The notes under the pieces are model-generated. The model was not told the DNA's origin and made no database searches. It saw nothing but the letters and a program-made list of their open reading frames with translations. Made by a program: the position numbers and the translations under genes. From an uncultured Anaerolineales bacterium (lineage in GTDB: Bacteria; Chloroflexota; Anaerolineae; Anaerolineales; UBA4823), in NCBI GenBank assembly GCA_937928795.1, contig CALFWB010000066.1:1-64000 (forward strand): a DNA stretch of 64,000 bases. Reading direction: 5' to 3'. Shown one piece after another: positions 1 to 64,000 of the stretch (positions are counted from its first letter, which is position 1; every line of letters starts with the position of its first letter).

Positions 1-54
1 AACTCAATGAGTTGTCCTACAAAGCAATGTTGCCAACAACTTTTGAGTGCACAC
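1..54 (-). repeat. Partial copy (cut by window edge) of a dispersed 78-bp palindromic MITE-like element
   Basis: AACTCAATGAGTTGTCCTACAAAGCAATGTTGCCAACAACTTTTGAGTGCACAC matches the copies at 20923-21000 and 37802-37879. Confidence 0.8.
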
Positions 55-140
55 GCTTGAAGTGACACGTTGCTCGCTTCACTCGAAAGCGGAGCTTGCT
101 GTTCCGAAAAGAGCCTCACATTAAATTTTTGAAAAGCCCT

Positions 141-626
141 ACCCGCAGGCGCAGGCCTTCCATCAAGCGCAGACCGGAACCATAGAGCCAGGTGTGCTTT
201 CAGCCGATAAATTCCAGAAAGATGGGCGAAAACTTGCTGAACCTCCCATTTGGTCAAGACGGTGGGCAGGCGCTTGGGGTTTTTGGCACGCAGAGCCTGC
301 AGTGGAATGGAGATGTCTTGGTGCAGAACTTCTCGATAGAGAAACAAGAGCGCACTGTAAGCCTGGTTTTGGCCGGATGCGGATACCTTTTCGTTCACCG
401 CCAGATGGGTAAGAAAGGCTTCGATTTCAACGGCACCCATCTCAGCGGGATGACGCTTCTTGTGGAAGAGGATATACCGCTTAATCCAATCCACGTAGGT
501 CTGCTCTGTGCGATAGGAGTAGTGTTTGAGACGGAGAGTCTCACGAACCTGATCAAGCAGTTTTGGGGTTGGGTGTGGATTGACAAAGAGAACACCTCTG
601 AATTGCTTGAAAAAATTAGGAGGATG
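141..626 (-). pseudogene. IntI/XerC-like tyrosine recombinase fragment (integron integrase remnant)
   Basis: Minus-strand translation KLLDQVRETLRLKHYSYRTEQTYVDWIKRYILFHKKRHPAEMGAVEIEAFLTHLAVNEKVSASGQNQAYSALLFLYREVL...RLPTVLTKWEVQQVF resembles the IntI N-terminal domain. Frameshift near 181-195 (then LYGSGLRLMEGLRLRV in another frame), truncated at 141, no clear start codon. Confidence 0.82.
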
Positions 627-633
627 CTATAAT
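607..633 (+). promoter_or_regulatory. Candidate promoter (TTGAAA - 15 bp - TATAAT) pointing into the cassettes, Pc-like position
   Basis: TTGAAA at 607-612 and TATAAT at 628-633, next to the 5' end of the integrase remnant; spacer is short. Confidence 0.3.
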
Positions 634-808
634 GGTATTAGCAAAAAAGTATATGATGGAATTCAATTAAACGAAGGTTTTCCGTAAACGTCAACAATTA
701 AGGGATTAGGTGGATTCCGTATAAGAAGGAGATAAATCGTTGCTAGAGTTGGTTTCCGTCTAATTAATAGTTAGGCGGGCTATGATCTTGGAGACAAAGT
801 AGGAAGGG

Positions 809-1837
809 ATGACTTACAAGTGCGTTGTCATTACCGAGTTTGGTGGGCCAGAAGTCCTCAAGATGGTCGAGGAGACTGAATTACCAGAGCCAAAACCCGG
901 CGAGGTACGAGTCAAGGTGTTGGTCACGAGTGCAGCCTTCACTGACGTGATGATTCGCAAAGGAAAGTATCCCGACGTGAAGGATAAGCCGCCTTTCTCC
1001 CCGGGCTATGATATGGTCGGCGTGGTAGACAAGTTGGGTGAAGGCAGAAGCCGTTTTGAGGTGGGGCAGCGAGTAGCAGACCTCACAGTCATTGGTGCAT
1101 ATTCGGAATACCTCTGTATACCGGAAATCCGTTTAACGCATATGCCCGAGAGTCTCGACTTAGCGGAAGCAGTCAGCCTCGTACTTTCGTATGTCACTGC
1201 ATATCAAATGCTCCATCGGGTGGCAAAAGTGAAGCAAGGTCAGCGCATCTTGATACATGGTGCAGGAGGGGCTGTTGGCACAGCAGTGCTGCAATTAGGT
1301 TAGCTATTGGATTTGGAAATATACGGCACGGCTTCCAAGTCCAAACATGACTTGCTCAAACGACTGGGCGCAACGCCCATTGATTACAAAGGTGAAGATT
1401 TCGTGGAGCGCATCCGTAGCCTAACAGGTGATGGTGTTGACGCAGTTTTTGACCCAATAGGAGGTGAGAATTTCAAGCGGTCATTTCGTGCATTGCGGCG
1501 CGGTGGGAAACTGGTGGCGTATGGCTTCTACAATGCAGTACAGGGAAGGGGTGGCAGCATCCCGTTGGATTTCGTGCGGCTTCAGCTATGGCACTTCTTG
1601 CCGAATGGACGGTCAACAGCGTTCTACTCGATTGGTGCATTGCGGCAGAAAAAACCCGATTGGTTTTCAGAGGACTTGACCAAGTTGTTTGATTTGTTAA
1701 CACAGAACAAAATCAAGCCCATCATTGCGGCGCGTATGCCACTGGCGGAGGCCAAGCGTGCCCATGAACTTATCGAACAAGCAGAGGTACAGGGCAAGAT
1801 TGTGCTAACTGTTGCCGAAACGACCGTCCAAAAGTAG
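809..1837 (+). pseudogene. Zinc-type alcohol dehydrogenase / quinone oxidoreductase family, interrupted by one in-frame TAG
   Basis: ORFs 809-1303 and 1307-1837 share a frame and form one MDR protein; the stop is at 1301-1303 (AVLQLG*LLDLEIYGTASKSKH). Confidence 0.8.
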
Positions 1838-1885
1838 GCGGGCGAACACCTGTCCCACATTTGTTACTGCACAAGGAGTTGGCCC

Positions 1886-2537
1886 ATGACCAAGTCACAA
1901 TCTCGTCCGGCGATGAGCCGCTGTGACTTTCTTAAAGTCGCCGACCGTGGCAGCAACGGCTGTCACATGTCCCGGTTTGGGGTATCTCGCCACCCGCGCA
2001 CCGAGTGTAGATACCCCTGAGTTTGCTTTTGGAGAGGAGGCAAACGTGAATAGGCGAATTCTCATTACCTATGCCACTCGCGCTGGGTCTACCGCCGAGG
2101 TGGCTGCTGCCATAGGCGAAACCCTCAGCGCCCGTGGCTACGTCGTGGATGTCAAACCGGTCAAGCAGAAGCCTGATCTCACCGGCTATGCCGCCATCGT
2201 AATGGGCAGCGCCATCCGCATGGGCAATTGGTTGCCCGAGGCTGTGGATTTTGTCAAGCGCAACCAGTCCGCACTGAATCAGGTGCCTGTTGCGCTCTTT
2301 ACTGTACACATGCTCAACATCGGTGATGATGAGACCAGTCGGACTGCCCGTCTGGCCTACTTGAACGCCGTACGCCCATTGTTGAATAACGCAGAAGAAG
2401 TCTACTTTGAGGGCAAGATGGACTTCTCGCGCCTGTCCTTTCTTGACCGGATGATTGCCCGCATGGTCGGTGCGGTAGAGGCCGACCGCCGAGATTGGGA
2501 CAGAATCCGCGGCTGGGTTCCGGCAGCACTGGGTTAA
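1886..2537 (+). pseudogene. Flavodoxin-domain protein; frameshifted Tat-like leader, flavodoxin domain intact
   Basis: AAGGAG RBS at 1873 then ATG 1886 gives MTKSQSRPAMSRCDFLKVA, then a frameshift near 1943 into TVAATAVTCPGLGYLATR...; ILITYATRAGSTAEVAAAIGETL flavodoxin motif. GTG at 2046 with upstream GAGGAGG could restart a cytosolic form. Confidence 0.7.
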
Positions 2538-2547
2538 GGGAGGATAG

Positions 2548-3408
2548 ATGCACACAAGTCCAGCGCTCAAATGGCTTATCCCCTTGATTTTCATTCTGAT
2601 GCTGATCGCCGCTCTGTCTGGTCTGTGGCCCGCCGAGGGGACACCCTACCCGCTCACGACCTTTCGCGGCGAGGAAGTGACGATCAACGCGCGTGGTTTG
2701 TATTATCGGGATACGGTTAGTTCGGCGGCTCAAATGCAGGCTAACGACTTGGTCATGCTGGTGCTCGGCCTGCCGCTGTTGGCGATTTCCTTCTGGCTGA
2801 CGCAGCGCGGCTCGCTGCGTGGGCAACTATTGCTGGCAGGCACGCTGGGCTTCATACTCTATACCTACATCACGATGTGTTTCGGCGCAGCCTACAACCA
2901 GTTGTTCCTGGTCTATGTAGCGTTGTTCAGCCTAAGCCTGTTCGCCTTCCTGCTGGTAATGATGTCTTTTGATGTCCCCTCTCTGCCGGCGCGTTTTTCC
3001 GGCAGACTACCGCGGGGCTGGATTGCCGTATTGCTCTTTTTCGCGGCTGGGTTCTTGCTCCTGGCTTGGCTGGGGCGCATCGCCGCGACTTTCACTCCAG
3101 GTGCAGTTCCTGCGCTGGAGAACACTACCAGTATGTTCATCCAGGCCATGGATCTAGGCATCATCGTTCCCGTCTGCGTGCTTTCGGGTATCCTGCTGCT
3201 ACGCCGAAGCCTTTGGGGTTACCTGCTGGCCTCGGTGGGGATGATGAAATTCCTGACATTGGGCATCGCCGTCAGCGTGATGGGGTTGAACATGGCGCGA
3301 GTCGGAGTGCCGGTCAGTGCGGAAGAGTTGGTAATCTTCCCTACCATCGCCATCACCAATATCTTGATGACCGTGGTGCTGCTCAAGAACATCACTTCAG
3401 CAGAGTAG
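2548..3408 (+). CDS. Hypothetical integral membrane protein
   Basis: Intact 286-aa ORF with many hydrophobic segments; lies inside cassette 1. Confidence 0.7.
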   Translation: MHTSPALKWLIPLIFILMLIAALSGLWPAEGTPYPLTTFRGEEVTINARGLYYRDTVSSAAQMQANDLVMLVLGLPLLAISFWLTQRGSLRGQLLLAGTLGFILYTYITMCFGAAYNQLFLVYVALFSLSLFAFLLVMMSFDVPSLPARFSGRLPRGWIAVLLFFAAGFLLLAWLGRIAATFTPGAVPALENTTSMFIQAMDLGIIVPVCVLSGILLLRRSLWGYLLASVGMMKFLTLGIAVSVMGLNMARVGVPVSAEELVIFPTIAITNILMTVVLLKNITSAE

Positions 3409-3452
3409 AAGGGGCGATTCACACCAACTGTTGAGTTGCAGCGGAAGCGCCC

Positions 3453-3525
3453 GCCTAACAATCGCTTCCACCTGACGCCGCTCCGCTGCGCTTGGTCGCT
3501 GCGGCTAAGCTCGGTGCCGTTAGCT
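3453..3525 (+). repeat. Putative attC site 1 (GCCTAAC ... GTTAGCT)
   Basis: Core R'' GCCTAAC 3453-3459 and R' GTTAGCT 3519-3525 with GC-rich internal inverted repeat GCCGC...GCGGC; R''-side extension is complementary to the cassette 1 start. Confidence 0.75.
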
Positions 3526-4514
3526 GGCACTTGCGCAATAAACTAAAAGGAAACCACAATGACACAATTTCCTCGATTGAGTAACCGTGAATGGGATGTT
3601 CTAAAACTATTGTTGCAGGGCAAAGGCAATAAACAAATTGCTTTATCTCTTGATATTTCTGTCCGCACGGTTGAGTTCCATTTTGAAAAATATTTATGCC
3701 AAGTTTCAGGCAAGTTCCAGAATAGAGTTGATTTTGAAACTAGGGAGCGCCACAGGTGAGTTTGAAATTGAAAAACTAGGGCGTTCCACAGTTGCGAATA
3801 TAGGGGAAAATGTCGAAAATAGAGACAGGCTCAATTTACGGAAGAGTTGGGCAGGATCTTTCATCGGCAAGGAGATAGACATGAAAAACATACTGACTTC
3901 AAAGCATGTTCTGGTAGGAGTAATGACGACGCTCTTCACAGGCGCAATGTGGGTTTCTGCGCTCCTATATTCGCAATTGTTGTTCCCAAGTGAAATCAAG
4001 GCATGGGTTGCGCCCCTGATTATCGTTTGGGTCATTATCGGTCTAACAATTGGGCTTGTTGGAAATCGCTATGGTGCTACGCTACAACGAGTGTTTTTCA
4101 GCACCTTACTTGGCGCAGGCTTGAGTCCGTTTACGATTATTCCGCTTATGATGTTCGTTGTCTTACCCATCGGAAAACTGGCTGAATGGCTTGGAATGAT
4201 TGACCCAGCAACAATGCCCAATGATGTTGCTACCAACTTAACAATGATTGCAATGATAACAATATGGCTTTTCGTTGGAATATTTATCGGGATTATCTTG
4301 TTGTTCTTGACCATAAAAAAGCCTGAACAAGCAAAAGTTCAAGCGCAGTTTTCGGGATAAAGTTTGTAAGGCAGAGTTACTTGTAACCTAAAGTGCCAGC
4401 CAACACCGCTTGCTAAGAACCAACTCATCTGGTTCACCCGCTGGGGAGGCTGGCGCGCCTGTCAGGGAGTGTTGCACCTGATGCCGCTTTGCGGCGCGGC
4501 AGAGCGGCCAGCCG
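3520..4514 (+). mobile_element. Putative integron gene cassette 2
   Basis: Starts GTTAGCTGGCACTT (3519-3532); the attC closing it begins AAGTGCCAGCCAAC (4391-4404), complementary at 13 of 14 positions. Confidence 0.72.
3559..4360 (+). pseudogene. LuxR-type HTH / membrane-domain regulator, frameshifted
   Basis: LSNREWDVLKLLLQGKGNKQIALSLDISVRTVEFH (LuxR HTH) in one frame continues as LKNIYAKFQASSRIELILKLG...MKNILTSKHVLVGV... in another; consistent with one extra T in CATTTTGAAAAA near 3680. Confidence 0.72.
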
Positions 4515-4520
4515 TTAGCG
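4398..4520 (+). repeat. Putative attC site 2 (AGCCAAC ... GTTAGCG)
   Basis: R''-like AGCCAAC 4398-4404 and R' GTTAGCG 4514-4520; internal GCCGCTTTGCGGC hairpin; left arm matches the cassette 2 start. Confidence 0.65.
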
Positions 4521-4647
4521 GTTTAGAGGTATAAAGTCAGAGGTAGGCTTGCTGCTATCGAGGGAGAAAAGACCATGAAAATCATCTATGGCAGAGCTCG
4601 CCTACGAGTCGTCAGACCGCTGGGCGAATAAGCTACTTTCCCATCAA

Positions 4648-4733
4648 TGGGGCGGGTGGGAGTCGAACCCACAAGGAGTGTCACCTCCGGAGGATTTTAA
4701 GTCCCCTGCGTCTGCCAGTTCCGCCACCGCCCC
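4648..4733 (-). tRNA. tRNA-Leu (anticodon TAA)
   Basis: Minus strand GGGGCGGTGGCGGAACTGGCAGACGCAGGGGACTTAAAATCCTCCGGAGGTGACACTCCTTGTGGGTTCGACTCCCACCCGCCCCA; acceptor stem pairs, CTTAAAA anticodon loop, GGTTCGACTCC T-arm; CCA not encoded. Confidence 0.95.
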
Positions 4734-4766
4734 TTTGCATTAATTCTACCCAAAAACTGGTAGTGG

Positions 4767-5423
4767 TCAAGCAATTTGGAAGTTTTTTTTCCATTTAGCA
4801 TAGCGCGAAATCAGATGGACGATTGGCGAAGATAGGCGGGTGTAAATTTTTGAGTTTTGAAGGGCTATTCGAAATTCAGTTACCCCGTCAAAATTCTCCA
4901 TCAAATGATGCGCTCTCCCAACTTCGCCAGCGGAGTGAGCATCTGAACCTACCGTTCCAAGTAAATTGTGGAGTTCCGCAAAAGACTGCGCTTGGTGATT
5001 GTGCTGGCTTATGATACAACGTGCGTTGAAAACTTCAATAGCATCCACTTGACCAGCAACCTGAATTAAGTCCGCTTCTTGCCAGTGACCCTTACGAAAG
5101 GAGTCGTAAGGGTGAGAAACACTAATGAAGGCCCCTTGTCGGCGCAGTTCTGCGATGACTTCTGTGACATCTAAACCGGCTGGGATCTCTTCTTTGACAA
5201 AAAAAGCCAGCAGTTCTCCTTGACGGGTTAGGATTTCTTCCCCCACGATCACACTATCAGGAGCCATCTGTTGGGCAAGAAGGGCATTTTGGATCATATT
5301 ATGGTCGGTTATGGCAATTTTGTCGATCTTCCGTTGTTTACAGACTGCTAAGAGTTTAGGGATGCTCAATAAACTATCTGCGGAAGCGTCGGTATGGCAG
5401 TGAAGTTCAACACGGATGGGCAT
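4767..5423 (-). CDS. PHP domain metal-dependent phosphoesterase
   Basis: VELHCHTDASADS, ITDHN, VSHPYD and GSDAHS motifs. Confidence 0.85.
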   Translation of the reverse strand: MPIRVELHCHTDASADSLLSIPKLLAVCKQRKIDKIAITDHNMIQNALLAQQMAPDSVIVGEEILTRQGELLAFFVKEEIPAGLDVTEVIAELRRQGAFISVSHPYDSFRKGHWQEADLIQVAGQVDAIEVFNARCIISQHNHQAQSFAELHNLLGTVGSDAHSAGEVGRAHHLMENFDGVTEFRIALQNSKIYTRLSSPIVHLISRYAKWKKNFQIA

Positions 5424-5507
5424 GATGAAAGGTTTATCTCCTCGCTAGGTTTGTGCTGTAAAAACGGATGCTCTTGAACAGAGAGGTTCTATTATAATTT
5501 AGAGAGG

Positions 5508-6467
5508 ATGATCAAGCAGAACAATTTTGAGTTGAAAACAGACGGTCCGGTGGTCGTTATCGGTGCAGCAGGGGTGGACATCGTTGGTAAATTAAAAGGC
5601 GACTTGCATGAAGGATCATCCAATCCAGCACGCATCCGCACCACCTTTGGCGGAGTGGCAAGGAATGTGGCAGAGAATCTAGCCCGCTTAGGTCAAACGG
5701 CTATTCTCCTAACGGCGGTAGGAAGTGATGAAGAAGGTGAGCGTTTGATCAAGGCTGCCCAATTAGCCGGAGTCAATACCGAATACGTCGTTCGCTGTGA
5801 AGACTATCCGACCGGCATGTATATGGGCATTTTGAACCATAAGGCAGAAATCCTGTTTGCCTTAGATAATATGGAGATTATCCGCAACATCACTCCTCAG
5901 TATATTCGCAGCCATGCCAAATTGCTCAAAGAGGCTTCGTTTATTTTCGTGGATATGAATCTTCCTCCCGAAGCCCTCAAAACAATTTTTTCCTTGGCAA
6001 AGCGTTATCGTGTCCCGATCTGTGCTGACCCTACCTCGATGCACTTAGCGCAGCGTTTACGACCCTATTTGGCGCAAACCTTTTTGATCACTCCTAATTT
6101 TGCTGAAGCCGCCTTGCTTGCCCAACAGTCTCATAAGCTCCCGTCTCGCCGTCAAGCCCTGATGATCGCCAAAGCACTGGTCGGTCAAGGGGTAGATGTC
6201 GTGATTATTACGCTGGCTGAGCAGGGACTCTGCTATGCTTCTTCGGAGACAAACGGGCATATCCCGGCTATCCAGACCGAGATCGTTGATCCAACCGGTG
6301 TGGGAGATGCTTTGACGGCTGCGGTTCTGTTTGCCTTACTAAATGAGATGCCCTTAGATGAAGCTTTGCGCTTGGGTGTATCAGCGGCGACCCTAACCTT
6401 ACAATATCCCGGAGCGGTTGTTCCGGATTTATCATTAGAAAGGCTGTATGATCAATTGGTGATTTGA
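5508..6467 (+). CDS. psuK: PfkB-family carbohydrate kinase, probable pseudouridine kinase
   Basis: PfkB fold (VVIGAAGVDIVGKL, DPTGVGDALTAAV) coupled to psuG. Confidence 0.85.
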   Translation: MIKQNNFELKTDGPVVVIGAAGVDIVGKLKGDLHEGSSNPARIRTTFGGVARNVAENLARLGQTAILLTAVGSDEEGERLIKAAQLAGVNTEYVVRCEDYPTGMYMGILNHKAEILFALDNMEIIRNITPQYIRSHAKLLKEASFIFVDMNLPPEALKTIFSLAKRYRVPICADPTSMHLAQRLRPYLAQTFLITPNFAEAALLAQQSHKLPSRRQALMIAKALVGQGVDVVIITLAEQGLCYASSETNGHIPAIQTEIVDPTGVGDALTAAVLFALLNEMPLDEALRLGVSAATLTLQYPGAVVPDLSLERLYDQLVI

Positions 6468-7402
6468 TGAAAACCGAGACCTCCGCCTATTTCCGCCTCT
6501 CTTCCTCAATAACTGAAGCCTTAGCGACAGGGCAACCTGTGGTTGCATTGGAAACAACGGTAATCACCCACGGCTTACCGTACCCGCAGAACCTCCGCTT
6601 GGCTCAGGAGATCGAGCAACAGGTCAGGGATGCAGGATGTGTCCCAGCCACTATTGGTATCCTCAATGGACAAATCGTCTGTGGATTAACAGAGGACGAA
6701 ATTCGCTCCTTAGCCACTCGACAAATGGTTGCAAAGGCAAGCTGGCGTGACATCGCTCGATTGGTGGTTGAAAAGGGGTGGGCGGGAACGACAGTGGCTG
6801 CCACAATGTGGGTGGCACATCGCTTGGGAATACATGTGTTTTCAACCGGTGGGATTGGAGGCGTGCATCGCTATAGCGAGTTATTGCACCATGCGGATGT
6901 TTCGGCTGATATTCAAGCCTTAGCCGAGCTCCCGATGATTGTGGTCTGTTCCGGTGCCAAGGCAATCCTTGACCTAGCAGCGACCCTAGAAGTCCTCGAA
7001 ACCAACTCGGTCCCGGTGGTGGGTTACCAAACACGGCACTTTCCTGCTTTTTATAGCGCAGGGAGCGAGGATTTAGAGGTGAGCATGGTGGCAAACTCAC
7101 CTCAGGAAGTTGCCGAGTTTGCTCAAACCCATTGGAATTTGGGTTTTCGCAGCGCAGTCCTTGTGGCTGTGCCGCCACCTGAAGCCGATGCTTTGCCAGC
7201 CGACCGAATGGAAGCGCTGATTGAACAATCCATCCAGGATGCAGAGACCCAAGGGATTCATGGTCAAGCCGTGACCCCTTTTCTATTACAACGTCTGAAT
7301 GAGTTGTCGGGAGGCAAGAGCGTTCAAACGAATATAAGCTTATTGAAAAATAACGCCCGCGTTGCTGCCCAAATCGCCTTGGCATTCTCTACCAGTCATT
7401 AA
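6467..7402 (+). CDS. psuG: Pseudouridine-5'-phosphate glycosidase
   Basis: ALETTVITHGLPYPQNL, GTTVAATMWVAHRLGIHVFSTGGIGGVHR. Confidence 0.93.
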   Translation: MKTETSAYFRLSSSITEALATGQPVVALETTVITHGLPYPQNLRLAQEIEQQVRDAGCVPATIGILNGQIVCGLTEDEIRSLATRQMVAKASWRDIARLVVEKGWAGTTVAATMWVAHRLGIHVFSTGGIGGVHRYSELLHHADVSADIQALAELPMIVVCSGAKAILDLAATLEVLETNSVPVVGYQTRHFPAFYSAGSEDLEVSMVANSPQEVAEFAQTHWNLGFRSAVLVAVPPPEADALPADRMEALIEQSIQDAETQGIHGQAVTPFLLQRLNELSGGKSVQTNISLLKNNARVAAQIALAFSTSH

Positions 7403-8601
7403 TTGCTGGGAGTAGGTGTGCGGGTCAGGGTAGGATAAGGGGTGATACTTGGCGTGACCGGCGTACGCGTCAGCGTGGGATAGGGGGTGCGGGTTAGGGT
7501 AATTGTCGGACTGAGATAGGGAGTGCGAGTTAGGGTCACGGTAGGGGTAAGCGTGGCCGTCCACGTGGGGCGTTTGGTGCGTGTCGCCGTAGGTGTATAG
7601 GTTGGAATGCGCGTGCGGGTTGGGGTTACAGGAGTGTAAGTCAAGGTCGGATAAGGGGTGCGAGTTGGAGTCAGGGTAGGACTAAAGCGCGCGGCTAAGG
7701 TTTGCCTTAACTGGGGTGATAGCGTTTGGGTTCGTGTGGGTGTAGAGGTACGCGTTGGTGTTAGCGTTCGAGTCGGAGTTGGGGTGCGAGACGGCGTTGG
7801 GCTTTGGGTGAAGGTGGAAGTCGGTGCAGGGGTAGGCGGTTCGCCGACTACTCGAAAACGTCCTGACCGTTTCCACAGTAAACCGTTAAATAGTTGGACT
7901 TCGTATTCGCCGGGTAACCATTTTGAGGGTTCGGGATTCCAGTCGGTGTAGCCATACCCGCCCGTGCCGCCGTCCCAAACTTTGGTTTCAAAATGGACTA
8001 ATTCACCGTTACGGTACCAGAGGGCTGTCCACTGGGAGCCATCGACCATTTGATCGTAGCTGAAGACGCCGTAAAGGTGTCCGACCGGATTGCGGAACTC
8101 CTCACCGGGAGCAATGGGTTGGTACAGGGCATCGATCCCTTGCGTAAAAACGATGGCGCTAAATTTTGCTTCTGGATTTGGGGAAACCGTTGCTTCAAAG
8201 CGAGCTTCAATAGCAAGGGGGACAAAGGGAGTTGGAGTGATGGTGGGGGTGTCGGTCACTTCAGGGGTTAGGGTGATGGTCGGTGTGAGGGTGATTGTGG
8301 GCGAGAGTGTGATGGTTGGAGAAAGGGTGATGGTTGGAGTGAGGGTCAGTGTAGGGGAAGGTGGAAATACGGCATAGATCATGGGTTCCAGTCGGGTATT
8401 TAAGACCAGAGTGACAAGCAGAAGCACAATCGAGCCGCCGAGCAGCCGCCAACCGCGTAGAGTTCGATTCCGCCTCAAGCGGAAAAAAGGCAATTTACGA
8501 GCCGTGCGAATGGATTGAATGCCTTGCCATACCATCAAGGCAGCTAGGATCAACAGGAGCAGCAGCGTGACCTGAACGGCAGTATGAATGTCAAGGTTCA
8601 T
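7399..8601 (-). CDS. Membrane-anchored Thr/Pro-rich repeat protein
   Basis: N-terminal TM segments, then (TPTITL/S)n, a globular middle segment, then (TPTRT)n repeats. Confidence 0.7.
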   Translation of the reverse strand: MNLDIHTAVQVTLLLLLILAALMVWQGIQSIRTARKLPFFRLRRNRTLRGWRLLGGSIVLLLVTLVLNTRLEPMIYAVFPPSPTLTLTPTITLSPTITLSPTITLTPTITLTPEVTDTPTITPTPFVPLAIEARFEATVSPNPEAKFSAIVFTQGIDALYQPIAPGEEFRNPVGHLYGVFSYDQMVDGSQWTALWYRNGELVHFETKVWDGGTGGYGYTDWNPEPSKWLPGEYEVQLFNGLLWKRSGRFRVVGEPPTPAPTSTFTQSPTPSRTPTPTRTLTPTRTSTPTRTQTLSPQLRQTLAARFSPTLTPTRTPYPTLTYTPVTPTRTRIPTYTPTATRTKRPTWTATLTPTVTLTRTPYLSPTITLTRTPYPTLTRTPVTPSITPYPTLTRTPTPSN

Positions 8602-8610
8602 CGAAAAATT

Positions 8611-9381
8611 TTAATGAGGCGCTTCTGATTTGACCGGATTTTCTAAAGCGCCGATCCCTTCGATGGTGATGCGCACCACATCGCCATCTCGAAGGGGGCT
8701 TACACCCGCAGGGGTGCCGGTTAGAATGAGATCGCCGGGCTCTAGGGTCATCACTGAGGATGCAAAAGCGATCAATTGGTATGTATTAAAAACCATATCA
8801 TGGGTAGAAGCCATTTGGCGGATTTCATCATTGACGGTGCAGGTGATCAAGGCATCGGCTGGATTGAATTCTGTTTCGATCCATGGACCAATAGGACAAA
8901 AGGTATCGAATCCTTTGGCACGCGTCCATTGATGATCTCGGTTTTGTAAATCGCGGGCAGTGACATCATTGGCAATCGTATATCCGAGAATGTAATTTTC
9001 GGCTTGATCAGGCAGGATCCAACGGCCGCGCTTTCCGATGACGATGGCAAGTTCTGCTTCATGTTCGACTTGTTGGCTTTGAGGGGGGAGAAGGATGGTA
9101 TCCAGATGGCCGATAACTGCCGACGGGGGTTTGAGAAATAAGAGCGGCACTTCAGGAACTTCGGCGCCGTGTTCGGAGGCATGCGCAGCATAGTTTCTTC
9201 CGACACAGATGATCTTACTGGGCAGGACAGGTGGCAAAATCTTAATTTGGGAGAGTTCGTCCTCGGCTTCTAGGCGTCGAAATTCGGTGAATATGGAACC
9301 TTCTATCGGCCCCACTTCGTTCCCTGAAAGCCATCCTTGACGAGGGGGGTGATTGGGTTTTTGATAACGAACGAATCGCAT
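8611..9381 (-). CDS. Fumarylacetoacetate hydrolase family protein
   Basis: KIICVGRNYAAHASEHG, GYTIANDVTARDLQ, GDLILTGTPAGV; start set to MRFVRYQKPNH. Confidence 0.92.
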   Translation of the reverse strand: MRFVRYQKPNHPPRQGWLSGNEVGPIEGSIFTEFRRLEAEDELSQIKILPPVLPSKIICVGRNYAAHASEHGAEVPEVPLLFLKPPSAVIGHLDTILLPPQSQQVEHEAELAIVIGKRGRWILPDQAENYILGYTIANDVTARDLQNRDHQWTRAKGFDTFCPIGPWIETEFNPADALITCTVNDEIRQMASTHDMVFNTYQLIAFASSVMTLEPGDLILTGTPAGVSPLRDGDVVRITIEGIGALENPVKSEAPH

Positions 9382-9401
9382 TCTTGCTCTCCAGAATAGG
9401 C

Positions 9402-10238
9402 TTAATCCATCGGTTGTTGAAGACGGTTCGAGATCTCTAAGATGGCTTGTTCGGTGCCGGCAAAGCGACCGGCAAATCGCCAGCGTAACAGTTTGGCAAA
9501 CGTATAGACGATTGCCTCTAACGAGACGATCCCAACTCCTGCGGAGGAATGAGCGGCTGCAGCAATGACAATATCGGCACAACGTGTTGAAGCTAAAGAA
9601 GCAGCCCCGACAATGGCTGCCGTGGGGATGCCGCGGGAGCGAGCTTCACAGAGCGCTGGGGCGATATAGGGGGTCTGTCCAGTGATCTCCATGGCTAAAA
9701 TCAAGTCCTGATTGGTGGCGTTATTTAGGGCGCGGGCTAGGTCAACAACGCCTGATCGAGCGATATAGACCGGGAAACCACCTTGCTCAAGATATTGTAC
9801 CAGACTATAGGCGTTGGGTTGAGCTGGTCCTTCGGCAAAAATAACAATCCGACGCACGCTACCGAGAAGTTCCACCAGTTTGGAGAGGGCGTCGACGTCC
9901 AAAGAGATGCGCGTGTGCTCAATCGCTTCGGCAATTTCCCGCATGGCGGATTGGACAATTCCCGCCATGCTGTTGGGATCTAAGGCTTCTTGGGGGCGCA
10001 GAAGCAGATCGTTGCGCACTTTTTGACGAATTTCTTGTTGTAGTTCGGGGAAGCCATTATAGCCGAGAAATTGAGAGAAACGCACGACGGTCGCTGCATC
10101 TAGGTTTAAGGTGTGGGCAAGTTCGCTGGCGGTCATAAAGGAGGCTTCAATATAAGAGTCTAAGAGGTAGTCGGCTAGCTTTGAAAAACTTTTCGACATT
10201 TTTGACCTTGCCGCCCGGATTCTTTCTTCGTAACTCAT
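9402..10238 (-). CDS. MurR/RpiR family transcriptional regulator (HTH + SIS)
   Basis: N-terminal HTH (ASELAHTLNLDAATVVRFSQFLGYNGFPELQQEIRQ) and SIS domain; GGAG RBS before ATG 10238. Confidence 0.88.
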   Translation of the reverse strand: MSYEERIRAARSKMSKSFSKLADYLLDSYIEASFMTASELAHTLNLDAATVVRFSQFLGYNGFPELQQEIRQKVRNDLLLRPQEALDPNSMAGIVQSAMREIAEAIEHTRISLDVDALSKLVELLGSVRRIVIFAEGPAQPNAYSLVQYLEQGGFPVYIARSGVVDLARALNNATNQDLILAMEITGQTPYIAPALCEARSRGIPTAAIVGAASLASTRCADIVIAAAAHSSAGVGIVSLEAIVYTFAKLLRWRFAGRFAGTEQAILEISNRLQQPMD

Positions 10239-10666
10239 GTCTACTCCTTCAAAAATGACAGAAACCAAAACTTTCAATAAATATTACCATAAATTCGCAA
10301 AATATGCAAACTTTACTGAAATTCAAACCGATTCTTCAATCGAAATCGAGAAATGATCCCATTGCCCGGTTGCGCCCTAAACCTCCTTTGAGGGAGAAAG
10401 AAAGGACAAGAAAATTTCTTTTCTAATCTGGAGTATAATCTTGCTTGTATCGAGGTTTGCGATTGGGATTTAACAGGGAAAACTCTCACAGTGGAGGATT
10501 CATTTGTTACAGGTGGGTTGAAGTACTCTCGATCGGGCGAAGCTAAGCAAGGACCTTCGCAATTAACCTCAGCAAATCTGCGTAAAAATGCGAGTCTGTT
10601 CCTCTGATAAGAGGATTATTGTTGGTTATTTTCATGCCGACTTAACCACTAGACGGATATGGGTAC

Positions 10667-11566
10667 ATGGTTGAAGGACTGAATCGTAAAGGGTTGCTTC
10701 TCGGATTTGGAGCCTATTTGATTTGGGGTTTTTTCCCTCTGTACTTTAAGGCTCTCTCTTCGATTCCCTCGACTCAAATCCTAGCCCATCGATTTGTATG
10801 GTCTTTTCTTCTCTTGCTCCTCGTTCTTGGTTGGCGGAAGGAGTGGAAAACACTTGGAAAACTTCTTGAGGATAGAAAAACACTTGCCATATATACCCTT
10901 GCCGGTAGCTTATTGGCGATCAACTGGGGGATGTATGTCTGGGCGGTTAACGCTGGCTTTGTTGTGGAGACCAGCTTAGGTTATTTTATCAACCCATTGG
11001 TAAATGTTTTATTGGGGGTTCTTTTCTTACGCGAGAAGTTGCGTTGGTCGCAGTGGTTGCCGGTTGGGATTGCCGCGGTAGGTGTATTCTATCTGACCAT
11101 TCAATACCATTCTTTGCCCTGGATCGCATTAACGCTTGCCTTTTCGTTTGGGTTCTACGGGTTGGTAAAGAAAATCGCTCCTCTATCTTCCTTGTATGGT
11201 TTGACATTAGAGACCATGGCTCTTTTCCTGCCCGCAGTTCTCTATCTGACCAGCCAAGAAATGAACGGAATGGGGAGCTTTGGGCATGGAACAGGAATCC
11301 TCACGGTGTTAGTGGTACTTACGGGGGTTGTGACGGTGATCCCATTATTAATGTTTGGGAGTGCGGCGCGGCTGGTCCCTTTGTGGACGATGGGATTACT
11401 GCAATATATTGCCCCAACTTGTCAGTTTCTTTTAGGAGTCTTAATTTTTCATGAGCCATTTACGACAGAAAGATTGGTGGGTTTTTCTTTGATTTGGCTG
11501 GCGCTGATCATCTTTTCAACCGAGAGGTGGTGGATGCGAAAGACACCGCAGGTGGTGTATAAGTAA
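10667..11566 (+). CDS. rarD: EamA family transporter RarD
   Basis: KGLLLGFGAYLIWGFFPLYFKALSSIPSTQILAHRFVWS typical of RarD. Confidence 0.9.
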   Translation: MVEGLNRKGLLLGFGAYLIWGFFPLYFKALSSIPSTQILAHRFVWSFLLLLLVLGWRKEWKTLGKLLEDRKTLAIYTLAGSLLAINWGMYVWAVNAGFVVETSLGYFINPLVNVLLGVLFLREKLRWSQWLPVGIAAVGVFYLTIQYHSLPWIALTLAFSFGFYGLVKKIAPLSSLYGLTLETMALFLPAVLYLTSQEMNGMGSFGHGTGILTVLVVLTGVVTVIPLLMFGSAARLVPLWTMGLLQYIAPTCQFLLGVLIFHEPFTTERLVGFSLIWLALIIFSTERWWMRKTPQVVYK

Positions 11567-11693
11567 GTACAAGTAGAGTGTACAAACAGCGCAAGATTCG
11601 GTGAAGAAAACCATATAGAAAATCGTTTTGAAACCGATTACAATCACGGATTGAAAAAGCTTTGATAAATTTTCCTTTGAGTTGGAGTAAGAA

Positions 11694-13337
11694 ATGATGA
11701 GATACCATCCGATTGACGAGAATGTACTATCCCAAAAGTGGGATGTGATTGTTATTGGCGGGGGTATAAATGGAAGCGCGATTGCCAGAGACGCTGCTTT
11801 ACGCGGCTTGAAGGTGCTGGTGTTGGAAAAGGAAGATATTTCCAGCGGCACTTCCGCCTGGTCAACTCGCTTGATTCATGGTGGATTGCGCTATTTAGAG
11901 TACTTTGAATTCTACCTCGTGCGCGAGTCACTTGCTGAGCGGGAAAGATTGCTGCGAAATGCACCTCATTTGGTTAAGCCATTGGGGATGGCATTTCCCT
12001 TTTACAAACAAAATCGCCGTCCACCCTGGATGATTCGCATGGGCATGATCCTCTATGATGTGCTTTCGTTTGACAAAAGCTTGGATCATCATCACATCCT
12101 TTCACCACAACAAGTTTTTGAGCGGGTGGGCGCCTTGAACCCCGATGGGTTGAGTGGAGCAGCCATGTATTATGACTGCCAAGTGGATTATGCAGAGAGG
12201 CTTTCGGTTGAGAACATTCTCTCTGCTCAACAACAGGGTGCACTGTTTTTGAATTATGCCAAAGTGACGCGGTTTATCATGGAGGATCATCGAGTACGGG
12301 GGGTCGAATTTCAAGATTTACTGGACGGTAAAACTTACTCTGCCTCGGCCGAATTCGTTATCAATGTGGGAGGGCCGTGGGTGGATGAAGTCTTAAGGGG
12401 GGTTGGCAAACCTATCAAGCGGTTAATTGGGGGGACAAAGGGGAGTCACCTGGTTGTGCCACCTTTCCCAGGAGCTCCTAAGATCGCTGTTTATTTTGAA
12501 GCTCAACAGGACGGCCGACCGATGTTTGTTATCCCTTGGACAGGACGCATCTTGATTGGAACAACCGATTTGCCCTACCATGGCGATCTAGACCATGTCG
12601 AAATTGACGATGATGAAATGAATTATTTGATGAGCGAAGCTAATGGAATCTTCCCATCGGCTCAAATCAACGTCGATCAAGTCCTTTACACTTATTCGGG
12701 AATTCGTCCCTTGCCTTATGTGGGAGATAAGAAGACGGCGGCGATTACTCGCCGTCATATCATTCACGATCATGCTCCAGAAATAGAGGGATTGATTTCT
12801 ATCATTGGAGGTAAGCTGACAACTTTCCGCAATTTGGCTGAACAATGCGTTGACTTAATTGGGAAAAAGTTAAATCGGCAACTAAGGCCTTGTATCACAA
12901 AAAATATTCCTCTGCCCGGTGCCGGAGAAGGGAGTTTCGGAGACTTCCGAAAGCAGTTTATGGCTAAAAGTGGTTTCGAGGTGGATATTGCCAATCATCT
13001 CATCGAAATTTATGGGGTTCGAGCGGAAAAAATCCTTGAATTAACCCGACAGGAACCGAAATTGAAGGAACGATTGCATTCGGGGGAACCTACAATTGCC
13101 GCAGAGGTTGTTTTTGCTTTCCAAGAAGAACAAGCTGAGACGATCCAAGATGTCTTGTTACGCCGCTGTATGGGAGCATATAACAATCAGGCTGGGTTAG
13201 ATCTGCTTATGCCCGCTATTCAGGTAGCTGGCGATTATCTCGGTTGGGATAAGAGCCGCAGAGAACAAGAGCAACAAGCCTATAAGGAATATATCCGCCG
13301 TTATCGGCCGAAACTCTTGCGTGCCTCTCAAATGTAG
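11694..13337 (+). CDS. glpD: Glycerol-3-phosphate dehydrogenase/oxidase
   Basis: VIVIGGGINGSAIARDAALRGLKVLVLEKEDISSGTSAWSTRLIHGGLRYLE. Confidence 0.93.
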   Translation: MMRYHPIDENVLSQKWDVIVIGGGINGSAIARDAALRGLKVLVLEKEDISSGTSAWSTRLIHGGLRYLEYFEFYLVRESLAERERLLRNAPHLVKPLGMAFPFYKQNRRPPWMIRMGMILYDVLSFDKSLDHHHILSPQQVFERVGALNPDGLSGAAMYYDCQVDYAERLSVENILSAQQQGALFLNYAKVTRFIMEDHRVRGVEFQDLLDGKTYSASAEFVINVGGPWVDEVLRGVGKPIKRLIGGTKGSHLVVPPFPGAPKIAVYFEAQQDGRPMFVIPWTGRILIGTTDLPYHGDLDHVEIDDDEMNYLMSEANGIFPSAQINVDQVLYTYSGIRPLPYVGDKKTAAITRRHIIHDHAPEIEGLISIIGGKLTTFRNLAEQCVDLIGKKLNRQLRPCITKNIPLPGAGEGSFGDFRKQFMAKSGFEVDIANHLIEIYGVRAEKILELTRQEPKLKERLHSGEPTIAAEVVFAFQEEQAETIQDVLLRRCMGAYNNQAGLDLLMPAIQVAGDYLGWDKSRREQEQQAYKEYIRRYRPKLLRASQM

Positions 13338-13399
13338 GAGTATCTGTGCTGCACTACCCGCTACAAGAGCGCTGACCTGACACTCCTTTGGAAAGGTAG

Positions 13400-13432
13400 C
13401 TGCCCCCGTCTCCTTTTCCCGGATGGGGGCAG
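13400..13432 (+). terminator. Hairpin downstream of glpD, possible terminator
   Basis: CTGCCCCCGTC ... GATGGGGGCAG stem; T-run is weak. Confidence 0.45.
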
Positions 13433-13541
13433 ACTGTTTCAACCCTCGAGATTATCTTTGGTTCAGGTAGAAGATCATGGAACTCCATATAAAATAATTT
13501 TTTCGTTAATTCTTCTTCTACTTGATTGCCATAAGATCGAT

Positions 13542-13589
13542 GATCAAGTATAATACATACCGACCAGTTGGTATGTATTATACTTGATC
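13542..13589. promoter_or_regulatory. Perfect 20-bp inverted repeat, TetR-type operator candidate overlapping TATAAT
   Basis: GATCAAGTATAATACATACC-gaccagtt-GGTATGTATTATACTTGATC. Confidence 0.7.
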
Positions 13590-13727
13590 GTTGGATTAGG
13601 CAGTTTTTATCCAAGGTGAAGATTGCTTTACGTTGAATTAATCTTATTCTTACACGCAAAGTCAGAATTATCGAGTAAGATTAGAGCTTGTGATGTCGAA
13701 TTACTTTAGGAGTGGAACGGTCGACTC

Positions 13728-14513
13728 ATGATGGAGAGTAGCGTTAAGGAGAGCGCAGTTAATACTCAGGTGAGTAGTCTTCCTCAAAAAGCCAGTGGGC
13801 TATCCCCAAACTTGTGGCGGGATAGTCATTTAATGGATTTTCCGTTGCTAAAAGCCGAGGATTTGTGGAAAATCTACGCAACTCCTAGTGGAAATGTCAC
13901 TGCCTTGAAAGGAGTGAGCCTCTCGATCCAAGAAGGGGAGTTTATCATCGTGTTCGGGAAATCGGGTGCGGGTAAGTCGAGCTTGGTCAATCTGTTGACC
14001 GCTATTGATGAACCGACGCAGGGCAAGGTACTTTTTCGAGGAATTTCAATTTTTGATCTCTCCGAGGAGGAGAGGACTCGCTGGAGGGGGAAAAACCTCG
14101 GCATTGTGTTTCAATTCTTTCAATTGTTTCCAACCCTGAGTATCTGGGAAAATGTAAAGATAAGCATGGATTTGCTGGGTGAAATCCCGGCTAAAGAACG
14201 GAAAGATAGAGCATTTGAGCTACTCTGCCAAGTTGGGTTAGGCGATCATGCTCAGAAAGTGCCGGCAAAAATCTCAGGAGGACAGCAACAACGCGTGGCT
14301 ATTGCACGAGCTTTAGCGAACGACCCACCTTTACTCATTGCAGATGAACCAACCGGAAACCTTGACTCGCGCACCACAGCGGAAATTATGGATTTGTTTG
14401 CCTCATTTGTGGCAAGAGGAAAAACGGTCTTGATGGTGACCCACGATCGGGGAGCCTTGAAATGGGCAACCCGAAAGTTAGAAATCCTAGATGGGGAGTT
14501 GCAAAAAGAATGA
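13728..14513 (+). CDS. ABC transporter ATP-binding protein (MacB/LolD type)
   Basis: GKSGAGKSSLVNLL Walker [33 protein letters not shown]. Confidence 0.93.
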   Translation: MMESSVKESAVNTQVSSLPQKASGLSPNLWRDSHLMDFPLLKAEDLWKIYATPSGNVTALKGVSLSIQEGEFIIVFGKSGAGKSSLVNLLTAIDEPTQGKVLFRGISIFDLSEEERTRWRGKNLGIVFQFFQLFPTLSIWENVKISMDLLGEIPAKERKDRAFELLCQVGLGDHAQKVPAKISGGQQQRVAIARALANDPPLLIADEPTGNLDSRTTAEIMDLFASFVARGKTVLMVTHDRGALKWATRKLEILDGELQKE

Positions 14514-16921
14514 TCATCGATGCACGTTGGGTGAAAATTTGGCGTGATCTCTGGAGCAACAAAACCCGCTCCGTACTCGTGACTCTCTCGATTGCCGTCG
14601 GCGTTGGCACCATTGGAATGATTTACAACGCTGCGCATATCATTCAGAGGGATCTCTATGCGCAATTTCGACAAGGCAATCCGGCTCATGTCTTTCTGTA
14701 CGTTTCTCCGTTCCCGAAAGAGATTGCAGAGGCTGCGGAAGGAATCCGTGAGGTAAAACAAGCGCAAGCGCGTCGGGTTGTCCAAGCAGAAATTTGGAGT
14801 TCAAATGGCAGTTTTGAGAATCTGAACCTTCATGTTTTGCCCAACGCGTCTTCTTTTGAAATCAATCGCTTGGTTATGGAACAAGGCAGTTTTCCTCCAA
14901 AGGTTCGCGAGATCGTTCTAGAACGCCAGTCAGCCAAACTGTTGGGTTATGAGATTGGCGATAAAGTATTCATCAAACTGGCAGACGACCGTCAGTATGA
15001 ACTCACCCTATCGGGTATTGCCCATGATGTAAATGAAATTCCTTATGCGATTCTAGGAGATGCAACTGCCTATGTCAGCATGGATACGTTGCGCTGGATG
15101 GGTGAGATTGCAGCCTACAATCGCTTAGAGGTTGTTGTGCAAGGTGAGGATGTTGAGAAAGCTGACGCGCTGGAGGTAGCCGAGAAAATCAAGAAACGAA
15201 TTTTGGAGCCGGCCGGCTATCAGGTGTTCAGTATCCGCATTCCAGGGGTGGGTTCGGATCCTGGCGATCATTGGGCACATAATCAAATTCGGGGGTTTAT
15301 TCTGATCCTCCAGATTATGAGCATTATGGCAACTTTGCTGAGTGGTGGATTAATTATTAACACGGTTTCTGCGATTTTGATTCAACAAACCAAACAAATC
15401 GGTATTCTGCGCGCAATTGGCGCTTCACGTAAGCAAATTATCAGTATGTACCTCTTGAATGTGTTGATTTTTGCCGTGGCAGGCTTCCTATTGGCGCTGC
15501 CTTTTGGATTGGTGGGAAGCTGGTGGCTGTCGAATTTTGCGGCGCGATTTTTAAATTTTAATGTTACGCAAGTTAACCTTACGTGGCAAGTGTTCTTAAT
15601 TCAGGCTGGTGTGGCGATCTTGATGCCGATTGGAGTTGCCATTTATCCCATTCTCAATGGAACGCGCATTTCGGTCTATGAAGCAATCTACCAATATGGC
15701 CTTGGAGATCGAAAGCGAGTAAGCCGCTTAGAGCAACTGCTGAGCCGCATTCGTTCAGTCAACCCGCCGTTGCTGTTGTCCTTACGAAATACTTTCCGAC
15801 ATAAGTCGCGTTTAGTTTTCACCTTGGGAACGCTAACGCTGGCCGGAGCGATGTTCATCGCATCATTTAGTACCTACTCTTCACTAATGGCTCAAATTCG
15901 CGATGTTGAACGATATGTAGCTTTTGATGCGCGCTTATCTTTGCCGCGCGGCGTGAGTAAAGTTACCGCAGAACGAGAAGCGCAAAGGGTCGAAGGAATT
16001 GGTTATGCCGAAGGTTGGGCGATTAGTGAAGGCGTCATTGTTCGCCCAGACCTGAGTGAGAGCCAGGGAATCGAAATTGTTGGCTTGCCACCTGACAGCA
16101 AAACGCTCCATCCAAAACTGTTGACTGGCAGTTGGTTGGCTTCTTTGCCAAACTCTCGACAGGTTGTTGTAAACGCCGATTTGGTGCTGGAAGAACCCGA
16201 AATTCAGGTTGGTAAGGAGATTCAAGTTAAGGTTGCAGGACGCACTCACACTTTCGTTGTGGTGGGAATCGTTTCGAAACATATATTCGGGCCGCGAATT
16301 TATATGGATTTCACGGCCCTCTCTCGCCTTACAGGTAGGCCCAACGAGGTTGATGAGATTCGGGTGCTGGCTGAAGAAGGCAAATTGAGCTCTCCTGCCA
16401 TTCAAAATCTCCTGGCGGAAAGGTTGCAAGAACGTTTCCGAAATGCGGGTATCAGCAAACGCAGTAGTGTAACCCGAGCTTCTTTTTTTAGCGAATTTAC
16501 GGAGGTTTTCAATATCATTTTGTTTGTTTTGCTTTTGATGGCTGGCTTGTTGGCATTGGTGGGCAGCCTAGGCTTGAGCGGAACGTTGGGCATCAATATC
16601 ATGGAAAGAATGCGGGAAATTGGGGTGCTGCGAGCTGTCGGAGCAGCCAATCAAGCCCTAGTAAAAATCGTGTTGACCGAAAGCATGGTGGTGAGCTTGG
16701 TAAGTTGGATCATGGGGGCCATCACATCGGCGATATCTAGCCCCATTCTGGCAGCGGTGGTTATTTATGCTGTGCTGGAAACCCAAATGAACTTCCGTTA
16801 TTCAATGATTGGCTTGCTGCTTTGGTTTGGTGTCATTCTCCTGATCGGGGTCTTCTCCAGTCTGCTACCGGCTCGCAGAGCAGCCTTATTGCAGGTTCGA
16901 GAGGTTTTGGATTACGAATGA
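14510..16921 (+). CDS. ABC transporter permease, FtsX-like, two FtsX domains
   Basis: Two FtsX-like segments (IGILRAIGASRKQI; IGVLRAVGAANQAL); ATGA overlap with the upstream CDS. Confidence 0.92.
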   Translation: MIIDARWVKIWRDLWSNKTRSVLVTLSIAVGVGTIGMIYNAAHIIQRDLYAQFRQGNPAHVFLYVSPFPKEIAEAAEGIREVKQAQARRVVQAEIWSSNGSFENLNLHVLPNASSFEINRLVMEQGSFPPKVREIVLERQSAKLLGYEIGDKVFIKLADDRQYELTLSGIAHDVNEIPYAILGDATAYVSMDTLRWMGEIAAYNRLEVVVQGEDVEKADALEVAEKIKKRILEPAGYQVFSIRIPGVGSDPGDHWAHNQIRGFILILQIMSIMATLLSGGLIINTVSAILIQQTKQIGILRAIGASRKQIISMYLLNVLIFAVAGFLLALPFGLVGSWWLSNFAARFLNFNVTQVNLTWQVFLIQAGVAILMPIGVAIYPILNGTRISVYEAIYQYGLGDRKRVSRLEQLLSRIRSVNPPLLLSLRNTFRHKSRLVFTLGTLTLAGAMFIASFSTYSSLMAQIRDVERYVAFDARLSLPRGVSKVTAEREAQRVEGIGYAEGWAISEGVIVRPDLSESQGIEIVGLPPDSKTLHPKLLTGSWLASLPNSRQVVVNADLVLEEPEIQVGKEIQVKVAGRTHTFVVVGIVSKHIFGPRIYMDFTALSRLTGRPNEVDEIRVLAEEGKLSSPAIQNLLAERLQERFRNAGISKRSSVTRASFFSEFTEVFNIILFVLLLMAGLLALVGSLGLSGTLGINIMERMREIGVLRAVGAANQALVKIVLTESMVVSLVSWIMGAITSAISSPILAAVVIYAVLETQMNFRYSMIGLLLWFGVILLIGVFSSLLPARRAALLQVREVLDYE

Positions 16922-17661
16922 GCTTCATTCCAACGATAAAACCAATCAAAGAAGGCTGGTTTGACATGGCAGAGGCATTGAAAAATGAGCCGCTCATTTT
17001 ACTCAACGGGGTCAGCAAAATCTATCACACCGGCGCCGGGCGCTTTGTGGCATTAGAGGATGTCAACCTGCAAATTCATCCAGGGGAATTTGTTTCCATT
17101 ATCGGAAAGTCGGGCAGTGGAAAAACGACCTTAATCAATTTGATCACCGGCATCGATCAGCCCTCAAGAGGGGAGATCTTCATTGACCAAACCCCGCTTC
17201 ATCTCCTCAAGGAAAGTGAGAAAGCGGTTTGGAGGGGGAAGACAATCGGTGTTGTTTTTCAGTTCTTTCAACTATTACCCACCTTAACCGTAATTGAAAA
17301 TGTCATGTTGCCGATGAGCTTATGCAACCTCTATCCCGGCAATGAACGTTTAGAGCGCGCTTATCAACTGCTCAAGCTTGTCCATCTGGAACATCAAGCG
17401 GATAAATTACCCTCTTTCCTTTCAGGGGGTGAACAACAACGGGTGGCTATTGCGCGGGCGCTGGCAAATAACCCCCCAATCATCGCGACGGACGAGCCGA
17501 CCGGAAACCTTGATTCGCGCACGGCAGAGTCGATTATGGAATTGTTTCAAGACCTAACTGGGCAGGGAAAAACTTTGTTGATGGTTACCCATGACCCTGA
17601 TCTTGCCGCTCAAGCTCAGCGGACCATTGCCTTGGCTGACGGACGAATTGTTCAAGCTTAA
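16918..17661 (+). CDS. ABC transporter ATP-binding protein (MacB/LolD type), second ATPase
   Basis: [48 protein letters not shown]; start at 16918 or 16966. Confidence 0.92.
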
Positions 17662-17760
17662 ATTTTGGGCGAACCTTACGCAATTTTTATGGCTTTTATA
17701 TTAAGTGGAGGTTATAATGTCAATAAGGGAATTCGTTATGTTTGACTAAAAAGTGAAAAG

Positions 17761-18615
17761 ATGGATGTTGGAATACTAGAGTTGTTGCGGCGAGTTGCCG
17801 CGGCGGAGGCAGAAATACGCCTGCTGAATGTGTATCAGGGGATTCCAATTGCATTTCCAGCAGCCATCGTTTATGTCGGACAGAATTCCATCACGGTTAA
17901 GACAGAACGCTATCAATTGGTTTGCCTCTACCAAGAGAGACAAACTTTTATTCAGTACCCGGGGTTCCCGGCCGTCATCCGAGCGCGGGTTGAACGAATT
18001 GAACCTTTGGCGTTGCAAGCCAGCTTGTTTGAGTTTGAGTACATGCGGGAAGGGATTGGTGAGCGGCGTCAGATTCGCGTCTGGCCAAAAGAGGGCGTAA
18101 CTGGAGAGTTGCAACTTTCCGATCGGACAGAGGCGATCCGCGGAGATTTGGCGGATATCTCATTGGATGGGATGGGAATTTATTTGCCAGATGCTGATTA
18201 TTATGCTCACATTTTCCGTCAGGGTCGTAAAGTTTTAGTCTCCTTACGCTTGCCAGGTGTTTTTCACCTTCAACAACCTAGGCGGTATGATGCTTCTGCT
18301 TCAGGCGGAATTGATCGTTATGACCGCACGCAATTGCGTTTATCCACCATTCATACTCCTGCTTATGGAAGTGATCGAGATGATTCCGCAACGATCAAGA
18401 CCGTTCATTCACCGGAAATCGAAGTTGATGGGGTAATCTCGAATTATTATACGGAGGCGAACACGCGGCGCTATCGCATTGGTGTTCGCCTTCAACCGAA
18501 TGAACTCTATCGCTCGATCGTCTCCCAATTTATTTCGCAACGGCAATCGGAAATTATCCAAGAAATCAACGCCATCTACCGTTTGTTAACCCGCGAAACG
18601 GGTGCGTTGCGTTAG
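17761..18615 (+). CDS. PilZ-like domain protein
   Basis: ERRQIRVWP ... GDLADISLDGMGIYLP ... RYRIGVRLQ resembles the PilZ pattern. Confidence 0.6.
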   Translation: MDVGILELLRRVAAAEAEIRLLNVYQGIPIAFPAAIVYVGQNSITVKTERYQLVCLYQERQTFIQYPGFPAVIRARVERIEPLALQASLFEFEYMREGIGERRQIRVWPKEGVTGELQLSDRTEAIRGDLADISLDGMGIYLPDADYYAHIFRQGRKVLVSLRLPGVFHLQQPRRYDASASGGIDRYDRTQLRLSTIHTPAYGSDRDDSATIKTVHSPEIEVDGVISNYYTEANTRRYRIGVRLQPNELYRSIVSQFISQRQSEIIQEINAIYRLLTRETGALR

Positions 18616-20877
18616 TCAAATTTCACGACTCATTGCGTCCATAACCGCAACAGCGGCGATATTGACAATATTGCGCACCTCTTCACCGGTTTGGAGCACG
18701 TGAATCGGGGCGCCGATTCCCAATAAAATCGGGCCAATGGCTTGAGCGTTGCCGAGGCGAGCCAACAGTTTATAAGCAATGTTGGCGGACTCAAGGGAGG
18801 GAAAGACAAGCACATTGGCATCCGAGACGCGGCTGAAGGGGTAGCGTTCTTGGATAATTTCTGGACTAACGGCTGTATCGGCTTGCATCTCACCATCAAC
18901 CAATAGGTCTGGTCGCCGTTGGCGGATTAGCTCGACAGCCGTCTTGACTTTGAGCGAAAGCGGGTGAATGGTGCTGCCAAAATTGGAGAAAGAAAGCAAA
19001 GCCACCCGTGGTTCGATGCCTAATTGTTGGGCAAAATCGGCAGCGAGGCAGGCAATCTCGGCTAAATCCTCTGCAGAAGGATCGATATTAACAGTCGCAT
19101 CGGTGAACAAATACGTGCGGTCATTAACGATCATAATATAAACCCCAGCCGCGCGATGGGTGCCTGCTTTGGTGTGATGAATCTGAAGCGCTGGGCGAAT
19201 CACATCGGGATAGTCATAGGTCAACCCGGAGACAAAGGCATCGGCATCCCCCATTTTGACCATCATCGGGCCAAAGACATTAGGGTCTAAGATGCGATGG
19301 CGAGCATCTTTGAGCGTGATCCCTTTGCGTTGGCGCAGTTGATAGAAAGCTTCGGCGTATTCTTCATATCGTTCATAATGAATTGGTTCGACAACACGTG
19401 GAGTGCAACTCAACCCAAGATCGCCTAGTTTTTGACAGATGACCTCCGGTCGACCGATTAAGATCGGCTCCCCGATCTTTTCTTCCATGATCTGATAGGC
19501 GGCGCGAATGATTTTGGGTTCTTCACCCTCAGCGAAACAAATCCGCATCTGTCTGGGGGCTGATTTTGCCTTGTTCAGAATGTAGTAGCGGACTTGTTCT
19601 CCCATACCGAGCCGAAAGGTGAGTTGTTGGCGATAGTCTTCAATGTCGATCACTTTGCGGGCAACGCCGCTCTCGATAGCAGCTTTGGCGACAGCCGGCG
19701 CTTCCCACAGCAAAACTCGTGGGTCGAGCGGTTTGGGGATAATGTAATCGGGCCCGAATTTTAGACTTTCGAGGTTATAGGCGCGCAGGACGCTATCCGG
19801 AACATCCTCTTTGGCTAAAGCTGCCAAGGCATGACTAGCTGCCACTTTCATCTCGTCATTAATTGTCTTGGCGCGCACGTCCAATGCGCCGCGAAAGATA
19901 AAGGGAAAGCCTAGGACGTTGTTGATTTGGTTAGGATAATCCGAGCGGCCGGTAGCAACAATCGCATCGGGACGGGCTTCTTTTGCTAGCTCATAGCGAA
20001 TTTCCGGATCGGGGTTTGACATGGCGAAGATCAGCGGGCGTTCAGCCATGGTTTTCACCATTTCAGGGGTCAGAATATCCTTCACCGATAACCCATAGAA
20101 AACATCGGACTCCCGCACTGCATCGGCGAGGGTGCGCGCATCGGTTTCTGCAGCAAAGCGTTCTTTGTAGGGATTCATCCCCTCTTGGCGGCCTTTGTAA
20201 ATCACACCCCGTGTATCCACCAGCAGGATGTTCTCGCGCTTTGCACCCAGTTTGACCATCAATTCTGCGCAGGAGATGGCGGATGCTCCTGCTCCGGAAA
20301 CAACGATTTTCACTTGGTCGATTTGTTTCCCCACCAATTCCAAACCATTCAGAAGAGCAGCTCCAGAGATGATGGCTGTGCCATGTTGATCGTCATGAAA
20401 GACGGGGATATCTAGCAGCGACCTTAAGGTTTCTTCAATGTAAAAACATTCTGGCGCTTTGATGTCTTCTAAGTTGATACCCCCAAAGGAGGGGGCTATC
20501 GCACGTGCAACCTGAATGACCACATCTGGATCATGGCTATCCACCTCGATGTCGATAGCATCGACATCGGCGAAGCGTTTGAACAGAACAGCTTTGCCTT
20601 CCATGACGGGTTTGGCTGCCAGCGCGCCCCGATCGCCTAATCCCAAAATAGCCGTGCCATTGGTTATAACGGCTACGAGATTGCCTTTTGCCGTATATTC
20701 GTAGCTGGCATTCGGGTCTTGTTCGATTTCAAGAACTGGGATAGCAACGCCCGGAGTGTAGGCTAAAGACAAATCTCTTTGGGTGAGCATCGGTTTGGTC
20801 GGAATAATAGAAATTTTTCCAGCCTTGCCTTGTAACCGATGGTATTCCAAGGCTTCTTCGCGGGTAATAGTAGCCAT
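18616..20877 (-). CDS. maeB: NADP-dependent malic enzyme with C-terminal phosphotransacetylase-like domain
   Basis: [45 protein letters not shown]-terminal PTA-like domain; start set to [10 protein letters not shown] after AAGGAGAAAG. Confidence 0.92.
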
Positions 20878-20922
20878 AAACTTTCTCCTTAGATTTTTTT
20901 CGGTACAGTGATTTAGCCTATT

Positions 20923-21000
20923 GTGTGCACTCAAAAGTTGTTGGCAACATTGCTTTGTAGGACAACTCATTGAGTTGTCCTACAACTTTTGCGTGGACAC
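20923..21000 (+). mobile_element. 78-bp palindromic MITE-like element with 9-bp TSD
   Basis: Imperfect TIRs GTGTGCACTCAAAAGTTG / GTGTCCACGCAAAAGTTG; central palindrome TTGTAGGACAACTCA-T-TGAGTTGTCCTACAA; TAGCCTATT at 20914-20922 and 21001-21009. Confidence 0.85.
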
Positions 21001-21240
21001 TAGCCTATTATACCTATAAGTAGGGCTGCGTTCCTATGCTATAATTTCTGATGATTAACCACAATCCAAAGTGGCAGCGCTAAAGCCGCTTACTTATGCA
21101 CGGGAGCCTTTAAGCTGGCGCTCCGAGTCAGATAAATCCAACTCCTAAGTCCGGGCTCAAAATTGGGCTGCGCCAAGATGTGGACAATCACCGATATAAT
21201 ATTGACCGGCGAAGGCAAAGGATGATGAACTTATAAGACC

Positions 21241-21675
21241 ATGGAGTCGCACGATAACCTAGTCCCGCCAGTTCAATCTTCTCCTCACATTCGGAGTTAT
21301 TTGCCTCTATCTCTCGTTCTCATGGTGATTGGTTGGGGAGGATTAGCTTATTTGATTTTCTTTACTTTGCCAACGTTGGGAATGCGATGGTTATTCTATT
21401 TTCTGGCTGTCTTGGCTTTCACCGGAACAGCCCTGCCGATCATTGCCTTCTTGCACCTTCGCTTTCCCGGCAAAAACGCGACATCTGTTAGCAGCGTAGT
21501 GCGTCAGGCAATGTGGGTGGGCATCTATTTCCCTACTTTAGCTTGGTTACAAATTGCACGTGTCCTAACTTGGGGATTAGCGCTTTTCGTTGCCCTATGC
21601 ATTTTGGTCATTGAATTAGCGCTAACGCTGCGCGAACGAAGTCTATGGATAACCCCCAAAAAGGAGAGCGAATAA
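21241..21675 (+). CDS. Hypothetical membrane protein
   Basis: 144-aa hydrophobic ORF just upstream of selA. Confidence 0.6.
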   Translation: MESHDNLVPPVQSSPHIRSYLPLSLVLMVIGWGGLAYLIFFTLPTLGMRWLFYFLAVLAFTGTALPIIAFLHLRFPGKNATSVSSVVRQAMWVGIYFPTLAWLQIARVLTWGLALFVALCILVIELALTLRERSLWITPKKESE

Positions 21676-21679
21676 ATTC

Positions 21680-23050
21680 GTGGACGCACGGCGCTTGCTC
21701 CCTTCGGTTGAAAAAATCCTACAGATGAATCAGATCCAATCTTTGGTCGCAGTCTACGGGCGCAACCTTACCCTTTCAGCGACGCGTCAAGTTTTGGAAG
21801 ATGCTCGAACAGCTATTTCTCAAAGGGGGTTGATTCCTAGAGAGGAGCAGATCCTAAGAGCGATAGAAGAGCATTTGATTGCTTTGACAACCCCTTCTCT
21901 GATCCCGGTCATCAATGCCAGTGGGGTTATTTTGCATACAAATTTAGGACGCGCTCCACTAAGTCAGGAAGCCATGCAAGCAGCTCGTCAGGTTGCTTGT
22001 CGTTACTCCAACCTTGAATATGACCTAGAAAAAGGCAAACGTGGCAGCCGCTTGTTTCACGCCGAAAAATATTTATGTCACCTAACCGGTGCAGAGGCTG
22101 CGCTGGTCGTTAATAACAATGCGGCTGCGGTTCTCTTGGCATTGGCAGCCCTAGCGAGTCGTAGAAGGGTGGTCATTGCTCGCTCACAATTGGTTGAGAT
22201 CGGTGGTGGTTTTCGCATCCCAGACGTTATGCGGCAATCGGGGGCAAAACTTCTGGAAATAGGCACGACCAACCGAGTGAATTTAGAGGACTATCGTTCC
22301 TCTATGGAGCAGAACCCCGTTTTGTTTCTGGTTGCTCATCGCTCAAATTTCAAATTGATCGGCTTCACTGCTGAACCCAGTCTCCCTGAGATTGCTAACC
22401 TTGCCCATCAAGCCGGTATCCCTCTATTGGTCGATCTCGGCTCGGGGACGCTTATTGATACGGCAAGGTTTGGTTTAGCTCATGAGCCAATGGTTCAGGA
22501 AGTGTTGCAAGATGGGGCAGATTTGGTCTGTTTTTCGGGGGATAAGCTGCTGGGCGGACCTCAAGCAGGGATCATTGTTGGCAAGAAATTGTTTATTGAA
22601 AAACTGCGGCGGCATCCTCTTGCCCGCGCCGTCCGAGCGGATAAGATTGCCCTGGCAACGCTCTCGGCTACCTTGCTGCACTACATGAAGGAAGAAGCTA
22701 TTCAAAAGGTGCCGATTTGGCAGATGATTGCGCAGTCTGCGGAGGACATTCGGCGTCGCGCCAACGATTGGAAGGCAAAACTCGCTCAACAAGGCATAAG
22801 CAGCGAGGTGATGGAAGGGATGAGCACGGTGGGCGGCGGCAGTTTACCTGAAGAGAGCTTATCAACTTATCTGCTAGCCATCCAAGCCAAGCAAGCGGAA
22901 ACTTCCCTGAAACGCTTGCGCCAGAATTCTCCGCCGGTGATTGCGCGAATTGAACAAGATAAGGTTGTCTTTGACCCTCGGACGGTTTTCGTCGAAGAGG
23001 AAAATGAACTCATTGCCGCTATAAAGGCCTTAAAGGGACAGGTGTTATGA
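21680..23050 (+). CDS. selA: L-seryl-tRNA(Sec) selenium transferase
   Basis: INASGVILHTNLGRAPLS, YSNLEYDLEKGKRGSR, CFSGDKLLGGPQAGIIVGK. Confidence 0.92.
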   Translation: MDARRLLPSVEKILQMNQIQSLVAVYGRNLTLSATRQVLEDARTAISQRGLIPREEQILRAIEEHLIALTTPSLIPVINASGVILHTNLGRAPLSQEAMQAARQVACRYSNLEYDLEKGKRGSRLFHAEKYLCHLTGAEAALVVNNNAAAVLLALAALASRRRVVIARSQLVEIGGGFRIPDVMRQSGAKLLEIGTTNRVNLEDYRSSMEQNPVLFLVAHRSNFKLIGFTAEPSLPEIANLAHQAGIPLLVDLGSGTLIDTARFGLAHEPMVQEVLQDGADLVCFSGDKLLGGPQAGIIVGKKLFIEKLRRHPLARAVRADKIALATLSATLLHYMKEEAIQKVPIWQMIAQSAEDIRRRANDWKAKLAQQGISSEVMEGMSTVGGGSLPEESLSTYLLAIQAKQAETSLKRLRQNSPPVIARIEQDKVVFDPRTVFVEEENELIAAIKALKGQVL

Positions 23051-24288
23051 AAAAAGACCTTGACCGATTAATGCGAGAAGCTCAAATTGAGGCTATTTTC
23101 ATTGTCGGTGCTGCCCAACATAATGCAGCGATGGTTTATTTCACCGGCCGGGCGCATGTCTCGCAAGCCGAATTGATCAAAAGGGTTGGGAAGGAGCCAG
23201 TCCTCTATTATGCCTCGGCTATGGAACGCGAAGAAGCCGCCAGAACGGGCTTAAGGACCCAGTCCATTGAGGTTTATCAACCCAAACGATTATTGGAACA
23301 AGCGCAAGGAGATGCGATTTTAGCCCGCGCCTTACGCTATCAACGCATGCTTGAAGAGCAAGGCATCCATCAAGGACGGATTGCGGTTTACGGCATGAGT
23401 GATGCTGGGCTTGCTTATTCAGTTTTCTCAACGTTAGTGCGCCTAATGCCTGAAATTGAGATTATCCCTGAAGCCGATCATTCGTTATTGGGACAGGCGC
23501 GGGTCACCAAAGATGAAAAAGAACTTCAAGAAATCCGCCGTATGGGTGAAATCACGGTCGAGATTGTGGGGCTGACAGCCGACTTTCTAAGCAGCCATCT
23601 GGTCAAAGATGGGTTGCTCATCAAGAAAGATGGAGACCCTCTCCGCATTGGGGATGTAAAGCGCCAGATCAACCTTTGGTTGGCAGAGCGCGGCGCAGAA
23701 AACCCGCATGGCACGGTGTTTGCCCTAGGCAGAGATGCAGGCATTCCGCACAGTTCCGGAGATGATCGGATGGCACTGGAATTAGGAAAGACCCTTGTGT
23801 TTGATCTATTCCCGTGCCAAGAACAAGGGGGGTACTATTATGATTTTACCCGCACGTGGTGTCTCGGTTATGCGCCTGACGAGGTTCAAGCCCTGTATGA
23901 AGATGTCAAAAAGGCTTATCATAAAGTGGTTGAAGCCTTAAGCGTTAATGAAAAATGTTCAACGTATCAAAAACTGGTATGTGATTTTTTTGAAGCATGT
24001 GGCCATCCAACCGTACAATCGAATCCAACGACGGAAGAAGGATATGTGCATAGTTTGGGGCATGGCGTGGGACTGCAAATCCATGAGAGGCCTTGGTTCG
24101 GGGCAAATGCCAGCGAAAAGGACCTCTTAGAGGTTGGAAGTGTGTTTACAATTGAACCGGGTTTGTACTATCCCAGCAGAGGAATGGGAGTGCGGCTGGA
24201 GGACACTTATTATGTGGATGCAAACGGCAGCATCCAGCCCTTTGTCTCGTTCCCGATGGAGTTAGTGTTGCCGATCAAAGGCAGTTAA
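23047..24288 (+). CDS. M24 family metallopeptidase (Xaa-Pro aminopeptidase-like)
   Basis: DLFPCQEQGGYYYDFTRTW, HSLGHGVGLQIHERPW, FTIEPGLY. Confidence 0.88.
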   Translation: MKKDLDRLMREAQIEAIFIVGAAQHNAAMVYFTGRAHVSQAELIKRVGKEPVLYYASAMEREEAARTGLRTQSIEVYQPKRLLEQAQGDAILARALRYQRMLEEQGIHQGRIAVYGMSDAGLAYSVFSTLVRLMPEIEIIPEADHSLLGQARVTKDEKELQEIRRMGEITVEIVGLTADFLSSHLVKDGLLIKKDGDPLRIGDVKRQINLWLAERGAENPHGTVFALGRDAGIPHSSGDDRMALELGKTLVFDLFPCQEQGGYYYDFTRTWCLGYAPDEVQALYEDVKKAYHKVVEALSVNEKCSTYQKLVCDFFEACGHPTVQSNPTTEEGYVHSLGHGVGLQIHERPWFGANASEKDLLEVGSVFTIEPGLYYPSRGMGVRLEDTYYVDANGSIQPFVSFPMELVLPIKGS

Positions 24289-24305
24289 GAGGAAAAGGAA
24301 AATCT

Positions 24306-25367
24306 GTGATTCGTCCGACCGGTCAAAGGTTAACTTCTGAACCGAGTTTTCGCATCTTAGGCATTGAGTCCTCTTGCGATGAGACGGCTGTTGCCGTAGT
24401 CGAAAACGGCCGCATCATCCTTTCTAATGTTGTCGCTTCTCAAGCATCCCTTCATGCCCAATTTGGAGGTGTCTTTCCGGAAGTTGCTTCTCGCCAGCAC
24501 CTTTTGAATTTTCCGCCCGTGCTTGAGCAAGCCCTAAAAGATTCTCACCTAGAGTTAAAGGACGTTGATGCTATTGCTGTTACCCGAGGTCCGGGCTTGC
24601 CTGGATCTTTGGTGGTTGGATTGAATATTGCCAAAGGGTTGGCAATGATGAGCGGCAAACCGTTAATTGGCGTCCACCATCTGGAAGCCCATCTCCTCTC
24701 CGTTGAGTTAACAGAGGAAACAGGGAATACAAATCCTTTGGTTTATCCGGCCATTGGGTTAATTGTCTCTGGCGGTCACACAGAGTTGGTATTGATTGAG
24801 GCACCCCTGTGCTATCGAGCCTTGGGGGCAACCCTAGATGATGCGGCTGGAGAAGCCTTCGATAAAGTGGCTCGCCTGTTGAATTTACCTTACCCCGGAG
24901 GGCCCTCCATTCAGGCTATCTCCCAGCACGGAGACCCTCAAGCTTTTCGTTTTCCGCGCGCTTGGCTGGAAGGCACGTGGAATTTTTCTTTCAGTGGTCT
25001 GAAAACCGCAGTATTACGGGAGATCAAGCGACTTGAACGGTATGGAACCGGGCTGCCCATCGAAGACCTTGCGGCGAGTTTTCAGCAGGCGGTTGTTGAT
25101 GTCCTGGTCGGGAAAACGTTGCAGGCGGCTGAGGCATTTTATGCTCAAAGCGTTGTCGTTGTCGGGGGTGTTTCGGCAAATCGCGCGCTGCGCGAAGCTT
25201 TTTTTCAACAATCGAAGCTCCCGGTTTTCATTCCGCCATTGGAGCTCTGCACCGATAACGCAGCGATGACGGCTGTGGTAGGCTATCATCGCTATCGGAG
25301 AGGGCAGAGGGACGGGTTGGATATGGATGTCTTACCCAATTGGCCGCTTATGGAGCTATCGAGCTGA
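24306..25367 (+). CDS. tsaD: tRNA N6-adenosine threonylcarbamoyltransferase TsaD
   Basis: ILGIESSCDETAVAVVENGRIILSN, TRGPGLPGSLVVGL, HHLEAHLLS, LIVSGGHTEL; GTG start. Confidence 0.96.
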   Translation: MIRPTGQRLTSEPSFRILGIESSCDETAVAVVENGRIILSNVVASQASLHAQFGGVFPEVASRQHLLNFPPVLEQALKDSHLELKDVDAIAVTRGPGLPGSLVVGLNIAKGLAMMSGKPLIGVHHLEAHLLSVELTEETGNTNPLVYPAIGLIVSGGHTELVLIEAPLCYRALGATLDDAAGEAFDKVARLLNLPYPGGPSIQAISQHGDPQAFRFPRAWLEGTWNFSFSGLKTAVLREIKRLERYGTGLPIEDLAASFQQAVVDVLVGKTLQAAEAFYAQSVVVVGGVSANRALREAFFQQSKLPVFIPPLELCTDNAAMTAVVGYHRYRRGQRDGLDMDVLPNWPLMELSS

Positions 25368-25479
25368 CTACTGATCGCTGAAAGCTGAATGCTGACAACT
25401 GACCACAGTGTATTTTTGAATGGGAAGATGGTAACCTCGCTCACCGATTTTCAAATGATTAGCCTGCTATTTCGCAAAT

Positions 25480-25509
25480 AAAATAGGCCGAAACCCATCG
25501 GCCTATTTT
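25480..25509. terminator. Bidirectional rho-independent terminator between tsaD and ferredoxin
   Basis: AAAATAGGCCGA-aaccca-TCGGCCTATTTT perfect stem. Confidence 0.85.
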
Positions 25510-25542
25510 TGGTACTTGAGTTAGCCGTTTGAAGACAAAAAA

Positions 25543-25731
25543 TTAGGCTTGGACGATGCAGTCCACCGGGCAAACAGCGGCGCACTGCGGTGAGTCATAA
25601 TGCCCAACACATTCAACGCAGGTATCTGGATTGATGACGTAGATGGTGTCGCCTTCTGAGATAGACTCGGTTGGGCATTCTGGCAAACATGCACCACAAG
25701 CGATGCAATCCTCGGTAATTTTCATTGCCAT
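25543..25731 (-). CDS. 2x[4Fe-4S] ferredoxin
   Basis: CIACGACLPECP and CVECVGHYDSPQCAAVCPVDC. Confidence 0.93.
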   Translation of the reverse strand: MAMKITEDCIACGACLPECPTESISEGDTIYVINPDTCVECVGHYDSPQCAAVCPVDCIVQA

Positions 25732-25988
25732 AGCGATCGACTCCTTTTTATGAGAATAACCTTCCAAAAGTTTACCTCAAGCGTAATCAACTTCAAAAAT
25801 CATGTCAATTGACAAATATCATACAATACCGCAAGAATCATCACTGATGGAACTTCTTTATCTCTGTGTTAAAATTAACTCTTGTTAGGAAAGTACCAAT
25901 CTTGCTCGGCTTTTTTAGAGATTTTTTCTTTAGCAAAAGCTTTAACTAGTGGTAAGATTAGGAGCTCATAACGAGATTGAGGCAGCCT

Positions 25989-28160
25989 ATGACTGATGTA
26001 TTTCAAGCTCATTACCCAAATCGCTTTCCACTCCCGCGCCGAATTCAACGCTTGGGAGAGTTAGCCTATAACCTATGGTGGACGTGGCATCCGGAGGCAG
26101 TCCGTCTTTACATGCGGATCGACCCTCTTTTATGGGAGAAAACCTATCACAACCCGATCAAATTTTTGCGGCAGGTTGAAAGGGCTAAGATCAACGCAGC
26201 GACGTTAAACCGTTACTATCTAGAAGATTACGATCGCGTCATCAGTGAATTTGATACATACATGAAGCGTCAAGACACTTGGTTTGCGCAAACATATCCG
26301 CAATGGATTTATCGACCGATTGCCTACTTCTCGATGGAGTTCGGTTTACATGAAACTTTACCCATCTATGCGGGTGGTCTGGGTGTTCTATCCGGGGATC
26401 ACTTGAAAGAAGCCAGTGATTTGGGTTTGCCGATGGTGGCGGTGGGTTTCTTTTACACAGAAGGATATTTTACCCAACGCATCACCGAAGATGGGTGGCA
26501 AGAAGCCAAATATACCCATCAGATTTTCGATGATTTGCCGGTCCTCCCTGTCCTGAGTGAAGATGGGAAACCTGTGACTATCTCGGTAGAATTGCCCGGC
26601 CGTGAAGTGCAGGCGCGCTTGTGGGAAATTCATGTTGGCCGCATTCCCCTTTACCTATTGGATGCGAATGTAGAAGAAAATTCTGTCACCGATAGAACGT
26701 TAACGGCGCGGTTGTATAGTGGTGACTTAGAGATGCGCATTGCGCAAGAGTTGATTTTGGGTATTGGCGGCGTGCGCGCTCTCAGAGTGTTGGGCTTTAA
26801 CCCAGCCGTTTGGCACATGAATGAAGGACATTCGGCTTTTTTGGTCTTAGAGCGAATGAGGGAATACATTGAGGCTGGAAAGTCAATCCAAGAAGCCGAA
26901 GATCTTGTCAAAGCATCCAACATTTTTACCACCCATACGCCGGTGCCGGCAGGCAATGACGAGTTTCCCTTATGGTTGGTGGATAAATATCTTTCCCCGA
27001 TTTGGACTAGTTTAGGGATGAAGCGGGAGCAATTTATCGATTTGGGGCGAAACACAAATGCATGGGGAGATCTGTTTAGTATGCCGGTGCTTGGACTAAA
27101 ACTTTCTGAAGGACGGAACGCAGTGTCGGAATTGCATGGTCAGGTTGCTCGCAAGATGTGGCACTTTCTCTGGCCCGATTCCGATGTTGATCAGGTACCC
27201 ATCACCCATATCACCAATGGGGTTCACCTCAGTACCTGGCTAGCCCGCAGGATGCGCTATCTTTTCGATGAGTACCTTGGCGAAGATTGGATTGAACGTC
27301 ACGATGATTTTGAATTATGGGAAGGGGTGATGGAAATCCCAGATGAAAAGTTGTGGGAAGTGCATCGTCATCTGAAGCGTAAACTGGCTTACTTTATTCG
27401 CGAGCGGGCGCGTTGGATGTGGGCACAAGGAAATGTCCATCCGGTTCAGGTGGTTGCTTCGGGGGTTTTGCTTGACCCTTATGCGCTCACCATCGGGTTT
27501 GCGCGTCGTTTTGCGCCATATAAACGGGCGAATTTGTTGCTCCATGATCCGGATCGATTGCTGCGAATTGTCACGCGGGCGGATATGCCGGTGCAAATCA
27601 TCTTTGCCGGAAAGTCTCATCCTGATCACGAGGGAGGAAAGTTGATCATTCAAGAGATCTACCGCTATATCAAGCGGGCTGAAGTGGCGGGTAGGATGGT
27701 CTTCTTGGAGGATTACGATATGAATCTTGCCCGCTACTTGGTGCAGGGGGTGGATGTTTGGTTGAACACGCCACGCCGTCCGAATGAAGCTTCGGGGACT
27801 TCCGGCATGAAAGCTGCTCTGAATGGAGTGCTGAATTGCTCGGTTTACGATGGCTGGTGGCGTGAAGGCTATAATGGGCAAAATGGTTGGGCGATCGGAC
27901 AAGATATTGACTATGATGATCCTCAAAAACAAGACGAAGCGGATGCCCACAGCCTTTATGAACTTCTTGAACAGGAAATTGTGCCCTTATACTACCGCCG
28001 CCGCTCTTCGGACGAGTTACCCGGCGATTGGCTTTTCATGGTCAAAGACGCCTTGCGCACGATTGTGCCTCAATTTGTAATGCGGCGGATGGTCAAAGAA
28101 TATTTGGAACGACTATATAAGCCGATTCTCTCTCCAAGGGCTACAATAACCGAGTCGTAA
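25989..28160 (+). CDS. glgP: Alpha-glucan phosphorylase
   Basis: PIAYFSMEFGLHETLPIYAGGLGVLSGDHLKEASDLG, FTTHTPVPAGND, RPNEASGTSGMKAALNG. Confidence 0.94.
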   Translation: MTDVFQAHYPNRFPLPRRIQRLGELAYNLWWTWHPEAVRLYMRIDPLLWEKTYHNPIKFLRQVERAKINAATLNRYYLEDYDRVISEFDTYMKRQDTWFAQTYPQWIYRPIAYFSMEFGLHETLPIYAGGLGVLSGDHLKEASDLGLPMVAVGFFYTEGYFTQRITEDGWQEAKYTHQIFDDLPVLPVLSEDGKPVTISVELPGREVQARLWEIHVGRIPLYLLDANVEENSVTDRTLTARLYSGDLEMRIAQELILGIGGVRALRVLGFNPAVWHMNEGHSAFLVLERMREYIEAGKSIQEAEDLVKASNIFTTHTPVPAGNDEFPLWLVDKYLSPIWTSLGMKREQFIDLGRNTNAWGDLFSMPVLGLKLSEGRNAVSELHGQVARKMWHFLWPDSDVDQVPITHITNGVHLSTWLARRMRYLFDEYLGEDWIERHDDFELWEGVMEIPDEKLWEVHRHLKRKLAYFIRERARWMWAQGNVHPVQVVASGVLLDPYALTIGFARRFAPYKRANLLLHDPDRLLRIVTRADMPVQIIFAGKSHPDHEGGKLIIQEIYRYIKRAEVAGRMVFLEDYDMNLARYLVQGVDVWLNTPRRPNEASGTSGMKAALNGVLNCSVYDGWWREGYNGQNGWAIGQDIDYDDPQKQDEADAHSLYELLEQEIVPLYYRRRSSDELPGDWLFMVKDALRTIVPQFVMRRMVKEYLERLYKPILSPRATITES

Positions 28161-28171
28161 GGAAAGGGAAA

Positions 28172-28699
28172 ATGGAAATCTTGCTAAATATCCATGCTTG
28201 GCTGGGTGCCGGCATGATTTTTTTGATGCGTGTATCGGATATGACCCTTGATACTTTGCGGGTTCTGGTGGTCATGCGAGGGAAAAAATCGATCGCTTGG
28301 GTGTTAGGTTTTTGTCAATCGGCCATCTTCGTCCTCGCGATTAGTACCGTTTTGAGCAATTTGGATAACCCGCTTAACATGATCGGGTATGCAGCCGGAT
28401 TTGCGACCGGCAATGTGGTCGGGATGTGGATTGAAGAGCGCTTGGCTATCGGTCATCTGCATCTAAGAATTATTAGCTCGCGCCGGGGAGCAGCCATTGC
28501 TGAAGCCTTGCGGGCTGAAGGTTACGCCGTGACCGAAATCCCGGCGCGTGGGAAGGATGGCACGGTTTCCTTGTTAGCGATCAGTGTATTGCGTAAAAAT
28601 GCCGGGAAAGTTCAAGAGATGATTCGCTCAATTGACGAGGAAGCCTTTATTACAGCCGAAGACGTGCGGCCGCTGAGGCGTGGTTTCTGGCGTCCCTAA
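28172..28699 (+). CDS. UPF0316/DUF5698-DUF2179-like membrane protein
   Basis: RVSDMTLDTLRVLVVMRGKK and AAGFATGNVVGMWIEERLAIGHL. Confidence 0.75.
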   Translation: MEILLNIHAWLGAGMIFLMRVSDMTLDTLRVLVVMRGKKSIAWVLGFCQSAIFVLAISTVLSNLDNPLNMIGYAAGFATGNVVGMWIEERLAIGHLHLRIISSRRGAAIAEALRAEGYAVTEIPARGKDGTVSLLAISVLRKNAGKVQEMIRSIDEEAFITAEDVRPLRRGFWRP

Positions 28700-28819
28700 G
28701 GGCTAAGAGAGTGGGAGAAATGTCATCTCGCAATGATGACGATTGTAAGTTGCCCCATTGGTCAATAAACCTATACAATAAAGGTAAATATTGACTAAAG
28801 AAGTAAAGGTCTGTTGCCA

Positions 28820-29257
28820 ATGATGCGCATTAATCGGCGTGTCGATTACGCGATCCGGGTCTTAATTGCCCTTGCTAAACAGCCAGCCGGTACGCGTCTT
28901 TCCACCCGCACAATTCAGAAGACGATGTGGATTCCAAGGGCTTTTCTTTCGCGGATCATTGCCGAATTATCCAAAGCAAAGATCATCGATACCTTCCCTG
29001 GCCCAAACGGAGGAGTGCAATTGCTTCGGGATCCAAGGGAGATCAATCTCCGCTTAATTTGGGAAGTGATGGATAAGCCCTTGGTTATTTCAGATTGTTT
29101 GGAAAACCCGGAGGAATGTCCTCTCAATTTAGGTTGTCCAGTGAATGCTTGTTGGGGTCGGATTCAAGCTTTGGTATTGAGAGAAATGGAAGTGACAACA
29201 ATTGCGGAGTTAGCTCGCGAAGTGCGAGATGCGGAACTGGTTGGGGTAGCTGTTTGA
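28820..29257 (+). CDS. Rrf2 family transcriptional regulator with C-terminal cysteine cluster
   Basis: RRVDYAIRVLIALAKQPAGTRLSTRTI; SDCLENPEECPLNLGCPVNACW. Confidence 0.88.
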   Translation: MMRINRRVDYAIRVLIALAKQPAGTRLSTRTIQKTMWIPRAFLSRIIAELSKAKIIDTFPGPNGGVQLLRDPREINLRLIWEVMDKPLVISDCLENPEECPLNLGCPVNACWGRIQALVLREMEVTTIAELAREVRDAELVGVAV

Positions 29258-29327
29258 GTATTTAGCGGTTTATAAGTTGCGGCAATAGACAAAAGAAGAA
29301 TCTACTTAAGTGTTAAAGGAGGCATCT

Positions 29328-30725
29328 ATGGATTCTCTGCTTTTCGCGCGGGCACAATTTGCCATTACAACCGTGTACCACTTCTTTTTCGTGCCCCTCA
29401 CCTTGGGTCTCTCGGTTCTGGTTGCTTTGATGGAGACCATCTACGTTCGCACCGGACGTGTGATCTATAAAGATATGGCAAAATTTTGGGGGAAGTTATT
29501 TGTGATTAACTTCGCCATGGGAGTGGTGACGGGCATTGTTCAGGAATTTCAATTCGGGATGAACTGGTCGGAATATTCTCGCTTTGTAGGCGACATCTTT
29601 GGAGCGCCATTAGCCATTGAGGCGTTATTGGCTTTTTTCCTCGAGTCCACATTCTTGGGAATTTGGATTTTCGGTTGGGATAAACTCTCAAAGGGCCTTC
29701 ACGCGCTCACCATGTGGATGGTTGCCATCGGCAGCAATGTCTCTGCCTTATGGATTCTGATCGCCAACTCTTTCATGCAGGAACCGGTTGGTTATACCAT
29801 CCGCAATGGACGAGCGGAGATGACTGATTTCTTTGCTTTGTTGCTTAATCCCAATGTCCAAGTGCAATTTCCTCATACCGTTCTAGCTGGTTTCACCACG
29901 GCCGCCTTTTTTGTGATGGGGATCAGCGCTTATCATTTGATGCGCAAACAGAATATTGAGTTTTTCCGCCGCTCCTTTCAAATGGCGGCCATTGTAGGCG
30001 CCTTTGCAATCATCATGGTCGGCTTAACCGGGCACAGCCAAGCCCAAGAGATGGTGCGGTCACAACCGATGAAGATGGCTGCTGCTGAAGCCTTGTGGTA
30101 CACGGAAGACCCGGCGTCTTTTTCCATTTTGACAATCGGTGACCTAGCTCAGCGCCGTGATGTCTTTGCCATTCGCATTCCACGACTATTAAGTTTGTTA
30201 GCCTATAACCAGCTTTCTGGAGAAGTCAAAGGCATTCACGATCTGCAAGCGGAATTTGAACAACAGTATGGGGAGGGCAATTACATCCCACCAGTGGCAG
30301 TTACTTATTGGACGTTTCGGATGATGGTCGGGTCCGGAATCCTGCTTGGCTGGTTTGGTTTATATGCCGTGTTTATCGTCATGGCCGATTTATATGATAA
30401 CCGCCGCTGGGCGTGGAGGATCTTTCCATATACGATCGCTCTCCCTTACCTTGCTAATACCAGCGGTTGGTTGATGACCGAGCTGGGTCGGGCGCCTTGG
30501 GTGGTCTATGGAGTGATGAAAATCGAGGATGCCATTTCGCCAACCGTAAGTGGTGGGATGGCTCTCTTCACTCTTGTTGCTTTCACTTTGATCTACGCGT
30601 CTTTGATGGTTGCTACTATCTATTTGTTGAGAAAGTTTGCCATTGCCGGACCAAAGATTACTGAAGTAGAAGAGCCTAAAGCAGATGTTGGATTTGTCCC
30701 TGCAGCTCAACCGGCTCAAGATTAG
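29328..30725 (+). CDS. cydA: Cytochrome bd ubiquinol oxidase subunit I
   Basis: FARAQFAITTVYHFFFVPLTLGLS, GIVQEFQFGMNWSEYSRFVGDIFGAPLAIEALLAFFLESTFLG, GRAPWVVYG. Confidence 0.97.
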   Translation: MDSLLFARAQFAITTVYHFFFVPLTLGLSVLVALMETIYVRTGRVIYKDMAKFWGKLFVINFAMGVVTGIVQEFQFGMNWSEYSRFVGDIFGAPLAIEALLAFFLESTFLGIWIFGWDKLSKGLHALTMWMVAIGSNVSALWILIANSFMQEPVGYTIRNGRAEMTDFFALLLNPNVQVQFPHTVLAGFTTAAFFVMGISAYHLMRKQNIEFFRRSFQMAAIVGAFAIIMVGLTGHSQAQEMVRSQPMKMAAAEALWYTEDPASFSILTIGDLAQRRDVFAIRIPRLLSLLAYNQLSGEVKGIHDLQAEFEQQYGEGNYIPPVAVTYWTFRMMVGSGILLGWFGLYAVFIVMADLYDNRRWAWRIFPYTIALPYLANTSGWLMTELGRAPWVVYGVMKIEDAISPTVSGGMALFTLVAFTLIYASLMVATIYLLRKFAIAGPKITEVEEPKADVGFVPAAQPAQD

Positions 30726-30740
30726 GGATAGGAGGCGGAA

Positions 30741-31775
30741 ATGGATCTCAATACTGTTTGGTTTATCTTGATTGCCGTTCTATATATTGGCTTCTTTGTC
30801 TTGGAAGGGTTTGATTTTGGAGTGGGGATGCTATTGCCTTTCCTCTCGAAGCATTCCGACCCCCAAGAGCAAGATCGCTTACGGCGCACCATGATCAACA
30901 ACATTGGCCCGCACTGGGACGCCAACGAGGTGTGGTTGTTAACCGCCGGTGGAGCAACCTTTGCCGCTTTTCCACACTGGTACGCTACCCTGTTCAGCGG
31001 CTTTTACTTGGCACTGTTTCTCTTATTGGCAGCCCTCATTGTGCGGGGGGTGGCCTTTGAGTTCCGCAGCAAAGATGATAATCCCCGATGGCGAAGGTTA
31101 TGGGACACTTGCATCTTTCTTGGAAGTGCTGTACCCGCTCTGTTATTAGGGGTAGCATTTGCAAATCTCGTGCGTGGCGTGCCGATCGATGCTGAGATGC
31201 ACTATGTCGGTACATTCTTTGACCTCTTAAATCCTTACTCGATCATGGCTGGGTTGGATACCGTGCTCACCTTTGCCCTTTACGGAGCGATCTTTTTGTC
31301 GTTGAAAACGAAGGGCGAGGTGATGGAGCGAGCGGAGAGCGCTGCGCAAAGGTTATGGTTGCCAACGCTGGTGGTAACGGTATTGGTGCTGATTATGACC
31401 TACTTTTACACCGATATCCTGACCAAGTTGGGAGTCAACCCCGGCTTTATTCCCATTGCCGGAGCAGCCGCCTTTTTGCTCAGCTTTTATTTCATCCGTC
31501 GCAGGCAAATGGGTTGGGCATTCATCTTGGTTGCGGTCTCGATCGCGTTTGCTTTCCTTTCGGAGTTCATGATCCTGTTCCCGCGGGTGATGGTCTCGAG
31601 CTTGAACCCAGCCTGGAGCCTCACGATCTATAATGCCGCTTCTAGCCCCTATACGTTGCGGGTGATGACCATTATTGCCGTTATCTTTTTGCCGATTGTC
31701 CTAGCTTATCAAGCATGGAGCTACTGGGTGTTTCGCAAACGGATTAGCGGACTCCCTGAAGAACTAACTTATTAG
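30741..31775 (+). CDS. cydB: Cytochrome bd ubiquinol oxidase subunit II
   Basis: FVLEGFDFGVGMLLPFL, NNIGPHWDANEVWLLTAGGATFAAFPHWYATLFSG. Confidence 0.97.
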   Translation: MDLNTVWFILIAVLYIGFFVLEGFDFGVGMLLPFLSKHSDPQEQDRLRRTMINNIGPHWDANEVWLLTAGGATFAAFPHWYATLFSGFYLALFLLLAALIVRGVAFEFRSKDDNPRWRRLWDTCIFLGSAVPALLLGVAFANLVRGVPIDAEMHYVGTFFDLLNPYSIMAGLDTVLTFALYGAIFLSLKTKGEVMERAESAAQRLWLPTLVVTVLVLIMTYFYTDILTKLGVNPGFIPIAGAAAFLLSFYFIRRRQMGWAFILVAVSIAFAFLSEFMILFPRVMVSSLNPAWSLTIYNAASSPYTLRVMTIIAVIFLPIVLAYQAWSYWVFRKRISGLPEELTY

Positions 31776-31776
31776 C

Positions 31777-34700
31777 ATGTTGTTTGAGCGACGCCTCCTG
31801 CAGCAGGGCAAATTTGGCAAACAGATGCTGCTCATTGCTGGTTTGTGTGCCTTTGCAGGAGGCTTCTTAGCTTTCTTTCAAGCTCAATTCTTTAGTCAGA
31901 TTATTCAGAGTATTTTTTTGCAAAATCAGCCTGTCGAAGCCGTCGGTAGGCTTTTTGGGGGGCTGGCTGTTCTTCTGGTTACCCGAGCCATCGTGTTAGG
32001 CGGACAAGAGTTGGCTGCCTTTCGAGCGGCCTTCCAGATCAAACAAGCCCTTCGCGAACGTCTGATTGGTCATCTGAGCAGCTTAGATCATCTCGATCGC
32101 GATGCTGAGTCGAGCGGGGAGGTGAGTCAGGTTCTCATCGATGGGGTGGAGGCGCTCGAACCCTACTTTGCCCAGTATATCCCCCAAGTGTTTGTGGCTT
32201 TTTCTGTGCCGCCGCTTCTCTGTCTTGCTGTCTTTTTGATTGATCCGTTGAGTGGGGTCATCTTCCTAGTCACAGCACCGCTCATTCCGCTTTTTATGCG
32301 TTTGATTGGGGACGTGGCAGAGCGTCAGACTCAACGGCAGTGGCGGCGGCTGAGCCAATTGAGCGCGTTTCTGTTCGACGCCCTGCAGGGATTACCCACC
32401 ATTAAGCGCGTTGGCAAGAGTGAAGAGATGGCTGGTCTGCTAGCTGAGAAGGGAGATGAGTATCGTCAGGCTACTCTTGAAACCTTGCGGACGACGTTTT
32501 TATCGGCGCTGGTAATGGAAATGTTGTCTACGCTTTCCACAGCGGTGGTTGCAGTACAAGTTGGTTTGCGCTTGTTGTATGGTTGGATCCCTTTTGAGCA
32601 GGCGCTATTTGTACTGGTCATTGCGCCCGAGTTTTACCTGCCTTTGCGCCTGTTGGGACAACGCTTCCACGCCGGCATGAGTGGCGTCACCGCTTGGAAA
32701 CGCATCTGCGAGCTGCTGGAGTTGCCTGTCGGAAATGCGAAAGAAGTTGGGCTTCTAGACAAACAAGAGATAACCGAGCGATTTGAGTCTGAGAATATAC
32801 GTGAAATAGTCTTGGATGAGGTTTCGTTTGCTTACCCTGGCCGAGATGGCGGACTGAAAAACGTTCAAGCCAAATTAAGCGCTGGTCAAATTACGATCTT
32901 GGTCGGAGAAAGCGGTTCAGGAAAGACAACCCTGCTGAATTTATTGCTGCGTCTTCTTCGCCCCTCTGAGGGGCAAATTTGGGTTGATGGCAAATCACTG
33001 GAAAGAATCCCGTTGTCGGATTGGTGGTCAAAAATCGGTTATGCGCCCCAATTCCCTTTTCTTTTTCAGGGGACGGTGCGAGAGAATATTGCCTTTGCTA
33101 AACCCGATGCCAGCCTGATGGAAATCCGTCGAGCAGCAGAGATGGCTTATGCCGATGAGTTTATCGCTCGTCTTCCCGACGGTTATGAGACCAAGCTAGG
33201 TGAAAATGGTTACGGGTTGAGCGCGGGTGAAAAACAACGCATCGTGTTGGCGCGGGCTTACCTGAAGAATGCTCCTCTGTTGCTTTTGGATGAAAGCACG
33301 GCAAACGTCGATCCGCAGAGTTTGGGGAAGATCTTGCGCAGCTTACAGGAGCACGCAAAGGGCAGAATGACTCTGATTGTCAGTCACCAACCTCAAGTGT
33401 GGGAAATCGGGCAGCGGTTTTGGGTTTTGCAAGATGGCACAATTCAGGAGCTGGATCGCCAAACTTTTGGGCAAATGTGCAAGTCAGAGAATCGCTTCCA
33501 AGAGATTAGCGCGGTTCGGGAGTCTGATCAAAAGCGGTTTGAGGCGCTTTCTAAAAAGGAGCACAAGGTTTTACCTGAATTATCTACCGCTCGTAAAGTG
33601 GTGGGACTAACATCCTCACCAAATCCTTTCAATCAGAAGAAAGGGGTATGGCAACCTTGGCTCGTTCAAATTTGGTCGCTGCGGACTTGGGTGATCCTTG
33701 CGGTTCTGCTCGGCTGGGCGGCAATTTTTAGCAACGTTGGGCTGATGAGCACTTCCGCTTACATTATATCCTTGGCGGCATTACAACCCTCAATTGCCTT
33801 ACTGCAGACTGCCATTGTCGGAGTGCGCTTTTTTGGCATTAGTCGTGGGGTTTTCCGTTACTTGGAGCGACTTGCTTCACATCGGGTGACGTTGGACCTC
33901 CTATCGAAGATGCGGGTTTGGTTTTATCGTGCCTTGGAGCCCCAAGTGCCACAACTGTTCGGACGTTATGGCAGCGGAGAACTGCTCAGTCGTTTGATGG
34001 GCGACATTGCTTCTTTAGAACCTTTCTACGTGAGGGCAATTGCGCCGTTCTTGGTGGCGATCTTGATCGGGGTGGGAATGGTGGTTTGGCTACTGACTTA
34101 CCATCCTTCCTTAGGCCTGGGTGCTTTAGGTTGTTACCTTCTTGCTGCTTTGCTTGTGCTGCCACTTTTTTATCTTCTGACCGTTCGTTTAGCTTCGCAG
34201 AATAATGCCTTGCGCGGTCAATTCAATGAGCGGTTCATTGTCTTTGTACAAGGGCTGAGTGACTTAAGAGTGAACCAACGTCTGGAGCAATTTCAAGGAC
34301 GCCTCTATGCAAGCGCAAAAGTGTATGGAGAGGGGATGCAAAAATTCAACGCCCTGATGAGCCTACAGGGGACAGGGATGACTTTATTGGCTTATCTGGG
34401 GATGTGGATGACCTTATGGATGGCGAGTTCGCTTGTGCATAAGGGGTTGTTAAGCGGCTTGGTATTGGCGGGGTTGAGTTTGGGGGTGTTGGTTAGCTTT
34501 GAAGCCTTTCTGCTCTTACCGCAGGCAGTTCAGCATTTTGTGAGCGGAAGAGAGGCCTTATCCCGCTTAACTGAGTTGACCTCAAGTAAGGCAAGTGTTT
34601 TCCCTCACTCAAGAGGTTTTCTTTCTCGGATTAGCCGTTTGGAAATCAAGGCGACAGAAGTAGGTTTTTCATATCGGGCTTTGGGGCAGGCTGGTGCGGA

Positions 34701-35388
34701 AGAGAGCAGAGCAGCTCTGCAAGGGATCAGCTTTACCCTTTGCGAGGGACAGAGGTTAGGGATTGTCGGGCGAAGTGGAAGTGGGAAAACAACCTTGATC
34801 CACTTGCTTTTGGGGATGTTTGATCCCCAGCAGGGTGATATTTATTTAGACGGCAAAGATTTGCGTTTATATGACTCGAGATGGTGGCGGTCGGCGGTTG
34901 CCTCCTGCAGTCAAGATGATGTTCTGTTTCAAACCACCCTGCGCCAAAATTTGCTCTTTCTCAACGCCAAAGCTTCCGAAGAAAAGCTTTGGCAAGCCTT
35001 AGAAGCTACCCAACTGACGGATTTCGTCCGTCAACTGCCGCAGGGTTTAGAGACGAACTTGGGTGAGCAGGGAAAACAACTAAGTGGAGGGGAACGCCAG
35101 CGATTGTTATTAGCGCGAACCCTGCTCAGAGATGCGCCGCTTTATATTTTCGATGAGCCCACCGCGAATTTAGACCTTGCTACTGCTAAGGAAGTGATTC
35201 GGGCACTTTTTGAGTGGACGAAGGAGAAAGCGTTGATTTTGGTGAGTCATCAGGCGATCGGTTTCGAGCAGATGGACGAAATTTTGGTTTTGGAAGCTGG
35301 CGAGGTCGTCCAGCGTGGCACACATGAGCAGTTACTTCAATCGGATGGATATTATGGGCAATTATGGCGCAGCAGTAGGGTGAGATAG
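31777..35388 (+). CDS. cydDC: Fused CydD-CydC heterodimeric ABC exporter (1203 aa)
   Basis: Two TM/ATPase halves with Walker [15 protein letters not shown] and [14 protein letters not shown]; directly downstream of cydAB. Confidence 0.93.
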   Translation: MLFERRLLQQGKFGKQMLLIAGLCAFAGGFLAFFQAQFFSQIIQSIFLQNQPVEAVGRLFGGLAVLLVTRAIVLGGQELAAFRAAFQIKQALRERLIGHLSSLDHLDRDAESSGEVSQVLIDGVEALEPYFAQYIPQVFVAFSVPPLLCLAVFLIDPLSGVIFLVTAPLIPLFMRLIGDVAERQTQRQWRRLSQLSAFLFDALQGLPTIKRVGKSEEMAGLLAEKGDEYRQATLETLRTTFLSALVMEMLSTLSTAVVAVQVGLRLLYGWIPFEQALFVLVIAPEFYLPLRLLGQRFHAGMSGVTAWKRICELLELPVGNAKEVGLLDKQEITERFESENIREIVLDEVSFAYPGRDGGLKNVQAKLSAGQITILVGESGSGKTTLLNLLLRLLRPSEGQIWVDGKSLERIPLSDWWSKIGYAPQFPFLFQGTVRENIAFAKPDASLMEIRRAAEMAYADEFIARLPDGYETKLGENGYGLSAGEKQRIVLARAYLKNAPLLLLDESTANVDPQSLGKILRSLQEHAKGRMTLIVSHQPQVWEIGQRFWVLQDGTIQELDRQTFGQMCKSENRFQEISAVRESDQKRFEALSKKEHKVLPELSTARKVVGLTSSPNPFNQKKGVWQPWLVQIWSLRTWVILAVLLGWAAIFSNVGLMSTSAYIISLAALQPSIALLQTAIVGVRFFGISRGVFRYLERLASHRVTLDLLSKMRVWFYRALEPQVPQLFGRYGSGELLSRLMGDIASLEPFYVRAIAPFLVAILIGVGMVVWLLTYHPSLGLGALGCYLLAALLVLPLFYLLTVRLASQNNALRGQFNERFIVFVQGLSDLRVNQRLEQFQGRLYASAKVYGEGMQKFNALMSLQGTGMTLLAYLGMWMTLWMASSLVHKGLLSGLVLAGLSLGVLVSFEAFLLLPQAVQHFVSGREALSRLTELTSSKASVFPHSRGFLSRISRLEIKATEVGFSYRALGQAGAEESRAALQGISFTLCEGQRLGIVGRSGSGKTTLIHLLLGMFDPQQGDIYLDGKDLRLYDSRWWRSAVASCSQDDVLFQTTLRQNLLFLNAKASEEKLWQALEATQLTDFVRQLPQGLETNLGEQGKQLSGGERQRLLLARTLLRDAPLYIFDEPTANLDLATAKEVIRALFEWTKEKALILVSHQAIGFEQMDEILVLEAGEVVQRGTHEQLLQSDGYYGQLWRSSRVR

Positions 35389-35391
35389 AAA

Positions 35392-35427
35392 AGGTCATCA
35401 AGTCCTCGGGTTAAGACTTGATGACCT
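35392..35427. terminator. Hairpin between convergent cydDC and ABC ATPase genes
   Basis: AGGTCATCAAGTC-ctcgggttaa-GACTTGATGACCT perfect 13-bp stem. Confidence 0.6.
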
Positions 35428-35439
35428 AAGAGAGGGGAC

Positions 35440-36273
35440 TTAATCTCCAACAGGCTGAAAAGCTGGAAGTGGGAAGGGTAGGGGTTGCAGGTGCGGCACG
35501 CTGGTTTCTTTGGGTTTTGGATGAGGTTGGGGTTGTACAGGGCTTTGTTGTTGTCCGATAGCTGCTAGCGCTTCGATCTCGGAGCGGGCTTCGATCACTC
35601 GGGCAACTTTACCGTCTAACATTTGAATAACCCGGTCGGCAAATTGCACCATCCGCAGATCGTGGGTGACCATAATGGCGGCGCGTTCTTCCTCGTGAAT
35701 GAGCTCAGCAAGAATTTGCACGACCTGAAACGCTCGCTCGGAATCTAGGGCGGCAGTCGGTTCATCGGCGAGGACAATAGCTGGATCGTGAACCAGGGCA
35801 CGAGCAATGGCAACTCTTTGTTGTTGACCACCCGAGAGTTGCGAGGGCAGATTGTTCAAGCGATCCTCCAATCCAAGCCGAATGAGTAATCGTTTGGCTA
35901 GGTCGGCCGTCTGGCGATTATAGCGCTTGTTCATGCGCAGCATCAATTCAACATTTTCTAGAGCAGTTAAAAACGGGACGAGATTATTGGCTTGAAAGGT
36001 AAAGCCAACTTTTTCACGGCGGAAACGGGTGCGCTCGACATCGCTCATTTTGACGATGTCTTTGCCATCAATGATAATCTCCCCCTTGGTGGGTCGGAGT
36101 AAGCCTGCAATCAAGGCTAACAGGGTGGTTTTCCCGGAGCCGGAGGGTCCTACCATGGCGACAAATTCGCCCTTGCGCAAGGTGATCGAGGCATTCTCTA
36201 CAGCGGTAACGGATAGGTTACCGCTTTGGTAAATTTTATAAACTGAGTTTGTTTCTAAAATGGTGTTCATCAT
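35440..36273 (-). CDS. ABC transporter ATP-binding protein (DevA/MacB type)
   Basis: [49 protein letters not shown]. Confidence 0.92.
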   Translation of the reverse strand: MMNTILETNSVYKIYQSGNLSVTAVENASITLRKGEFVAMVGPSGSGKTTLLALIAGLLRPTKGEIIIDGKDIVKMSDVERTRFRREKVGFTFQANNLVPFLTALENVELMLRMNKRYNRQTADLAKRLLIRLGLEDRLNNLPSQLSGGQQQRVAIARALVHDPAIVLADEPTAALDSERAFQVVQILAELIHEEERAAIMVTHDLRMVQFADRVIQMLDGKVARVIEARSEIEALAAIGQQQSPVQPQPHPKPKETSVPHLQPLPFPLPAFQPVGD

Positions 36274-36299
36274 TTCTCCTCGTTGATTCGGCGTTCAAA

Positions 36300-37448
36300 T
36301 TACATACCTAGCGCAGCCAGGGGTTCAACTTTTAGCGCTAGACGGACAGAAACCATGCCGCCAATTGGTCCAATCAGCAGGAGGGTGCTGATGGCAATTA
36401 GAGCGGTTGTTCCACTCAATAATATAGGAATGCCGGCCGGCAAAAAGAGAGTCAATAAAAAGGTTAGCATGGAGCCAATGGCAACTCCTAAGATGGTTAC
36501 CAAAACGATTTGAAGGACAACCGCAACGGCAATGCTATGATTGGAAGTGCCAATGGCTTTTAGGACGCCAATTTGGGGGACTTTCTGCAGGGTTTGAATC
36601 TGGAAAAAGCCGCCGATAACCAGAATACCGATCAACAGAGTAAAACCGCGTTGGGTGTTCAAGGTGCCTTGTTGGGCTTGGTAACCCGGCGAGGCTTCGT
36701 AGGCGGTTTTTCGATCGACCACTTCTACATTGGAAACGCGACTCTCAATGCGCGCCGCAACGATCTCTGGGGATACACTTGGCTCAATGCGTACCGCAAC
36801 CACGTTGGCAATAACTGCAGTAGGTTGACCGTTGAGGTTTGGTTGAGGCTTGATCGAGTCCCAAGTGTTGAAGGGCACAAAAATAGAGGGGGCATAGAAG
36901 AATTGGCGGCCGTCGGTAATGCCAACTACTTCGAGGGTGTGAAATTTTTCATCGCTGCCGACAATCGTCTTGATTTTGATGCGGTCGCCGACCTTGATGC
37001 CGGTTCGCTTGGCGACATTGCCATCGATCATGGTCTGATAACCACGTGGGGAACGCAATCCAGTGCCTTCAAGAGCCGGAGGCATGCCGGGTTTGCCTGG
37101 TTCCACACCGATTAGAGAAACATCCAGTAGGGGAGTTTTATCATCAAGGACAATGGTTGCCGTCGCAAAACCGAGCGGCCCGATTTCGGCAACTCCTTCA
37201 ATGCGGCGGATGTCGTTGAATTTATCGCGTGGAATGCGACTGGCTGCAGTGGAGAGATCGACATTCTTTTGAAAGACAATCAATTCTGCATCGAGTTTCT
37301 CAAGATATTCCTTGTTGGCTTCAGCAAGCCCTTGAGCAAGGGCAGCGATAAACAGCACCAAAACCGTAATGAGAGCGATTACCAAGCTAAACAGTAAGAA
37401 GCGCCCTCGATTGCGTAAGATTTCTTTGACTGCTAGATACCACGCCAT
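36300..37448 (-). CDS. ABC transporter permease (FtsX/DevC-like)
   Basis: MAWYLAVKEILRNRGRFLLFSLVIALI ... QIGVLKAIGTSNHSIAVAVVLQIV. Confidence 0.88.
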   Translation of the reverse strand: MAWYLAVKEILRNRGRFLLFSLVIALITVLVLFIAALAQGLAEANKEYLEKLDAELIVFQKNVDLSTAASRIPRDKFNDIRRIEGVAEIGPLGFATATIVLDDKTPLLDVSLIGVEPGKPGMPPALEGTGLRSPRGYQTMIDGNVAKRTGIKVGDRIKIKTIVGSDEKFHTLEVVGITDGRQFFYAPSIFVPFNTWDSIKPQPNLNGQPTAVIANVVAVRIEPSVSPEIVAARIESRVSNVEVVDRKTAYEASPGYQAQQGTLNTQRGFTLLIGILVIGGFFQIQTLQKVPQIGVLKAIGTSNHSIAVAVVLQIVLVTILGVAIGSMLTFLLTLFLPAGIPILLSGTTALIAISTLLLIGPIGGMVSVRLALKVEPLAALGM

Positions 37449-37801
37449 GTTTCTCTACACTCCTTCTTCTCAAAAATGCTCTCCCGCAGGCACCACCCAA
37501 TTCGTTCAACGCACTGTACCGATAAGCTACCCATTTTTGTACCCAAGTCTACCGCCTACGGGAGAGCTACTGAAAAGTATTGTACCATATGTATATGTTT
37601 TGTCAAGTTAATATCCATTAATTGTATGGATTTTCGACAGGTTGCTATTAGCTTCACCTCGAGGTAACAAAACAAAAAGGGTGGAGAACTCCGCTCTTGC
37701 GGCGGGAAAGGGTATCTGGAGGAAAAAGCCTTTCGAGCAGGCTAAATCCAGTAGAAGGGGACCAGGAGATTAGAAGATTGAAAAGCCCAAGCCTAATGAG
37801 T

Positions 37802-37879
37802 GTATCCACGCAAAAGTTGTAGGACAACTCATTGAGTTGTCCTTCAAAGCAATGTTGCCAACAACTTTTGAGTGCACAC
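37802..37879 (-). mobile_element. Third copy of the 78-bp MITE-like element, opposite orientation to 20923-21000
   Basis: GTATCCACGCAAAAGTTGTAGGACAACTCATTGAGTTGTCCTTCAAAGCAATGTTGCCAACAACTTTTGAGTGCACAC; imperfect flanking repeat TAATGAGTG / TAATCAGTG. Confidence 0.82.
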
Positions 37880-38000
37880 TAATCAGTGCTTCAGTTTGCG
37901 ACCAAACCAGAAGGGTTTATAATTCCCTCTGCCTTCTCAATCTTGAAGTCCGAATCGATTAACATTCTTTTCCTTGCTTGACAGCTTGAAGGATGAAAAA

Positions 38001-39260
38001 ATGGATTTTCTGCGCATCCAAAATCACATCGAAACAACTTTAGCCAATCGCTTGCCTCACTATTTGGACCTTCTGCGCCAAATGGTTGAGATCAACAGCT
38101 TTACTGCCAATGGACAAGGAGTCGATCGGTTAGGAAAACTGACGGCTGAAATTTTTGAACAACGCGGTTTTCGGTCCGAGTTTATCCCTTCAGAGCGAGC
38201 TGGTTTTGGGCATCATCTGTTTCTTTATCGTGATGCGTCATCCGGCGAATCGGCAGTACAGAGACCTGCTTTGGCGTTGATCTCTCATTTAGATACAGTC
38301 TATTCACCTGAAGAGCAAGAAAAACACCAATTCTATTGGCGTTTAGAAGGGCGGCGGGCTTATGGGCCTGGTTGTGTGGACATCAAGGGTGGAACTGTGA
38401 TGATCCTAATGGTTTTAGACGCTCTGCGAGAAGCCTTTCCGCAGGATTTTGAGAACGCCCAATGGATTGTGGCGCTCAATGCCAGCGAAGAAGTCCTTTC
38501 CGCTGATTTCAGCGGTTTCTGCCTCCAGCGGTTTCCGCAGCATACGCGGGCTTGTTTAGTCTTTGAGGCAGGGAACATACAAGATAAGACCTTCAAGCTG
38601 GTTGTAGCGCGCAAAGGTCGCGCTTATTTTCATGTAGATGTCGAAGGACGTTCTGCCCATTCGGGGAACAACCATGGGGGAGGGGCAAACGCAATTGTTC
38701 AGTTGGCTCATACTACCCTCCGACTGGCTTCTATGACCGACTATGGACGTCATTTGACGGTGAACGTCGGGGTTGTGCGCGGCGGGACGGTAGTCAATCG
38801 AGTGCCCCACTTCGCCCATGCTGAAGTCGAAATGAGGGCTTTCTCGCCAACGGTCTTCGCTGAAGCCATCCAGCAGATTCTTAGTCTGCAAAAAGAACCG
38901 CAGGTTTACAGTCAGGACGGCTTCGCTTGTAAGGTGAACGTGCGATTGGTGGAGCAATCCTCTCCCTGGCCAGAAAACGAATCGACCCAGCAACTATTTT
39001 CCGTTTGGCATGAGGTAGCTGAACGGCTAGGGATGAAACTTGAGGGTGAAAAGCGAGGAGGACTGAGCGATGGCAATTATTTCTGGGAGCATTTCCCAAC
39101 GTTGGATGGCTTAGGTCCGGCGGGAAACAACGCCCATTGTTCCGAAAGAGACCCTGCCTCCGGCAAAGAACAAGAATATGTGTCATTGCCGTCCTTTGTC
39201 CCAAAGGCTTTGCTCAATACGTTGGCGATCCATAAAATTTTGAAGGAAGGGCCATCATGA
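38001..39260 (+). CDS. M20 family metallopeptidase
   Basis: LALISHLDTVYSPEEQ, YGPGCVDIKGGTVM, GLSDGNYF. Confidence 0.88.
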   Translation: MDFLRIQNHIETTLANRLPHYLDLLRQMVEINSFTANGQGVDRLGKLTAEIFEQRGFRSEFIPSERAGFGHHLFLYRDASSGESAVQRPALALISHLDTVYSPEEQEKHQFYWRLEGRRAYGPGCVDIKGGTVMILMVLDALREAFPQDFENAQWIVALNASEEVLSADFSGFCLQRFPQHTRACLVFEAGNIQDKTFKLVVARKGRAYFHVDVEGRSAHSGNNHGGGANAIVQLAHTTLRLASMTDYGRHLTVNVGVVRGGTVVNRVPHFAHAEVEMRAFSPTVFAEAIQQILSLQKEPQVYSQDGFACKVNVRLVEQSSPWPENESTQQLFSVWHEVAERLGMKLEGEKRGGLSDGNYFWEHFPTLDGLGPAGNNAHCSERDPASGKEQEYVSLPSFVPKALLNTLAIHKILKEGPS

Positions 39261-41461
39261 AGCAGGTGGTTCAAAACATGCGCACCGGTCAAACAGAGTT
39301 GATCGAAACCCCTGTACCGGCCTTAAGACCTGGCTTTGTTTTGGTCAAGACGCGTGCTTCGTTGGTTTCAGCCGGCACCGAGCGGATGTTAGTGGAATTT
39401 GGCAGCAAAAGCTTAATTGGAAAAGTGCGCTCTCGCCCGGACTTAGCCCGCCAAGTGCTGGAAAAAGCTCGTCAGGAAGGAGTGCTTACTACTCTGGAGA
39501 TGGCTTTCAACCGCTTGGATCAGGTTATGCCCTTAGGATATTCCTCAATGGGGAAAGTTGTTGCTGTTGGGGAAGGTGTGGATGGGATTGAAGTCGGTCA
39601 GCGGGTAGCCTGTGGCGGTGGAGGATACGCCGTACACGCCGAATATGCGGTAGTGCCTAGGAACTTAGTGGTCCGGGTGCCAGCAACGATTGATGATGAG
39701 TCGGCGGCTTTTGCAACGGTTGGAGCAATCGGGATGCATGCCTTTCGTCTGGCTAACGCGCAGGTTGGCGAGCGCATTGCTGTAATCGGGATGGGTCTGA
39801 TCGGTTTTATGGCTGCTCTGGTCGCTCGGGCAGCCGGTTGTGGGGTGGCGGCTTTTGAGTTAAATTCTTGGCGGTTAGAGCTTGCCCAAGCATTGGGATT
39901 TGTTGCCATTCAGCCCGAACGAGCTCTCGAATTGACACCAACCTTCACCGAGGGGCAGGGATTTGATGCCGTTATCATTGCAGCCGATACGCCTTCCTCT
40001 GAACCGGTCGAGTTGGCCGCTGCGATTGCTCGTTCGCGGGCAACGATTGTTGCAGCGGGTGCAGTGGGGGAAAATCTGCCTCGCAAGCCTTATTATGAGA
40101 AAGAACTCTTTTTCGTAAATTCGCGCTCGTATGGACCCGGACGCTACGACCCGCTTTACGAAGAGAATGGTATCGACTATCCGATTGACTATGTGCGTTG
40201 GACAGAGGGACGGAATTTAGCCGCCTTCCTCACTCTGATTGAAAAGGGGCTCATCGATGTAAAGCCATTGATTACCCATCGCTTCCCAATTGACCAAGCT
40301 GAACAAGCCTATGCTTTGATTTCTGGGAAGAAAGAAGAACCGTTTCTAGCAGTTTTGTTCCATTATGCAGATCAAGCTTCTGAACCTACGCCTACGGTTC
40401 AATTTTCCCTGCCGCAAACACCGAGCCGGTCGAAGAGGTCGCACTTGCCGGTGCGCCTAGGGATCATCGGGGCAGGGAACTTTGCCTCGCTAGTGCTTTT
40501 GCCCATTCTCAAACGCACAAGCGGGGTAGAGTTGAGAGGAATTGCTTCCGCTGGGGGATTGTCTGCGCAGCATTTAGGGCAGAAATACAAGGTTCGTTAT
40601 GCAACCAGTGACGTGGCTCAGATTTTATCGGACAATGAAATTGATGCGGTTGTCATCTTAACCCGTCATCATCTCCATGCACAACAAGCTGCTGCAGCGC
40701 TGCGCGCAGGAAAGCACGTCTTTTGTGAAAAACCACTTGCCATCAACGACTCCGACCTTACCCTTATCCGAGATGTTCTGCTTGAGATAGAGACGATAGG
40801 TTCCGCAAACGGGGCGAGTCCCTTGTTGATGGTTGGTTTTAATCGGCGCTTTGCGCCGTTCGTTCAAGCGCTGCAACAATTTCTTGAACCGAGAACTCAA
40901 CCCGCTTATCTCCATTATCGGATCAACGCTGGCTATATCCCACGTACCCATTGGGTGCATGATCCGCAGCAAGGTGGGGGACGTTTGATCGGCGAGGTGT
41001 GCCACTTCTTAGACACGATTGTCTATCTTCTCAACGAACTGCCCATCAAGGTCTGGGCTAAGGGTTTGCCGGATCAAAATTGGTATCGGGAGGATAATTT
41101 GGTCCTCCAATTTACCTTTGCGGACGGTTCGATTGGAGTGATTACTTACCTCGCCAATGGGGATAAAGCTTTTCCGAAAGAGCGCATTGAAGCCTTTTGT
41201 GGGGGGAAGGTAGCTGTGCTGGATGACTTTCGGCGTTTGGAATTGGTCAAGGGCGGAAGTCGCCGGGTAGAGCGCAATTGGCTACGGCAGGATAAGGGCC
41301 ATGCTGCTGAGATGCGCGCCTTCCTTCAGGCAATTTCAAAAACTGGGAGCCCACCGATCCCTTATCCGCAGCTCTTCGGGGTCACTCAAGCGATCTTAGC
41401 CGCTCAACAGGCCCTTCATTCGGGGAAAGAGGAAACCATTTCCTATATGGACTTAGGATGA
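39257..41461 (+). CDS. Bi-domain oxidoreductase (zinc-binding dehydrogenase + Gfo/Idh/MocA)
   Basis: MDR N-terminal half; C-terminal LGIIGAGNFASLVLLPILK and GKHVFCEKPLA. Confidence 0.92.
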   Translation: MKQVVQNMRTGQTELIETPVPALRPGFVLVKTRASLVSAGTERMLVEFGSKSLIGKVRSRPDLARQVLEKARQEGVLTTLEMAFNRLDQVMPLGYSSMGKVVAVGEGVDGIEVGQRVACGGGGYAVHAEYAVVPRNLVVRVPATIDDESAAFATVGAIGMHAFRLANAQVGERIAVIGMGLIGFMAALVARAAGCGVAAFELNSWRLELAQALGFVAIQPERALELTPTFTEGQGFDAVIIAADTPSSEPVELAAAIARSRATIVAAGAVGENLPRKPYYEKELFFVNSRSYGPGRYDPLYEENGIDYPIDYVRWTEGRNLAAFLTLIEKGLIDVKPLITHRFPIDQAEQAYALISGKKEEPFLAVLFHYADQASEPTPTVQFSLPQTPSRSKRSHLPVRLGIIGAGNFASLVLLPILKRTSGVELRGIASAGGLSAQHLGQKYKVRYATSDVAQILSDNEIDAVVILTRHHLHAQQAAAALRAGKHVFCEKPLAINDSDLTLIRDVLLEIETIGSANGASPLLMVGFNRRFAPFVQALQQFLEPRTQPAYLHYRINAGYIPRTHWVHDPQQGGGRLIGEVCHFLDTIVYLLNELPIKVWAKGLPDQNWYREDNLVLQFTFADGSIGVITYLANGDKAFPKERIEAFCGGKVAVLDDFRRLELVKGGSRRVERNWLRQDKGHAAEMRAFLQAISKTGSPPIPYPQLFGVTQAILAAQQALHSGKEETISYMDLG

Positions 41462-43506
41462 CTTTCGCCAAGCGCCTTTGGCTAGCTTTTCGAGCTGCAA
41501 GAGAATTGGGGATTGCCCAAACTTGCCACTATGCTTGGTATCAATTGACTCTTCGCACTGGGCTTACGGAGCAAATGAGTCGCAAGGCGCTTGAACGGGC
41601 TTTGAACGGTGCACGGGGGGTAGGTTTTCAGCCGTTATTTGAGTTACCTTCAGCGCATTCCCTTCGAGTTGTGCTTGGCGATCAAGTTGGAGCATTGCTT
41701 GACGAGGCAGAAGAGATTTGCGCCGGCAAGATGCGCGTGTTTGGTTCCCAAGTGATGGAATTAAGGGTTCCTCCAAAGAAAGCCGACCTTTGGTTCACGC
41801 AGATAGAACGCTCCCTAAACCGTTCCGAAAACGAGGATTTTGACCTCAAAATGGTCTGGGAAGCGGCTCGTTTCGGCTGGGTTTACCCTTTGGCACGGGC
41901 ATATCGGTTGCAATCGCAGGAACGCTATGCCGAGCGGTTTTGGGAGGAGATCGAGTCCTTTCTGGAAAACCATCCTCCGTACACTGGCTTCCAGTGGTTG
42001 TCGGCTCAGGAGGTGGCATTGCGTTTGATCGCTTGGACGTTTGGCTTCCAAGTTTTTCGAGGCGCCTCTTCCAGTACGGAAAAACGCCAACAACGATTGC
42101 TTGAAGCCCTAGCTATCCACGCTGCGCGCATTCCCAGTACGGTGCATTATGCCTTTGCTCAAAACAACAATCATCTCCTTAGTGAAGCGGTTGGCTTAAT
42201 GACGGCTGGCTGGGTGCTCGCAGAGCACCCTCTCGCTAGGAGTTGGTGGCAACAAGGCTGGAATTGGTTCGTGAGCGGGTTGCGGAGGCAGATTGCCGAA
42301 GATGGGACCTATGTTCAACACAGCACGAATTACCACCGTTTGATGCTCCAACTGGCGCTTTGGGCGCATCTTTTAGCCGTAGGCAGGGGAGAAGCATTCC
42401 CAGAGGAGATCACCAAACGCCTTGCCGAAGCGGCGAGATGGCTCAAGGATTGTTGTGAACCACGCAACGGGTGTGTACCAAATCTGGGCCCCAATGATGG
42501 GGCTTATATCCAACCCCTAAGTCAGAGTCCCTTTGAGGATTTCCGCCCGGTTATCCAGTCTGCCTATCGAGCGTTTGTCGGTGAGGTGGCTTTTGGCGCA
42601 GGATGTTGGGATGAGATGAGCCTTTGGTACGGCGTTTGGCAGGGGGAGCCCTCCGCGTGGGAGGAATCTAGGAAAACCGCTGCGGCTGTTCAAAGCGAGC
42701 GTTTTTCGACTCGTCCGAATTCATGGGTTTTGCTTCACTCACAGGATCGATCGACTTGGGCAGCCTTGCGTTGCCCGCGCTTTTTCTCCCGTCCCACCCA
42801 CGCCGATCTTCTCCACGTTGATTTGTGGTGGGAAGGGATAAATCTGGCATGCGATGCCGGCACCTATCGTTATACCGCTTTACCTCCTTGGGATAATTCT
42901 CTGTCGGAGGCGTTCTACCACAACACGATTACGATTAACAGTTGCAACCCAATGACTCGAGCGGGAAAATTCCTTTGGTTGGATTGGGCAAAGACAAAGA
43001 TTTTGGAATGGCGCATGGATAGCGTAAGAAATGAGGTCATGGTTGGAGCTGAGCATAACGGATACCGTTCGTTTGGCGTTCGCCTGCGCCGATGGCTTAC
43101 CCTTCAGGATGATCATCGCTGGGTGATTCAAGATGAACTGGAACCGAGCAGAGGAAAAGGGCAGCTATCTAGGCATTGGATAGGCTTGCATTGGTTAATC
43201 CATCCCTGTAATTGGCAGGTTTTTACAGAAGAAGAGGGTTGGCGATTGTTATTGCAGCTTGATGCACGGCAAATTTGTTTAAGGCTGCGCGCCCCAAGGC
43301 AATTCAGGTTGTGCATCGTCCAAGCTGGGAGGGTGGTGTTCGGTGAGGGCGAAGAAAGGATGGTTTACGGTTTCCGCTCGCCAAACTATAATTTGCTCCA
43401 ACCAGCCCTTTCCGTTATCTTGGAGGGGCAGGCAACTTTGCCTACCACGCTCGAGACGATTTGGGATTTGCCAGTCAAATCTACATACCAAGACGAAAAG
43501 GCATGA
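41458..43506 (+). CDS. Heparinase II/III family (alginate lyase-like) protein
   Basis: AQNNNHLLSEAVGLMTAG, DGTYVQHSTNYHRLMLQLALW, HADLLHVDLWWEGINLACDAGTYRY. Confidence 0.88.
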   Translation: MTFAKRLWLAFRAARELGIAQTCHYAWYQLTLRTGLTEQMSRKALERALNGARGVGFQPLFELPSAHSLRVVLGDQVGALLDEAEEICAGKMRVFGSQVMELRVPPKKADLWFTQIERSLNRSENEDFDLKMVWEAARFGWVYPLARAYRLQSQERYAERFWEEIESFLENHPPYTGFQWLSAQEVALRLIAWTFGFQVFRGASSSTEKRQQRLLEALAIHAARIPSTVHYAFAQNNNHLLSEAVGLMTAGWVLAEHPLARSWWQQGWNWFVSGLRRQIAEDGTYVQHSTNYHRLMLQLALWAHLLAVGRGEAFPEEITKRLAEAARWLKDCCEPRNGCVPNLGPNDGAYIQPLSQSPFEDFRPVIQSAYRAFVGEVAFGAGCWDEMSLWYGVWQGEPSAWEESRKTAAAVQSERFSTRPNSWVLLHSQDRSTWAALRCPRFFSRPTHADLLHVDLWWEGINLACDAGTYRYTALPPWDNSLSEAFYHNTITINSCNPMTRAGKFLWLDWAKTKILEWRMDSVRNEVMVGAEHNGYRSFGVRLRRWLTLQDDHRWVIQDELEPSRGKGQLSRHWIGLHWLIHPCNWQVFTEEEGWRLLLQLDARQICLRLRAPRQFRLCIVQAGRVVFGEGEERMVYGFRSPNYNLLQPALSVILEGQATLPTTLETIWDLPVKSTYQDEKA

Positions 43507-44723
43507 AAATTCTCCTGATCCATCAAGCGTTTGCAGCGCTGGATGAGCCGGGCGGAACGCGTCACCATGAGCTGGCTCGCTTCTTTGCCGAACGCGGTCA
43601 TGAAGTGGTAGTGATCACGAGCCCAATTAATTATATGACCGGCGCTGCGCAATCGTCGGAAAAGGCCGAGCGCATGAAAATCGGGGCGGGGGAAGTCGTT
43701 ATCCGCAGAGTGCCGGTTTATGGCGCCTTTCACCGCAGTTTTGTCCATCGCACGCTGAGTTTTATCAGCTTTATGTTCACCTCTCTTTGGTATGCCTTGC
43801 GCGTGAAGGAGGTAAGCGTTGTGTGGGGGACTTCTCCGCCCATCTTTCAGGTGATTACGGCTTGGTTGGTGGCGAAATTGAAACGCAATCCGCTCTTGTT
43901 GGAAGTGCGCGACCTCTGGCCAGCGTTTGCGATCCAAGTTGGGGTCTTGAAAAATCCCATCTTGATTGCTGCGTCCGAATGGCTGGAGCGGTTTCTGCTT
44001 CGTCAAGCCGACCTCGTAGTGGTCAATTCGCCCGGTTTTACAGCGCACGTTCGCGAACGAGGGGCAAAACGGGTCGAGGTCGTTCCTAATGGTTCGGACC
44101 CTAGTTTATTTGCTTCAAATGACAATAGCAATGAATTTCGGCGCAAACATGGCTTAGAAGATAAGTTTGTCGTTTTGTATGCTGGGGCGCACGGTTTGTC
44201 GAACGATTTGGATCAAGTTTTGGCGGCAGCAGAAGAGCTGCGCTTAATTCCTGAAATTGCTTTTGTGTTGGTTGGCGATGGCAAAGAAAAGCCTCGCTTG
44301 CAGCAAGAGGCGCTCCGAAGGGATCTAACGAATGTGCAATTTCTGCCGCCGGTGGCAAAAACCGAGATGGCAACCGTGTTGGGAGCGGCTGATGTTTGTC
44401 TGGCGATTTTGAAGCCGATCCCGCTTTATGGAACAGTTTTTCCAAACAAGGTGTTTGATTATATGGCAGCCGGTAAAGCGGTGTTGTTGGCTATTCCGGG
44501 TGTTATCCAAGAGGTCGTTGAGAAAAATCAAGCTGGCATGGCTGTTCCGCCTGGCGATCCTCATGCATTGGCACAAGCTGTGCTATCTTTATGCCAAGAT
44601 CGAGCGCTTGTCGCCGAAATGGGGAAAAACGGGCGCAAAGCGATTGAGGATCGTTTTCATCGTCAAAAGTTAGCTGCGGACTTTCTGGCTCTATTTGAAG
44701 AGTTAGGGTCGAGACAGGGTTAG
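43503..44723 (+). CDS. Glycosyltransferase family 4 (WbuB-like)
   Basis: MKILLIHQAFAALDEPGGTRHHELARFFAERGHEVVVIT; KVFDYMAAGKAVLLA. Confidence 0.9.
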   Translation: MKILLIHQAFAALDEPGGTRHHELARFFAERGHEVVVITSPINYMTGAAQSSEKAERMKIGAGEVVIRRVPVYGAFHRSFVHRTLSFISFMFTSLWYALRVKEVSVVWGTSPPIFQVITAWLVAKLKRNPLLLEVRDLWPAFAIQVGVLKNPILIAASEWLERFLLRQADLVVVNSPGFTAHVRERGAKRVEVVPNGSDPSLFASNDNSNEFRRKHGLEDKFVVLYAGAHGLSNDLDQVLAAAEELRLIPEIAFVLVGDGKEKPRLQQEALRRDLTNVQFLPPVAKTEMATVLGAADVCLAILKPIPLYGTVFPNKVFDYMAAGKAVLLAIPGVIQEVVEKNQAGMAVPPGDPHALAQAVLSLCQDRALVAEMGKNGRKAIEDRFHRQKLAADFLALFEELGSRQG

Positions 44724-45673
44724 TTTCGCTGGGCAATCCTCTCACTTAGATAGACCGGGGTGTTCCAATGGCGGTATTTGGGCAAGCAGCCGCGGATGGC
44801 TTTCTCAAAAGCCTCTCGTAACGCAGCGGTGATTGGGCCCATAACACCTGATCCGACCGGGCGATGATCAATGCGGGTGACGGCAACGATTTGGGCTGCC
44901 GATCCGGTTAGGAACAGTTCGTCACATAGGTAAACCTCAGTGCGGTCGATCGGGCGTTCCTGGGTGATCACGCCGAGTTCACCTTGGGCTAATTCGATCA
45001 CGGCACGCCGCGTGATGCCTTCGAGAATGTTTTCTGTGATTGGGGGTGTGATGAGCGTGCCATCCTTGACCATAAAAACGTTCATTGCGCTTCCTTCGGA
45101 GACATGGCCCTCTTGGGTTAGCACAAGCGCTTCATCGTAGCCTGCTAGCACCGCATCGGTTTTAATGAAGGCTGAGTTGATATAAGCGCCGCTGATCTTG
45201 CCTCGAGCTGGGATGGCATTATCATCAATGCGCCGCCAGGCCGAGAAGGTGACATGGGCGTTAGTGTCGTTTTTAAGATACCTTTCAAAGGGAAGGGCAA
45301 CAATGGCGAGTTCATCACGTAAATCGTGTAATCGCACTCCGATCACTTCATCTGCCTTGTAGGCAATGGGGCGAATGTAAATATCTTGGCGATAATTATC
45401 TTGGCGAATCAAGTCGACCGTTACTTGAGTTAAGCTTTCGGGGGTATGATTAAGCTCCATGCGGAGCAATTTAGCTGAGTTCAAGAAGCGGCGATAGTGA
45501 TCGATGGGGCGAAAAAGATACAGCTCCTCTTTCTCGGCGTTCCAATAGGCGCGTAAGCCGCCAAAAACGGCTGTGCCGTAGTTAAAGCCATGCGTCAACA
45601 CGCTAATTTTTGCTTCTGCATAAGGGACAATTTTGCCTTGAAAGTAGGCATGGGGAGGAATAGACATGGGCAT
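44720..45673 (-). CDS. ilvE: Branched-chain amino acid aminotransferase
   Basis: AKISVLTHGFNYGTAVFGGLRAYWN, GSAMNVFMVKDGTLITPP, ENILEGITRRAVIELA. Confidence 0.93.
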   Translation of the reverse strand: MPMSIPPHAYFQGKIVPYAEAKISVLTHGFNYGTAVFGGLRAYWNAEKEELYLFRPIDHYRRFLNSAKLLRMELNHTPESLTQVTVDLIRQDNYRQDIYIRPIAYKADEVIGVRLHDLRDELAIVALPFERYLKNDTNAHVTFSAWRRIDDNAIPARGKISGAYINSAFIKTDAVLAGYDEALVLTQEGHVSEGSAMNVFMVKDGTLITPPITENILEGITRRAVIELAQGELGVITQERPIDRTEVYLCDELFLTGSAAQIVAVTRIDHRPVGSGVMGPITAALREAFEKAIRGCLPKYRHWNTPVYLSERIAQRN

Positions 45674-45900
45674 TTTCTCCTACACCAAATTGTACAAAAC
45701 AGGGTGGATTTTCTATGATTATACTCCGAAGCGATGATTTTTTTGCCTGCCTCTAGGGTTCATCTAGGGTTTTCCAATCATCTAATCTCTTTTGCCTTCT
45801 TCTTGCGTCTTTGGTGTGCTTGAACGGTTCCCTCACTCCTCTCCCAGAGGGAGAGGGGAGACCCTAGCGCCGCACTGAGCCTGACGAAGTGCTGGTAGGT

Positions 45901-45965
45901 TGAGCTTGTCGAAGGGCGCTGTCCTGAGCTTGTCGAAGGGCGCTGTCCTGAGCTTGTCGAAGGGA
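45901..45965. repeat. ~2.7 tandem copies of a 24-bp unit TGAGCTTGTCGAAGGGCGCTGTCC
   Basis: Identical units 45901-45924 and 45925-45948 plus partial 45949-45965; degenerate unit upstream near 45876. Confidence 0.92.
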
Positions 45966-46110
45966 TGAGGGCACAAGGTTTGATCCTAATAAGTTTTTGA
46001 AAAGCCCTGCCTTGAGACAAATCTGTCTATTCAAAGTGGTAACGTTGGAGTATGATTGGGGTTGTTTTCTATGGGAATCAACTGGAGGAGGATGATTGGA
46101 GGCGGATAAG

Positions 46111-47010
46111 ATGAAACGCGCAGTGAGCATTAGTATCGGCTCATCAAAACGAGATAAGAGCGTAGAAGTGCAACTTTTGGGGGAAACTGTGCTAATCGAG
46201 CGCATTGGTACCGATGGGGATATGGAGAAAGCGGCGCGGCTCTATCAAGAGTTAGATGGAAAAGTAGATGCCTTTGGCGTGGGTGGGGCAGATTTAGGCG
46301 TCATGGTGGATCGGAAGTGGTATCCCTTGTATTCTGTGCAGCCGATGGTGCGCTTTGTCCAGAAAACCCCATTGGTTGATGGAGCTGGATTGAAAAATTC
46401 CCTAGAATACCGCCTAGCGCCTTTTATTAATGAGAAAATTGGGGAGTACGTGAAGGAGCGCAAGGCTTTTATTACTGTCGGCGTTGATCGTTGGGGCATG
46501 GCTTGCTCCTTTGCTGAGCATGGATATGAATGTGTATTTGGCGATATGATGTTCGCTTTGGGGTTGCCCATTCCGATTCGGAAGACGTCAACGCTCAAAG
46601 TTTTAGCCGCGATTCTGATGCCAATTGCCGGTCGCTTTCCGTTTGAATGGCTCTATCCAACCGGTGAAAAACAAGAACAGCGCATCCCCAAGTGGGAAAA
46701 ATATTATCAGTGGGCGACCGTGATCGCCGGCGATTGTCATTACGTCAAACGGCACATGCCTGAGCGGTTAGATGGAAAAGTGATTGCGACAAACACAACC
46801 ACAACCTCTGATGTGGAGTTGTTCCGTCAGGCAGGTGTGAAATATCTGATAACCTCAACCCCGGTTTTGGACGGGCGTTCTTTTGGGACGAACATGATGG
46901 AGGCCGCCCTCATCGCAGCCAGTGGGAAGGGGCGTAAATTGACTGTTGAGGAGTTAAACGAACTATTAGATCAGATTGGTCTGCAACCCCAACTTCAGGA
47001 GTTAAATTGA
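46111..47010 (+). CDS. Conserved hypothetical protein (quinate 5-dehydrogenase-like annotation in relatives)
   Basis: 300-aa intact ORF coupled to the downstream nucleotidyltransferase; family assignment from recollection. Confidence 0.6.
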   Translation: MKRAVSISIGSSKRDKSVEVQLLGETVLIERIGTDGDMEKAARLYQELDGKVDAFGVGGADLGVMVDRKWYPLYSVQPMVRFVQKTPLVDGAGLKNSLEYRLAPFINEKIGEYVKERKAFITVGVDRWGMACSFAEHGYECVFGDMMFALGLPIPIRKTSTLKVLAAILMPIAGRFPFEWLYPTGEKQEQRIPKWEKYYQWATVIAGDCHYVKRHMPERLDGKVIATNTTTTSDVELFRQAGVKYLITSTPVLDGRSFGTNMMEAALIAASGKGRKLTVEELNELLDQIGLQPQLQELN

Positions 47011-47801
47011 TGCTTCCTGCCATAGTCACTGCTGGTGGAATTCCTCAAGCAGGGGAACCCCTTTACCCATTGTCCCAGGGAAGGGCAAAAGCTTTACTAC
47101 CTATTGCTGGCAAACCGATGATTCGATGGGTACTGGAGGCGTTGCAAGAGGCAGAGCAAATTAGCCGAGTCATTGTTGTAGGGGCGCTGCTGCCAGAAGA
47201 GATGCGAACAAGCAAAGTCCAGGCAACTATTCCCAATCAGGGAGATATGCTGTCGAATATCCTTGCGGGAATGCAGAAGGTTTTGGAGTTGGAACCAAAG
47301 GCGCATCACGTGGTCTTGGTATCATCGGATATTCCAGCGATCACAGGGAAGATTGTCGATTGGTTGGTGCAGACAACCATGCAAACTGATGAAGATGTTT
47401 ATTACACGGTGATTGAGCGGCGGGTGATGGAAGCCAAATACCCCCAATCGCGGCGTTCGTACACTCGCCTGAAGGATATCGAGGTCTGCGGTGGTGATAT
47501 GAATGTTGTGCGGGCAACCCTGGCAGCGGAAAATCAAGAAATGTGGAAGAAAATTATTGCCGCCCGCAAAAATGTGTTCAAGCAGGCTGCTCTGATCGGT
47601 TTCGATACCTTGATCTTGCTTCTTCTCCGTCAGATCACCTTAGATAAAGCCGTTCGCACGGTGGCTGCGCGCATGAAGATCAGCGGGAGAGCAATCCTCT
47701 GTCCTTATGCAGAGCTGGGCATGGATATCGACAAGCCGCATCAATTTGAAATTGTTGAGGCAGATTTGCTTCGGCGTCTGGAGGAAATGAAAACAGCATG
47801 A
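47010..47801 (+). CDS. Nucleotidyltransferase family (MobA-like NTP transferase) protein
   Basis: PAIVTAGGIPQAGEPLYPLSQGRAKALLPIAGKPMIRWVLEAL. Confidence 0.82.
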   Translation: MLPAIVTAGGIPQAGEPLYPLSQGRAKALLPIAGKPMIRWVLEALQEAEQISRVIVVGALLPEEMRTSKVQATIPNQGDMLSNILAGMQKVLELEPKAHHVVLVSSDIPAITGKIVDWLVQTTMQTDEDVYYTVIERRVMEAKYPQSRRSYTRLKDIEVCGGDMNVVRATLAAENQEMWKKIIAARKNVFKQAALIGFDTLILLLLRQITLDKAVRTVAARMKISGRAILCPYAELGMDIDKPHQFEIVEADLLRRLEEMKTA

Positions 47802-48304
47802 ACCAATGGATGGAATGGGATGCGCAATTTAGCGGCAAACTGCGCATAGACAATCATTCTGCTTGGTTGAAGAACGTTGCAGCGCTTTTGGCTCATTCGG
47901 GAGATTCTTGGTTTTGGTTGATCGGTTTGCTCTTGGTGAGCATCTTCTTCCCTGCTTTAAGACAAGTTGCTGTTCTATACGCTGCCTCGATTTTGATTTT
48001 GGCAATCTTGGTCTTAGGCATCAAATTCTCGATTAAGAGGCAAAGACCATCGGGTGAGTGGGGAGGGATTTATCGGCGCACCGATCCGCATTCCTTCCCC
48101 TCTGGACATGCGGCGCGCGCAACTTTATTGGCGATTTTAGGGTTAGGGCTAGGGCCACCGTTGTGGGGGATTGGCTTGCTAATTTGGGCGCCGCTGGTCA
48201 GTCTTTCTCGGGTATGTTTAGGACTTCACTATTTGTCAGACGTTCTGGCTGGGGCAATCTTAGGAGCTTGTGTTGGCTTAATATGCCTAAGGATATTTGC
48301 TTAG
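47798..48304 (+). CDS. PAP2 family phosphatase
   Basis: KFSIKRQRPSGEWGG, SFPSGHAARAT, SRVCLGLHYLSDVLAG. Confidence 0.92.
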   Translation: MNQWMEWDAQFSGKLRIDNHSAWLKNVAALLAHSGDSWFWLIGLLLVSIFFPALRQVAVLYAASILILAILVLGIKFSIKRQRPSGEWGGIYRRTDPHSFPSGHAARATLLAILGLGLGPPLWGIGLLIWAPLVSLSRVCLGLHYLSDVLAGAILGACVGLICLRIFA

Positions 48305-49374
48305 GGCAGCGAGAGTGGTCGTTTTCCTAATTCGGCTTTGAAGTTTTCCAATACATCGATCGGCGTAGGATCAATCCCATAAGCCATGGCAAGGTAATAG
48401 GCAATATAATCCCCTAACAGGAGGCTGGTCCACAAGTGGGCAAGGAGCGTATCCCCTTCGGCGTCGAGAAAATCGGTGCCTAATCCTTGTAACATAAACT
48501 CCTGCTTGGTCATTTCCAAACGTTGTTGATGACGGGGGTGGAGGAAGCGAGAACGGAGAAATAGGGCAACAATTTGGGTCATCAACTTTTCAGGGTTTTG
48601 GGTACCTGTTAGGGTATTGTGGTTTGCTTCTGGGATCTCCTCAAACTGCGCCCAGGCTTTAGCTAGTTCGTTGATTTGCGTTTTCCAACGACGGGCAACC
48701 GGGACAAGAAATCCAGCTCCGTAAACCGTAATCCATCTTCCAATTAATTGCCCAGCCATCCGTTTGGCAAGATTCTGCACGGTAGGGACTTGTGGGGCTA
48801 GCTTTTTCTGCAGTTCAGACAGTGCCTGAATGGCGCTTTGGAGCTCTGCAGTTGGATCGGGAATCGCATTGAGGCGATATAGAAGAGCTAGCATTAGGCT
48901 AAAAGAGTAACCGACCGCCGCGCGCGGCTGCCCTTTATACTCATATTTCCAAAGCGGAAAATTCATCTCGGCGGCAAGTTTGGCTAGTTTACCTCCTGTT
49001 GAAATCCCGATCAGAGAACAATTTCGTTTTTGCGCTAATTGCAAGGCATATAGGACTTCTTCGGTGTTCCCCGAATGAGAGGAACCGACCACGAGAAATG
49101 AAGGACCGCTTGCCCAAGCCGGAATCTCGTAATCTCGAATGAGGCTAAAGGGGATGGATAATTGATGCAGCACAGAGTGGCTGACCAGATCGGCGCCGAT
49201 CGCCGATCCACCGACACCTACAACAAGAATATGTTTCGGTGAATGGATTTCGCCTAACTCTTGAGTCATCCCAAGTTGCCAGCCTTTTTGTAATTGTTCG
49301 CCCAGGTGCTGAAGATGCCACAGCATGTCGTGGCGGTCATAACGAGGGTAAATGGTTAAGTCATCCAAGATCAT
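48301..49374 (-). CDS. Bifunctional phosphoglucose/phosphomannose isomerase (SIS domain)
   Basis: VVGVGGSAIGADLV, SHSGNTEEVLYAL, PEANHNTL; start set to MILDDLTIYPRYD. Confidence 0.88.
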   Translation of the reverse strand: MILDDLTIYPRYDRHDMLWHLQHLGEQLQKGWQLGMTQELGEIHSPKHILVVGVGGSAIGADLVSHSVLHQLSIPFSLIRDYEIPAWASGPSFLVVGSSHSGNTEEVLYALQLAQKRNCSLIGISTGGKLAKLAAEMNFPLWKYEYKGQPRAAVGYSFSLMLALLYRLNAIPDPTAELQSAIQALSELQKKLAPQVPTVQNLAKRMAGQLIGRWITVYGAGFLVPVARRWKTQINELAKAWAQFEEIPEANHNTLTGTQNPEKLMTQIVALFLRSRFLHPRHQQRLEMTKQEFMLQGLGTDFLDAEGDTLLAHLWTSLLLGDYIAYYLAMAYGIDPTPIDVLENFKAELGKRPLSLP

Positions 49375-49529
49375 AGCCTCTCCCGGTAGATTGTGTTTGC
49401 AGGCGTATTTTAACGCCAATTTGGCGTTTGCTATCCCTCTTTCTTTTCTCAGATTCTGTTCGCAGGCGGAGACCCCTGTGACTCAGCAGTGTTGCTGCAA
49501 GGCAGACAGCTTCATTTGCTGCGATGACA

Positions 49530-50375
49530 TCAGGGTGGGTTCTCTTTACTCGCCTGACGGAGTTGCGATGCTTTCTGGTAGATTTCTCTGCTATTCCAGC
49601 CAGACTCGTCAGCAAGCTGTTGGGCTAGCTCTTTAAGGTTTGTTCCGACGCAAAGTCTTTGACGAATCACTTCGATTAGGCGGTGTTCGTCCCATTTTTG
49701 AGGGGGTGGATGAGAGCCTTCAATAACGAGGGTAATTTCGCCGCGCGGTTTGTCGCTGCCAAAGTGTTCAATGGCTTGAGAGAGATAGCCACGCCAGAAC
49801 TCTTCGTGAAGTTTGGTCAATTCTCTGGCGACGACGACCCTGCGATCACCTAAAACTTGGTGAAGCAAGCGTAGTGTTTTGAGCAAGCGGTGAGGAGCTT
49901 CTAAGAAGACCAGAGTATAGGAGAGCGCAGAAATATTTTCGAGAGAGCGTTTTAGCTCGGTTGATTTGCGCGGTAAGAAACCTAAATAGAGAAAGCGGTC
50001 GGTGGGCAGACCCGAAGCAACCAGCGCAGCAATCGGTGCACACGGGCCGGGAATAGGGCTGATCCGATGTCCGGCTTGGATGGTAGCGTTCACGAGTTCG
50101 TAGCCGGGGTCATTCAGCGCAGGGGTGCCGCTATCAGAGACTAAAGCGACATCCCCTTGTTCTAAGGCTGCAAGGAGGAGAGGAATGCGCCGGGTTTCGT
50201 TCTGATCATAAAGGCTAATCAGCCGCTGGCGAATTTGGTAGTGGTTGAGTAATTTTCGGGTAACGCGGGTATCTTCGGCTGCGATGAGGGAAACACTCTT
50301 GAGAACTTCAATAGCACGGAGAGTGATGTCGGCTAGATTCCCGATCGGTGTAGCGACCAAATACAACGTGCTCAT
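49530..50375 (-). CDS. rsmI: 16S rRNA (cytidine(1402)-2'-O)-methyltransferase
   Basis: LYLVATPIGNLADITLRAIEVLKSVSLIAAEDTRVTRKLLNHY. Confidence 0.95.
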   Translation of the reverse strand: MSTLYLVATPIGNLADITLRAIEVLKSVSLIAAEDTRVTRKLLNHYQIRQRLISLYDQNETRRIPLLLAALEQGDVALVSDSGTPALNDPGYELVNATIQAGHRISPIPGPCAPIAALVASGLPTDRFLYLGFLPRKSTELKRSLENISALSYTLVFLEAPHRLLKTLRLLHQVLGDRRVVVARELTKLHEEFWRGYLSQAIEHFGSDKPRGEITLVIEGSHPPPQKWDEHRLIEVIRQRLCVGTNLKELAQQLADESGWNSREIYQKASQLRQASKENPP

Positions 50376-51541
50376 GCTTCTTGTGGTAAATTGATCGCCG
50401 GTTTTGAGGGTAATCGCTCGAAGATGATGCGGGCAATGTCCATTGCTGCGGACGGGCGGGCGATCCGTTTGCAGGCTTGAACAGCTTGTTGATAGCTTTC
50501 TGGATTTTCAAGCCAAGTGTGCAAGGCTTGTGTGAGGCTTTCATCTGTAGGTGTCCAGAATCCCGCCCCGCGAGAGACAACATAAGACACATTACCGTCT
50601 TCCTGCCCTGGCAATCGAGAATAAAGCAACATAGGTAAAGCGGCGTTGATGGCTTCGGTAATGGTGCCTGGCCCGGCTTTGGTGACCAGAATATCGGCCG
50701 CCTGCATGAAGTCGGGCATTTCCCGCACAAAGCCATAGACTTTGACCATTTGATTCCAACGGCGCGCTTCAAGTGAGTTCTTGAGTTTTTGATTACGCCC
50801 ACAGACGACTACCAAACATAGAGGTAAGGGGAAGCGATCGATGTTGAGCGCAACCCGCTCCATTGGGCCCATGCCCTCGCCGCCTCCAACCAGCATCACG
50901 ATTGGACGATCTTGAGGCCAACCCAACTTTTCACGTAGGGTGTGTTTGTCCGTAGGAGGCTGACAAAAGCGTTGCGCCACCGGCAGCCCGATCACCATGA
51001 CTTGGTCTTCGCGCAACCCGCAAAGGAGGGCTCTTTGGCGCGCTTCTTCCGTGGGGACGATACACAAATCCACGCGCCGATGGTACCAAAAAGCATGGGT
51101 TGTCACCAGATCGGTCACGACGGTGATAAAGGGCGGTCGCCGTTCCCCCAAAGCGCGTAGGACTGGGGCGTTGGCGATAGGGTGAACCGAGACAATGAGG
51201 TCGCTGGGATGAGATTTCACTAACTTGCGGATGTTATGACGGATGAGTGGCCAAGCGCTGTCGGCGATGAGCTTTGCCCGGCGGGAGTCGTTGCTGATGT
51301 AATACCCCCACCCCCAAGCTTGAGGCACGCGCACCATAATGGGATAGAGTTCTGGTAACAAGTCAAAAGGCTTTGGGGCATATTGCTTAAAGATATCCAC
51401 CATTTCAGTCTCAATGGCATTGCCATATTGAAGTTGAAGGGCTTCAATGATCGCTTCTGCGGCGCTGCGATGGCCGCCGCCGGTATCGGAAAACAGAAAC
51501 AGGATGCGTGCTTTGTCAGGGTTGGTTGGTCGGAGTGCCAT
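50372..51541 (-). CDS. MGDG synthase/MurG-like glycosyltransferase
   Basis: [45 protein letters not shown]. Confidence 0.9.
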
Positions 51542-51743
51542 GGGAAAGGATCACCTTTTTGAGACGATGAGCAAGTTCTCGGCGCGATAGCAAAATACGC
51601 CGCCCGCAAACGAGACATTCTAAGCCGATATCTGCTCCTAAGCGGACAACTCGCCATTCGTAGCTACCGCAAGGATGCGGTTTGCGTAAGCGGAGGATGT
51701 CGTCAAGTTGGATATCTGGTAACATCTGCTTTGCTCTAGACAA
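51516..51743 (-). CDS. DUF951 domain protein
   Basis: [15 protein letters not shown]-like segment [41 protein letters not shown]; start may be 51722. Confidence 0.85.
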
Positions 51744-51890
51744 AAAATTTTTTTTTGCCCTCGTTGTTCAGAGAGGGGTTTTTTGGATTATAACATGCTG
51801 GTTTTCTCCATAATAGGAAAGATGTGGGGTGAGTTCTTCGGTTTGCCAAAGAGGAGATGGTATAATCGCATTACGGTTAGGAAAGATTTC

Positions 51891-52538
51891 ATGTTGATGA
51901 ATTTCGATCTCTCTACACTCCTCGCCCATTTATTTGTTTTGTTGACAGCCTTTTCTGTCCATGAATTCGCTCACGCCTGGACGGCAAATTATTTTGGTGA
52001 CCCGACCCCGAGAATGAACGGACGGTTGACCTTAAACCCATTAGCTCATTTGGATCCGATCGGTTCTTTGTTGTTGTTAGTGGCGGGATTCGGTTGGGCA
52101 AAGCCGGTGCCGGTTAACCCTTATGCCCTACAACGAAAGTCGTCCTCTGCTATGATGTTAGTTGCTCTTGCGGGTCCGCTATCGAATCTGGCTATGGCAC
52201 TGGTCGCCGCAATTCCATTCCGCATGGGGTGGGTTTCTCTTGAGGAAGCTATTTTTGCCATCCAAACCCGATCGAGTCACCTCCTGCCGACTCTTCCCCA
52301 ATTGCTCTATGTTTTTATCCAGATCAATCTCCTGTTGATGCTGTTCAATCTATTGCCGATTGCTCCTTTGGATGGTGAAAAGATTGCGGAGTATTTCTTT
52401 CCCCCAAGGTGGGTGCAATTCTTAGATGCGATTCGCCCTTATGGGCCGATCATCCTGATGGCAATCGTTTTTCTGGGTGTTTTGGGGTACATTATCAGTC
52501 CGCCTTTGTGGTTTCTGATGCGCGTTCTGATTGGCTAA
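51891..52538 (+). CDS. Site-2 protease family (M50) protein
   Basis: SVHEFAHAWTANYFGDPTPRMNGRLTLNPLAHLDPIG; NLLPIAPLDGEKI. Confidence 0.93.
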   Translation: MLMNFDLSTLLAHLFVLLTAFSVHEFAHAWTANYFGDPTPRMNGRLTLNPLAHLDPIGSLLLLVAGFGWAKPVPVNPYALQRKSSSAMMLVALAGPLSNLAMALVAAIPFRMGWVSLEEAIFAIQTRSSHLLPTLPQLLYVFIQINLLLMLFNLLPIAPLDGEKIAEYFFPPRWVQFLDAIRPYGPIILMAIVFLGVLGYIISPPLWFLMRVLIG

Positions 52539-52541
52539 TTC

Positions 52542-53075
52542 GTGGGTCGGCTTTATCGCTTTTGGCAGTTTTGGAGCGCCTTGCGGGCGAAGACAGAAGA
52601 AGAAGATCGAGAATTGGTCGAGCGGCTTCTGACCCCGTCACTCGTTTATCTATTTGATCGTCTTGAGCGCTCTGAGAAAGCTCATGCCATCAGGGTATGC
52701 CAAAAATTGATTGAACAAGGTGAAGGGGATGAGCTTTTGCTTTCCGCAGCCTTACTCCACGATATTGGGAAAATCCGCTATCGATTAAGGCTTTGGGAAA
52801 GGGTGTGGATTGTTCTTTTCAGGTGGTTTTCAAGAAAGTTGGGGATAAAATTAAGATTGAAAGATCAGGATTTGTCAAAGGTTTCATGGTGGCAACGACC
52901 CTTATTGGTAGGGCAATTTCACCCGATCTGGGGTGCAGAGTTGTTGCGTGAGCAAGGAGTCAATGAGCAAATCGTTTGGTTGGTGCAACATCATCAGGAT
53001 CATGAAGAGCTTGATTTTGTCTTACCCGAAGCAACGAAGTTAAGTAAATTGCAGAAAGTGGATCAGGTGAGCTAA
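52542..53075 (+). CDS. HD domain protein
   Basis: AALLHDIGKIRYRL and HHQDHEE. Confidence 0.85.
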   Translation: MGRLYRFWQFWSALRAKTEEEDRELVERLLTPSLVYLFDRLERSEKAHAIRVCQKLIEQGEGDELLLSAALLHDIGKIRYRLRLWERVWIVLFRWFSRKLGIKLRLKDQDLSKVSWWQRPLLVGQFHPIWGAELLREQGVNEQIVWLVQHHQDHEELDFVLPEATKLSKLQKVDQVS

Positions 53076-53085
53076 GGAGAAGTCG

Positions 53086-54078
53086 ATGATTATTACGATT
53101 ATTGGATTGGGAAAGATCGGTTGTTCTTTGGGGTTAGCGCTAGGGGAAAAAGCGGGAGACATTCAACGAATCGGGCACGACCGAGAGATAAATGCAGCTC
53201 AAGAGGCGAAAAGGGTAGGGGCAATTGATGCCTATGCAATCAATCTTCATCAAGCGGTGCAGGATGCTGACGTTGTCTTTTTGGCGCTGCCGTTTGATCA
53301 AATTCGAGAGACCGTTCAACAGATTGCACAGGACTTAACACCAGGCGCAGTTGTCATCGATCTAAGCCCTGCAAAACAGAAGGTCTCCGAATGGATGGGG
53401 AGTCTACTACCCCCGAATCGGTATTATATCGGCTGGAATCTTGCCATTAACCCTGCTTATCTTCAAGATACAAGCAAAGGGGTAAGCGCTGCAAGGCGAG
53501 ACTACTTTTACCAAGGGGTCGTGGCTGTCACTGCACCGCCCGGCATGCCGGCTGAGGTTTATGACCTGATGGGGGGATTAATTCATAGGATCGGGTCGCA
53601 GCCATTGTTTGCGGACATGATCGAAATGGACGGTGTGCTAGCCGAAGCGCAGGTCATCCCGCAATTGCTTTCGGCTTTGATGGTTTATACGCTCGCCCGT
53701 CAACCCGGTTGGCGAGAGGCGCGCAAATTTGCCGCCCAAGACTTTTGGGAAATGGGACTGCCAATTGCGAAGTCAACCTCAGCGGCGGAATTGTCACACA
53801 CCTTATCTGCCAATCGAGAAACAGTAGAGCGGTTAATCAATGACTTGCTCACAGTGTTGGTTGAGTGGCGTGAACAAATTCACAACGGTGAAGTTGAGGG
53901 GTTAACCCAGAGCCTACTCGATGCACAACAACGATTTGAGCAATGGCAAACAGAACGGATGGCAGCAAACTGGGTTTTGGAAGAAAGCGGCATTCGGCGC
54001 GAAGACCTGCCAACTTCTAGGGAGGTCTTTGGGCGATTAGTGGGTTTGGGGAATCGGAAAAGGGATCGAAATAAGTGA
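53086..54078 (+). CDS. Prephenate dehydrogenase-like NAD(P)-binding protein
   Basis: [46 protein letters not shown]. Confidence 0.75.
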
Positions 54079-54094
54079 GATGAGGAGGTCTAAA

Positions 54095-55276
54095 ATGACA
54101 AGCGCCTTGACTTGGATAGGAGATGAAATCCAGAATCTCAAAGCAGCGGGATTATATAACCGCATCCGCACGCTGAGCTCCCCGCAAGGAGCGTGGTTGG
54201 TTGTGGATGGCAAAAAGGTCTTGAATTTCTGTTCAAACAATTATTTGGGCTTAGCCAACCATCCCAAAGTAGTGCAGGCGGCCCAAGCTGCGATGGAGAA
54301 GTACGGAGTCGGGCCGGCCGCAGTGCGCACGATTGCCGGCACCATGGATTTACATATCGAATTGGAAAAACGCTTGGCGGCTTTCAAAGGGGTGGAAGCA
54401 GCGATTACCTTCCAGTCTGGTTTCAATGCCAACCTAGCTACCATACCTGCATTAGTTGGCAAGGAAGATGTTATCTTTTCCGATGAACTTAACCATGCCA
54501 GCATCATCGATGGTTGTCGCCTATCGGGGGCAAAGATCGTGCGTTACAACCATTGCGATCCGCAGGATTTGGACAAAGCTTTGTTTGAGGAACGGCGCAA
54601 CCACCCGCGCGCCTTAGTGGTCACCGATGGTGTCTTCAGCATGGATGGTGACATTGCCCCGCTTGATCAGATTTATGAGGTTGCTAGAAAGCACGATGCA
54701 ATCCTGATGGTGGATGATGCGCATGGCGAAGGAGTGCTCGGCAAAGGTGGGCGGGGAATTGTTGACCACTATGACTTGCATGGCAAAGTTGATATCGAAG
54801 TTGGCACACTATCGAAAGCCTTTGGGGTGGTTGGCGGTGTTGTGGCAGGGAATGGCTTGATTGTCGAATGGCTGAGACAGCGTGCTCGTCCCTTTTTGTT
54901 TTCCTCGGCCATGACAGTTCCGGATACGGCAGCTTGCTTGGCTAGCCTTGAAATTTTGGAGAGTTCAACCGAATTAGTGGACCGCCTTTGGGAAAACACG
55001 CGGTTCTTCAAGGACGAGATGCGCAAAGTCGGTTTTGATTTGGGGAAGAGTGTGACACCCATTACCCCGGTGATGTTAGGTGAGGCCCCCTTGGCTCAAG
55101 AGTTCAGTAAAGCCTTGTTTGAAGAGGGTGTTTTTGCCATGGCAATTGGATTCCCAACAGTCCCGCGCGGTAAAGCGCGCATTCGCGTGATGATCTCGGC
55201 GGCTCACCAGCAAGAAGACTTGGAACGCGGTTTGGAGATTTTCACTAAGGTCGGAAAAAAATTGAGTGTGATCTAA
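54095..55276 (+). CDS. Glycine C-acetyltransferase / AONS-family PLP enzyme
   Basis: [69 protein letters not shown]. Confidence 0.92.
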
Positions 55277-55277
55277 C

Positions 55278-55508
55278 TTAACTGCGGTCGGCAAAAGGAT
55301 CGACCAAGGGGTTGGTTCCCGACCAAACACAGCCGGCATGTTCATCGTAGTTGCAGATCGTACCATGCGAGCAGCGATGGGCAAGCACGCGCGGCGGCGT
55401 ATCGGGCATCCATTCGGGTGGATAGACAACTTCGACCTCAAACTGTACGTCGCAGCCAGCTTGATTGCAAAAACGGGTCTTATAGATTTCCCAAACTCGC
55501 ATTGCCAT
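55278..55508 (-). CDS. Small conserved-looking Cys-containing protein of unknown function
   Basis: 76-aa ORF with C14, C19, C46, C52 and C60 plus conserved-looking aromatic/Pro motifs; strong position after kbl. Confidence 0.55.
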   Translation of the reverse strand: MAMRVWEIYKTRFCNQAGCDVQFEVEVVYPPEWMPDTPPRVLAHRCSHGTICNYDEHAGCVWSGTNPLVDPFADRS

Positions 55509-55553
55509 ACGATACCTCCAAGAGCATCAGACTCAATGATAAATGGATTATAT

Positions 55554-55676
55554 GACTCTACTGCAAAAACATTGAATTCTCACCACGAATACACAGAGTC
55601 ACGAAGTTCTTCTTCATTATCACCTCGGTGCCTCCGTGTCTCTGTGGTTTGATTTTGACCTTTTTGCAGTGAACTC
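55554..55676. repeat. ~123-bp hairpin-forming MITE-like element
   Basis: ACTGCAAAAA (55560-55569) / TTTTTGCAGT (55661-55670) inverted; inner imperfect inverted CACCACGAATACACAGAGTCACGAAG / CCTCGGTGCCTCCGTGTCTCTGTGGTTT; ATTATAT on both sides. Confidence 0.7.
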
Positions 55677-55816
55677 ATTATATTTTATTGCAAGCAATTT
55701 GCAAAGTGCAGGGTGTCATGTAATATCCTGACAAAATTCGTCTACTTCGACAGAACAGTTCCTTTGACTTTATTTTTGTCGGCAAGTATGGTTTAATGAA
55801 TTTGAAGGAGGATCAT

Positions 55817-56404
55817 ATGGAAATCCGTGATCTGAACGACGAGGAGAAAAAATATCTACTGAAAGTCGCCCGTCGGGCATTGGAAGAGCAGTTCGGAATT
55901 AAGTCGCCGCATGAATTACCTCCTCCTTCAGAATCCTTGCTGCAACCTGCAGCAACCTTTGTGACCCTGACCATTCAGGGCGAGTTAAGGGGGTGTGTTG
56001 GCGCGCTAGAAGCTTATCAGCCTCTAATCGAAGATGTGAAAGAGCACGCCCTTGCGGCTGCGTTTCAAGATTTCCGCTTTCCTCCGCTAACTAAGGAAGA
56101 ATTACCTTTGATTGAGATCGAAATCTCAGTTCTTACCAAACCACAACATATAGACTACAACCAACCACTTGATCTGCCAAGTTTGCTGAAACCTTACGAG
56201 GATGGGGTTGTATTATCTTGGCGGGGCAGAAGAGCTACGTTTTTACCCCAAGTGTGGCACAAAATCTCCGATCCGAGGGAATTTCTCGATCATTTGTGTA
56301 TGAAAATGGGCACCGACCCTCATCTTTGGCGCAGAGAAGTTTTAAGTGTTTCGATTTATCATGTGATCGAATTTCGGGAAAGAGAATACCTTAGAGCTGA
56401 GTAA
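55817..56404 (+). CDS. AMMECR1 domain / AmmeMemoRadiSam system protein A
   Basis: ATFVTLTIQGELRGCVGALEAYQPL; AFQDFRFPPLTKEELPLIEIEISVL. Confidence 0.92.
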   Translation: MEIRDLNDEEKKYLLKVARRALEEQFGIKSPHELPPPSESLLQPAATFVTLTIQGELRGCVGALEAYQPLIEDVKEHALAAAFQDFRFPPLTKEELPLIEIEISVLTKPQHIDYNQPLDLPSLLKPYEDGVVLSWRGRRATFLPQVWHKISDPREFLDHLCMKMGTDPHLWRREVLSVSIYHVIEFREREYLRAE

Positions 56405-56657
56405 ATTGAGCAATGTTTAGCACAAAGATTGTTGCTCTTTTCATGTCGCTTTCTTGTGGCCGAGTGGTGTGTTCGCGGATGATTTTTAATGCTTCCTGAA
56501 GGCGATCGTCTTCAACACCAATCATCAACGTTGTTGACCCTTTACGAAGGAAGCCCCCCGTTGACGCCACTTGAGTCACCCGATAATCAGCACCAATCAA
56601 TGCTTGACAGACGGCTTCGTTATCTACATCCCTGATAATGGCAATAATGAGTTTCAT
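56391..56657 (-). CDS. Cyclic-di-AMP receptor (DarA/PstA-like, PII-like fold)
   Basis: MKLIIAIIRDVDNEAVCQALIGADYRVTQVASTGGFLRKGSTTLMIGVED. Confidence 0.85.
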   Translation of the reverse strand: MKLIIAIIRDVDNEAVCQALIGADYRVTQVASTGGFLRKGSTTLMIGVEDDRLQEALKIIREHTTRPQESDMKRATIFVLNIAQFTQL

Positions 56658-56660
56658 GGT

Positions 56661-57002
56661 TTAGAGCTCCTCATACGATTCGATGGGGATAAAGAAGACG
56701 GTTGCTCCCCCGATTGTGATTGGTGTGGAGACTGGAATAGGAAGCGGAGTTCCTTCTAACGGCGTGGCGATGTATTCAATGCGTTCATGGCAATAAGTGT
56801 GAATAATGTCTAAAAAGGATTGGACTTCTGTCTCTGGAACTCGGACGAGCAGCGTGCTATTTCTTTTGCCTAATAACGCCCCGTGTGTGGAGATGCTAAC
56901 CAGATCAAAGCCAGCTTTTTGAAGAGCATCACAGGCTCTTCTTTCATCCTGACTTTGTACGATGGCAATCGCGAGATAGATTTGATCGCTTTGGGATATC
57001 AT
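56661..57002 (-). CDS. Second, divergent DarA-like/PII-like protein
   Basis: LAIAIVQSQDERRACDALQKAGFDLVSISTHGALLGKRNSTLLVRVPE; same arrangement as 56391-56657. Confidence 0.75.
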   Translation of the reverse strand: MISQSDQIYLAIAIVQSQDERRACDALQKAGFDLVSISTHGALLGKRNSTLLVRVPETEVQSFLDIIHTYCHERIEYIATPLEGTPLPIPVSTPITIGGATVFFIPIESYEEL

Positions 57003-57217
57003 GAGTTCTTAGCATCTGAAAGATTGTTCTCTAAGACTAAGACAGATGAATCAATTTTACCGTAGGAGCGTAGAAAAATGGAGGAAAGAATCAGAAACAA
57101 ATTTGGATTTAGGATGGGCGGGATGATTGAACCAGAACGAATTCTGGGTTGGTGTGTTCTAAAAATGAAGAGTTTCAGTAGCTTGTGCTAGAATAGATTA
57201 GGCTAAAGGAGCAAACC

Positions 57218-57688
57218 TTGAATGAGAAATTAGAAATTCGTGGTCGTTATTTTGAAGAGTTTGTCGTAGGACAATCCTATACCAGCGTTGGTAGGACGAT
57301 TACCGAGCACGATGTGCTAACTTTCGCCGGTTTATCCGGTGATTATAATCAGATTCACACCGACTCCGAATTCGCTAAGACAACTCCTTATGGGCAACGA
57401 ATTGCTCATGGGCTTTTGGGTTTAGCAATTGCGAGTGGTTTAGCGATGAGGACGGGCATTCTCGAAGGCACTGTTCTTGCATTTCGAGAGATAGAAGAAT
57501 GGAAATTTATCAAGCCTGTGTTTATTGGCGATACCCTTCAGGTTGAAATGCGAGTCGTTGAAGTAAAAGCCTTGCCCCGACTGGGTGGAGGAATGGTTTC
57601 CATCCAAGTTGATGTGATCAATCAAAGGGCCGAATCGGTAATGAAAGGAAAGTGGTTGGTGCTCGTTGCCTCTAAACCACAACCATAA
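57218..57688 (+). CDS. MaoC family dehydratase
   Basis: TITEHDVLTFAGLSGDYNQIHTDSEFAKTTPYGQRIAHGLLGLAIASGL. Confidence 0.93.
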   Translation: MNEKLEIRGRYFEEFVVGQSYTSVGRTITEHDVLTFAGLSGDYNQIHTDSEFAKTTPYGQRIAHGLLGLAIASGLAMRTGILEGTVLAFREIEEWKFIKPVFIGDTLQVEMRVVEVKALPRLGGGMVSIQVDVINQRAESVMKGKWLVLVASKPQP

Positions 57689-57697
57689 GGAGCAAAG

Positions 57698-60600
57698 ATG
57701 AGTGAGCCACTTAGTTCTCCTTCTGATCAGGACGCCGCAAAGCGCTTTCGACGGTTGTTATCAGAAGGAGAAGACGAAACATCAGAAGCCTCATCACTCG
57801 AGAGTTTGACGACCGGTAAACTTAGCCGTCATCCTACAGGTGAGCCGGAACGAACGGGCGGATGGTTTGAGGAGATCGAGCCGCCTGGAGAAAGCGAGCC
57901 TTCTCCAGCCGAGGATTTCGTTGGAGAAGGAGAAGGCAAAGGCGAGCAAGAAGAAGAGACGAAACTTCGCGAGCCGCCCCCACCGGAATTCGGCAGCACT
58001 CCACCTCATCCTTCCCCGCCAATTGGCACCTATGGCTTACCCTTGCCGCGGCGGATTACCGAAACCGATTCCGATGCCACCCGAGTAGCTCCACGCACCA
58101 GAGCCTCGGAGGCGACACGAGTTCACCCTGTCTCCCCGGATCCTACCAGAGTTAATCCCCTAAAATCAAACCGGCCTGCTCAGTCTGTGTCTCGAACGCA
58201 ATTCTCTCAAACCGGGGAACGGCCTCCTTCAATGACCTCACAAAAGGTTTTAGAACCGCCCAATAAGCAGGAAGGCAAATTTGATTGGAGTATTGTCAGC
58301 GGTTGTTTTGTACGGAGTTTCGTCTTGGCCTTATTTGGGGGTGTCATCTTAACTGTGTGCTTATTCTCGATTATGCTCATTCAGTATTTCCGTATTCTGC
58401 AAGAACTGCCCGATATTGAAAATCTGCGTGAGCGGGCATCAAAATTTGAAACGACCCGTATCCTTGATCGAAACGGAAACGTTCTTTATGAGATCCTTGA
58501 TCCGAACGCGGGGCGGCGGACTTACGTTCCACTTGAGAGAATTTCGCCTTATCTGGTGGCTGCCACGATTGCTACCGAGGATAAGGAATACTACAATCAT
58601 CCTGGCTACGATGTCTTCGCTATCTTTCGCGCCTTTTATCAAAATCTGAGTAGTGGGGATACGGTATCTGGAGCATCGACAATTACCCAGCAGTTAGCGC
58701 GCAATTTGCTTTTTAGCCCTGAAGAACGCAGTAATCGATCCTATCAACGCAAAGTGCGTGAAGCCATTTTGGCGGCTGAATTAACGCGGCGCTATTCCAA
58801 GGACGAGATTTTGGAGATTTATCTCAATGAAAATTACTATGGCAATCTTGCCTACGGCGTTGAGGCAGCCGCGGAAACCTACTTTCGGACGACAGCCGAT
58901 AAGCTCACCTTGGCGCAAGCAGCCTTTCTTGCGGGGTTGCCTCAAGCCCCTTCGATATACGATATCTACACCAACCGAGAGGCGACTCTAAAGCGGTTTA
59001 GTGATGTTTTAGTCCTGATGTATCGCGTCAGTCAAGAGCAGGGTTGTATTTATGTGAGTAACTCTCCTCAACCCGTATGTGTTGATCCGGTAACTGCGAC
59101 GAAGGCACGCGAGGAAATCCTCAACTACACTTTTCCCTCTCCGAATATTCCCATGAAGCATCCGCATTGGGTGAATTATATTCGCCAGCAATTGGAAGCG
59201 GAATACGATGTCCAGACCATCTACCGCTCTGGGTTTTCGGTTTATACCACTTTAGATAGTGAGCTGCAGCAAATTGCGGAGCGTTTGGTCAAAGAACAGG
59301 TAAGCCGCTTGCGAGAGAAAAACGTGAAGAGTGGGGCTTTAGTGGCAATTCACCCTCCGACTGGAGAAATCTTGGCAATGGTCGGATCAGCCGATTTTGA
59401 AGATGAAACCATTGATGGACAGGTGAATATGGCAATTAGCCCGCGCCAGCCGGGTTCCTCGATCAAACCCATCACCTATCTTGCGGCTTTTGAGAAGGGT
59501 TGGACTCCAGCCACTCTGATTTGGGATGTCCCTTCGGAGTTCCCTCCTTCGGGACGCCCTGAAGACCCGCGTCCGCCCTATAAACCGGTCAACTACGATG
59601 AGAGATTTCACGGTCCGGTAACCGTTCGCGCAGCTTTAGCGAACTCTTATAACGTGCCGGCAGTAAAGGCGCTGCAATTTGTTGGTATCTATGATGATCC
59701 ACTGATTCCCGGTGAAGATGGATTTCTGGCGATGGCGAGGAGGTTGGGCATTACAACTTTAACTCGCGAGGATTATGGCTTATCGCTGACGTTGGGCGGT
59801 GGGGACGTTACGCTCTTAGAACTGACAAATGTGTATGCTATTCTGGCAAACATGGGACGAAAGACGCCCTTGATTTCCATTACGAAGATCTTTGATCACG
59901 AGGGTAATGTGGTCTATGAAGCGCCGCGAGGTCCCGTTCAGCAGGTGCTGCGCCCAGAGCATGTTTTCCTCATCACTTCGATATTATCGGATAACGAGGC
60001 GAGAGCGCCAATGTTTGGCAGGGACTCGCCCTTGAACTTGCCGTTTCCGGCTGCAGCTAAGACAGGGACGACCAATGATTTCCGCGATAATTGGACGCTT
60101 GGATACACGCCAGATTTAGCAGTGGGTGTCTGGGTGGGAAATGCGGACTACACCCCGATGAGCGATGTCAGTGGCATCAGCGGGGCTGCTCCAATTTGGT
60201 CGGCTTTTATGCAACAGGCTGTACCAAGGGTTGCAGGAGGGAAAGTTACCCCGTTTGTGCGCCCAGCAGGCATTGTGGATCGGATTATCTGTGCTGTTTC
60301 TGGCACAGAGCCCTCGCAGTGGTGTCCGAAGCAGACGACAGAAATCTTTGCTGCTGATCAACCTCCTCTTCCCAAGGAGGAAGATTTATGGCAAATGGCG
60401 CAAATTGACACCTGGACCGGCCTAAAGGCATCCTCAGCCTGTTCGGATTTTACCAAAGAGGAGTTTGTCCTCAATGTGACCGATCCGTTTGCAAAAAAGT
60501 GGATTCAAAAAGACCCAGAAGGCAAAAAGTGGGCGGAACGGAACGGCTTTGAGAAGAAGATCCGCTTTGCGCCAGAACGGGAATGCAAATCCGATGATCC

Positions 60601-61048
60601 ACGTCCGAAGCTGGATTTCATCTCCCCGCGCAATGGGGATACCTTGACGAACCCACTGGTGGAGATTTATCTCTTGGCCGATGCTACTCAATGGTTTAAG
60701 TCCTTTCAACTTGACTTTGGCATTGGCGCCGATCCAAAAGAGTGGACGACCATTGTAAAGCGGAACAACCCCGCCCAACCTAACGATCCGGCGGCAAGTT
60801 GGGAAGTGATGGATTTGCCCAGTGGTTTAGTGACCCTGCGCTTAACGGTCTTTAGTGAGAAGGATACTTACTCAGAAAAGAAAATTCAAGTGATCCTTCA
60901 AGTGCCGACACCCACGCCTACTTTTACGTCAACACCGACTGAAACACCCATACCAACGCAAACCCCTACACCAACCTTTACCCCAACGATTACGGCAACA
61001 CCTTCACCCACAGCAACTGAAACACCGACTTTGACCCCCACACCCTGA
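57698..61048 (+). CDS. Class A penicillin-binding protein (transglycosylase/transpeptidase) with Thr/Pro tail
   Basis: [83 protein letters not shown]. Confidence 0.95.
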   Translation: [1116 protein letters not shown]

Positions 61049-61070
61049 TCAATCCTTCAAGGAGTTAGTG

Positions 61071-62189
61071 ATGAAAATTGTAAAAGTCGATCTCAACAAT
61101 CTTGAGTGGGTGAAACGCTTCATCGCTTTTCCCTTTGAGTTGTATCGCCAGTCGCCGTATTGGGTTCCGCCCCTCTGGGATGAGATGTTGAAAAACTTGA
61201 ATCCCCGTCGTCATCCTTTTTACGAACATTCTCAAGCGGAGTTTTTTCTAGCTCTAGAGGGGAGTCAAATCGTTGGACGGATTGGCGTTCAAGAGAATCG
61301 ACGTCACAATCATTTCCGCAAGGCAAAAGATGCGATTTTTTGCTTTTTTGAATCGATCGATGATGAAAAGGTTGCTCAAGCGTTGTTTGAGACGATTTTT
61401 GATTGGGCAAGAAAACGCGGGCTGGAGAGAGTGATAGGTCCGAAGGGATTGCTGGGTTCGCAGGCGGGCGGCGTTTTAGTGGAAGGTTTTGAGCATTTGC
61501 CAGCTCTATCCATACCCTATAATTTTCCATACTATGACCGTCTGATCGGTGCGGTGGGTTTTGAAAAAGATACCGATCACCTCTCCGGTTATCTGCGAGC
61601 GGATCATCAATTGCCGCAAAGAATACTGCGCATAGCCGAAAGAGTCAAGGAAAAAAGGGGTTTTTGGGTGAAAAATTTTACTTCCAAGGAAGAGATGAAA
61701 CCATGGATTCCAGTTGTTGCTAGGATTCATGCCGCAGCATTTGTCCATAATTACAGCTTTGTTCCACCTACAGAGAAGGAACTGGAGATGATCGCCCATT
61801 CGATTCTCAGTGTTGTGGAGCCCCCTCTGGTTAAAGTGGTGATGAAAGGCGAGGATGTCATCGGATTTCTGATTTCTTATCCGGATATCTCAAGAGGCTT
61901 GCAAAGGGCGAAGGGGAAAATCTTGCCTTTCGGGTGGTTTTGGTTATTGTTGGAGAAGAGAAGGACGAAGTGGTTAAACGTTAACGGAGCGGGCTTGCTC
62001 CCTGAATATTGGGGCTCGGGAGCAAATGTGATCCTCTATACGGAATTGCAAAAGACGGTTAGGCAATATCCTTTTGAACATGTGGAAGTCGTTCAAGTCG
62101 ATGAAAAGAACTTCGCCAGTAAATCGGATATGGAGGCGATCGGAATCACTTGGTATAAACGGCATCGCAATTACCAGCGCGATTTGTAG
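61071..62189 (+). CDS. GNAT-like N-acyltransferase family protein
   Basis: RIGVQENRRHNHF, VIGPKGLLGSQAGGVLVEGF; acyltransferase-like layout. Confidence 0.6.
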   Translation: MKIVKVDLNNLEWVKRFIAFPFELYRQSPYWVPPLWDEMLKNLNPRRHPFYEHSQAEFFLALEGSQIVGRIGVQENRRHNHFRKAKDAIFCFFESIDDEKVAQALFETIFDWARKRGLERVIGPKGLLGSQAGGVLVEGFEHLPALSIPYNFPYYDRLIGAVGFEKDTDHLSGYLRADHQLPQRILRIAERVKEKRGFWVKNFTSKEEMKPWIPVVARIHAAAFVHNYSFVPPTEKELEMIAHSILSVVEPPLVKVVMKGEDVIGFLISYPDISRGLQRAKGKILPFGWFWLLLEKRRTKWLNVNGAGLLPEYWGSGANVILYTELQKTVRQYPFEHVEVVQVDEKNFASKSDMEAIGITWYKRHRNYQRDL

Positions 62190-62229
62190 GTTAGGCAAAA
62201 TAGATTTCTCAGAACGGAGGAGATGAAAG

Positions 62230-63279
62230 ATGAGGGCATGGGTCATTGAGCAAGTTTCAAAAATTGAAGAGACTCCAGCGCCGTTGAAAATGGTCGATCG
62301 GCCTGTTCCGAGAACGGAAGAGGATCAAATTCTTATTGAGGTCGAAACTTGTGGTGTGTGTCATACTGAAATTGATGAAATCGAGGGAAGAGCTGCACCC
62401 CCCGAGTTGCCAATGACCCCCGGTCATCAGGTTGTTGGCAAGGTCGTAGAGCGAGGAAGCGAGGCTAAAAGGTTTCAAGTTGGGGATCGAGTGGGGGTAG
62501 CCTGGATTTATCAGGCTTGTGGGAGTTGTCCCTTCTGTTTGCGAGGGCAAGAGAACCTTTGCCCGCAATTCAAAGCCACCGGGCGAGATGCGCACGGTGG
62601 CTACGCTGAGTATATGGCGGTCAAAGAAAGTTTTGCTTATGCTATTCCTCCTCAGTTGGATGCTCTGCGGGCAGCCCCCTTGTTATGCGCCGGCGCAATC
62701 GGCTATCGATCCCTGAGGCTTACGCAACTGCAAAATGGGATGAGGCTTGGCTTGAGCGGCTTTGGCGCTTCGGCCCATTTAGTTTTATTAATGGCAAAAG
62801 CGTTATATCCGCAGAGCGAGATTTATGTCTTTTCGCGCAGCGAAGGCGAGCGAGAGTTTGCCAAGCAGCTCGGAGCGGTTTGGGCTGGCGCTATCGAGGA
62901 GAGAACTCCGCAACCGCTGGATGCGATCATTGATACCACTCCTGTTTGGAAACCGATCGTTGAAGCTTTACGGAATTTATCACCCGCTGGCAGGCTGGTC
63001 ATTAATGCCATTCGCAAAGAGGATTCTGATCGGCATCTGTTGGCTGAAGTCGATTATCCCTCTCAACTATGGTTGGAAAAAGAGATCAAAAGTGTTGCCA
63101 ATGTTACCCGTAAGGACGTAGAAGATTGTTTGCAATTGGTTGCCCGCGAAGATATCCGTCCTGAAGTACAAGTTTATCCTTTTGAGGCGGCTAATCAAGC
63201 GCTCTTGGACTTGAGGAATCGCAAAATCAAAGGAGCCAAGGTTCTCCAAATTGCTAGAAACATGCAGAGGATCGCCTAG
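62230..63279 (+). CDS. Zinc-dependent alcohol dehydrogenase family protein
   Basis: CGVCHTEIDEIEG, PMTPGHQVVGKVVERG, GVAWIYQACGSCPFCLRGQENLC. Confidence 0.93.
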   Translation: MRAWVIEQVSKIEETPAPLKMVDRPVPRTEEDQILIEVETCGVCHTEIDEIEGRAAPPELPMTPGHQVVGKVVERGSEAKRFQVGDRVGVAWIYQACGSCPFCLRGQENLCPQFKATGRDAHGGYAEYMAVKESFAYAIPPQLDALRAAPLLCAGAIGYRSLRLTQLQNGMRLGLSGFGASAHLVLLMAKALYPQSEIYVFSRSEGEREFAKQLGAVWAGAIEERTPQPLDAIIDTTPVWKPIVEALRNLSPAGRLVINAIRKEDSDRHLLAEVDYPSQLWLEKEIKSVANVTRKDVEDCLQLVAREDIRPEVQVYPFEAANQALLDLRNRKIKGAKVLQIARNMQRIA

Positions 63280-63287
63280 CTCGAGTT

Positions 63288-64000
63288 CTACTGAGATGTG
63301 TCCTTCAGCGCTTCCTCAATAACGCCTTCAAACACCTCATAGGGCTGAGCGCCGATAATCGCTTTGCCGTTGATGAGGAAGGAGGGTGTGCTTGTCAGTC
63401 CAATTTGACGGGCGAATCGGGTTTGTTGGAGGACGGTAGCCGTATAACGCCCGCTGTCTAGGCATTCTGAGAAGGTTTTGCTGTCCAAATTTAATTGTTG
63501 GGCAAGAGCTTTTAGGTTTTCACTGCTGTAGTCGGGCGTGTTTCCGCCTTCTCTTTGGGCAAATAGCAGCTCATGATATTCCCAAAACTTACCTTGTTCT
63601 GCAGCGCATTCGCTGGCGACCGCCGCGCGAACGGAGTCTTCTCCTAAGATGGCAAGGTGCACAAAGCCCAAATAAACTTTGCCTTGATCGATGTATGTCG
63701 CAAAGATCTTCTTGCCGGTCTCCAAATTGTATTTGGCGCAATAAGGGCAGCGAAAATCGCTAAATTCATACATCCGCACGGGGGCTTGCTCGTTGCCGAT
63801 GTAGTTTTCGGTTTGGCTTGCCAGCAAGTCAAGCATTTGTTGGCGGTTGCTCTGGTCCTGAGTGGTTGGGTTTTGACCAAGAGCGGCGGTTGGACGAGCT
63901 GCTTGCGTTGGGTTTGCGTTTGGACGGAGATAATATCCGAGGAGAAAGCCGGCGAGGAAGGTGATAAGAAGTGCAATGGGGAACGTCCAGCTATAAACCG
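63288..64000 (-). CDS. DsbA-family thioredoxin-like protein, 5' end beyond the window
   Basis: EFSDFRCPYCAKYNLETGKK; frame stays open to 64000 through a TM anchor LYSWTFPIALLITFLAGFLLGYYL. Confidence 0.9.
   Translation of the reverse strand, partial: VYSWTFPIALLITFLAGFLLGYYLRPNANPTQAARPTAALGQNPTTQDQSNRQQMLDLLASQTENYIGNEQAPVRMYEFSDFRCPYCAKYNLETGKKIFATYIDQGKVYLGFVHLAILGEDSVRAAVASECAAEQGKFWEYHELLFAQREGGNTPDYSSENLKALAQQLNLDSKTFSECLDSGRYTATVLQQTRFARQIGLTSTPSFLINGKAIIGAQPYEVFEGVIEEALKDTSQ

Follow-up and report, generated by a model that had tools for sequence, protein, structure and literature searches.

What is the short palindromic element that occurs in two full copies and one truncated copy within a 64,000-nucleotide stretch of DNA (the window) from an uncultured bacterium of the Anaerolineales, what moves it, and does it choose where it inserts? 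From the sequence alone it had been described as a 78-bp MITE-like palindrome within a perfect 9-bp target duplication, having imperfect TIRs of about 18 bp and a 31-bp central palindrome. On re-reading, the coordinates of the element, its central palindrome and the TAGCCTATT repeat on both flanks were all recovered (Table 1). The TIRs (GTGTGCACTCAAAAGTTGT and GTGTCCACGCAAAAGTTGT) can be drawn at 19 bp, of which 17 positions match (89%), and there is a 3′-terminal C at either end of the element. It is non-coding. The centre base of the palindrome is T in 46 of 71 copies and A in 24.

The element lies close to a gene for malic enzyme/phosphotransacetylase (PTA), whose best relatives indicate that the source genome belongs to the Anaerolineales (Chloroflexota). 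The 784-aa frame listed for this gene (18616-20970, minus strand) has its start codon within the MITE. The alignment of relatives begins at residue 32, so that translation probably begins at the ATG at 20877, which would place the MITE in the 5′ region of the gene. The region upstream could not be aligned with that of two close relatives, the nearest having 95% protein identity.

Table 1. MITE copies in the 64-kb window, with their target site duplications (TSD) and neighbouring promoter elements.
Feature	Positions	Strand	Remarks
MITE copy cut by contig start	1..54	-	assembly break inside repeat
Left target site duplication TAGCCTATT, copy 1	20914..20922	.	perfect 9-bp match to 21001-21009
78-bp MITE, full copy (copy 1)	20923..21000	+	same sequence in 21 other sampled copies
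31-bp central palindrome	20955..20985	.	centre base 20970
Right target site duplication TAGCCTATT, copy 1	21001..21009	.	
Outward extended -10 TGCTATAAT	21037..21045	+	copy 1; stricter scan makes no promoter call
TSD of copy 2, TAATGAGT	37794..37801	.	one mismatch vs 37880-37887
78-bp MITE, copy 2	37802..37879	-	3 substitutions
TSD of copy 2, TAATCAGT	37880..37887	.	
Outward promoter TTGCGA-N16-TATAAT	37896..37923	+	-35 after 16 bases from copy 2 left end

The element is abundant in its own genome. A search of the source genome (an incomplete 3.29-Mb MAG of 128 contigs) with the TIR pattern, allowing up to two mismatches, gave 136 forward and 129 reverse matches, whereas its reversed control gave 1 and 0; the copy number is hence about 130. 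Among 72 copies with both flanks available, 22 carry exactly the query sequence, and most of the others differ from it by 1-4 bases. The 78-mer has no match in five congeners and 55 further relatives. The exact TIR pattern returned nothing useful from other genome contigs, plasmids and viral contigs; its sole viral match falls within an ORF and looks fortuitous. The MITE is real and recently mobile, and the ~130 copies are best explained by a recent burst in one species. The 91 copies scored below (the 72 and a later set of 19) are mainly those that the search listed first, and so are biased towards well-conserved copies.

Target duplications and empty sites show that these copies have moved. 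Perfect duplications flank 42 of the 72 copies (9 bp long in 22 cases, 8 bp in 19 and 10 bp in one), where 0.6 are expected when the flanks are re-paired; the later set contributes 6 perfect duplications in 19 copies and 7 more that are imperfect. Five copies lie inside dispersed repeats whose element-free paralogues contain one undivided target. One such paralogue is within the window at 45765-45860. Both this segment and that at 87-141 come from older families of dispersed intergenic repeats, which provide the MITE with its empty sites. In congeners the regions syntenic to two MITE sites are free of the element, with divergence too high for proof at the level of single bases, and no congener site could be resolved to that level. 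When the flanks of sampled copies were joined there was no clear interrupted gene, and the long frames that cross junctions appear to begin past the junction. The sequence-only reading had proposed a genome-wide copy search and a comparison of empty sites, and had looked to missing duplications and missing single-copy targets as the outcome that would speak against a MITE. Duplications and single targets were both found, and the MITE interpretation stands: the element is short, non-coding and intergenic, with TIRs, 8- or 9-bp duplications, many near-identical copies and single-target empty paralogous sites. As a separate observation, a congener (G004:C140:11726-12185) contains a tandem array of ~93-bp units that resembles an 80-bp repeat of the source genome (L075 17004-17084).

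Two other copies had been noted in the window. The second full copy does lie in the opposite orientation, and its duplication is imperfect as described, but an extent of 8 bp with a single mismatch is the better reading, since the ninth G on the left is part of the element. The partial copy at the start is truncated by the contig end, the window and contig C66 having the same first base. Contigs C7 and C29 likewise end inside a MITE behind the same ~90-bp flank, indicating that the assembly breaks at the repeat. To judge from this shared flank, the MITE at these three ends is carried within a larger duplicated repeat.

Does the element choose its target? The question was framed with the published target rule of the ISKra4 group (PMC3942029) already known. 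Promoters were scored as consensus matches to TTGACA and TATAAT with a spacer of 16-18 (at least 9/12 matches). The first 72 copies gave a sharp peak of outward-directed promoters, with the -35 element starting 15-17 bases outside the element, while equally intergenic windows 31-90 bp away gave near-zero counts. In the 19-copy hold-out set a promoter is present at the expected spacing in 9, where control windows predict ~0.6. When the 91 copies are taken together, an outward sigma-70-type promoter with its -35 element at 13-18 bp is present at 49 of 182 ends; shuffles give 1.3 on average and 6 at most. The end facing the promoter is the left in 35 cases and the right in 14 (binomial p=0.004). 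In about half of the copies no promoter can be recognised at this spacing.

The two full copies in the window are consistent with this spacing, as far as can be judged from consensus matches. The putative promoter beside copy 2 precedes the gene of an M20 peptidase (37974-39260). In copy 1 the TATAAT begins 39 bases beyond the right end, which is the position of the genome-wide TATAAT peak, and the -35 element is poor (TAAGTA, 21017-21022).

These properties are those of a known group of transposons. According to Guerillot et al. (2014, PMC3942029), p-MULT elements generate repeats of 8 or 9 bp and have IRs of 18-39 bp that terminate in C. Some ISKra4-group members are reported there to insert on the upstream side of sigma-A promoters, at a distance of 13-17 bp, and to be flanked by promoters at both ends if the complementarity of their IRs is 83-100%. 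The MITE shares with the ISKra4 group (NF033572) the length (~19 bp), terminal C and complementarity of its repeats, the 8/9-bp duplication, the promoter spacing, the presence of promoters on both sides, and a TIR that is also found at transposase genes (below). It differs in its length of 78 bp, its ~130 copies and its GTGT ends, those of most relatives being GGGT. With no transposase gene and no coding capacity, it is a derivative rather than an IS of the ISKra4 group.

How widespread are such ends? The motif G[TG]GTGCAC..AAAAGTTGT is found in other genomes of the order, either singly or in pairs, and several of the pairs delimit other small elements with 8-9-bp duplications. In these genomes 16 of 61 ends of the TIR type lie 13-18 bp from a promoter, against 0.7 from control windows, and they include the G016 end that bears an ISKra4 gene. 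An unbiased search of 101 genomes with the ISKra4 transposase profile placed the motif directly outside an ISKra4 gene at the upstream end in G016, and at the downstream end in G030, G062 and G086, where it lies 28-45 bp beyond the ISKra4 homology. Against these four genomes the background is 2 matches in 372 kb; several of the TIR/transposase junctions are situated at contig edges. At least seven genomes have in common a conserved left end, GGGTGCACTAAAAAGTTGT..GAGCC..CCTGTTA..AACAGGAGGCTC..ATG, and in one of them (G119, L158) it precedes a remnant encoding an ISKra4-like protein fragment (NF033572, E=6.5e-4). The RNA of this left end can fold with the AGGAGG ribosome site paired. A subterminal inverted repeat is retained at the ISKra4-type left ends of L085, L159, L158 and, in the source genome, L071; by pairing the AGGAGG it is perhaps a guard against transcription from outside.

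No gene in the source genome, an incomplete MAG, matches the ISKra4 transposase model. Candidate remnants of an autonomous element there are two short ends only, C38:8868 and C28:1-79, and the 47-aa reading frame behind the former has no family match. What the MITE shares with these and all other ISKra4-type ends seen is the ~19-bp TIR alone. An autonomous ISKra4 partner would be predicted to have the ends GTGTGCACTCAAAAGTTGT or GGGTGCAC...

Two other families were considered as partners and rejected. A transposase of the IS1182 family beside the TIR in L096 and L108 marks an insertion into the TIR, with its own ends and the duplication CAACTTTTG; in L108 this element occupies 1500-3334 (G301:C62). 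The junction in L094 (G039) resembles that of L108 in another family, so that this IS may target ISKra4-type TIRs. As for IS256, the source genome has no transposase with MITE ends; there is a lone N-terminal fragment of 104-115 aa (L076, G000:C69:6718-7008), near another MITE copy.

That IS256 fragment could be taken to point elsewhere. Duplications of 8-9 bp are produced by several IS families, and the MITE might belong to one of these (IS256, ISLre2, IS1 or IS4-type), its closeness to promoters being a by-product of survival between genes. We regard this as distinctly improbable. Against it stand the sharp promoter peak at 15-16 bp, with counts close to zero in equally intergenic windows at a distance of 31-90 bp, and the match of the TIR to ISKra4 ends. 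Insertions of IS256, like those of Mycoplasma ICEs, are reported to be random, and ISLre2 is reported mostly from Firmicutes (PMC3942029). Searches of the source genome for DDE_Tnp_1 (PF01609) and UPF0236 (PF06782) gave no match, the latter being a weak test as the control genomes were silent too.

A location upstream of promoters would also suit a regulatory function, and it is conceivable that this is a REP-like repeat, terminator, RNA hairpin or regulator-binding site kept there by selection. A single strand of the element folds far more strongly than shuffled sequences (z about -6), and there is one terminator-like call within it. Yet the duplications and empty sites show transposition, the element is absent from congeners, and it matches no Rfam family. 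Nor is pairing maintained. A first impression of compensatory changes in the hairpin was refuted by counting: across copies the arms of the palindrome have 26 one-sided changes and a single two-sided one. These changes fit drift, and a conserved role for the central hairpin, as RNA or DNA, is not supported. Selection for function is accordingly a very unlikely origin of the family. Even harder to credit is an artefact of assembly or binning, in which repeats from another organism had entered the MAG; several of its 128 contigs do end in the element, but full copies lie inside long contigs beside ordinary genes, with distinct flanks and their own duplications.

We therefore return to a non-autonomous MITE that owes its mobility to an ISKra4-type transposase acting in trans, with insertion ~16 bp upstream of sigma-A promoters, a mechanism that we hold with considerable confidence. 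A transposase of the ISKra4 group (prokaryotic Mutator-like, p-MULT 4) would bind both TIRs in trans and cut the DNA immediately upstream of the promoter with a stagger of 8 or 9 bp, giving rise to the target duplication. The promoter complex would probably guide the enzyme, as in the proposal by Guerillot et al. that the transposase contacts the RNA polymerase initiation complex (PMC3942029), and it is the left TIR that faces the promoter in ~70% of cases. As the -35 element most often follows after 15-16 bases, the duplicated target would occupy approximately -51 to -60, leaving the core promoter intact. This would make many insertions tolerable and so account for 130 intergenic copies.

Insertion upstream of sigma-A promoters is a property also of TnGBS and ISLre2 (p-MULT 3), whose oriented insertions lie 15-17 bp away (PMC3942029); these differ from the MITE in being found mainly in Firmicutes and in having a different transposase. 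Correia, Chunjie and ERIC elements are similarly short, palindromic, multicopy, intergenic and non-coding, but are noted for promoters or IHF sites of their own (PMC10969869), whereas the MITE sits at a fixed distance from existing promoters. REP and GTAG repeats are short, palindromic and intergenic too; REPs, however, are 20-40-bp palindromes (PMC3733652), while the MITE has TIRs, a clear 8/9-bp duplication and precise empty sites. In the literature searched, which was covered in part, we found no description of a bacterial MITE that targets promoters.

Targeting to the upstream side of promoters is thus familiar from ISKra4-type transposons and is seen here in a miniature element. For the ISKra4 group it had previously been inferred from ISs, and the MITE repeats the signal across a family of ~130 copies. 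That a non-autonomous element gives the same signal indicates that the target rule is separable from the cargo of the transposase gene, and suggests that the ends suffice. There is an outside chance that the insertions are not neutral, the ~130 elements replacing the UP-element region and insulating or retuning promoters, so that one burst would have rewired a sizeable share of them. Insertion that spares the promoter would explain how the genome bears a high insertion load without clear gene loss. The copies point directly to a set of candidate promoters for an uncultured lineage of Chloroflexota, and the MITE makes the question of how the transposase locates promoters a testable one.
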